Source: a virus. Taken from it: 34,547 nucleotides of DNA. The position numbers were made by a program, and so were the translations under genes. Below, in pieces: positions 1-34,547 of this stretch (position 1 is the stretch's first letter; every line of letters begins with the position of its first letter). The DNA is taken from IMG/VR virus record IMGVR_UViG_3300030108_003896, positions 1 through 34,547 of that record, one strand, 5' to 3'. The notes below the pieces were generated by a model, which saw nothing but the letters and a program-made list of their open reading frames with translations, did not search any database and was not told the DNA's origin.

Positions 1-139
1 TGGCGACATCGTAATGTTCATAGACATCCGCTATTAAAGACGTGATGCTTGCACCATCAAGATTTTCTTCACGGATCAATTCCTTGATCTGCTTGAAATC
101 CTGAATCATTTCTTTTTTGGTATAGTTATCCATTCTCAT
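1..139 (-). CDS. Partial hypothetical protein (N-terminal 46 residues)
   Basis: This reading frame runs off the left edge of the window; only its first 46 residues are visible, beginning MRMDNYTKKEMIQDF. The ATG at 139-137 overlaps the TGA of the upstream gene in an ATGA arrangement, which supports this start; a second ATG lies two codons further in. The visible part is charged and helical (KQIKELIREEN) with no recognisable motif. It is the last visible member of a leftward group that includes the genes at 136-435 and 407-616. Function unknown. Confidence 0.6.
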   Translation of the reverse strand, partial: MRMDNYTKKEMIQDFKQIKELIREENLDGASITSLIADVYEHYDVA

Positions 140-435
140 ATTTTAACGTCTTCACGTCTATAAGAGTTTAGATCTATAACATTTGACTTATTGTTTCTTA
201 CTTTGACTATTACTTTTTTTGTTTTTTCTTTTTTGGTAGGTTTACTATGTATGTCGTATATATCATTAGTATCATGAAGGAACTGTGGTCCCATCTCAGT
301 ATACCCAAACTGAACACCGTTTAACATAGCAAATATAGTTGATTGAAATAACTTAAACTGAGTAGGCGTAAGTTTCTCTGCTGCCACGACCGACAGCCTT
401 GTTAAATCAGTGATACCACCCTTTTTCTTTACCAT
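136..435 (-). CDS. Hypothetical protein, 99 aa
   Basis: A 99-residue protein not recognised as a member of any family. The N-terminal half has an amphipathic helical stretch (LTPTQFKLFQSTIFAMLNG); residues about 65-80 are very rich in lysine (KPTKKEKTKKVIVKV); the C-terminus is polar. No signal peptide or membrane segment is seen. Its start overlaps the 3' end of the upstream gene (407-616) by 29 bases, and its stop overlaps the next start by four, so it is probably translated from the same leftward message. A GGGA lies about nine bases before the ATG. A small basic nucleic-acid-binding role is possible but unsupported. Confidence 0.6.
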   Translation of the reverse strand: MVKKKGGITDLTRLSVVAAEKLTPTQFKLFQSTIFAMLNGVQFGYTEMGPQFLHDTNDIYDIHSKPTKKEKTKKVIVKVRNNKSNVIDLNSYRREDVKI

Positions 436-616
436 GTATATAATCCCATGCTACTTTAATTAAAAATGTTTTTTCTGCTTCTGATTGGCCGTGAGACGTG
501 GTTCCTGAACCGTTACAATGAATACAAGAATGAATAGATTTAGAATATTTAGCTATTATAAAGCCTTCTCCTTTACATTCTAAACAGCTCTTGTAGTTGT
601 ACTTATTATCACTCAT
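407..616 (-). CDS. Small zinc-ribbon protein with two DnaJ-type CxxCxGxG motifs
   Basis: A 69-residue protein whose N-terminal half carries two cysteine motifs of the DnaJ type, CLECKGEG (about residues 11-18) and CIHCNGSG (about residues 31-38). Together they should bind one zinc ion as in the zinc-rich domain of DnaJ chaperones. There is no J domain, so it is not a DnaJ co-chaperone. Such stand-alone ribbons are common in phages, where their partner is usually unknown; binding to nucleic acid or an unfolded protein is possible. It is the first gene after a promoter-like sequence at 647-676 and leads a leftward group. The start ATG has no obvious ribosome binding site. Confidence 0.75.
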   Translation of the reverse strand: MSDNKYNYKSCLECKGEGFIIAKYSKSIHSCIHCNGSGTTSHGQSEAEKTFLIKVAWDYIHGKEKGWYH

Positions 617-646
617 ATAAAAATTTTTTTATTTACGCAAGTGATA

Positions 647-676
647 ATTATAAATGAATTAGACTGATGGGATCAA
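647..676 (-). promoter_or_regulatory. Sigma70-like promoter, leftward
   Basis: On the minus strand, TTGATC (676-671; four of six matches to TTGACA) is followed after 18 bases by a perfect TATAAT (652-647). It lies in the 70-base gap between the genes at 687-1235 and 407-616, so it would start a message about 25 bases before the ATG at 616. A host RNA polymerase promoter is the simplest reading; activity is inferred. Confidence 0.5.
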
Positions 677-682
677 TGCCCG

Positions 683-695
683 GGGTTTATAACCC
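683..695. repeat. Short perfect inverted repeat over a stop codon
   Basis: GGGTT-TAT-AACCC is a 5-base inverted repeat with a 3-base loop. It spans the stop codon of the Mom-like gene and sits just upstream of the -35 box of the promoter at 647-676. There is no following T-run, so it is not a classical terminator. It could be an operator or a weak hairpin protecting the 3' end; it could also be chance. Confidence 0.3.
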
Positions 696-1235
696 ACGAC
701 AAAATATTAATTTAGGTTTTAAATCCTTTGTATTCCAAACTCTTTTGCCAGTTTTAAAAGCTCCTTTTTCATGACCAGGTATTCTTTTACATGTATAACC
801 AAAAGTAGAACCCACTAACACCCATTTATCTTTTTTATAAAGTTCAGCCGTTCTTGGTGGCTCAATAAGTGATTCGTAACCAATAACCTTGTCACCGTAT
901 TTTTGTTGCCAATCAACTCTTATTTGCTCTCTCCATGTTCTTAAAACTTCAGTAGTAAAATTTCTTATAGGGTATTTATTATCTACTTTTTCAATATGAT
1001 AAAAAATATTGTTAATAATATTATTAAGTTTTGACTTATCAATATTAAAAAATTCATTTCTACCTTTAAGATATAGAGTACTGCTTCCCCCTAATATATG
1101 GCCATATAATGTTTCGTTAAAATATATTGCATAACATATAGATCTACCCACAAAACCTTTCGGTTTAGTATAATGTTTTTTCATTGATGCTTTTAAGTAT
1201 TTATTATTTTTAGGTATGGTAATGAGGCTGATCAA
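687..1235 (-). CDS. Mom/DUF4338-like protein, putative DNA base-modifying acyltransferase-like enzyme
   Basis: A 182-residue protein with a layout I associate with phage Mom-like and DUF4338-like proteins: a conserved HY near residues 21-22, a strand pair with an Ile-Leu-Gly-Gly turn (about 44-52), a WREQIRVDW helix (101-109), the block ESLIEPPRTAELYKKDKW (121-138), GYTCKR (146-151) and a C-terminal KRVWNTKDLKPKLIFCR. Mu Mom is a GNAT-fold enzyme that modifies adenine and protects phage DNA from host restriction. A similar role is inferred here, not shown. The reading frame opens with TTG at 1235, directly after the stop of the upstream gene. An ATG start at codon 18 would remove the region before HY, so TTG is preferred. 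It could instead be a DUF4338 protein of unknown activity. Confidence 0.5.
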   Translation of the reverse strand: MISLITIPKNNKYLKASMKKHYTKPKGFVGRSICYAIYFNETLYGHILGGSSTLYLKGRNEFFNIDKSKLNNIINNIFYHIEKVDNKYPIRNFTTEVLRTWREQIRVDWQQKYGDKVIGYESLIEPPRTAELYKKDKWVLVGSTFGYTCKRIPGHEKGAFKTGKRVWNTKDLKPKLIFCRGL

Positions 1236-1238
1236 AAA

Positions 1239-1991
1239 CTACATCCATTTTTTTCTATTCCAAGAAAATTTTTTATATTTATTCCACAATTTTGTAAAAT
1301 AAGAATTTATAAATTGCCAATCGATTTTATGCTTTACTACACTGTGTTGCCATGATTCTCTTTTAAACGGTATTATCTGCACTAAAGGTATACCAGATTC
1401 AAAGACTTTATTAAATTTATTATATTTATCACCATTTATTAATACGGGAAAATTAATCTTATCATTGAAAGTATCTGTATCAACAATAGCAGAGATTGCA
1501 TAAAAATAATCATTTTGATTTAATACAGGCGACATAAAAAGACATGAGTAACCCGGTGGTGTTCTAATTGTCCAGGGGTTCAATATTTTAAGAATAGGTA
1601 AATTTTTATTTTTTTTTGCGATAAATGAATCTTCACCACCAACTTGTTCTATAGTATGAGCTTCTACCATTCCATAATTTATGTTTAAAGAGTTACAATA
1701 TTCTTTTGTGCCTCTATGGTTATCAGCACTAAATTTACAAAAAAGATCATATTTTTTTATTATGTCGTTATATTTGTTAAAATCTAAATTTATATCTATT
1801 GGAAGAGGGATAATGTAACCAGCACTTATACCATCCAAAAAAGGCATGCACCCTTTTATGTTGGGTCTTTTTAAATCATGCTCCTCTATTTTTTTGTACC
1901 ACTCTGGTAAAAAATATTTAGCGGGTCTTGGTTGAATATGTTTTATCTTATATAAATCAGGATGTGCACTAAACTCAATTAATTTAGACAT
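1239..1991 (-). CDS. DUF6065-like phage protein, 250 aa
   Basis: A 250-residue protein with motifs I recall from a family widespread in marine phages and probably classed as DUF6065: PAKYFLPEWYKK near the N-terminus (about 23-34), IKGCMPFLDGISAGYIIPLP (about 45-64) and NPWTIRTPPGYSCLFMSP (about 138-155). It is rich in aromatic residues and prolines, with no signal peptide or membrane segment. No catalytic motif is recognised and the family's activity is unknown to me. It lies four bases upstream of the Mom-like gene, whose TTG start follows its TAG, so the two are probably co-translated and may be functionally linked. Confidence 0.6.
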   Translation of the reverse strand: MSKLIEFSAHPDLYKIKHIQPRPAKYFLPEWYKKIEEHDLKRPNIKGCMPFLDGISAGYIIPLPIDINLDFNKYNDIIKKYDLFCKFSADNHRGTKEYCNSLNINYGMVEAHTIEQVGGEDSFIAKKNKNLPILKILNPWTIRTPPGYSCLFMSPVLNQNDYFYAISAIVDTDTFNDKINFPVLINGDKYNKFNKVFESGIPLVQIIPFKRESWQHSVVKHKIDWQFINSYFTKLWNKYKKFSWNRKKWM

Positions 1992-1994
1992 TAT

Positions 1995-2300
1995 TTAATG
2001 TATAGTTTTAGATATCTTTAACTTTTTTACTTCCTTAGGAGTTATACCCATTGCCCTTACTTGCATTGCTTTAGCACTACAATTTTCTATTTGTCTAACT
2101 AAATCCATGGTCTTATCTTGTGGAGCGTGTTTGAACTTATTCATCCATAACCAGTTCCAGAAGTTATGTAGGAATCTATTGTTCCATTTTTTATTTTCAG
2201 TGTTCTCTACTTTTTCTACTTCATATTCAAATGATAATATTTTTCTAGACTCTGGACTTAGTGCCATATAAATTCTGTATGCTTTTCTATTATTTTTCAT
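1995..2300 (-). CDS. Hypothetical protein, 101 aa
   Basis: A 101-residue protein of unknown function. It is rich in Asn, Lys and Trp: there is a central tryptophan-rich segment (WNNRFLHNFWNWLWMNKF, about 39-56) and a lysine-rich C-terminus. The central segment might associate with a membrane surface, but it contains too many polar residues for a normal membrane span. Its start overlaps the end of the oxygenase gene at 2290-2835 by 11 bases and its stop precedes the DUF6065-like start by three bases, so it belongs to the same leftward operon. Confidence 0.55.
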   Translation of the reverse strand: MKNNRKAYRIYMALSPESRKILSFEYEVEKVENTENKKWNNRFLHNFWNWLWMNKFKHAPQDKTMDLVRQIENCSAKAMQVRAMGITPKEVKKLKISKTIH

Positions 2301-2835
2301 TATCTATCTCCCTTGAATCTTTCTCAAAATAATTAAAATTTATTATCCATCTAAAATCTGAATTGTTGGACACCACACCTCTATGAAGCAAATCAGAATC
2401 AAAAATCACTATTTTGTTTTCCTCTGCTTGCACAAAAATACATTCATTATCTACTTCAATGTCTGTACCTCCATCACAAGTATTTAAATACAATATGGCT
2501 GTTTTGTTTTTTGTAGGATGATCGGTATGAAAAGCAGAGCCTCTGTTACCTAGAAAAAATACGCTCGGTGTTAGATTAGCTCTAACTTCTATAACGCTTT
2601 TTGCATTTAATTTATCTAAAATAGGTAAGATCCAATCTCTAGAATATGGGCTTGTTGCAGTATGATTATTATAAAAAGAATGAGTAAAATAACCCAACTC
2701 TAATTTATCTTTTGTAAAAACTTGTCTCTTTCTTCTGTACCAAGGAAATTCAAGATTAAGTATATTACCTTTAAGGTTCTCAAAAAAGTTTGGTTCTAAA
2801 AAATTTTTTATTATTTTAAATTTATTATTTGTCAT
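2290..2835 (-). CDS. 2-oxoglutarate/Fe(II)-dependent oxygenase (prolyl-hydroxylase-like)
   Basis: A 181-residue protein with the double-stranded beta-helix signature of 2OG/Fe(II) dioxygenases: H103-x-D105 in GSAFHTDHPT, then H151 in LLHRGV as the distal iron ligand, and R162 in FRWIINFNYF, placed to bind 2-oxoglutarate. These enzymes couple decarboxylation of 2-oxoglutarate to hydroxylation of a substrate. The length is normal for small phage members. The substrate is unknown; protein side chains, DNA bases or small molecules are possible. The gene start overlaps the last codons of a 33-residue membrane micro-protein, indicating translational coupling. Confidence 0.85.
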   Translation of the reverse strand: MTNNKFKIIKNFLEPNFFENLKGNILNLEFPWYRRKRQVFTKDKLELGYFTHSFYNNHTATSPYSRDWILPILDKLNAKSVIEVRANLTPSVFFLGNRGSAFHTDHPTKNKTAILYLNTCDGGTDIEVDNECIFVQAEENKIVIFDSDLLHRGVVSNNSDFRWIINFNYFEKDSREIDNEK

Positions 2836-2926
2836 TCTTAATCGTCTCTTTATTCCACATTATCAACATAAATGTTATTACTCCATAAATCAAACCAATT
2901 AATAAGATACTTAGTAAAAATGTCAT
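2825..2926 (-). CDS. 33-aa single-span membrane micro-protein
   Basis: A very short frame starting at the ATG at 2926 and reading MTFLLSILLIGLIYGVITFM, then LIMWNKETIKNDK, and ending in TAA at 2825. Residues 2-24 form one hydrophobic span; the tail is charged. The start overlaps the stop of the upstream micro-gene (ATGA at 2926-2923), and its 3' end overlaps the oxygenase start by 11 bases. This tight coupling on both sides supports it as a real gene. It may be a holin or antiholin-like protein or a small membrane regulator. Function unknown. Confidence 0.6.
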   Translation of the reverse strand: MTFLLSILLIGLIYGVITFMLIMWNKETIKNDK

Positions 2927-3021
2927 TCAATGTTATTTATAATATAATACGCAATAGTTAAACCAATTAATAAACAAATCATGTTGTAAGCAAACATACC
3001 TAAACCAAAAGTGGCACTCAT
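2923..3021 (-). CDS. 32-aa single-span membrane micro-protein
   Basis: A very short frame starting at the ATG at 3021 and reading MSATFGLGMFAYNMICLLIG, then LTIAYYIINNIE, ending in TGA at 2923. Most of the protein is one hydrophobic segment. Its ATG overlaps the TGA of the oxygenase gene at 3018-3620, and its TGA overlaps the ATG of the next micro-gene, so three genes are linked by ATGA junctions. It shares LLIGL and the DNA string ttattaattggttt (minus strand) with its neighbour, suggesting a duplication. Function unknown. Confidence 0.6.
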   Translation of the reverse strand: MSATFGLGMFAYNMICLLIGLTIAYYIINNIE

Positions 3022-3620
3022 TGTCCTGCTCCATCATCCATTCTTAAAAAACAATTTATACTGTAACGTGAGCCTTTTGTTATTGGCTCTGTACCATGAA
3101 TCCAAATAGGCTCTGCAGGAAAAATCATTGCCTCACCAGCAGATAATTTAACCCTCTCCTTACCGCCAAAGAATCTAAATTCACCTCCCTCATAATTATC
3201 GTTAAGATTTATTGTTAAAGAACCTCTAATATATTCATCAATGTCGGAGTGATCTTTAATGTGTTGTCCAACATTATATTTCAATATTCTTATGTTTCTA
3301 GTATTTGTGAAAAAAACATTTTTAAAATTTGGACATAAAGTATTACGAATAAAAACTTCATAATTAGCTACAACTTTTCTAATGTAGTTTACTATGATTT
3401 CATAAGGGCCTTGGAAACCCATGTTATCCTTGTATTTAGAAATGTTTAAGCAATTAAAATTATCTGTTATTACTTTATCTTCGTTAAACTTATAACTCTC
3501 TTCTGATTCAGTCATATGCTTTTTTTCTTCATAAAATTGTATTAACTTTTTACACACATCGTCATTGACTAAACCTTTTAAATGATACTTTTGATCTATT
3601 ATTTTATGATTATAACTCAC
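3018..3620 (-). CDS. 2-oxoglutarate/Fe(II)-dependent oxygenase (P4H/PiuC-like)
   Basis: A 200-residue dioxygenase with the full signature: H124-x-D126 in IKDHSDID, the GG-E-F strand NDNYEGGEFRFF (141-152), H175 in WIHGTEP and R185 in GSRYSINCFL. The layout resembles prolyl 4-hydroxylase and PiuC-type proteins, which hydroxylate protein or small-molecule substrates; the actual substrate is unknown. Translation begins at a GTG at 3620 that overlaps the TGA of the upstream gene. Downstream it is coupled to two membrane micro-proteins. It is only distantly similar to the other oxygenases of the window, so recent duplication is unlikely. Confidence 0.87.
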   Translation of the reverse strand: MSYNHKIIDQKYHLKGLVNDDVCKKLIQFYEEKKHMTESEESYKFNEDKVITDNFNCLNISKYKDNMGFQGPYEIIVNYIRKVVANYEVFIRNTLCPNFKNVFFTNTRNIRILKYNVGQHIKDHSDIDEYIRGSLTINLNDNYEGGEFRFFGGKERVKLSAGEAMIFPAEPIWIHGTEPITKGSRYSINCFLRMDDGAGQ

Positions 3621-3811
3621 TGCTCTATTCTGTCTCTCATCTTTAAAAATTTAAGTTTTGCTATTTTTAACATTCGATCAAATAAAGATTCAGCTTTCAT
3701 GCTATGAATCTTATTTCTCATTTCGCCATTAACATATAAACTTACATTATTTTTTTCATGATCTAATTCTATCGTGAAAAACTCTTTAGCTTTTATTTTT
3801 TTTGGATCCAT
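3617..3811 (-). CDS. Hypothetical protein, 64 aa
   Basis: A 64-residue charged protein: a short beta-rich N-terminal half (FFTIELDHEKNNVSLYVNGE) followed by a basic helix (LKIAKLKFLKMRDRIEQ). It contains no cysteine and no membrane segment. Its start lies inside the 3' end of the gene at 3786-4007 (26-base overlap) and its stop overlaps the GTG start of the oxygenase at 3620. It may be a small regulator or nucleic-acid-binding protein; this is a guess from composition only. Confidence 0.5.
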   Translation of the reverse strand: MDPKKIKAKEFFTIELDHEKNNVSLYVNGEMRNKIHSMKAESLFDRMLKIAKLKFLKMRDRIEQ

Positions 3812-4007
3812 CTAAACCACCATTTAATAGTTTTGATCTATAAGATGCATTTGGTATTTTTAATTTTTTAGCTTGATGGTCAATGTAATCACTTAATATT
3901 TTTGATATCATTCCACCAGGAGCTCTAAATTTATCTTTACAAAGACCTTTTAATAATAAGTAGTCTTCTTTTTTTATAGCTACTGATTTCCATTTATTTA
4001 TGTCCAT
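3786..4007 (-). CDS. Small ribbon-helix-helix-like protein
   Basis: A 73-residue protein whose first 45 residues fit a ribbon-helix-helix pattern: a short strand (KWKSVAIKKE), a helix (DYLLLKGLCKDKF), a Gly turn (APGG) and a second helix (MISKILSDYIDHQAKKL), followed by a basic tail. Such proteins usually dimerise and bind operator DNA. The start is well supported by GGAGG seven bases before the ATG. It lies in a run of small overlapping genes near the divergent point at 4495/4521, a reasonable position for a transcription regulator. Assignment is by pattern only. Confidence 0.5.
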   Translation of the reverse strand: MDINKWKSVAIKKEDYLLLKGLCKDKFRAPGGMISKILSDYIDHQAKKLKIPNASYRSKLLNGGLDGSKKNKS

Positions 4008-4227
4008 CTTTAACCTCCATGTCTTTTGTTAATATTAATGGTTCTTCAGAGACTGTTATGCCACAAATCTCTCTTAACCTTTTATTTTCTTCTTTAAGTT
4101 TTTTTATATTTTCACCAAGCCTATCAAGGTTAGCAAAAAGTTTTTTAGTTGCTTCATCAAGTTTACCCAAAGCATCTAAGTTTCCCTCTGGTTGTTCTCC
4201 GATAGGTGGTTCTATTTTATTTGTCAT
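3994..4227 (-). CDS. Small coiled-coil protein, 77 aa
   Basis: A 77-residue protein with a proline-rich start (MTNKIEPPIGEQPEG), then a long amphipathic helix with leucines at heptad-like spacing (about residues 16-55, ending KLKEENKRLREI), and an acidic tail. It is likely a parallel coiled coil that forms dimers or trimers. GGAG at a normal distance supports the ATG. It overlaps the next gene by 14 bases. No enzymatic role is visible; it could be an adaptor or anti-host factor. Confidence 0.55.
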   Translation of the reverse strand: MTNKIEPPIGEQPEGNLDALGKLDEATKKLFANLDRLGENIKKLKEENKRLREICGITVSEEPLILTKDMEVKDGHK

Positions 4228-4495
4228 TTTTATCCTCCAGTGTTGGTTCTTGTAAGCGACACTCTAATTCATCTTCGACTAAAATTGTCGCAATCGTTTT
4301 ATTAAATGGATAATGTTTTCTACCTATACCATCAACGAAATGTGTTGCAGATACAGAGTCTATATACATATCCAAGTGTAAAGAATCTTGAATTGGACCA
4401 CCATCAAAATCATTAGATGGAATGAGTGATAATTGTTCGTCTACCTGACTCATGATATTATGTAACACAAGACTTTTACTTTTTTGTTTTTTCAT
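4217..4495 (-). CDS. Hypothetical protein, 92 aa
   Basis: A 92-residue protein with a basic N-terminus (MKKQKSKS), a central mixed region (PSNDFDGGPIQDSLHLDMYI) and an acidic C-terminus (EDELECRLQEPTLEDKNDK). No motif is recognised. It is the first gene of the leftward accessory run; 25 bases separate it from the divergent plus-strand operon, so the promoters for both must lie in or close to this gap. Function unknown. Confidence 0.5.
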   Translation of the reverse strand: MKKQKSKSLVLHNIMSQVDEQLSLIPSNDFDGGPIQDSLHLDMYIDSVSATHFVDGIGRKHYPFNKTIATILVEDELECRLQEPTLEDKNDK

Positions 4496-4520
4496 TAAAT
4501 CTTAAATATATGGGATAATT

Positions 4521-4751
4521 GTGAAAGTCAAACAAAATATGAAATATTTATTAACAATATCCTTATGTTCTATGATGGATAGTGTGTGTCTTAAACCACA
4601 CACTTTTCCAGATGTTTTTAATGACATTTATTCCTGTCAAATGATGGGCTATAACAAAGCCATTGATAAAATTGAAGAAATAGGTATTGATAAAGTAAAC
4701 GAGTTTAAAATTTACACAACTTTTTCGTGTAAACCATTTAACACTATATGA
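4521..4751 (+). CDS. Small Cys-rich protein with hydrophobic N-terminus
   Basis: The first gene of a plus-strand operon of four. The frame opens at a GTG at 4521 preceded by GGGA, or at an ATG at 4539, which would give MKYLLTISLCSMMDSVCLKP. The latter has the look of a signal-like N-terminus and matches a small protein type I recall from marine phages. Four cysteines (16, 23, 39 and 70 from the GTG) could form two disulphides outside the cytoplasm. The helix NKAIDKIEEIGIDKVNEF precedes the last cysteine. The next gene repeats this layout. Function unknown. Confidence 0.6.
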   Translation: MKVKQNMKYLLTISLCSMMDSVCLKPHTFPDVFNDIYSCQMMGYNKAIDKIEEIGIDKVNEFKIYTTFSCKPFNTI

Positions 4752-5008
4752 TTTTAAAATATATTTTATTAGGAAGTTTTTGTTGGAACTTTCATGATAC
4801 TGGAACTCAATGTACACAATGGATTACAGATAATCTTTCAGATGCATTAGTATGTAAAAATAAAGCTCTTGAAGTAGGTAGAACTAATAAAGCAAAGATC
4901 GAAGAATTAGGTGGTTTTATGGACCTGTATGATGTTAGTTGTATAGCTATTGATGAGACTGGCTACAATCTTGACGAATCGTTTGAAATATCTTATAATA
5001 TCTTATGA
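4748..5008 (+). CDS. Small Cys-rich protein with hydrophobic N-terminus, paralogue of upstream gene
   Basis: An 86-residue protein that starts inside the stop of the preceding gene (ATGA). It has a hydrophobic N-terminus (MILKYILLGSFCW), four cysteines (12, 22, 36 and 65) with spacing close to that of the upstream protein, and a helix with KIEELG that matches KIEEIG there. The two look like diverged duplicates with a periplasmic or surface-exposed fold. A plausible role is superinfection exclusion or envelope interaction, but nothing in the sequence proves this. It is coupled by ATGA to the following gene. Confidence 0.6.
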   Translation: MILKYILLGSFCWNFHDTGTQCTQWITDNLSDALVCKNKALEVGRTNKAKIEELGGFMDLYDVSCIAIDETGYNLDESFEISYNIL

Positions 5009-5190
5009 CGGCTTATCGTATAAGGGCTTGTATGGGAGGACAGCATGTAGACACTATAGTCGAGGCTGATACAAGTACTGCTGCGATTTTAAAGGTGTCA
5101 GACAAAGTGGACCAAGGAGAAGTTAAAGTAACTGAAAATGGTTTTAACTTTAATAAACGGGTTCACATAACTTATGAGGAACTAAAATGA
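5005..5190 (+). CDS. Hypothetical protein, 61 aa
   Basis: A 61-residue, beta-rich protein (TAYRIRACMGGQHVDTIVEA, then GEVKVTENGFNFNKRVHITY) with no cysteine pattern, membrane segment or known motif. It could be a small beta-barrel or DNA-mimic fold, but this cannot be told from sequence. Its start overlaps the previous stop and its stop overlaps the next start, both as ATGA, so it is an internal member of the plus-strand operon. Confidence 0.55.
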   Translation: MTAYRIRACMGGQHVDTIVEADTSTAAILKVSDKVDQGEVKVTENGFNFNKRVHITYEELK

Positions 5191-5369
5191 GTCCTGAAAA
5201 AATAAGGTTGTTGAAGGAACTTCAAGAACTTGAAAACAAGTGGTCAACAAGTTTTATGACTAATGGTCTATGTACTGTTGATATGCTTAAAACGGAGAGA
5301 GATATTAGATCCAAAAGAAATGCGATCAAATATCAAGATGTACAAGAAAACTTAGCTATAGCTGGCTAA
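5187..5369 (+). CDS. Hypothetical helical protein, 60 aa
   Basis: A 60-residue protein, predicted largely helical: KIRLLKELQELENKW at the N-terminus and MLKTERDIRSKRNAIKYQDV later, together suggesting a helical hairpin. It ends the plus-strand operon. Its TAA at 5367-5369 overlaps the stop of the convergent homing-endonuclease gene, with no terminator between them. Function unknown. Confidence 0.5.
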   Translation: MSPEKIRLLKELQELENKWSTSFMTNGLCTVDMLKTERDIRSKRNAIKYQDVQENLAIAG

Positions 5370-5797
5370 CTTTTCTTAATATTTAAAAAAGGAAACTTTT
5401 TACTTAGGGTATCTTTCGGCTTTTTAAACTCATAGTGATTTATAATTTTTAACAGCTTTTCTCTTTTGGATACAGCATAGGGTAAAAATAGTTTTGCCAA
5501 ATGTAAAGCTTTTTGATGAGAACATCTCCATCTCCATTGATCTTTCTTACCCATAGATCCTTTACTTACACCTTTAAAATAGATTGAACCAACTCCAACA
5601 ATATCATAAAAATTTTTTATACAATCTAAATCTGTCATTGCTATCTCCATTGCAATGTTCCATTTTAAATATGTTTTTTTATTTTGGCTTTTACGGTGAT
5701 ACTGAGCATAATTAACATTACCCTCACCATCAAATAAACCTGCTGCATATCCAATTAAATCTTGATTATTATTAGGAAGATTTTTTTTATTTAGCAT
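5366..5797 (-). CDS. LAGLIDADG-type homing endonuclease (single motif)
   Basis: A 143-residue protein with one LAGLIDADG-type motif, IGYAAGLFDGEGNV (residues 15-28), where the acidic residues of the DGEG part would hold the catalytic metal. One motif and this length fit an enzyme that acts as a homodimer on a near-palindromic target. Basic residues are plentiful. The start chosen is the ATG at 5797, which overlaps the last 11 bases of the polymerase gene; an upstream ATG at 5827 would add ten residues read out of the polymerase gene. The gene stands free directly behind the polymerase gene, so its likely target lies in or near that gene in phages lacking it. It is convergent with the plus-strand operon. 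Confidence 0.8.
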   Translation of the reverse strand: MLNKKNLPNNNQDLIGYAAGLFDGEGNVNYAQYHRKSQNKKTYLKWNIAMEIAMTDLDCIKNFYDIVGVGSIYFKGVSKGSMGKKDQWRWRCSHQKALHLAKLFLPYAVSKREKLLKIINHYEFKKPKDTLSKKFPFLNIKKS

Positions 5798-7661
5798 CAC
5801 CCCAACTTTCTCCAAGGCCATATTCAACTACACTTGGAACTTTAAACTGAATTGCGTTTTGCATTTTCTTTTGTATTTGTTTTGCATGTTTTTCGTCCTT
5901 AACATTGAAACACAACTCATCATGTATCTGAAGTATTGGTAAGTGGCCGTCTTCATAACAATCTAACATAGACTGCTTCGTTTGATCTGCCGAAGACCCT
6001 TGTATTAATCTATTTAAAGCTTTGTAAGTAAATGCTCTTTTAATATTATCTTTTCCATATTTGGCCACAGCATCCTCATATTTTTCTGCTACATGTAAAC
6101 CAAAGTCTCTTGTCTCCCACATATCAAATCTACATTTTCTACCTTTTTTAGTTCTTATTACACCTTTTTCATCAGCTGCATATTTACATCTGTCTGATAA
6201 TTTTTTTACAAAAGGAACCTTTTTATTGTATTTAATAATCAATTCATTCGCTTCATCTTTTGAAACACCTAATGATATAGCTAGTTTTTGTTTCCCCATA
6301 CCATACATCAAACCCAATCCTATTGTTTTAGCTTGTGTTCTTTCAATACCTACTAAGTCAGCAACTGTTTGGTGAAAGTCTGCCTGACTGTTTTGATATG
6401 CTTGAACAAGTTCATTAGAACCCTCATAACCCTCCCCTATTGAGGCTGCATAGTGCACTGTCATACGAGGTTCTTGTTGAGAGTAATCAAAACTACCCCA
6501 CTTATAACCTTCCTCAGGTATGAATAGACTCCTTATTTTGGGACCAAAGTCTTTATTTCTTGCAGGGACTTGTTGTAAATTAGGATTAGACATTGACAAT
6601 CTTCCAGATACAGTTCCACCATTATCTCCTCTTAGTTGATTTATTTCTCCATGTATTCTGCCGTTGACCTGGTATTTCATAATAGAGGATAGAAAAGTTC
6701 CATGAAATTTATTTATCTCTCTTGCACTTACAATAAGTTGTGCTATTTTGTTTTTATTATTAATCAACCAATTTTGGGTAAAGGAAGGTTCTTTTGTTTT
6801 TTCGGTACGTGGGTAATCTAGCTTCAATTTGTCAAAAGCTTTGGCAATCTGGCGTGATGCCCAGATGTCTACTTCTATTCCTGATTCTTTTTTTATGGCC
6901 TGCAATAGTTCTTGTTCTTGGTTCTTCATTTCTTTTTGTAATGCTTCAGCTTTTTCCACTTGTACTCTCACACCTCGCTGACGCATCTTTATTAATATCG
7001 GAAGCAGTTGCTGCTCCATCTCCCAAACAGTAGTTAAACTTTGTGTTGCAATTTCTTGTTTAAATCTTTGCCAAAGTTTTAATGTCAACTCCGCATCTTG
7101 TTCTGCATAGTATCCAACATGTTCTGCTGGCAATTTCCACATCTCAGCTTTAGGATCTATACCGTGAGCGGCTGCAGCTTCTCTAAGTTCTGTCTCTGCT
7201 TTTATTTCATTTAAGTAATCGACTGATAAAGCGTTTAGAGAATATGAAAACCTATTCTCATCTATTAATGCTGCCGCTATCATTGTATCTACAATAGGTC
7301 CGTGAACCGGGATACCGGATGCTTCTAACCAACCCACATCATATTGAGCATTGTGAAATATTTTAGTGCATGGAAGAGCACATATGTCTTTCATATATTT
7401 TTTAACTTGTTCAGGTATCATGTTACCACCACCAAGATGGCCAAAGGGAAAATACCCTTTCCAACCTTCAACAGCCACTGCAAAACCTACAATCTCTCCC
7501 TTACCTAAAGCCCAACCAGCTCCTAGTTTTTCATTAATACCATCATCTCTGGTTTCTAAGTCAATTGCTATTTCGTTATATTGAGATAAATCTTTATATT
7601 CTATTGGTGTATTCCACATTGATTTTTTAAAAGTTAACGTCAATTGTAGTCCATTACTCAT
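5787..7661 (-). CDS. polA: Family A DNA polymerase with 3'-5' exonuclease domain
   Basis: A 624-residue replicative polymerase. The N-terminal DnaQ-like proofreading domain shows D34-x-E36 (IAIDLET), N104 and D108 (FHNAQYDVG) and Y185-x3-D189 (YAEQD). The polymerase domain shows motif A FDYSQQEPRM with D392, motif B RTQAKTIGLGLMYG (441-454) and motif C QIHDEL with D581. There is no 5' nuclease domain, as in T7-like phage enzymes. The residue matching E. coli Pol I Phe762 is Leu449. Motif A reads SQQEPR where SQIELR is usual. The start ATG overlaps the stop of the oxygenase gene upstream. It ends a run that includes helicase, primase and SSB-like genes and is followed by a homing endonuclease. 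Confidence 0.97.
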   Translation of the reverse strand: MSNGLQLTLTFKKSMWNTPIEYKDLSQYNEIAIDLETRDDGINEKLGAGWALGKGEIVGFAVAVEGWKGYFPFGHLGGGNMIPEQVKKYMKDICALPCTKIFHNAQYDVGWLEASGIPVHGPIVDTMIAAALIDENRFSYSLNALSVDYLNEIKAETELREAAAAHGIDPKAEMWKLPAEHVGYYAEQDAELTLKLWQRFKQEIATQSLTTVWEMEQQLLPILIKMRQRGVRVQVEKAEALQKEMKNQEQELLQAIKKESGIEVDIWASRQIAKAFDKLKLDYPRTEKTKEPSFTQNWLINNKNKIAQLIVSAREINKFHGTFLSSIMKYQVNGRIHGEINQLRGDNGGTVSGRLSMSNPNLQQVPARNKDFGPKIRSLFIPEEGYKWGSFDYSQQEPRMTVHYAASIGEGYEGSNELVQAYQNSQADFHQTVADLVGIERTQAKTIGLGLMYGMGKQKLAISLGVSKDEANELIIKYNKKVPFVKKLSDRCKYAADEKGVIRTKKGRKCRFDMWETRDFGLHVAEKYEDAVAKYGKDNIKRAFTYKALNRLIQGSSADQTKQSMLDCYEDGHLPILQIHDELCFNVKDEKHAKQIQKKMQNAIQFKVPSVVEYGLGESWGDAK

Positions 7662-8272
7662 TTGGGATTCTCTCCCTGATACTTCATATTTGAGTTGTCA
7701 AAAGCAAAATTACCAGAAATAGTAATTCTATAATCATCACTAGAATAAAATGGATATACCATATGATTTAAATGAGATCTAAAAAGCAGCCCTCTCTTCT
7801 CCCAAGTTTTGTCAGTAGGTAAAGCTATTTTTTCTATATGACTTTGCTGATTCTCTCCCAAAAAGAAAAACTGTAAATGACCTGCTAAATTATGTTTTGC
7901 ATTTTTTCCAGGAGATTTTCTTAACTCGTCTCCCATAATAAAAGGTATCTTCATAAATATAATAAAACTAAAAACACCATCATGGTCATGAATAGGATTG
8001 AACTCATATTTTTTTTGGAAGTTAACCCATAATGAAGCGATTTTCAAATCAAGTGGGTATGGATTTAATACTTTAAAATTAAACTTTTCAGCTAATTTAC
8101 TAACCTTAATTTGGTCTAATAAAAAACCTTCAATTAAATTTTTACTTTCATAAATACTATATTCTTCTTTTATATTTCCAGCTAGATTTTTATTCCACGG
8201 AATAGTTTTATTATTAATAGAATTATTTAATTCATTGTACATCTTATCTGGTATAGTAAACCCGTGTATCAT
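7658..8272 (-). CDS. Putative 2OG/Fe(II) oxygenase (phage type)
   Basis: A 204-residue protein with the pattern of phage oxygenases of the 2OG-FeII_Oxy_5 kind: the metal-site segment NPIHDHDGVFSFIIFMKIP (93-110), a long insertion rich in Lys and Gln, then RSHLNHMVYPFYSSDDYRIT (165-184) with His167 or His170 as distal ligand and Arg182 for 2-oxoglutarate. The first pair is an H-D-H-D run, not a clean HxD, so the exact ligands are uncertain. The gene sits inside the replication block between the DUF3310 and polymerase genes, with ATGA coupling to the polymerase. This position hints at a nucleotide or DNA substrate, but that is inference. Confidence 0.7.
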   Translation of the reverse strand: MIHGFTIPDKMYNELNNSINNKTIPWNKNLAGNIKEEYSIYESKNLIEGFLLDQIKVSKLAEKFNFKVLNPYPLDLKIASLWVNFQKKYEFNPIHDHDGVFSFIIFMKIPFIMGDELRKSPGKNAKHNLAGHLQFFFLGENQQSHIEKIALPTDKTWEKRGLLFRSHLNHMVYPFYSSDDYRITISGNFAFDNSNMKYQGENPK

Positions 8273-8527
8273 TTATGTTTTTTTGTTATCATTTTCTGTT
8301 AAGTGTTGAATCTCTAAATCACAATAATGTTTTATCTTTTTTATGTCCTCAATTGATTTACCTTTTAATAGATACCTACATACATACTTGATCACGTTTG
8401 CTTGAAAAGGATTAAGACCGTTTTTTCTTATAAATGTCCAAGGTTGAATAATAAATTTTTTATAATGTGATCCTCCTACTTGGACACCGTCTGGAAAAGT
8501 TTCGTCAAACATATTTTTATTTGTCAT
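8273..8527 (-). CDS. DUF3310 domain protein (T7 gp1.7-like)
   Basis: An 84-residue protein that matches the DUF3310 pattern: VQVGGSHYKKFIIQPWTFI (15-33) followed by NVIKYVCRYLLKGKSIEDIK (44-63) and a helical KKIKHYCDLEIQ. In T7 the related gp1.7 is a nucleotide kinase with effects on dTMP analogues; whether this short form has that activity is unknown. The start at 8527 is chosen because AGGAG lies five bases before it, although the frame is open to 8542. It overlaps the helicase 3' end and is followed directly by the oxygenase start, so the three are co-translated. Confidence 0.8.
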   Translation of the reverse strand: MTNKNMFDETFPDGVQVGGSHYKKFIIQPWTFIRKNGLNPFQANVIKYVCRYLLKGKSIEDIKKIKHYCDLEIQHLTENDNKKT

Positions 8528-10160
8528 TTTTCTCCTGCACATAAATTAAATAATCTTGTCCAATAGGATAATTAAACTTATAACTAGATCTCAACAAATG
8601 TAAAGTTTTTCTTGCTCTAGTTGCACCAGTATACCAAACCTTTCTTTCATCACTTTTATCACTCTTATTTTTGTTTTCATAATCTGATGGGTAATTACCT
8701 TTACCATACAACACTACATGATTCGCTTCTCCACCTTTAACTGAGTGTATTGTATCTATGGTTATAAGAGGATCTTTATCTAATTCTTTTTGACCATATC
8801 TTCTAAGTAATCTTATGAAGTGCCTTACTTGTCTAGGTTTAAAATTTCTTCTTAATATCCAAAACCAAGGTTTAGTTTTTTGACTATCTTCTAAAGCAAG
8901 ACCACACCACTCTTTTAAATCTTGAAAATTGTATTCTTTAAAATCAGGTTGTGCCCTCCAAAATTTATCTAATCTATAAGCAGGATCTTCTAGCTCTCTT
9001 ATATGTTTATACATGTTACGAGCTGCCTTCTTATCTATTTTTTTACCTTTAGTAATGGCAGTCCATGCTTTAATTGACTCCCACTGTTTTTGGTCAAAAC
9101 ATTTAGTTCCCTTATTATCTTTGTAATATAGACCTGCATCTTTAGCTAACATCCTAAGTTCATTAACAGTTTCATTTATACGTCCTAGAATATACCAATC
9201 TTCTTTAAATTTTTCGAATGGTATTTCTTTAAAAGATAAATAAGCTTTTACATATCCATCTTTGCCACCGGGTAAATATTCTTTCTCCTCACTATCATTA
9301 ATACCTCGTCTTATTATTTGTGAGAAACTATGTATGGCCTCTCCAAATCTTCTTGTTTTTCTTAATTTTACTTTTCGACCAGGAAAAAATTTTGTGAAAT
9401 ATTTTGGGTCAGCACCATTCCATTTATATATTGCCTGATCATCATCTCCTGCTAAATAAATTCTTTTTACTTTAGGAGCCATCTTATAAATTACTGACCA
9501 TTGTAATGGAGTACAATCTTGTGCTTCATCTAATATTAAAACTTTTAGCGATGGGAATGTAACTTCTTTGATAGCTCTTTCAATCATATCATCAAAGTCA
9601 ATAAATGATCTTTCTCCGCCACCAGTCTTATAATGTTCGTAAGTACTTATCTTTCTTAAAAATACAGTTAATGAATCTCTCTTATAACTTTCTTGTTTAT
9701 ATGCTTCTTCTGGAGATATTAACAAATTTCTTGCTTTGCTATAAACACCAAGAGACCAATCCTTATACATAAAATTATCATCTGCTAATCTCTTATCACT
9801 TCTTTTAATTACTTTTGTTTGTAGTGCAAAATCAATTGTGCAATCTTTTGGATCAAATACTTCTTCTGGAAAGTATCTCCTACAATAAGTATGTAAAGTT
9901 TTAAATCTAGAAAAGTCATCAGTGTTGTATTGAGGAAAAGACTCTAACGCTCTTGATACTGCAGTGTTAACTGCTTTGTTTGTAAAAGATAAATATGCAA
10001 TCTCGTTTGGCCTTATACCCTTTCTTAAATAACCTTTTAAAACTTTTTCAATCAAAGTATAAGTTTTACCTGTACCGGGCGGACCAAAGATTTTTATTGT
10101 TTTGTGATAAAGCTCCTTTAGTATTTTAAGTTCTAAACTTTCCTGTGTGGAATTCGTCAT
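8517..10160 (-). CDS. UvrD/Rep-like superfamily 1 DNA helicase
   Basis: A 547-residue SF1 helicase. It has Walker A GPPGTGKT (26-33), motif Ia-like LSFTNKAV (58-65), Walker B LDEAQD (210-215), motif III GDDDQAIYKW (238-247) and motif VI YTGATRARKTLHLL near residue 520. It is shorter than UvrD, with less of the 2B domain. It should move along single-stranded DNA 3' to 5' and act in replication or recombination, perhaps with the SNF2-type helicase and nuclease nearby. The start at 10160 has GGAG a short distance upstream and lies 35 bases inside the 3' end of the primase gene. Confidence 0.93.
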   Translation of the reverse strand: MTNSTQESLELKILKELYHKTIKIFGPPGTGKTYTLIEKVLKGYLRKGIRPNEIAYLSFTNKAVNTAVSRALESFPQYNTDDFSRFKTLHTYCRRYFPEEVFDPKDCTIDFALQTKVIKRSDKRLADDNFMYKDWSLGVYSKARNLLISPEEAYKQESYKRDSLTVFLRKISTYEHYKTGGGERSFIDFDDMIERAIKEVTFPSLKVLILDEAQDCTPLQWSVIYKMAPKVKRIYLAGDDDQAIYKWNGADPKYFTKFFPGRKVKLRKTRRFGEAIHSFSQIIRRGINDSEEKEYLPGGKDGYVKAYLSFKEIPFEKFKEDWYILGRINETVNELRMLAKDAGLYYKDNKGTKCFDQKQWESIKAWTAITKGKKIDKKAARNMYKHIRELEDPAYRLDKFWRAQPDFKEYNFQDLKEWCGLALEDSQKTKPWFWILRRNFKPRQVRHFIRLLRRYGQKELDKDPLITIDTIHSVKGGEANHVVLYGKGNYPSDYENKNKSDKSDERKVWYTGATRARKTLHLLRSSYKFNYPIGQDYLIYVQEKNDK

Positions 10161-11661
10161 CCATCTCCGATACTGTTTTCTTACTAACTTTTTTTTCTGT
10201 TTTCTTATAGTCTACAAACTTTGGCATTTCAACTGACCATACATTTTTAACACCTTCATGGTAATCAATTCTTTCACAACCTAGTAAATGCATGGCCTCA
10301 GAGGCACTTTTAAATGTTTTGTCATTACCTAAAAATTTTTCAAAAGTAATTTTTTTAAAATAACATACATTTGTTTTAGAATCTAATACTACATAGTTGT
10401 CTTGTAATTTTTCAAAGTCGTCCTCCTCAATATGACTTTCAAAAAACTTTTTAAGAAAGTTATATTTCTCTTCACCAAGTGTATCCTCAAACTTCATCTT
10501 TTCGTTTTCTACTGCTTGTCTTACTATAGTTGACATTAGCATTTCAAAGGGTGATGGACCTGTACGGGGCCTTGGTAAAGTTATCCAATATATACCGTAT
10601 CTTAATAGTTTAACTCTAAAAGATTTTTCATCCTTCATGTCCTCCGGACCAATCAAAATTTTTTCTCCTTGAAATTTAAATGAGTATTCTATTGATTTAG
10701 TGCTTCTAATAAATTCTATCTCTTCAAAGTCGTCAATTAAATCTGGCACTTGTGAACCGATACCTAGCTTTCTAAACTTACATTTATCCTTATCACATAA
10801 AGGTGTGTTGCATCTTAGGTTATAATTTTTTTTACTAACAGAATTAGCAACAGTGTTAATTACTTCTTTTTCATCTAATGGTGTTGTAAAAACTTCTTTG
10901 TTTCTCTCAAGAAGAATATTAGTGATTTCTTTTTTAGAAAGATTACCATCAGCTTTTCTCATCTCTAGAACGCCTATATTAAACAGTAAATCATTTCTAT
11001 GATTACCAGACCATTTCTCACTTATCATTTTTTGACAACAAGGTGGGTATTGTTTCCAATCGCTTTCTGGTTCGTATTCTTTAACTTTAATTTTATTTAA
11101 TTGATCTAATGATAAAGTTTTTTTCCTCACTAAATTTAAAAAAGTACCAATCATTACAGGTGTGTTTTCATTTGTGTACGCAAATTCTGTAGTCGCATTC
11201 ATATTGAAGTAAGGCATGTTCAAGCATTTATTCATAGGAAAAATTTCTTGTGCTTGAAAAAAGTCATTATTCCATTGATGTAGTTTTTTTAAAACTTCTT
11301 TAACTGGATACCAGTCATCCAAAAATAAAAATAAATGTAACCCTCCAGATTTAGATCTAGTTGGTATTAATGGTAAATTAAATTCTTTGATTATATCTAC
11401 AATTTTTTTTTGATTATAATTTTTATAATTATGTGGGTCGACATCTATGCAACCCCATTTACATAAATTGTCTTTTTCGGGTTTGATACCTATTCGTTTC
11501 TTACCCTCTAAATGTTCTTTCCAGATTTCAAGAGTAACTGGTTCGTGGACCGTGATTGTTTGGCCTACAGTCTTACCCCGTTCATCTACCTCTCCAGTTA
11601 GAGAGGTAGTGATGAACAGTTCAGAATTACCCTCAAATATTTTTAAGAGCTCCTGTTCCAT
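10126..11661 (-). CDS. AEP-superfamily primase (TOTE/PrimPol-like) with PriCT domain
   Basis: A 511-residue primase. The catalytic domain shows D73-V-D75 (CIDVDPHN), then SKSGGLHLFLF (103-113) and a later MPYFNMNATTEFAY segment like motif III of archaeo-eukaryotic-type primases. A helical PriCT-like segment follows (NHRNDLLFNIGVLEM), then three cysteines at C-x4-C-x4-C spacing (CNTPLCDKDKC), which may be part of a zinc site. The C-terminal 200 residues are not recognised and may contact the helicase or DNA. It should make primers for the family A polymerase in place of the T7 gp4-type primase-helicase, which is not in this window. It begins four bases after the SSB-like gene. Confidence 0.85.
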   Translation of the reverse strand: MEQELLKIFEGNSELFITTSLTGEVDERGKTVGQTITVHEPVTLEIWKEHLEGKKRIGIKPEKDNLCKWGCIDVDPHNYKNYNQKKIVDIIKEFNLPLIPTRSKSGGLHLFLFLDDWYPVKEVLKKLHQWNNDFFQAQEIFPMNKCLNMPYFNMNATTEFAYTNENTPVMIGTFLNLVRKKTLSLDQLNKIKVKEYEPESDWKQYPPCCQKMISEKWSGNHRNDLLFNIGVLEMRKADGNLSKKEITNILLERNKEVFTTPLDEKEVINTVANSVSKKNYNLRCNTPLCDKDKCKFRKLGIGSQVPDLIDDFEEIEFIRSTKSIEYSFKFQGEKILIGPEDMKDEKSFRVKLLRYGIYWITLPRPRTGPSPFEMLMSTIVRQAVENEKMKFEDTLGEEKYNFLKKFFESHIEEDDFEKLQDNYVVLDSKTNVCYFKKITFEKFLGNDKTFKSASEAMHLLGCERIDYHEGVKNVWSVEMPKFVDYKKTEKKVSKKTVSEMDDEFHTGKFRT

Positions 11662-11664
11662 GGT

Positions 11665-12480
11665 TTAGAATGGAACGCCAGTTTTTTCTTCAGCTTTATC
11701 TTTTGTTAAAGATTGTACGTCTTGTGTAAAATCTACTTTACCAAAGATATCACTCTTCATTGCACTTTGATAAAACGCTTGAGTTGTTTCTAAAGCCTTA
11801 AGATTTTCTTTTGTATCTAAAAACTTATTAAACTCTACAACCCAACCATACCAAGAGTTTTGTGAATTAGACTCTTTAGTCGTGCTTAACTTGTAAGCAG
11901 TAGACCATGATGGTGGATTATACATACCGTTCTTACCTTGTGCTCTTCTAGACATAATCATAGAGTTCCATGTCTTTGATTTTTTCTTTTGTGTAGATTT
12001 CATAGTAATCAAGGCTTGTTCCATTGGATTATAATCTTCATCCAAAATGTAAACAAAATGATTACCAGTGTCTTCAACATAGTTACCGTTTTTTAAACGA
12101 TCTTTGTTGTCAGCACCTCTAGTTGTCTCAGACATAATAGCTGGATCAGTGTGTATTGCCACTGGTCTTCCTGGGCTGTCTCCCTTATCTTTCCATTCAT
12201 TAAATGTATTAATGTAAAGACAAGGCACTACTATCAGTCCTTTTTTACCTTTCCAAACTTTACCAGATGTTTCACTCCATATGTCTCCTTGCTTAGCAGT
12301 CTCAACATACTTACCATCAGTCTCATCTAAGACTGGTGAGTTAGCATAAAGTATTTTTAAGATTGGTAGTTTTTGATCTCGAGCTGTTACAAACTCTTGA
12401 CCTTGTCCCGCCAACTGCTCTAAATTTATTGCAGCTGGAAGGTTATCCTTTTTAGTCGTCATCGCTTTTTTTTCACTCAT
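11665..12480 (-). CDS. Putative single-stranded DNA-binding protein
   Basis: A 271-residue protein with a beta-rich core (GKKGLIVVPCLYINTFNEW, about 78-96; NHFVYILDEDYNPMEQALIT; SWYGWVVEFN) typical of a family found beside phage polymerases and thought to bind single-stranded DNA. The C-terminus ends in GVPF, recalling the hydrophobic tip by which bacterial SSBs recruit partners, although the preceding residues (DKAEEKT) are only mildly acidic. The N-terminus is charged and probably disordered. It lies between a coiled-coil protein and the primase and has AAGGA before its ATG. The role is inferred from position and fold pattern. Confidence 0.65.
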   Translation of the reverse strand: MSEKKAMTTKKDNLPAAINLEQLAGQGQEFVTARDQKLPILKILYANSPVLDETDGKYVETAKQGDIWSETSGKVWKGKKGLIVVPCLYINTFNEWKDKGDSPGRPVAIHTDPAIMSETTRGADNKDRLKNGNYVEDTGNHFVYILDEDYNPMEQALITMKSTQKKKSKTWNSMIMSRRAQGKNGMYNPPSWSTAYKLSTTKESNSQNSWYGWVVEFNKFLDTKENLKALETTQAFYQSAMKSDIFGKVDFTQDVQSLTKDKAEEKTGVPF

Positions 12481-12482
12481 GA

Positions 12483-13028
12483 TTATTCCTTCGTGGTTAT
12501 TTTAGTTTTATTTGCAACGTAGGTTCCAAACAGTTCTGCAGGAACATCCTTACCCAAGTCTTGAATTTGTTCTCTAACAAATCCTCTTAAACTACTTGGA
12601 TGTACGGTTGTTTTCTGTTTAACTGGAAGACCCTTTGCTTTCAGCTCCTCTACAATTGATTTAGCTTCATTGTCTTGTTTCATTCCAAATTCCAAAGACA
12701 CTTGATTTTTAATCAAATCTCCATGGCCATTTTCTCTAAGCCAATTAAAAGCTTCATCACTTTTAGATGCTGGTATTCTAGCTGAATAGAATGGTTTAAC
12801 TTCTACAGATGAACCATCTGCTAATTTTAGCAGAGATAAACCAGCTTGTTGCATTAAGTTAGGAATTGTTTGCTCAGAAAGAGTAGTTTCGACCTCTTTT
12901 AACTTCTTGAGTTCTTCTTCAGCCGTCAATATTTTTTTCTGAGTTTCCAATAACTTATTGCAAGATTTAGCAATGTCTGTCGACATGCCAGTATCTACCG
13001 TTATGATAGATTCTGCTTCTAAGTCCAT
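12483..13028 (-). CDS. Coiled-coil replication-block protein, 181 aa
   Basis: A 181-residue protein of a type often found beside phage SSB genes. Residues 20-55 form a coiled coil (CNKLLETQKKILTAEEELKK) and the rest is a mixed alpha/beta domain (DGSSVEVKPFYSARIP, then FNWLRENGHGDLI). No catalytic motif is seen. It has the clearest ribosome binding site in the region, AAGGAGG five bases before ATG, and is the first gene of the leftward replication run, so it should be strongly expressed. It may organise the SSB or replication complex; this is inference. Confidence 0.65.
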   Translation of the reverse strand: MDLEAESIITVDTGMSTDIAKSCNKLLETQKKILTAEEELKKLKEVETTLSEQTIPNLMQQAGLSLLKLADGSSVEVKPFYSARIPASKSDEAFNWLRENGHGDLIKNQVSLEFGMKQDNEAKSIVEELKAKGLPVKQKTTVHPSSLRGFVREQIQDLGKDVPAELFGTYVANKTKITTKE

Positions 13029-13101
13029 AAGAACCTCCTTGTGCTCGAATCAATATATTATTAATTTGATTTATGCAATTAAATAATTTAAAAAACGGTT
13101 T
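13029..13101. promoter_or_regulatory. Divergent AT-rich intergenic region
   Basis: This 73-base gap is the only sizeable spacer with genes leaving in both directions: the replication run leftward from 13028 and the SNF2-type helicase rightward from 13102. Leftward there is a TATATT (five of six to the -10 box) but no good -35 at normal spacing. Rightward TTGATT (13066-13071) is followed after 17 bases by the weak TAAAAA, which would place the transcript start at the GTG itself. Promoters in both directions are likely but the exact boxes are uncertain. Confidence 0.45.
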
Positions 13102-14508
13102 GTGTATAAGTACAAAACAAGTCCATTTAAACATCAAAGACAAGCATTAATAGAAGGAGCTAAGCTACATAACTTCGCTTACTTTATGGAGATGGGTACG
13201 GGTAAAACAAAAGTAGCCATAGATAATACAGCTTATTTATATCAAGAAAAAAAAATAGATTTTGCCTTTGTCATAGCACCAAACTCAGTCTATCAAAACT
13301 GGAAAAAAGAGATTGATTTTCATTGTCCAGAAGAAACAAATATATACATATGGAAAGTAACCAAAGATAAAACATTTAAATTAGACCCAAATAAACTTAC
13401 ATTTATCTTAATGAATGTAGAAGCATTATCTCATGCATCTGGAAAAAAATGGCTAGAATACAAGCTATTGAAACATGGTATGAGAAGTATGGTAATTTTA
13501 GACGAAAGCACATCTATAAAAAACTTAAAAGCTTCAAGAACAAAAGCTATAATAAAACTAGGTAAATTAGCTAGATACAAAAGAATTTTAACCGGATCTC
13601 CTATAACAAAATCACCATTAGACTTATTCTCTCAATGTGCTTTTTTAGATAAAAAACTATTAGGTTATGAAAATTTTACAGTATTCAAAGCAAGATATGC
13701 TGTTATGTATAGTATTGAAAGAGGTGGCTATAATATTCAAATACCTAAGTATTACGTCAACTTAGAGGAACTTGAATATAAGTTAAAAAATTTTTCTTAT
13801 AGAGTGCGTAAAAAAGATTGTCTCGATTTACCAGAAAAAATGTATGTGCAAAGGAATATTGAGTTACCTGATGAACAAAGACTAGCATACGAAAAACTTA
13901 AGGCAACTGCTTTGATATTACTTAAAAATGATGAAGTATCTTACAATAATAAGCTAACAGAATTACTTAAACTACAACAAGTAGCGAATGGGTTTGTTAA
14001 AACAAATGATGGTAATATTGTAGATTTTAAGACAAACGCAAAACTAAAAGAATTGATGAGTATATTGGAGGAGAGTGAAGACAAGTGTATTATATGGGCT
14101 AATTATGTACATAATATAGAAATGATTAAGAAAAAACTAGGAGAGGTATATGGAAAAGATTCGGTGGTTTCGATATACGGCAAAGATTCAGTGGATATTC
14201 GTAACAAGGCTGTTGAAAGTTTTCAGTCTGATGACAGATGTCGTTTCCTCGTTGGGAACCCTACTGTTGGTGGTTATGGTCTTACCCTTACTGCTGCTAA
14301 GTATGTTATATATTTTAGTAATTCTTACAACTTGGAAGTCCGTCAACAAAGCGAGGATCGTGCTCATAGATATGGTCAAACTTCTCAAGTCACATATATA
14401 GATCTAATTGCAGCCGATACCATAGATGAAATGGTATTGCATAATTTAGAAAATAAAATTGAATTATCTGCTAAGACTCTTGGGGAACAGGTTCAGAAGT
14501 GGCTTTAG
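13102..14508 (+). CDS. SNF2-type superfamily 2 helicase/translocase
   Basis: A 468-residue SF2 protein with both RecA-like lobes. It has HQRQA (11-15, Q-motif-like), Walker A MGTGKTK (31-37), DEST for the DEAD-box position (134-137), motif III LTGSPITKSP (163-172), and in the C-terminal lobe QQSEDRAHRYGQ (motif VI). This is the arrangement of small phage SNF2/DEAD-like translocases that remodel protein-DNA complexes or branched DNA. It is the only large gene on the plus strand. It starts with GTG without a clear ribosome binding site, and its last 38 bases overlap the convergent nuclease gene. It probably works in recombination-dependent replication. Confidence 0.92.
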   Translation: MYKYKTSPFKHQRQALIEGAKLHNFAYFMEMGTGKTKVAIDNTAYLYQEKKIDFAFVIAPNSVYQNWKKEIDFHCPEETNIYIWKVTKDKTFKLDPNKLTFILMNVEALSHASGKKWLEYKLLKHGMRSMVILDESTSIKNLKASRTKAIIKLGKLARYKRILTGSPITKSPLDLFSQCAFLDKKLLGYENFTVFKARYAVMYSIERGGYNIQIPKYYVNLEELEYKLKNFSYRVRKKDCLDLPEKMYVQRNIELPDEQRLAYEKLKATALILLKNDEVSYNNKLTELLKLQQVANGFVKTNDGNIVDFKTNAKLKELMSILEESEDKCIIWANYVHNIEMIKKKLGEVYGKDSVVSIYGKDSVDIRNKAVESFQSDDRCRFLVGNPTVGGYGLTLTAAKYVIYFSNSYNLEVRQQSEDRAHRYGQTSQVTYIDLIAADTIDEMVLHNLENKIELSAKTLGEQVQKWL

Positions 14509-15211
14509 TATTGTAATATTTTTCTACTCTTTCTAACCATTTCTCTTCATATTGTTTTAATTTTAACTCGTCCATTTTAAATTCTTGATAATAGATATCT
14601 TTAGTACAAATACATATTAAACCTTGTGTTATTGGTCCATACTGTTTTTTATGAGCTAATGAATAGGCAGCTATTTGAAAATAGTAGTCCTCTACAAACT
14701 CTTCTCTTTTAGCTTTATTAGATTGCTTGAAGTCAATAATAGTGGGTTTATTGTCATATAATCCTACAACGTCTGTAGCACCAGCCCATTTATCCTCATA
14801 AGCTAGACTTACTTCGTTACCCCACACCTCTTTAAGTAGGTCAAGATTGTTTACTATCTCATGAGCCATTAAACGGGCCTGAGCCGCCTCAGGAGCTAGG
14901 TTAAGGTAGCCACGACCATCTATGTAGTTTTCTAAGACATAGTGCATCTCCGTGCCTCTCAGGGCTGCCTGTGAGGTTATTTTAGCCGCCTCTACATACC
15001 CCACTCTTTCTCTCCATTTATCTAGCCCTGCCTTTTTTTCGTCACTTTGTGTGGCACTCAATATTGTTGTAACACTTGGTATTTTTTTGTTACCTACGTT
15101 ATAGGTTCGTGAGCCGTCCTCCTCTTGTCTAGTATACTTCTTATAGTTGTATTTCTTTACTTTTTTGAGATCGGTTATAAAGAATTTGGTATCATGTTTT
15201 TCGAAACGCAC
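14471..15211 (-). CDS. RecB/Cas4-like PD-(D/E)XK nuclease
   Basis: A 246-residue nuclease of the RecB family. The conserved residues are in order: H90 in RGTEMH, D147 in GATDVVG, D160-F-K162 in TIIDFKQS, and Q179 with Y183 in FQIAAYSLA. No cysteine cluster of the Cas4 type is visible, so it is a plain phage exonuclease-like member that could resect ends for recombination or recycle host DNA. The start is a GTG at 15211 with only a weak ribosome binding site. The 3' end overlaps the SNF2-type helicase by 38 bases tail to tail, suggesting a recombination pair despite opposite transcription. Confidence 0.87.
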   Translation of the reverse strand: MRFEKHDTKFFITDLKKVKKYNYKKYTRQEEDGSRTYNVGNKKIPSVTTILSATQSDEKKAGLDKWRERVGYVEAAKITSQAALRGTEMHYVLENYIDGRGYLNLAPEAAQARLMAHEIVNNLDLLKEVWGNEVSLAYEDKWAGATDVVGLYDNKPTIIDFKQSNKAKREEFVEDYYFQIAAYSLAHKKQYGPITQGLICICTKDIYYQEFKMDELKLKQYEEKWLERVEKYYNTKATSEPVPQES

Positions 15212-15219
15212 ATGATCTT

Positions 15220-15435
15220 TTAATTCAATTTTAAAATAAGAGCAACAACAATTCCTATTAAAGTTGTTATAATAAAGGCAGAACTAGATATCATAATTTT
15301 CTCCAGTCTATGTATATCTTCATGTAAATCTTTAATTTTTTTATTAGTCTCTCTTTGCATAATAAGACAAAGCTTTTCGTGGTCATCTATCCTTTGATGA
15401 GCTAAAGAATCTTTATGAGTTGACTTTCGTGGCAC
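15220..15435 (-). CDS. Small coiled-coil plus membrane-span protein, holin-like (XhlA-type)
   Basis: A 71-residue protein with a charged coiled-coil N-terminal part (DDHEKLCLIMQRETNKKIKD, about 17-36; EDIHRLEK) and a single C-terminal membrane span (SSAFIITTLIGIVVALILKL, 51-70). This layout is that of XhlA/hemolysin-type phage proteins that work with holins and lysins. The start is a GTG at 15435, supported by GGAGG eight bases before it, and overlaps the end of the large ejection protein gene. It lies between structural and replication genes, a usual place for lysis genes. No endolysin is seen beside it. Confidence 0.6.
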   Translation of the reverse strand: MPRKSTHKDSLAHQRIDDHEKLCLIMQRETNKKIKDLHEDIHRLEKIMISSSAFIITTLIGIVVALILKLN

Positions 15436-17824
15436 TTACTATCCCTCCTTTATTAAAAAGGTTTAATGCTTGAGCTAGTTCGGTGTTAGATCCTTGTCCA
15501 CCTATATTTCCACCTTGATTAATTACAGGAAAATTACTTGGTGTAACATTTGGTAACATTGCTTGATTGTTCATAGAAGCAGTTTGACGAGCCATTGTTC
15601 GCTCCATATTATCAACTTGAGCTAACGCATCATCTCTATCTGATTCTGAAATAAGGCCATCAGTAAACATTCTACCTAGAATTTGTCTATAAAGTACAGC
15701 CATTTTACTTGGAGTGTTCTCTCCTTTTGATACTAATTTTGCTGACTCTTTAAATATTAAATTAGAAAATTTTGGATTTAACATAATTTTAGAAGCTACA
15801 GCAGGAGCAAGTAAAATACCTGCAGCTGGTACAATACCACCAAGATAACCAGCTAATCCAATCGTACCCGCTTGACCCAATTGTAATAATTGTCCTGCAG
15901 CACCAGCTTGTTTTAACTGAATGAAAATACCACCCGGTAGACCTGGTAATCTAGATAAATCTCCTTGAGCAAAAGCTAAAGTATTTTCTAATTCTGCTAA
16001 TTTTGTTGCATCCTTTCCCTCAAATAAAAATTTTCTAAGTTCAGGTCTTTTGTCTAATGCTTTCGTAAATTTATCTGCATTATAAAATTTTCCAAATTGT
16101 TCACTACCACTCACTGATTCTGATAATGCATTAGAAAGATAATGACCTTTTATTGATTGTTTTAACATATTACCTTGTTTAACTGATAACAAAGGTTTAC
16201 CAGTTTTTGGATCTACTAATTTTGGAATAGCTTCAAATACACCATCTTTAGGTACAGCTTTACCAGTTAGTGCATCTATTTCTCTAAACATAGCTTTAGC
16301 TGTTAAAATATTATCTTGTCCTGCAACTTGTTTGAAAACATTTTGCACAGCTTTAGCATCCTTAGAAGCAACAATACCATCCTCTCCAGCTTTTTTTAAT
16401 AATGTGCTAGTAATACCTCTTGTAAAAACATCATTACCTTCTCGCATAAATTTGTTAGCAACATTTAATGCATCTACAGCTTCTTTTGGTATTACTTGAC
16501 TTAACTTTGGATCAGCTAAAATAGAATCTATATCTTCAATTAATTTTCCATTATATTGTCTTGATCTTGCATCTGGTAATCTAGCAAAATCATCTTGCAA
16601 ACCTTTTCTTAATTTATCTAATTGACTAAAACTATATTTACCACCCCTGGCTTCAAAATTTTTTAAGATACTAGCCACTCTAGAACCTAATGCCTCTGGA
16701 GCTGGAGATTCAGTATAAAATCTTGTTATATCATCAACTGTATTTTTTAGTGTGTTAACTGGTATGACCTCAGTATTTAGAGCTCCTTTTTGTAATAAAA
16801 TATCATCTACTTGTTTGTATAATTTATTTTTAGTTGCTTTAAATGCACCCTCTGCACCACCTAAACTTTCTAAGAAAAATCTTCCTATTTCAGCTTCACC
16901 AACCGCAGCTCCTTGTTTGAACTCTTCCAAGACATCTCTTGCAATTATATCTCCAACTTCTTTTGCAGCTTGGTATCTCGTTGTAATAGCACCACCACCA
17001 ACAATAGATTTTTGTGCAATATTTTCTATAATTTCTAATGTTCTGTTTGAAGACTTAACACCAGGTGTGAGACCCTGTGCAATTTCTATTGCAGTTTTTT
17101 CTAAGCCTGCCACTTGTTTTGCAGTTGTTTTAAGTCCAGCTGCTTCTGCAAACTCTGTTACTGTTTTAGTATCTGCAACAAAACCTTTAGAAGTAATTTC
17201 TTTTAAAATTTTCTTTTGTTCTTTCGGGTCTAATTTACCAAAATCTGATGGTTTAATACCTTTTAATATTTGTACTCCTTTTGACTGCAAAGCAAACTCT
17301 GCCTCTTTAGCACCATCTAACAAATCATTAAATGCTTTTGGATTACTTGAACCTAAAAATTTACCTGCAACTTGTGCACCTTTAATAACTAATGGAGCAC
17401 CTACAGCTTCAGCAAGCGCACCCTCAGTTGCTGCTCTTAATATCTCTTTTATAACATCCTCTTTAGGATCAAAGGTTTGTGCTACCGCTGCACCAGTACC
17501 TCCACCTATACCAGCCCCTACTGAACTTTTTGCTAATTGTGTTAAAAATGGTCTGGCTAACATACCAGCTCTTAAAGCTATACCGGGTAAAGCCAGTCCA
17601 CCAGTTGCTATCGTACCAGCTATAGCTAAGCCAGCTTCGGTAAGTAATCTACCAAACGCAGGTGATGACATAAAACTTTGTGTTATTTCTTCGGCTGGTC
17701 CATCCACAATTTGTGCTGTGCCTTTAGCCTCTATCATTCTTTGGAATACAGCTATCTCCTCTTCATTAGGAGTATCTCCCTCTATATCAACAACTCCTAA
17801 ACCTGTAATATTTACTCTTCCCAT
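15413..17824 (-). CDS. Large internal virion (DNA ejection) protein
   Basis: An 803-residue protein of long Ala, Lys and Gly-rich helical stretches. It includes two glycine/alanine-rich hydrophobic regions: about residues 60-115 (LAIAGTIATGGLALPGIALR) and about 660-720 (TIGLAGYLGGIVPAAGILLA). Large helical proteins with amphipathic or hydrophobic segments in this position are typical of short-tailed phage ejection proteins that leave the virion with the DNA and form a channel through the envelope. No lysozyme or transglycosylase motif is recognised. It follows three similar virion genes and has GAGG before its ATG. Identity with any named ejection protein cannot be judged here. Confidence 0.7.
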   Translation of the reverse strand: MGRVNITGLGVVDIEGDTPNEEEIAVFQRMIEAKGTAQIVDGPAEEITQSFMSSPAFGRLLTEAGLAIAGTIATGGLALPGIALRAGMLARPFLTQLAKSSVGAGIGGGTGAAVAQTFDPKEDVIKEILRAATEGALAEAVGAPLVIKGAQVAGKFLGSSNPKAFNDLLDGAKEAEFALQSKGVQILKGIKPSDFGKLDPKEQKKILKEITSKGFVADTKTVTEFAEAAGLKTTAKQVAGLEKTAIEIAQGLTPGVKSSNRTLEIIENIAQKSIVGGGAITTRYQAAKEVGDIIARDVLEEFKQGAAVGEAEIGRFFLESLGGAEGAFKATKNKLYKQVDDILLQKGALNTEVIPVNTLKNTVDDITRFYTESPAPEALGSRVASILKNFEARGGKYSFSQLDKLRKGLQDDFARLPDARSRQYNGKLIEDIDSILADPKLSQVIPKEAVDALNVANKFMREGNDVFTRGITSTLLKKAGEDGIVASKDAKAVQNVFKQVAGQDNILTAKAMFREIDALTGKAVPKDGVFEAIPKLVDPKTGKPLLSVKQGNMLKQSIKGHYLSNALSESVSGSEQFGKFYNADKFTKALDKRPELRKFLFEGKDATKLAELENTLAFAQGDLSRLPGLPGGIFIQLKQAGAAGQLLQLGQAGTIGLAGYLGGIVPAAGILLAPAVASKIMLNPKFSNLIFKESAKLVSKGENTPSKMAVLYRQILGRMFTDGLISESDRDDALAQVDNMERTMARQTASMNNQAMLPNVTPSNFPVINQGGNIGGQGSNTELAQALNLFNKGGIVSATKVNS

Positions 17825-17827
17825 ACA

Positions 17828-18691
17828 TTACCTCGCTGGTGTTCCATCTGGATTGAAGGTTTGTAAACTTGCATCAAAGTTTGCATCTAAGTTAAATGCT
17901 ATTCCAAATTTTTCAAATAGTGCTGCGTCTTGTTTTGCTACTTCTTCTGCTTTTAATCTAGTAGACACAACACCATTTGGATTTAATCTCTTTTCAATAT
18001 TACCAAGTTTATTTCTTGCTACTTCAATTTTAGCAGCTATTACATCAGGGGGATCAGATATAGATGGCAGAACTGCATCGAAACTTGCCTCCTCTGCTAC
18101 ACCAACTTGTGCACCCCTCAATGCTTTAATAATAGATTTTCTAAAATCTTCTATCTCTGTATTAAGTAACGCTGCATCTTTGTTAAAGCCTAAAAAAGCT
18201 TGTGTCTTTGCAATTCTTCCTGAAACAGGACCTGTTCTAACTTTTTTCAAACCAGATTCAATTCTATCTAATGAATCAAATGCTGCTGTTCTATCAGCTG
18301 CCTTATCTCTCTCTCCGGCTGTAGGCTTTGAAGCTATACCAGTAACAACACCGTTTTTAACTTTTACATTAACATTGTCTTCTGGACTAAAACCTAGATT
18401 AACTTTTTCTCCCTGAGTTGCTTGTCTTACAGTTTCTACACCTTTAGGTTTTGCTTTTTGTATAGCTAGTAAAGCATCTGGTAACCTTTCAAATCCAGTA
18501 CCTAAAGCTTGAGCTGTTGCAGAAATAGAACTTTGACCGGGAGATTTTGTAGATTTTAAAAGCGGAGCTGCAAAAGTTGCTGCTATTATACCTTTTTCTA
18601 GTGAAGATAAACCACCATTGTTAAATTTTTTTGGTGGGTTAGCACGAAAATATCTTTTTCTAAATAATTTTCTAGTTAGAACTTTATCCAT
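17828..18691 (-). CDS. Internal virion protein with shared FRK-EASFD module
   Basis: A 287-residue protein of the ejection-protein block. The N-terminus is basic (KVLTRKLFRKRYFRANPPKK), followed by a glycine-rich hydrophobic stretch and a helical body. Residues about 183-236 (FRKSIIKALRGAQVGVAEEA, then SFDAVLP) closely resemble a segment of the connector-side protein at 32822-33466. The start is placed at the ATG at 18691, five bases after GAGG; the GTG three bases earlier is too close to it. It begins inside the stop of the gene upstream. Its precise role is not known. Confidence 0.65.
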   Translation of the reverse strand: MDKVLTRKLFRKRYFRANPPKKFNNGGLSSLEKGIIAATFAAPLLKSTKSPGQSSISATAQALGTGFERLPDALLAIQKAKPKGVETVRQATQGEKVNLGFSPEDNVNVKVKNGVVTGIASKPTAGERDKAADRTAAFDSLDRIESGLKKVRTGPVSGRIAKTQAFLGFNKDAALLNTEIEDFRKSIIKALRGAQVGVAEEASFDAVLPSISDPPDVIAAKIEVARNKLGNIEKRLNPNGVVSTRLKAEEVAKQDAALFEKFGIAFNLDANFDASLQTFNPDGTPAR

Positions 18692-18693
18692 CA

Positions 18694-19539
18694 CTACCTC
18701 GGTTGCATTAAGTTGTAAGCAGAGTATGCACCTAAACCTGCACCTAATGCTTGTCCAACTGGGTTTGCACCGGGAGCCGTTGTTGCTGTAAGTGTACTCT
18801 GTGTTGTTGGTAAGTTAGTCATTATACCTTTTAAAAATTCTATTCTTTGGAAAGGCTCGTAAGATCTTTGTAGAGCTGTTTGTCTTTGTGCATCTAAAGC
18901 AGCTTGACCAATACCTCTTTGAACAGCACCCGCTTGCATCTGTGCTTGTATATCAGCTAATGACATTGCTTGTTGTTGAGCACCAAGTGAGCCCAAAGCA
19001 GCTCCTGCAGCTAATTGTTGTTGTCTTTGTGTTTGAGCTGCACCTAATGCAGTTTGAAATCCTTGTGCTTGTGCTTGACCAATGTTTGCTAATCTTGCTC
19101 TTTCAATTTCTGCCTCGGCTATACCTTGTCTTGCACCACCGAATGCACCAGCCCCTACAGCCTGTGCACCAAGTCTGTTTGTTGCTATTTGCGCTTGTCT
19201 TGTTATTTCATCTGTTACAAAAGATTGAAAAGGATTTAAAAATTGTTGAATGTTTGGAGCAGCTTGTGCACCTTGTAATGCAGTTATACCTTGACCTACC
19301 GTTCCAGCACCAACACCTGTTTGGCCTGCTTGTGTAATTGCTGCTTGTTCTATGCCAGATATAGGAGCAACCTGTATTGCTGGTAATGATACCGGTTTTG
19401 CAGCTAAAGCGGCAGCTTGATCATATAAAGAAAGTTTTCGTGCCTCAACTCCAGGAGCTTCTCTTTGTGTAACTACAGAACTTCCTGATTGAGCTGGAGC
19501 ACTTCCTCCACCTCCACCGCCACCAAATATAAAACTCAT
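18694..19539 (-). CDS. Virion-internal protein rich in Ala and Gln
   Basis: A 281-residue protein starting with a run of glycines (MSFIFGGGGGGG). It then has long Ala/Gln/Gly-rich helices such as AQGFQTALGAAQTQRQQQLA and a short C-terminal hydrophobic region (GQALGAGLGAYSAYNLM). The composition fits P22 gp7-like or gp20-like DNA-transfer proteins of short-tailed phages, with which I associate this layout, though no exact family is claimed. GGAG precedes the ATG. It is preceded by the GNAT-like gene and followed by two further internal virion genes, all closely spaced. Confidence 0.65.
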   Translation of the reverse strand: MSFIFGGGGGGGSAPAQSGSSVVTQREAPGVEARKLSLYDQAAALAAKPVSLPAIQVAPISGIEQAAITQAGQTGVGAGTVGQGITALQGAQAAPNIQQFLNPFQSFVTDEITRQAQIATNRLGAQAVGAGAFGGARQGIAEAEIERARLANIGQAQAQGFQTALGAAQTQRQQQLAAGAALGSLGAQQQAMSLADIQAQMQAGAVQRGIGQAALDAQRQTALQRSYEPFQRIEFLKGIMTNLPTTQSTLTATTAPGANPVGQALGAGLGAYSAYNLMQPR

Positions 19540-20000
19540 TATTTAATCTCCTTAGTATATAAATATCTTTTAACAGCCCAACCTTTTGTTTTTAAGAAAG
19601 GTTGCCAACCTGGTCTTGCATGCACCGCAATTCTTTTACAATCTGCAGATTTTGCAAGTTTTTCTATTGTATCAGCAAGTTCGTCTTGCCACAATTCTCT
19701 TTTCTCTCCCTTCAACAAAATAACTTCACATTGATTAAAGTTAGGAAGGGCCGTGATTCGTGTAACACAAACACCAAATACTTTGTATTGTTTCCCATCA
19801 TCAGAACCAAAAAAAATAAATAATTGTAGTTGGCCTTTTTTAATCATAGTTTTTAAATCAGTTATGCTCATTGGTTCTCCGTCATACTTCAAACCCTCTC
19901 TCAACATAAAATCTACTAAGTTCCAATACTCATCAAGTAAATTAGGAAAAACTTCTAAAACCTCTACTTTTTTGTTTATTTTAATTTTGTTTGGCTGCAT
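19539..20000 (-). CDS. GNAT-like acyltransferase-fold phage protein
   Basis: A 153-residue protein with the strand-helix order of GNAT N-acyltransferases: the N-terminal EVFPNLLDEYWNLVDFML helix, a beta pair LQLFIFFGSDDGKQYKVFGV (about 58-77), a helical DELADTIEKLAKSADCKRIA and a final RPGWQPFLKTKGWAVKRYLY (about 128-147) typical of the last strands. The pyrophosphate-binding R/QxxGxG/A loop is not evident, so it may not bind acetyl-CoA. Proteins of this kind are often found among short-tailed phage virion genes. It overlaps the upstream virion gene by 20 bases. Confidence 0.55.
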   Translation of the reverse strand: MQPNKIKINKKVEVLEVFPNLLDEYWNLVDFMLREGLKYDGEPMSITDLKTMIKKGQLQLFIFFGSDDGKQYKVFGVCVTRITALPNFNQCEVILLKGEKRELWQDELADTIEKLAKSADCKRIAVHARPGWQPFLKTKGWAVKRYLYTKEIK

Positions 20001-20898
20001 TTGTTATGTCGTAAATTCTTTTAAATTTTTTTTGTTGATCATAAAAAAAGTCTGCACCAGCTTTTCTCATACCCTTAAAATTTTTTGGATCAGCACCAGA
20101 TAAAATACCTGCACCTAATACTGCGTCTGCTCGAGATACAAACTCTCCATCAGCTAATTGTGCTAACATTGTATCTTCATCTTTATCTCCTACACCAGCA
20201 CCATCTTCAACATAACCCTCTGCCCTTACATAATTATTTACATCGTTTTCATCATGATCAACTTTAGACGGTAAATAATTTACACCACCTTGATTATATT
20301 TAGGTAGAGCAGTTGCAAGACCACCTTGATTTGCATAAAACATGTTCGAACCAAATGTCTCTGCTCGTGAAGGCATAACATTAGTAGCTGGCTTGAAACC
20401 GCCCTCTAGTTTTTTACTTTGTTCTTCGTACTCTCTTTTGTAATCTTCTTCCGTGAATGGTGGTTTAAATTCTGGCTCCTCTCCTCCTAGTAAAGGTAAA
20501 ATTGTTGATCCAATTAATAAAGACTCTAAAGGATTTTGTTTTGCTTTTGTTAATAATGCACTTAAGCCTTTCTTTTTTCCAGCTTCTGTTGCTGCTGCTT
20601 TCATAGTGGCATCTGCAGCTTTTGTTGTAGCTAAATCAGCCCCACCACCTCTTGCTGCAAAAGATCCTAAATCACTCGCAGCTCGTTGTTGTGCAAAAGA
20701 ACTAGCACCCGCTGATTGACCAAGTCCTAAACCTGAAAATGCTGGACCTTGTCCTATGCCCATTCCCAGTCCCCCTGCTTGTCCTATTGCATAAGAACCA
20801 CCGCCAACAATGGCTGCATCTCTTAATGCTCTTTTTGTTGATTTACCTCTAAGTTTTTGTACGCCAAATGTGGCTAATGCTATTGTAAATGGATCCAT
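19981..20898 (-). CDS. Internal virion protein with Gly-rich N-terminus
   Basis: A 305-residue protein. Residues 30-75 are Gly/Ala/Ser-rich (GGGSYAIGQAGGLGMGIGQG), then come Ala/Lys helices, a GG-rich segment and a C-terminal part with MLAQLADGEFVSRADAVLGA (about 243-262), a motif I have seen in phage tape-measure or ejection-type proteins. The basic C-terminus (KKFKRIYDITNAAKQN) overlaps the next gene. It is the first of the ejection-type genes, after a 35-base gap with an extended -10 sequence. Function is inferred from position and composition. Confidence 0.6.
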   Translation of the reverse strand: MDPFTIALATFGVQKLRGKSTKRALRDAAIVGGGSYAIGQAGGLGMGIGQGPAFSGLGLGQSAGASSFAQQRAASDLGSFAARGGGADLATTKAADATMKAAATEAGKKKGLSALLTKAKQNPLESLLIGSTILPLLGGEEPEFKPPFTEEDYKREYEEQSKKLEGGFKPATNVMPSRAETFGSNMFYANQGGLATALPKYNQGGVNYLPSKVDHDENDVNNYVRAEGYVEDGAGVGDKDEDTMLAQLADGEFVSRADAVLGAGILSGADPKNFKGMRKAGADFFYDQQKKFKRIYDITNAAKQN

Positions 20899-20912
20899 AT
20901 ACTAATTTCCTA

Positions 20913-20921
20913 ATTATAGCA
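20913..20921 (-). promoter_or_regulatory. Extended -10 promoter element
   Basis: The minus strand reads TGCTATAAT, a perfect extended -10 (TGnTATAAT), in the 35-base gap before the internal virion gene at 20898. The ten-base string ATGCTATAAT recurs before the tail protein gene at 26318. No good -35 box is present, which extended -10 promoters can do without. The start of transcription would be about eight bases before the ATG. Confidence 0.45.
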
Positions 20922-20933
20922 TATATTACCATT

Positions 20934-21815
20934 TTACTGTTTGCTTATCAACTCATCGGCAAAGCGACCTTCATAAGCATATTCTCCAATATGAGCTATA
21001 GCAGAATCTACATAGACATGACATTTACCACCTATGTCTTTCCATAATTTACAAAAACTAAAGTCCTCTCCTAAATATGATTTAGTTACTGGATCGTGTA
21101 AACAATCAAAGAAATTCCACAAGTGTGGTCTATCAATATACTTACCGTTTATTACTGTTTTTTGAACAATTCCTTTATCAGGATAAGCTTTTATCATTTT
21201 TTCAAACACCGATCTTTTTATTAACATGCATCCAGTTGGGCTATGTGTAACTTCCATTACACCATTATCTAAAGTTATACTATTAGGATCACTTACTTTC
21301 ATGGGATATGCATTTAACCATTTTTTTAAATCCTCTGGTTTCTTTACTTTTCCTTGTTGGATCTTATCAAACAGTTTATCCCACATCATAGTTTTTAACG
21401 GATATGGTATTGATATTAATTCCTTGTCTTTTTCAATCATTTTAAAAATAGATGGTGAGGGAAAATAAATGTCTGAGTCTATAAATAACATATGTGTTCT
21501 TTTACTTTCTAAAAAAGCAGATACACATAAATTTCTACCTTGAGTAATTAAAGAAGATTTTAATAAACAAAATTGTGTTTCAACACCTTTTTCTAATGCC
21601 ATTTTTTGAAATTCTAATAAAGCCTGTGTGTAATGTATAGAACATTCACTATGAACTGGTGTTGCTACAAAAATAGAATAATCTTTTTTGCTTTCTCTTT
21701 GATTTTTTTTCTTCCATAAAGGCATTCTCGCCTTGTCATTTAATTCTGTATCTATATTCAATTCAGTTAAAGTCTGGTATGTATCTTCATTTACAAACTG
21801 ATCATTTTTTTTCAT
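20934..21815 (-). CDS. GT-A-fold glycosyltransferase
   Basis: A 293-residue enzyme with a nucleotide-sugar-binding layout: SIFVATPVHSECS (47-59) near the start of the fold, LFIDSDIYFP with D113-S-D115 (the DxD metal site), and GEDFSFCKLWKDIGG (249-263), with a later His275 that may be a metal ligand. No membrane segment is present. It should transfer a sugar to an unknown acceptor such as virion protein, DNA base or host glycan. It lies between the ejection genes and a second glycosyltransferase that overlaps it by 14 bases, so the two probably act in one pathway. Confidence 0.8.
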   Translation of the reverse strand: MKKNDQFVNEDTYQTLTELNIDTELNDKARMPLWKKKNQRESKKDYSIFVATPVHSECSIHYTQALLEFQKMALEKGVETQFCLLKSSLITQGRNLCVSAFLESKRTHMLFIDSDIYFPSPSIFKMIEKDKELISIPYPLKTMMWDKLFDKIQQGKVKKPEDLKKWLNAYPMKVSDPNSITLDNGVMEVTHSPTGCMLIKRSVFEKMIKAYPDKGIVQKTVINGKYIDRPHLWNFFDCLHDPVTKSYLGEDFSFCKLWKDIGGKCHVYVDSAIAHIGEYAYEGRFADELISKQ

Positions 21816-22731
21816 TTAAAGCACCTTTCAAAAATGTAGTCCATTCAAACTTTTTTTTATTCCAATGATAAAATTTTTTATAAAATTTTTGTTGATCATC
21901 TAAATGATCTTGAATAAAATCTTCGTGTAAATAATTTGCAGCTGTTTTTATTGCAACTGCTGTGTCCTGAGCCATTTGTTCATAATTAGTAGAGTAACTA
22001 ATATATACCGGCCACTCTGCACATGTTTCATATAAAGCACCGAAGTTGTTTGTAATAACATGTACACCTGATGCTAATGCTTCTAACGCTGACACACATG
22101 AAGTCTCTTCAAAAATAGATGGGTAAACAAACATATCATAATTTGGCATGACTTCTTTAATATACTCATGTGGTTTATAACCAATATAATTTACATTTGG
22201 TAATTGTTTAGCTTGCTCGTAAAGAGGGTAAAAATCTTTGTCATTATCATCACTAAATTCACTTCCATATACTTTAGAAGATGAATAAACATCTAAAGTT
22301 ATATTAGGGTCTTTTATATCTTGCATAGCAAGTAATAAAACATTTAAACCTCGCCAAGGTGTGCAATGATGAATAATTTTAATTGGATCACCTTTTTTAT
22401 AAATTTTTCTTTTAGGAAAAAAATCTAAACCATTTTTAATAACTACCGATCTCTCTGTTGGTATATCAAAATAATATCTAAATTTTTCGTAGTTCCAATG
22501 ACTGTTAAAAACATACCAATCATATTCCTTATGTCTATCTTTGTTTCTAAAAAATTCTTGTAAATTAGGTTGGTTGTATGCATTCTTCTGCCAAAGTATA
22601 TTTAATTTGTTAGGGTCTAAAGGAACTTTACCAGGTATAGAAGTGCATATTTGAACTTGGTCTAATATATCTTTGGAAACATATTTTTGTAACATTTCCA
22701 TTTGTAATTCCGTAGCACCTCTTGGTTTCAT
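21802..22731 (-). CDS. GT-B-fold glycosyltransferase (GT4-like)
   Basis: A 309-residue enzyme. The C-terminal donor-binding lobe is clear: IIHHCTPWRGLNVLLLAMQD (119-138), DVYSSSKVYG, and the EX7E-type motif in FEETSCVSALEALASGVHVI (207-226). The N-terminal lobe is short and begins directly with PRGATELQ. This matches the short form I recall from marine phages, although ordinary GT4 enzymes are about 60 residues longer. Its start overlaps the stop of the oxygenase gene upstream in ATGA fashion and its end overlaps the second glycosyltransferase. Confidence 0.82.
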   Translation of the reverse strand: MKPRGATELQMEMLQKYVSKDILDQVQICTSIPGKVPLDPNKLNILWQKNAYNQPNLQEFFRNKDRHKEYDWYVFNSHWNYEKFRYYFDIPTERSVVIKNGLDFFPKRKIYKKGDPIKIIHHCTPWRGLNVLLLAMQDIKDPNITLDVYSSSKVYGSEFSDDNDKDFYPLYEQAKQLPNVNYIGYKPHEYIKEVMPNYDMFVYPSIFEETSCVSALEALASGVHVITNNFGALYETCAEWPVYISYSTNYEQMAQDTAVAIKTAANYLHEDFIQDHLDDQQKFYKKFYHWNKKKFEWTTFLKGALNEKK

Positions 22732-23336
22732 ATCGTGAGCTGAGTAAAATTTAAATTATTTATTTCTCCCTTTACAAAAGTGTTAAATGCCAAAGATACT
22801 CTATCTTTGTCAGATTTATTAGTTGGCACTCTATGTTTTATATGAGAAGGAAAGAGAAGTAAAGTGCCTTTCTTAGTTTTAAAATAGGCTTGTCTATAAT
22901 TATATTCATTATGGTTTTGTTGAAAATGAAATAATTGTGAATTAGGATTTGTAAAAATAATTACATTTTCTTTAATTGTTTCTAAATACATAACACCACT
23001 TAAAAAACTATTAGCATGATGATGTTCATGATGGCTGTGACCAGGCTTGCTTGTTGATATCCAAGACTCTGTAATATAGATTTGATTATTGTTTGATGTT
23101 GGCGATATTATATTTCTAAAATAACTATTAATTTTATCTTTAACAAAATTTTTAATTCTAGAAAGTTTTGGATTATTTAAAACAAAAGAATCATATGTAA
23201 CATTGTTACATATCGCTAAACTAGACTCTTTTTTATATTCTTGGATACAATTTTTTTCTTCTTCTGTAAAATCGCTATCTAAAACACTTGTTTGAATAAT
23301 TGTAGGAAATACTTTTAATATTTCATCACCACTCAT
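22728..23336 (-). CDS. Putative 2OG/Fe(II) oxygenase with His-rich metal site
   Basis: A 202-residue member of the phage oxygenase type ending in SGVxYL: the run HSHHEHHHANSFLSGVMYL (100-118) holds the first metal ligands, and FPSHIKHRV (162-170) with R179 in DKDRVSLAFN gives the distal His and the 2-oxoglutarate Arg. The first motif contains six histidines and a Glu, so the exact ligands cannot be chosen. It is translationally coupled to the GT-B glycosyltransferase, suggesting that a hydroxylated product is then glycosylated, as in known hydroxylation-glycosylation pairs; this is inference. Confidence 0.78.
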   Translation of the reverse strand: MSGDEILKVFPTIIQTSVLDSDFTEEEKNCIQEYKKESSLAICNNVTYDSFVLNNPKLSRIKNFVKDKINSYFRNIISPTSNNNQIYITESWISTSKPGHSHHEHHHANSFLSGVMYLETIKENVIIFTNPNSQLFHFQQNHNEYNYRQAYFKTKKGTLLLFPSHIKHRVPTNKSDKDRVSLAFNTFVKGEINNLNFTQLTI

Positions 23337-23533
23337 TATTTTTTTGTGTGAGCTTCAATGTTTACTCTAGTTACTTTAATTTCTAAATCCTGTCTAAAAT
23401 CATCGTTTGTTGTATCAGTATTTGGATCTGCAACATCAGCATCGAATTCTTCTTTACTAGCGTAAACTTTTCCTGTTCGCTTATGTTTTATAATTTCTTT
23501 TGCTTCAGCAGGTATTTTAGGTAAATCACTCAT
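23336..23533 (-). CDS. Hypothetical acidic protein, 65 aa
   Basis: A 65-residue protein. An N-terminal part with a lysine-rich turn (EAKEIIKHKRTGKVYASKEE, about 10-29) is followed by an acidic segment (DADVADPNTDTTNDDFRQD) and a beta stretch (LEIKVTRVNIEAHTKK). I have seen similar small proteins among marine phage structural genes, with no function given. The ribosome binding site GGGAGA precedes the ATG. It directly precedes the oxygenase gene, whose start lies in its stop region. Confidence 0.6.
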   Translation of the reverse strand: MSDLPKIPAEAKEIIKHKRTGKVYASKEEFDADVADPNTDTTNDDFRQDLEIKVTRVNIEAHTKK

Positions 23534-23535
23534 AA

Positions 23536-23673
23536 TTATCTCCCTTGTTTTCTGTATTTCTTATACATCCTTTTTTCATTTTTATTAAGTCTTTTTTTAT
23601 GTCTACCAGGTCTTTTTTTTCTTGTTGAACCCTTATATGTATTTACACCAAATAGTGGTTTTTTCTTAGCCAT
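23536..23673 (-). CDS. Very basic 45-aa protein
   Basis: A short frame beginning at the ATG at 23673: MAKKKPLFGVNTYKGSTRKK, then RPGRHKKRLNKNEKRMYKKY and RKQGR, ending in TAA at 23536. Almost half the residues are Lys or Arg. Its start overlaps the end of the gene at 23666-24007 by eight bases and its stop lies just before the ribosome binding site of the next gene, so it fills the gap exactly. A DNA-binding or virion-packaged role is plausible from charge alone. Confidence 0.6.
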   Translation of the reverse strand: MAKKKPLFGVNTYKGSTRKKRPGRHKKRLNKNEKRMYKKYRKQGR

Positions 23674-24007
23674 TTTCCTGCGATCTATCTATTTGTGCAT
23701 AACTAACAATACCTTGTATCTCATTAGCTGTGCCAGCGGTCATTTTAAGAACATCACTTTCTTCAAGCACTAATGTTTCTTGAATTATATTTTCAACTGT
23801 ATTTGCTGCTATGGCTTTTCGCCAAATAGAAAAAGTGGCAGAGGCAGAACTATCAGTAACTTGCACAGATAAATTAATTGGACCTGAAGATGAATTATCA
23901 ACTTGTATTTGTTTTACTAAACATCTCGCACCAGATGGTGATGTTAAAATACTTGTGGTATCTGTGGTTGTTAAATTTATTCCTGCGTTTTTATATTGAA
24001 TTGTCAT
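23666..24007 (-). CDS. Small beta-rich structural protein
   Basis: A 113-residue, beta-rich protein (TTDTTSILTSPSGARCLVKQ, then GPINLSVQVTDSSASATFSI) with few charges and many Ser and Thr, typical of a virion beta-sandwich such as a head or tail decoration protein. Its ATG overlaps the TGA of the small upstream gene, which in turn overlaps the large tail protein gene, so all three are read together. No specific family is recognised. Confidence 0.6.
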   Translation of the reverse strand: MTIQYKNAGINLTTTDTTSILTSPSGARCLVKQIQVDNSSSGPINLSVQVTDSSASATFSIWRKAIAANTVENIIQETLVLEESDVLKMTAGTANEIQGIVSYAQIDRSQENG

Positions 24008-24168
24008 GATAAAAAGAAATTAAATGTGTCTTGTTCATTTTTTAACTCTTGTTGATAAGATGTATTTAACTTATCTTGCATAGTTCGTAAAGACTGGTTT
24101 ATTTGTCTTTGATTTTCCTCTGCATATTCAGGTGATGGTTCTGGTATGATTATATCTATTCTTGCCAT
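24004..24168 (-). CDS. Hypothetical 54-aa helical protein
   Basis: A short frame beginning at the ATG at 24168 and reading MARIDIIIPEPSPEYAEENQ, then RQINQSLRTMQDKLNTSYQQ and a polar end FNFFLS, with TGA at 24004. After a proline-rich start it is a likely coiled coil. It starts in the TAA of the 716-residue tail protein gene (TAATG) and ends in the ATG of the next gene (ATGA), so it is held between two virion genes. It may be a small virion or chaperone subunit. Confidence 0.6.
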   Translation of the reverse strand: MARIDIIIPEPSPEYAEENQRQINQSLRTMQDKLNTSYQQELKNEQDTFNFFLS

Positions 24169-26318
24169 TATCTCATTCCATCTGGTTGTACATCAGCTCT
24201 AAAAGTACCATATCTCCAACTTTGATCAGTCGATGTGTTAGCTACCTTAATACTAGCAAACCTTGATCTAGCTCTAGTGTCTACTTTATCTGTAGAACTA
24301 TTGATAGTAAAAGGACCGAGAGGCGAGGATGCTGATGTATCCGCAGGGAACCTCCTTAAATTAATTGTTACTTGTGCATCGCCAGTCAATACTTTAAAAT
24401 CAGGTATAAATCTTCTAACACTCATAAAAAATTGACCATCCCCACCTTGAGATAAATCAAAATCTCCTGATTGAATAAATGCAGGTATAGCAGTTTTATT
24501 ACCTAATGCATCTACCTGGTTATTACCTACTTCATGTTCATAAAATGTTGTTGATCCATTTATGTTAGTGACACCTTGCACTGTAGGAAATGTCGGTACA
24601 CCTGTGGAATCATATTCTGTTGCGTAGGGGTTGTCATATAAATTTGCATCTTGATATGTGGTTCTTGATAAAGATCCAGTAGTCCAAGTGCCTGATTGAT
24701 AATTATAAGTTACGCATCTGTCGATAAAATCACTTCCTGATTTTGGATAAAACCAAACTATCTCTTCGTATAAAGTGTAAAGCCCTGCGTAAACAGATTC
24801 ACCATTTTGATAATTTATTCCTAAATTAGTACCCTTAGTAGTAAAAACAAAATCCTCAACTAAACAAGGTAAAGCTTTTACGGTTCCGTCATAAACAAAA
24901 AAACCACCTGCTTCACCCATCCAATAAACTGCACCATTTACATATTTAATAGAGTGTTGACCTATTGCCCCACAATTAGACCCAACTTGTCTTACAGAAA
25001 ATATAAAAGGTGGCCCAACAAACTGAATTACATAGGCAGCAGTGTTTGTTAAAACAAAAGTGTAATCTTTACCTTTAACTGCTCCTACAATTTTTGTGCC
25101 TGAGTCTAATCTAAAAAAACCAGCAGTATTAACAGAAGTAGGTGTATAATCGGTTATATCTTCTTGATCTGAAAATCTTATAAATAATTTATCTTGTGTG
25201 CCAGGTGTTCCAATAGTTGTTTCGGTTCCTAACATAAACAAATGTCTATCTCTATCTGATACCAATGACATTACTGATGCAGTTGGAGCATTAGAAATAA
25301 CAGCAGCTCTTGTTGTGAGTGCGTTTGGATTTGTATTGATTGGATTCCATGAAAAAGATTTTCCATTTTTAATTGTAGCTATCAATTGTTCTCCAAAGTT
25401 ATCCAAAGACCAAGATGCTGGATCTATTGATAAAGTTTGTGATAAAGAGGCTTGACCCCACGCAGTGTAATATTCTACACCCGCACCACTAGAATGTGCC
25501 GATCTCGTGCCTGCTACGTCCCTAGTAATGCCAGTCAGCTGTGTTGTGGTTGTTCCAGTGTAAGATATAAACTCAGCTCCAACTTTTATTGTTCCTGATG
25601 TTGGAAAGCCTGTGGTTGAGGCTAATGTAATTGATGTTCCTGATCCGCCAGTTCCTGCAGTGTCATCATTAAGGCTCCCATTTAAAGTAGAAAAAACTTG
25701 TTGTCCTCCACCCCATAAAGCCGTGCCCCATCCAAACCCGTATGTTTGACTTAAAGATCCAATTTTAACATAAGGGTTAACTTCTGCAGAGCCACTTGCT
25801 GCTACAGTTGTTCCTGCATTTGAGGCCATTGTAATTGTAAATGTATCACTTGTCGGTACAGTGATAACTTGAAAAGTGTTTGTCGTAAAATCTGCTGCCG
25901 TGTATCCCGCTCCCGTGGGAGGTGTTACAGAAGTGAATGTAAATAAATCTCCAGGCTCCAATGAGTGTGCTGCTTTATTTACGGTAACTGTTGGAGAAGT
26001 ATTTGCAGTTGTAAAAGTGCAACCGGTTAAAGCGGACTCTAAAGGAGTAATATCATAAAAAGCTCCCTCATAATAAACAACTAACAATCTGTTAGTTCCG
26101 ATTGCAATATATCTTCTACCATCTAAGTCTGCCCAAATAAATTGTTCTCTTGCTGCACCGACTAAAGTTCCATCAACAAGTTGTTCCCATCCACCAATTT
26201 TTTCAGGTAGACCATATCTAAATCTTACAAAGTCACCATCTATCCATTGACCCTCTGCTCCGGTAGCAGTAACTTGTTTATTAAAACCAGGTGCTATTTG
26301 TACGTTTGTTAAAGGCAT
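24168..26318 (-). CDS. Large tail or tail-hub structural protein
   Basis: A 716-residue beta-rich virion protein. The conserved N-terminus (GQWIDGDFVRFRYGLPEKIG, 23-42, then AAREQFIWADLDGRRYIAIG) is of a type common in marine phages and fills the place of the P22 gp10-like tail hub, although homology to gp10 is not claimed. Two beta modules look inserted: residues about 98-187 (PTVTVNKAAHSLEPGDLFTF) and about 226-284 (GFPTSGTIKVGAEFISYTG). The rest is propeller-like with many aromatic residues. The start at 26318 has no ribosome binding site and lies only six bases after a perfect extended -10, so its message may be leaderless. Confidence 0.7.
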   Translation of the reverse strand: MPLTNVQIAPGFNKQVTATGAEGQWIDGDFVRFRYGLPEKIGGWEQLVDGTLVGAAREQFIWADLDGRRYIAIGTNRLLVVYYEGAFYDITPLESALTGCTFTTANTSPTVTVNKAAHSLEPGDLFTFTSVTPPTGAGYTAADFTTNTFQVITVPTSDTFTITMASNAGTTVAASGSAEVNPYVKIGSLSQTYGFGWGTALWGGGQQVFSTLNGSLNDDTAGTGGSGTSITLASTTGFPTSGTIKVGAEFISYTGTTTTQLTGITRDVAGTRSAHSSGAGVEYYTAWGQASLSQTLSIDPASWSLDNFGEQLIATIKNGKSFSWNPINTNPNALTTRAAVISNAPTASVMSLVSDRDRHLFMLGTETTIGTPGTQDKLFIRFSDQEDITDYTPTSVNTAGFFRLDSGTKIVGAVKGKDYTFVLTNTAAYVIQFVGPPFIFSVRQVGSNCGAIGQHSIKYVNGAVYWMGEAGGFFVYDGTVKALPCLVEDFVFTTKGTNLGINYQNGESVYAGLYTLYEEIVWFYPKSGSDFIDRCVTYNYQSGTWTTGSLSRTTYQDANLYDNPYATEYDSTGVPTFPTVQGVTNINGSTTFYEHEVGNNQVDALGNKTAIPAFIQSGDFDLSQGGDGQFFMSVRRFIPDFKVLTGDAQVTINLRRFPADTSASSPLGPFTINSSTDKVDTRARSRFASIKVANTSTDQSWRYGTFRADVQPDGMR

Positions 26319-26323
26319 ATGGT

Positions 26324-26332
26324 ATTATAGCA
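26324..26332 (-). promoter_or_regulatory. Extended -10 promoter element
   Basis: On the minus strand TGCTATAAT ends six bases before the tail protein ATG at 26318. The ten-base string ATGCTATAAT is shared with the element at 20913-20921. A -35 box is weak or absent. Transcription would start at about the ATG itself, implying leaderless translation, which fits the lack of a ribosome binding site. The 49-base gap 26319-26367 contains nothing else that is recognisable. Confidence 0.45.
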
Positions 26333-26367
26333 TCTTCAATAAGACAAATAAAGTATGGGTAAAATGA

Positions 26368-26586
26368 CTAAGTTTTATCTTTATAATCTAAGTCTGTAGA
26401 CAAAGCTTGGATTTCTTTTGGAAGTTTTTTGTTAATTTCGAATAAACAAGTAAATAAAATATTTAACGAATGTCTTAATTTTTTGACACCCAAATGAAAA
26501 GTATTATTGTTTTTTTTAATTGAGTCCATCTCTTCATCAGACATTATAATATTTACACTACCGTCTTTTTCTTGTCGTACTTTCAT
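26368..26586 (-). CDS. Hypothetical protein, 72 aa
   Basis: A 72-residue protein: a beta pair at the start (MKVRQEKDGSVNIIMSDEEM) and two helices (HLGVKKLRHSLNILFTCLFE; EIQALSTDLDY). It may be a small alpha/beta accessory protein; no motif is recognised. GGAGG about ten bases before the ATG supports the start, and the start overlaps the oxygenase stop upstream. It stands between an oxygenase and the 49-base promoter gap before the tail protein. Confidence 0.55.
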   Translation of the reverse strand: MKVRQEKDGSVNIIMSDEEMDSIKKNNNTFHLGVKKLRHSLNILFTCLFEINKKLPKEIQALSTDLDYKDKT

Positions 26587-27134
26587 AATTTTGGTCCTCC
26601 AATTAAATTTCTTTTATCTTTATGAAACTCTTTATATTTACCATTTTTATCTACATAATGCAAAAAAAACTGTGCATGCCAGTCACCCATAAAATTCTCT
26701 CTCCAGTGTGCATCTTCTATACCTAAGTAGATTACTCCATCTCCTGGTTCAAGTTCTATTGATTTATCTTCTATAAATATAGGCCATTTAGTACCGTCCC
26801 CTTGAACAAATATAGTACAACTTATTTCACAAGATTCTCTATCTTTATGTTTTTCTAATTTTGCATTATGCGTATACATTCTCCAAAAAGAATAAGTAGG
26901 CAATAATTCTAATCCTGAATTTTGTTCTATAATATTTTTTTTATTTAATAATAAAGACTCTGTTAATGGATCAGCATAATAATAAGTATCATAAATAGGT
27001 GATTGTAATAAATCAAAGGAGTCTTTATTAAATCTATGTTTCATTTTAAAATAATCTGTATAAATTTTTATTTCATTTTCATTCAAAATATTTTTTACAA
27101 CCCTATATCTAAAATCTTGTTTTATCTTGCCCAT
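26583..27134 (-). CDS. 2OG/Fe(II) oxygenase with Gln in place of the usual Arg
   Basis: A 183-residue oxygenase with H96-x-D98 in LEKHKDRESC and the typical sheet NIIEQNSGLELLPTYSFWRM. A tetrad-like EPGDGVIYLGIEDAHWREN (129-147) gives H143 as the distal ligand. The usual Arg that binds 2-oxoglutarate is not obvious: WHAQFFLHYVD (152-162) has Gln155 or His153 there. It may use another cofactor contact, or the enzyme may be altered in activity. It is overlapped by 13 bases by the upstream oxygenase, forming a tandem pair. Confidence 0.77.
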   Translation of the reverse strand: MGKIKQDFRYRVVKNILNENEIKIYTDYFKMKHRFNKDSFDLLQSPIYDTYYYADPLTESLLLNKKNIIEQNSGLELLPTYSFWRMYTHNAKLEKHKDRESCEISCTIFVQGDGTKWPIFIEDKSIELEPGDGVIYLGIEDAHWRENFMGDWHAQFFLHYVDKNGKYKEFHKDKRNLIGGPKL

Positions 27135-27691
27135 GATACTACTGAATATCTAACTCCTTTTGTAACTTTCGTAACTTCATGTGGATATAAAAAATTACTA
27201 GGCCATAGAATTAATTGATTTGGTTCCTTATCTACCTCTAAAATTTTGTTTTTTGTAACTGGGTCTCTAAATATTAATGAGCCTCCTTCGTAATCATTAT
27301 TTAATAAATAAATTAAACTATAGGTTCTATGTGCACTTTCACATGCATCTGTGTGTATTTTATAAAAATCGCCCTCTTTATATTTTAAGGCGGTAATTGT
27401 TTCAATGATTGGAAAAGATTTATTATCAAATTTTTTATTATATTCTTCTATAGCTCTTATAAATGACCACTCAAAAAAATTAGCCCAATGAACATTAGTC
27501 ATACTAGGAGATTCATTTGTAAAAAGTTGATTATCAACAGAGCGTATTTTTTTATCTTTTATAGATTGACCTTTTGAGTTTAAAACACAAGCCTCTTCAA
27601 ATTCTAATTTGTTAAGATGCATAAGAATTGCAGAGACAGCTTCTAAATTTAGAAAATTTTTTAAAACACTTATTGCATCTTTTGTTTGCAT
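27122..27691 (-). CDS. 2OG/Fe(II) oxygenase (P4H/PiuC-like)
   Basis: A 189-residue dioxygenase with a very clear signature: H113-x-D115 in YKIHTDACES, the NDYEGGSLIF strand (132-141), H171 in LYPHEVTKV, and R181 in GVRYSVVSW. The arrangement is that of PiuC and prolyl 4-hydroxylases. There is no ribosome binding site before its ATG at 27691; TTGCAA (27728-27723) and TATATA-like sequence in the 22-base gap might form a weak promoter. Directly downstream is the second oxygenase. The substrate is unknown; the position among tail genes hints at a virion or surface target. Confidence 0.88.
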   Translation of the reverse strand: MQTKDAISVLKNFLNLEAVSAILMHLNKLEFEEACVLNSKGQSIKDKKIRSVDNQLFTNESPSMTNVHWANFFEWSFIRAIEEYNKKFDNKSFPIIETITALKYKEGDFYKIHTDACESAHRTYSLIYLLNNDYEGGSLIFRDPVTKNKILEVDKEPNQLILWPSNFLYPHEVTKVTKGVRYSVVSWAR

Positions 27692-27713
27692 AAGTGGTAT
27701 CTATATAGTATTT

Positions 27714-28178
27714 TTACTTTAATTGCAAAACAGATAAATAAGTAATACCTTTTTCTTCTATAACATCTTCAATGCCTCTTGGATGAGGATAAGTCAAATC
27801 ATCAAAAGTTAAAACTTTTATTGCATCTACAAAACTTTGACATGTAGCTAAATCATTTGATTGAGGATGAGCTGCAATCCAAGATTCTTTGCCTTGTATT
27901 TCATAATTTAAAAATTCTGTAACTTCATCAGCATTAGCGTATGTTTGGCTTGGAATGTCTGATTTTGAAAGGTCAAAAGTATCAATTAAAGTATAACTGT
28001 CACCTGACCATTGGACCATTTTTTTATTTTTTCTTATTTGATCAAACTCTTCAGTAGTTATTTCAAAAACTTTATAACAGTCTACAGCAAATTTTGATTT
28101 TGCAGAATCGTCAACAGCTAGTCTAAGTTCAGCTCCTGGTATATTTTCTTTATTTGGATCGCATAATACGTATGCCAT
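27714..28178 (-). CDS. Hypothetical protein downstream of tail fibre, possible fibre chaperone
   Basis: A 154-residue acidic protein: a beta-rich beginning (MAYVLCDPNKENIPGAELRL), a helical middle (TEEFDQIRKNKKMVQWSGDS), and a C-terminal part with DDLTYPHPRGIEDVIEEKGI. It follows the tail fibre gene by 11 bases with a good AAGGAG site. Proteins in this place often assist fibre folding or assembly, but no known chaperone motif is visible, so this is inference from position only. Confidence 0.5.
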   Translation of the reverse strand: MAYVLCDPNKENIPGAELRLAVDDSAKSKFAVDCYKVFEITTEEFDQIRKNKKMVQWSGDSYTLIDTFDLSKSDIPSQTYANADEVTEFLNYEIQGKESWIAAHPQSNDLATCQSFVDAIKVLTFDDLTYPHPRGIEDVIEEKGITYLSVLQLK

Positions 28179-28189
28179 ATTTTTACTCC

Positions 28190-29413
28190 TTAACTTCCTG
28201 AATTATCCCAAAGAAATAGTCCACCATCAACACCTTGAGGTTTAGATCCTTGGCCATCACCATTTCCATAAATCGTTGTAAATTCTAATTGATCTGTTGT
28301 AAATTGAGAATGCACGGTTGTTGTTGGGGCTGCGGTAGTAGTTCCAGCAGCTCCTGTTCCGAAACTCGTAAAACTTTGAGTTCCACCTTGTCCTCCACCA
28401 ACTGAAAAATGTGGTGAAATACCCGCTGGCTGTCCTGATTGACCGTGATAAGCTCCGCCGACCGCACCACCAGTCCCTCCTGTCCAAGACGCTGAAAAAG
28501 GAGCAGAAACTGGAAATGAAAAAAATCCAGCTGGGCCAGTAGGACCGCCGCTTCTTACATCTCCTCGAGGCGCATTCCCCCCTCCTCCGCCACCGCCTAC
28601 GCCATATGCATAAATCAAAGTCGCTGTTGGAGTTGCAGTAAATGTTCCTTCACCGCCTTTGGCAGCTAATTTCAAAACATAATTACCGCCACCTGCTGAT
28701 CCTGTTGAAGCAGCAGTAAGTCTACCTTGAGCATCTACAGTGATTGAAGCTAAGGTATAACTTCCAGCTGTTACCGCAGTGTTTGCTAATTGGTCCGCAC
28801 CAACTGCATCGTCAGCAATTTTAGCTTGTGTTACCGCATCGTCTGCAAGTTTATCTGTTGTTACATTAGCATTTAAAATTCCAGCAGTTACAACTGCGTT
28901 ATCAGAAATTTGTGCTGCTCTAATTGCATCATCTGCAATTTTAGCATTTGTAACAGCATCGTCTGCTATCTGAGCAGTTCCGATCGATCCACCTAAAGTA
29001 TCTAACGACACTTCATTAAGATTTGTTCCATCAGCATATGCTGCATAAATTTTTTGTGCGTCAGGGCTAAAGCCTGTTCCTGAGGCAGTTTTGATTGTAA
29101 GGTTTGTTGGGTTTGTAACCCCTGTTACATCAAAAATATAAAATTTTTCAATTGAATCAGGTATAGTACAAATAGTGCCAGACGTTGCTGTGATAGTTGC
29201 AAATTTTATTACTAAATTTCTTGCGTTTGATAAAGCACCGTCAGACATAACAAGTGCAGTAGTTCCCCCAGCAGATAGCGTTACTTGCTCAAAACCAGCT
29301 ATCGCTTGTTGTACTAAGTTTAAATTTGTATTAGTTTTATCTCCCCATGTACCAGCATTTTCACCGGTTACCATCAATTCTAGTTTAAGATCAGTTGAAT
29401 AACTTGAAGCCAT
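28190..29413 (-). CDS. Tail or head fibre protein with decapeptide repeats and Gly-rich tip
   Basis: A 407-residue fibre. The N-terminal MVTGENAGTWGDKTNTNLN (14-32) is a common phage fibre attachment sequence, followed by a beta domain (to about 140), seven decapeptide repeats (145-214, such as TNAKIADDAI) that should form a fibrous trimer, and a Gly-rich C-terminal receptor-facing domain (GVGGGGGGGNAPRGDVRSGG, 271-290, and later GGGQGGTQSF). The Gly-rich part resembles adhesin tips. AGGAG and a good sigma70-like promoter precede the ATG. It probably carries host recognition. Confidence 0.8.
   Translation of the reverse strand: MASSYSTDLKLELMVTGENAGTWGDKTNTNLNLVQQAIAGFEQVTLSAGGTTALVMSDGALSNARNLVIKFATITATSGTICTIPDSIEKFYIFDVTGVTNPTNLTIKTASGTGFSPDAQKIYAAYADGTNLNEVSLDTLGGSIGTAQIADDAVTNAKIADDAIRAAQISDNAVVTAGILNANVTTDKLADDAVTQAKIADDAVGADQLANTAVTAGSYTLASITVDAQGRLTAASTGSAGGGNYVLKLAAKGGEGTFTATPTATLIYAYGVGGGGGGGNAPRGDVRSGGPTGPAGFFSFPVSAPFSASWTGGTGGAVGGAYHGQSGQPAGISPHFSVGGGQGGTQSFTSFGTGAAGTTTAAPTTTVHSQFTTDQLEFTTIYGNGDGQGSKPQGVDGGLFLWDNSGS
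28772..28981 (-). repeat. Seven tandem 30-bp repeats encoding decapeptides in the fibre gene
   Basis: Seven consecutive units of ten residues, for example GTAQIADDAV, TNAKIADDAI, TTDKLADDAV and TQAKIADDAV, with the pattern x-x-x-[KQ]-[IL]-[AS]-[DN]-[DN]-A-[VI]. Units three, four and seven are more diverged. The length of the array could set the fibre shaft length and may vary between relatives. Confidence 0.8.
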
Positions 29414-29438
29414 AAATTTTTTCTCCTAAATAATTTTA

Positions 29439-29467
29439 ATTATACCTTCGTCAAGCTGCTAAATCAA
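29439..29467 (-). promoter_or_regulatory. Sigma70-like promoter before the fibre gene
   Basis: On the minus strand TTGATT (29467-29462; four of six) is separated by exactly 17 bases from a perfect TATAAT (29444-29439). The message would start near 29432, leaving about 19 bases with an AGGAG site before the ATG at 29413. The -35 box lies within the 3' end of the upstream gene. It gives the fibre and downstream genes their own transcription. Confidence 0.6.
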
Positions 29468-30557
29468 CCTCTGTCCAAGTATTATTTACACCCAGGTCTA
29501 CCTCTTGCCATGGTGTTACAGCTACGTTTCCAATAGAACCAGTTGTTTGTATTCCTGTAACTGCTATATTTGCAGCACCTGTGACTGTTACAGAACCTAT
29601 GGAGCTTGATAATTGTAGTCCATCTTGACCTATAATTTGACCAGGTATTTCAGCATGTTGTCCTAATGATAAAGTACCTTGTATTCCAGTAGGTTGCTCA
29701 TTAGTGCTTTGAACTAAGTTAATATTACCTTGACTTGAAGTCATTTGTACACCAGTGACATCAACTGGTGTTTTAAGACCGGCTATAGTAGTACCCATTG
29801 AGCCTGTCAACGAACCGGCACTAGTTACCGTTACATTAGCATCAGCCTCAAATCCTAAAGTACCAATAGTAAAATCAAGTTGGTCCTCTGAAGCAAAAAC
29901 TGTTATGTCCTGATCTATTTGAATTGAAAAAGTTCCAAAAGTAGAACTTAATTGACCAGCACTTGTAACTGATACTGTTACATCTGTAAAAGCATTAGCG
30001 GCAGGGAAATTAATAGTAGAAGTTAGTTGTTGTCCCGTTGCTGCAACAGAGAATGCTTCACCCCAAGATAAATTACCCCAAGTTCGTCTACCCCAACCAA
30101 TACCTGTCAACTCCGATTCGTCAACTGTAGCTGCTCCGATACTTGAGGTAGCAACATTACCAGTTATTGGAACACCTATACCAATAGTCGTGCTACCAAC
30201 AGCCATGGACTCTAAACTACCTGTAACTTGAACGGTTACAGATATTCCTGCTGTTTCCTCTCCTAATGATGATGATAAAGATATTCCAGAAACGTCTACG
30301 GTAGCATTTGCGGTTGTTGTAACAGATGCAATGCTAAATGATGCGCTTATTCCTGTTATTGTTGGTTGAGAACCAGATAGATCACCCCATTCATTTTCAC
30401 CCCAGGTGTCTCCACCCCAACCTATTTGGATTTCGTTGTCTACTGTTATATTGCCAATACTATAGGATGCACTTATTCCTGTTAGTGTAAGTCCGACATC
30501 ACCTTGTGCTGCCCAACTACCAGCTCCCCATTCAAGTGCACCCCATGTATTCGACAT
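29451..30557 (-). CDS. Repeat virion protein with WG motifs
   Basis: A 368-residue, almost entirely beta protein. Three W-rich blocks are seen: WGALEWGAGSWA (5-16), GWGGDTWGENEWGD (46-59) and GWGRRTWGNLSWGE (154-167). Between and after them come about nine looser units of 30-45 residues of the pattern G-(I/L)-x5-S-I-G-x4-V. It is poor in lysine and rich in Thr, Ser, Gly and Val, like a long beta-helix or stack of small sandwiches on the virion surface. It sits between a small structural protein and the fibre gene; a role in the fibre base or decoration is likely but not proven. Confidence 0.65.
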   Translation of the reverse strand: MSNTWGALEWGAGSWAAQGDVGLTLTGISASYSIGNITVDNEIQIGWGGDTWGENEWGDLSGSQPTITGISASFSIASVTTTANATVDVSGISLSSSLGEETAGISVTVQVTGSLESMAVGSTTIGIGVPITGNVATSSIGAATVDESELTGIGWGRRTWGNLSWGEAFSVAATGQQLTSTINFPAANAFTDVTVSVTSAGQLSSTFGTFSIQIDQDITVFASEDQLDFTIGTLGFEADANVTVTSAGSLTGSMGTTIAGLKTPVDVTGVQMTSSQGNINLVQSTNEQPTGIQGTLSLGQHAEIPGQIIGQDGLQLSSSIGSVTVTGAANIAVTGIQTTGSIGNVAVTPWQEVDLGVNNTWTEVDLAA

Positions 30558-30568
30558 TCATTATAATC

Positions 30569-31015
30569 CTAAGCTAATCTTAAAATTGCTGCAGATGTTG
30601 TGAACGCAGGAAACTGAATTGTAAAAGTTCCAGACGTTGCAGTTTTATCTCCACCAAAATCTAACACAGCAACAGCATCAGTAGTTCCAGAACCACCGTC
30701 TGTTGTTGTATTGTAAATTAATGCACCTCTTGCAGTAAGAGTCACACCAACAAAAGACAAGTCAGCAAAATCAGTTATTGCTACTGAAGATGAAACTTTG
30801 ACTCCTTGATTAACTAAAGCTTTTCCGCCAGCAGTATATCCTGATGGTGATGAAACTTCGTTTGTAGTTGCATAGTTTGTTGTTGACTTACCTAAAGTTG
30901 CAGATGATGTAAACATCGCTAACTTATAGGTGTCAGATGATGTATCAAAATCATGCTTTCCTTGTAGTAATTCTTTTTTAAAAGAATCACAAATTGCATT
31001 AGTTGTTATTGCCAT
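30569..31015 (-). CDS. Small beta-rich virion protein, 148 aa
   Basis: A 148-residue protein with a helical start (AITTNAICDSFKKELLQGKH) and a Ser/Thr/Gly-rich beta body (DAVAVLDFGGDKTATSGTFT) that ends in AAILRLA. I have seen this type in many phage virion blocks, often near the connector, with no established function. AAGGAG precedes the ATG. It follows the adaptor-like gene at 31033. Confidence 0.65.
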   Translation of the reverse strand: MAITTNAICDSFKKELLQGKHDFDTSSDTYKLAMFTSSATLGKSTTNYATTNEVSSPSGYTAGGKALVNQGVKVSSSVAITDFADLSFVGVTLTARGALIYNTTTDGGSGTTDAVAVLDFGGDKTATSGTFTIQFPAFTTSAAILRLA

Positions 31016-31032
31016 TTTTTTCTCCTTTAAAT

Positions 31033-31683
31033 TTAAGGACTAGGAGAATCGACTTTGATCCTTGGAACTCCGTCTGAATACTCTCCTCGTCTTCTTCTAC
31101 CCATTTGTTGTAGGGCAAAATTTTGTACTTCTTCATTATACTTTGAATTATAGAGGTTGTATAGATTGTCAGGTCCTTTTAAAAATCTAAATGCCTCAGC
31201 TAATACACCATGTAATAACATGGACTCTTGATATTTGGCTAAATAAGTTTGATTTGTCGAAGTGAATTCTGGTGGATCTTTAATATAATTAATTTGAACT
31301 GTGTCTGCAGCAGCTGGCGTTGGAGCGACTAAAATAGCAAACTCATTAAAGTTAGCATAATATTTAGGAGTTCCCTGTGTACCAGAACCATTAAATTCAG
31401 ATATAAAACTAGTGTCTCTTTTTTCTAAAAAAGTTCTTACTCCTGAACTGATATGCTCAACAGACCTTAATATTAAAGTGTCAGATGGAATAGTTACTGC
31501 TCTATTTCCAGCTGTAAATGTTGAAGTAGCATATTTTCTTAAATCATCATAATCAACTTTACCCGCTACATCTAATTCAACAGATCTAATGAAATCTTGA
31601 ATTATAGCATCAGTTAAAACATTACTATCAACTTCAGTATAGTCTCTAACTTGTGTCAAAAAATTTGCATGTGTAATTGCCAT
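31033..31683 (-). CDS. Head-tail adaptor/tail tubular-like protein
   Basis: A 216-residue protein with the layout of adaptor proteins: NFLTQVRDYTEVDSNVLTDA (8-27) as an N-terminal helix pair, then VPSDTLILRS-like beta strands with SVEHISSG, and a helical C-terminus (LLHGVLAEAFRFLKGPDNLY, about 150-169), ending in a basic stretch (GRRRRGEY). Its order after P22 gp4-like and other connector genes fits a tail tubular A or gp6-like role. The family name is not certain. It starts in the stop region of the gene upstream. Confidence 0.6.
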   Translation of the reverse strand: MAITHANFLTQVRDYTEVDSNVLTDAIIQDFIRSVELDVAGKVDYDDLRKYATSTFTAGNRAVTIPSDTLILRSVEHISSGVRTFLEKRDTSFISEFNGSGTQGTPKYYANFNEFAILVAPTPAAADTVQINYIKDPPEFTSTNQTYLAKYQESMLLHGVLAEAFRFLKGPDNLYNLYNSKYNEEVQNFALQQMGRRRRGEYSDGVPRIKVDSPSP

Positions 31684-32120
31684 TATGTAATACTTACCTC
31701 CACAGATCCAATAGAACCTGAAAGTTCTCTTCTTCTATTTTGTAAAGATGGATCTTCAGGAACCATGTTATGGATAGTGGTTGTAATACCATTAGATGTA
31801 ACCTGAAAGTCTTGTGTCTTAAAAGCAAAATCTCCTGGTAAACTCAAATTAGCGACTCCAACACGAGTTCCTCCTGAATCTGAAATAGTTTGATCGTTTG
31901 AAAATTTTTGAGCTGGTTGTTGAAATTTCATTACTCTTGGATTTTTTAAAGCTATAGCATCAGCTTTGTGATAAGGTGGATCAAGTTGTGGGTGTTTAGG
32001 TTCAAATTCAGAAATATGAACTAACGAACCATTCCACTCTTTAACCATTTCTCTATAAGGATATTCCATACCAGATCTATCTGATATTGCTTTTGATCTT
32101 TTTCCACTAGCATAACTCAT
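31683..32120 (-). CDS. Hypothetical virion protein, 145 aa
   Basis: A 145-residue protein beginning MSYASGKRSKAISDRSGMEY, with a middle part rich in aromatics and prolines (SEFEPKHPQLDPPYHKADAI) and a beta-rich end (GDFAFKTQDFQVTSNGITTT). Similar proteins are found between connector genes of marine phages. It overlaps or abuts its neighbours at both ends. Function unknown; an assembly or connector role is likely by position. Confidence 0.55.
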   Translation of the reverse strand: MSYASGKRSKAISDRSGMEYPYREMVKEWNGSLVHISEFEPKHPQLDPPYHKADAIALKNPRVMKFQQPAQKFSNDQTISDSGGTRVGVANLSLPGDFAFKTQDFQVTSNGITTTIHNMVPEDPSLQNRRRELSGSIGSVEVSIT

Positions 32121-32815
32121 TAAACACCATCTCCAAAATAAGTTTGAGGAGAAATATAAACAGATGCCCTTTGACCATCCTCATTTAATGCTCTTAACAA
32201 TTCATCCTCGTAAAGCTGTTTTAATAATTGAATTCTATCAGGTGCTTTTTTTACAGATAAATAATATGCAAGCCCTGAACACATGCACGGTAAAAATCTA
32301 TATACAACATCAGCTTGGTTTGTATAAATACCAGCATCTTGAATTCTATCTATTGTATAAAATTTTAATGTCGTAAAAGTTGTAGCATCTGGAGCTAAAT
32401 ATAAAAAAATTTGAGGTGTTGTTTGTCTATCAACAAAATATTGTGATGGTTGTCCTGTCTCTAATTTATTCGGTAGAGCTGCGTATGCAGATCTATCAAT
32501 CTTTGTTAACGAAATATCATTAGTTGATGAAGTATTACTAGCTGCAGCTGTTGTTGAGATGTAAGCCTCTAACACATCATTGACACTTGCATTTACAGCG
32601 TACTGTGCAGTGCCTGCTGTTAAAGCTACTTCATTAAGAGATACTTTCCATAAATGAATACCTCTGTTACCCCATTCTGAAAATAAAAGATTTAAACTTC
32701 TTCTTGCACTACGTAAGTCATGACCACTGTTGGTTCGCATTCCGCATCTTTCGTATGCCTCTTCAATAATATCATCGATATTTAAATCGAATGCTGTAGT
32801 TCCTGACGTAGCCAT
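32120..32815 (-). CDS. P22 gp4-like tail accessory/head-closure protein
   Basis: A 231-residue protein with a helical start DDIIEEAYERCGMRTNSGHD (13-32), then LRSARRSLNLLFSEWGNRGI (33-52), a beta domain and a C-terminal helix bundle (ERIQLLKQLYEDELLRALNE-like). This is the layout of the P22 gp4 head-closure family, which binds the portal and starts the tail in short-tailed phages. No enzymatic domain is seen. Together with the adaptor-like gene it marks the right end of the window as the connector region, so the portal gene probably lies just beyond it. Confidence 0.7.
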   Translation of the reverse strand: MATSGTTAFDLNIDDIIEEAYERCGMRTNSGHDLRSARRSLNLLFSEWGNRGIHLWKVSLNEVALTAGTAQYAVNASVNDVLEAYISTTAAASNTSSTNDISLTKIDRSAYAALPNKLETGQPSQYFVDRQTTPQIFLYLAPDATTFTTLKFYTIDRIQDAGIYTNQADVVYRFLPCMCSGLAYYLSVKKAPDRIQLLKQLYEDELLRALNEDGQRASVYISPQTYFGDGV

Positions 32816-32821
32816 AATTCA

Positions 32822-33466
32822 TTACATTAAATCTTTATAATAGTCTAAAGATTTTCCTGGAGGTAAACTCTCATCTTGTAAGCCCATGCCTGATGTTCTA
32901 GCTGCACCATAGCCTCTAACAGATTTACCCATAGATGCTTTCATCATTTCTTTTTCTCTAACTTTTTTGGCAGCCATTCCAACATTAGCTTTCAAAACAC
33001 CACCAGCTCTAAGTTTTGAAAGTTTTGATTTAATTGCTTTCATTTTAGCCTCCATTGTAGAAGGAGAGTCTTTCATATCAGGAAACATATTATCAAATGA
33101 TGCTTCCGTTGCTACACCAACTTTTTTATCTCTTAAGGCCTTTACTGTGTTTTTTCTAAAAGAATTTAACTTATCTTTTTTAGCAGCCATATAATCTCTA
33201 GACTTTTGTAGTCCTTCTTTAACATTACCTTTTGTCATCACACCAGTTCTAGCTTTCATTATTTTTTTTTCTCTTTTAGAACTTCTTGTTGCTCCGATTT
33301 TTTCTTCAACTTTTCTAATATCTCTTTTATTATCACCTTTGACTGACATTCCTTTATTAGCTTTTTTTACTTTCATATTTTTTTCTATTGCCATTCCTCT
33401 TCTTTTTTCATAGCTAGATAATTTTCCATCTTTATCTAGATCAGCTTTTTTTGGGTTCTTTAACAT
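32822..33466 (-). CDS. Lys-rich virion protein with EF-hand loop
   Basis: A 214-residue protein, about a quarter Lys. Residues 9-20 (DLDKDGKLSSYE) match the canonical EF-hand calcium loop, with D9, D11, D13, S17 and E20. A charged, helical body follows. Residues about 103-152 (FRKNTVKALRDKKVGVATEA, then SFDNMFPD) resemble part of the ejection-type protein at 17828-18691. The C-terminus is glycine-rich (GKSVRGYGAARTSGMGLQDE). GGAG precedes the ATG. A virion role is likely; calcium binding is inferred from the loop. Confidence 0.65.
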   Translation of the reverse strand: MLKNPKKADLDKDGKLSSYEKRRGMAIEKNMKVKKANKGMSVKGDNKRDIRKVEEKIGATRSSKREKKIMKARTGVMTKGNVKEGLQKSRDYMAAKKDKLNSFRKNTVKALRDKKVGVATEASFDNMFPDMKDSPSTMEAKMKAIKSKLSKLRAGGVLKANVGMAAKKVREKEMMKASMGKSVRGYGAARTSGMGLQDESLPPGKSLDYYKDLM

Positions 33467-33477
33467 ATTAATTCTCC

Positions 33478-34065
33478 TTAGATTTCTATCATACCACCAT
33501 AGTACTTCTTGGTAAAGGTACTGACGTTAGTAGGTTTCCCACCCACTCCTTGGGCTCGTGCTCTTTTCCTTGCAACGGCACTCTTCCTCTGGGATTCTGT
33601 CATCCTTGCCGCTTTGGCAGCAGGGACGCACTTTGGATACTTCCGTTTTTGATCCGCTTTTAATTTTGAACGACCACACGGTGCGTAAGAACCATCTTTT
33701 CGTTTGCTCCCAATATCTACCCATTTTTGTTCGAACCATTTTTTTAATCCCCCTGATTTAAATGATTTAGAAAAACTAAAACCTATATTCTTACTTTTTC
33801 CTGTTTTGCTTCCCTGTAAACTTAACATAGAATTTTCACCCTCTTTAGATATACCTAATGAAAGCGTACTAGGAACATTGCCTTTTTCTTTTTTTAAAAA
33901 AGGTTTTTCAGCTCCACCTGAAATAGTAGTTTTGCCTTTTTTTATACTTAAAGTTGCTTTAGGTACAGATACATCAGGATCATCATATATATCTATACCA
34001 CCTCCGATGGTTGTACCTTTTAATGTTTTTTTTAAATAATCTGGTACAGATGTTTTTTTCCCCAT
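33478..34065 (-). CDS. DUF5872-like basic virion protein
   Basis: A 195-residue, strongly basic protein. The N-terminal part is a Gly/Ser/Lys-rich beta region (TTISGGAEKPFLKKEKGNVP). The C-terminal part is a conserved block: KKWFEQKWVDIGSKRKDGSY (108-127), APCGRSKLKADQKRKYPKCV (128-147), and ARMTESQRKSAVARKRARAQ. This block, with two cysteines, is recalled from a DUF5872-like family in cyanophages and other viruses. It may bind DNA or other virion proteins. It is coupled with the small gene upstream. Confidence 0.6.
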   Translation of the reverse strand: MGKKTSVPDYLKKTLKGTTIGGGIDIYDDPDVSVPKATLSIKKGKTTISGGAEKPFLKKEKGNVPSTLSLGISKEGENSMLSLQGSKTGKSKNIGFSFSKSFKSGGLKKWFEQKWVDIGSKRKDGSYAPCGRSKLKADQKRKYPKCVPAAKAARMTESQRKSAVARKRARAQGVGGKPTNVSTFTKKYYGGMIEI

Positions 34066-34295
34066 TAGAATACACCTTTAAAATCTATTCCTTTAATAGC
34101 AGCTCCAGCTCCACGGCACATACCACCGTCTCTTAATCCTTTAGCTTTTATTTTTTTTGTATCTCTAAAATCTGCTCTATCTTCATCATCCCCAGCCTTT
34201 CTGGCATCGAATGGATTATCAAAAAATTCTTCTTTTCTTCCTGAGCCAACTAATTCTTCAGCTGTTTGATAACCTTTTTTCTTCTTTTTAGTCAT
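34065..34295 (-). CDS. Small Lys-rich protein with GG-M-x-RGAGAAIKG tail
   Basis: A 76-residue protein with a basic start (MTKKKKKGYQTAEELVG), a charged middle (FDARKAGDDEDRADFRDTKK), and the tail GLRDGGMCRGAGAAIKGIDF (53-72). The tail motif recurs at the C-terminus of many small marine phage virion proteins. It overlaps the end of the partial gene to its right by eight bases and abuts the DUF5872-like gene. Function unknown; a small virion or scaffold-related role is likely by position. Confidence 0.6.
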   Translation of the reverse strand: MTKKKKKGYQTAEELVGSGRKEEFFDNPFDARKAGDDEDRADFRDTKKIKAKGLRDGGMCRGAGAAIKGIDFKGVF

Positions 34296-34547
34296 CTAAC
34301 ATTCCCTTATAATAGTTTTTATAACTTTTATTAGAGACTTCATGACCAGCAAGATTACCTTTGATATAAGTTCCTGAGTATGGTTCTAAAGTTTGTGCAA
34401 ATCTTCCTTCTTTAGCTTTTACAATTGAATCTAAAGACTTAGCTTGTGCTTTGTGAAGTCTTGAAGCTTTATGTAGAGCACCAGCAACTTTTTTAATTTT
34501 AGCTTCTCCACCAGATACTTTACCAGCTGGTTTGGGTCCTCTAAAAT
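34288..34547 (-). CDS. Partial Lys-rich virion protein (C-terminal part)
   Basis: This frame enters from the right edge; its last 85 residues are visible, ending with GNLAGHEVSNKSYKNYYKGM and LDD, with TAA at 34288. It is helical and rich in Ala and Lys (KIKKVAGALHKASRLHKAQA), with few aromatic residues. The 3' end overlaps the start of the small gene at 34065-34295. Its N-terminus and function are outside the window. Confidence 0.55.
   Translation of the reverse strand, partial: FRGPKPAGKVSGGEAKIKKVAGALHKASRLHKAQAKSLDSIVKAKEGRFAQTLEPYSGTYIKGNLAGHEVSNKSYKNYYKGMLDD

Follow-up and report, generated by a model that had tools for sequence, protein, structure and literature searches.

Proteins of the DruA domain family, that is, of Pfam family PF14236 ('DruA'), which we take to be the family formerly named DUF4338, occur in defence systems and transposases. 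The domain has earlier been called a GNAT, and the 2024 comparative study that did so also suggested proteins as possible targets of those DUF4338 GNATs that are fused to DndF (PMC10853773); in addition, Synechococcus phage S-PRM1 encodes a DruA-like protein that belongs to the wider DruA group (PMC12774648). The second relevant system is Mom of phage Mu (Pfam PF25680), an accepted GNAT of a family characterised by covalent modification of adenine in DNA, which keeps bacteria from cutting that DNA; PDB entry 8bv8, which represents it, is described as the inactive mutant S124A. In the literature searched, with subscription papers on Mom mostly outside the search, chemistry for DruA/DUF4338 was not found, and neither was a paper linking DruA to Mom.

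The window considered here, namely the whole 34,547-nucleotide stretch of IMG/VR virus record IMGVR_UViG_3300030108_003896, encodes a small protein (Table 1) for which profile comparison and structure prediction support assignment as a stand-alone GNAT of the DUF4338 (DruA-domain) branch, with kinship to Mom by way of DUF4338. The initial annotation had singled out two sequence blocks in this protein, ESLIEPPRTAELY (residues 121-133) and GYTCKR (residues 146-151), and both are present and conserved across 47 homologues, with E121, L123, E125, R128 and Y133 invariant and T148, C149, K150 and R151 nearly so. Along the whole 47-protein alignment, the invariant or nearly invariant positions comprise H21, Y22, G50, N75, N76, Y88, P89, R91, N92, W109, E121, L123, E125, R128, Y133, C149, K150, R151, G163, R165 and K175. 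The GTG, ATG or TTG starts of the relatives line up with the N-terminus of the 182-residue product, so that alignment runs from the first residues, and comparison with the closest relative (L048) gives a dN of 0.12 and a dS of 0.69, i.e., purifying selection. Because of this conservation, the aligned starts and a dN far below dS, the two blocks lie far outside what chance would produce, and the ORF is a real gene.

Table 1. Positions of the genes and motifs discussed, in the window unless a related locus is named.
Feature	Position	Strand	Remarks
Phage DUF4338-type, Mom-related GNAT gene	687..1235	minus	TTG start, 182 aa
GNAT motifs (residues)	H21-Y22; R91-N92-x-x-T95; E121-S-L-I-E125; R128; Y133; C149-K-R151; G163-K-R165		
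DUF6065/PHROG 7084-like protein	1239..1991	minus	ATG start, 250 aa
101-aa protein	1995..2300	minus	L048 homologue lies directly upstream of GNAT gene
2OG-Fe(II) oxygenase-like accessory gene	2290..2835	minus	phrog_274 match
2OG-Fe(II) oxygenase	3018..3620	minus	2OG-FeII_Oxy_3
Tail module of the window phage	26583-30557		
Part of tail module	27122..28178	minus	2OG oxygenase 27122-27691 and 154-aa gene 27714-28178
C5-cytosine DNA methyltransferase overlapping GNAT gene	L049 5412-6996; L050 220-1819; L051 6950-8549		Related loci

Loci of this GNAT family were collected in two scans of viral contigs, which gave 12 and then 60 loci with several contigs common to both; these loci are related to each other, partly fragmentary and not fully independent. 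The window protein shares 46-81% identity with the other members (47-protein alignment; about 60 viral loci). A tblastn search of 50,697 phage records with two family members as queries returned no match, and a scan of bacterial and archaeal genomes returned a single one, on a contig of an archaeal MAG that is probably viral or contaminating; the group thus looks like a strongly conserved family of uncultivated viruses. Nothing useful on the protein came out of PHROGs, NCBIfam or PADLOC, and the phmmer matches to RNase HII and PfRh5 were weak (best E 0.004), contradicted by the GNAT model and discarded.

The AlphaFold (AF2) model of the protein (pLDDT 80, pTM 0.75) adopts a GNAT fold; GNATs are the top PDB matches listed for it by Foldseek, and the Foldseek and VIA matches cover the whole chain. 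Among viral proteins, Foldseek ranks Mom of Salmonella phage FSL SP-031 first (E 6e-7), which bears out the fold proposed in the initial annotation. Against Mu Mom (8bv8), VIA-align gives a Z of 12.9 at 3.0 A over 148 residues, a score that other GNATs equal, and a GNAT fold is by itself uninformative on substrate. The canonical acyl-CoA P-loop between beta4 and alpha3 (Q/RxxGxG/A) is absent from the family, which has Y-P-x-R-N-F-T-T in its place; this stretch resembles P-R-N-x-E-S of Mom, in which QxxGxG/A is also missing.

Kinship at the level of profiles is clearer for DUF4338 than for Mom. The PF14236 model matches nine of 13 family members (best E 1.7e-6) and reaches the window protein at E 0.0011 and 18.6 bits, below the gathering cut-off of 27 bits, whereas the Pfam Mom model PF25680, which recognises Mu Mom at 253 bits, matches none of the 13. 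Conversely, an HMM of the 47 members scores 54 and 42 bits with the DUF4338 domains that ISAs1 transposases carry as fusions, which is homology of the core domain. Profile-profile comparison with hhalign, in which Mom was represented by an alignment of 11 phages, yields 98.4% for the family against DUF4338, 97.2% for DUF4338 against Mom and a weak 69.5% for the family against Mom directly; a comparison with the single Mu Mom sequence was rejected as a mis-registered chance alignment. The proposed likeness to Mom and DUF4338 is hence upheld, with DUF4338 as the closer relative by profile. In a three-way alignment, the elements HY, RN(x)x[ST] and Gxx.Y are in register, while the acidic residue before the tyrosine (E125 here, D in DUF4338, D149 in Mom) was matched by eye across a length difference. 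The column of Mom Ser124 is not conserved in the family (T 20, S 14, Q 4, A 4, P 3 and V 2; n=47), where 34 of 47 members have T or S and the window protein has T95.

Compared with the named systems, the family shares with the ISAs1-fused DUF4338/DruA proteins (L122, L135) the GNAT-type core, over which the profile match extends, and ETFVD..GTCYRAANW of DUF4338/DruA corresponds to its ESLIE..TAELYKKDKW. In contrast to DUF4338/DruA, its members are stand-alone proteins, in most cases of 180-225 aa, that come with neither a transposase nor DruBCDE, fall below the Pfam cut-off and carry a C-terminal block of their own, CKR...GKRVW...LRPK. In L122 and L135 themselves, the DUF4338/DruA domain is N-terminal in ISAs1-family transposases and is linked by profile to phage Mom at 97%. 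The long defence-type DruA has no detectable profile match to the family (hhalign 0.2%), PADLOC finds Druantia in none of the 13 members and a DruB-E cluster is absent from the recurrent neighbours. Kinship to the S-PRM1 protein was likewise rejected, as gp050 matches the long defence-type DruA and is missed by the family HMM. With Mu Mom and Mom-like phage proteins, the family has in common the GNAT fold, HY near the N-terminus, RN before helix 3 and an acidic residue and a tyrosine in the beta5-alpha4 region; unlike Mom, it has no Pfam Mom match, is variable at the Ser124 position and offers no sequence counterpart to Mom's basic C-terminal region.

The genes beside the GNAT gene in related viruses are centred on DNA. 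A C5-cytosine DNA methyltransferase gene (PF00145, E 1.6e-53 in L049) overlaps it by 23 nt in the close relatives L049, L050 and L051, with a fragment in L053; in distant loci, an N6/N4 methyltransferase (L087, L101) or Dam (L102) is encoded directly beside it. Methyltransferases make up 8/107 direct neighbours as opposed to 3/360 genes more than three away (Fisher p 0.0005), an enrichment that falls to p 0.016 once the L049 clade is counted once and that links only a minority of the loci. Furthermore, a family-A DNA polymerase gene overlaps the GNAT gene by 4 nt in L008 and L057-L060, and the annotated Mom-like gene of Salmonella phage VSiP has the same arrangement, upstream of a DNA polymerase gene and overlapping it. 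The window phage also encodes a family-A DNA polymerase and a UvrD-like helicase, together with a primase with a TOTE-conflict-type AEP domain (10126-11661) and an SNF2-type helicase whose gene lies on the other strand (13102-14508); a 153-aa ORF with a GLFDGEGNV motif (5366-5827), LAGLIDADG-type homing endonuclease-like by eye, overlaps the DNA polymerase gene at the 3' end of the latter.

The adjoining methyltransferases and polymerases support, without proof, an action of the GNAT on DNA, and since they so often adjoin it, acylation of bases of phage DNA as a protection against restriction is the most likely role, and one that we consider probable. A rather unlikely alternative, though one to be weighed, is that the enzyme acylates a protein, such as a host defence factor, a polymerase or a phage protein, and serves counter-defence or host takeover; GNATs found by the fold search mostly act on small molecules or proteins, and the suggestion made for DndF-fused DUF4338 GNATs points the same way. 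However, Mom is both the closest viral fold match and the end point of the profile chain, and three classes of DNA methyltransferase (C5, N6/N4 and Dam) as well as DNA polymerases adjoin the gene. GNATs that act on tRNA, aminoacyl-tRNA or small molecules exist, but such a substrate is very unlikely here, as genes of tRNA or small-molecule metabolism were not noticed among the DNA-centred neighbours. Still more doubtful is a hypermodification relay, in which the upstream 2OG oxygenases (2290-3620), having replaced the methyltransferase of the relatives, would oxidise a base and the GNAT would acylate the product. The oxygenase genes, with the 101-aa and DUF6065-like genes, do occupy the stretch that holds the C5-methyltransferase in several relatives, and stand where L049-L051 have it upstream of the GNAT gene; yet they belong to the 2OG-FeII_Oxy_3 and phrog_274 groups, kin of the tail-module partners of DUF6065, and are not demonstrably TET/JBP-like, and at the other loci no such oxygenase cluster was prominent next to the GNAT gene.

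The DUF6065-like gene directly upstream had been read as the possible second half of an undescribed two-gene DNA modification unit. Both ORFs are present as described, with 3 nt between the TAG stop of the DUF6065-like gene (1241-1239) and the TTG start of the GNAT gene (1235-1233). The protein matches PHROG 7084 over nearly its whole length (E 1e-41) and has homologues in haloviruses HF2 and HSTV-2 and on more than 200 viral contigs, from which 80 loci were kept for examination; no paper mentioning DUF6065 was found. Its AlphaFold model (pLDDT 70) lends moderate support to a dUTPase-like fold with degenerate motifs: all 50 of the PDB matches listed by VIA are dUTPases, with Z up to 9.4 and 121-134 residues aligned, and Foldseek reaches an E of only 5e-3 against them. 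Catalytic motifs 1-5 of dUTPases do not occur, with SAGY, TPPGYSCLF, AIVDTDTF and PLVQII as echoes, and kinship by sequence stays below significance (in-register hhalign P 0.001, probability 20%). Near the halovirus homologues there are genes for thymidylate synthase or ribonucleotide reductase, which would suit a nucleotide-related ancestry.

The usual place of this gene is elsewhere. In 77 of the 80 DUF6065 loci, the next gene is a member of a 2OG-Fe(II) oxygenase cluster, and two genes upstream there is, in 72 of the 80, a member of the family of the window's tail-fibre-like gene (28190-29413). These DUF6065-like and 2OG-Fe(II) oxygenase genes (L014, L136-L214; 80 loci) form a conserved tail-module set in environmental phages, possibly a cassette for the modification of virion proteins. 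In the window, by contrast, the DUF6065-like copy sits beside the GNAT gene, and its slot in the tail module is empty, with only 22 nt between 27691 and 27714, where relatives have it; the gene thus appears to have been relocated, or lost and newly acquired. L048, which is the nearest relative for the GNAT locus, keeps the same flanks (a 101-aa gene upstream, 69-aa and 99-aa genes downstream) and lacks the DUF6065-like gene. The two genes are hardly ever found at one locus: a DUF6065-like gene is found in none of about 58 GNAT family loci, some of them short, and a Mom- or DUF4338-like gene in none of the 80 DUF6065 loci. Given this missing co-occurrence in both directions, which the initial annotation itself had named as grounds against its proposal, the two-gene unit was rejected; with the usual place of DUF6065 elsewhere and L048 without it, the pair reflects local rearrangement or new acquisition, and the adjacency is incidental rather than a conserved partnership. 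Joint modification of DNA, with the DUF6065-like protein supplying or altering the group, is accordingly the least credible reading, even though one message could serve both genes and the predicted fold is that of a nucleotide hydrolase, because L048 dispenses with the gene, the two families do not meet in other loci and the constant neighbours of DUF6065 are tail genes and 2OG oxygenases.

Fold, kinship, the strong conservation around the active site and context were computed; for the substrate, the donor and the protection from restriction that base acylation by the GNAT would entail, we infer the following course. An acyl donor would be bound in a Mom-like pocket without the canonical CoA loop, a base would be flipped out of the DNA, and an acyl or aminoacyl group would be transferred to its exocyclic amine, presumably during or just after replication of the phage DNA. 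Y133 would serve as general acid and E125 would stand in for the Asp of Mom, while T95 lies where Mom has Ser124; since the Ser124 column is variable in the family, the donor or the chemistry may differ from that of Mom. Host restriction enzymes would then no longer cut the modified phage DNA. More speculatively, and with some doubt, the DUF4338/DruA-type GNATs of phages, of ISAs1 transposases and possibly of Druantia might constitute a second lineage of acyltransferases that act on DNA bases as Mom does; the window family would then protect phage DNA during its replication by installing an acylated base not described so far, at times together with a DNA methyltransferase.

A compact and conserved phage GNAT that is tied by profile to Mom would allow the chemistry of DUF4338 to be put to a direct test on a small protein. 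Should it turn out to modify DNA, the members of the DUF4338 group would seem to be DNA acyltransferases, and the counter-restriction enzymes would be joined by one of environmental phages that is seemingly absent from present isolates.
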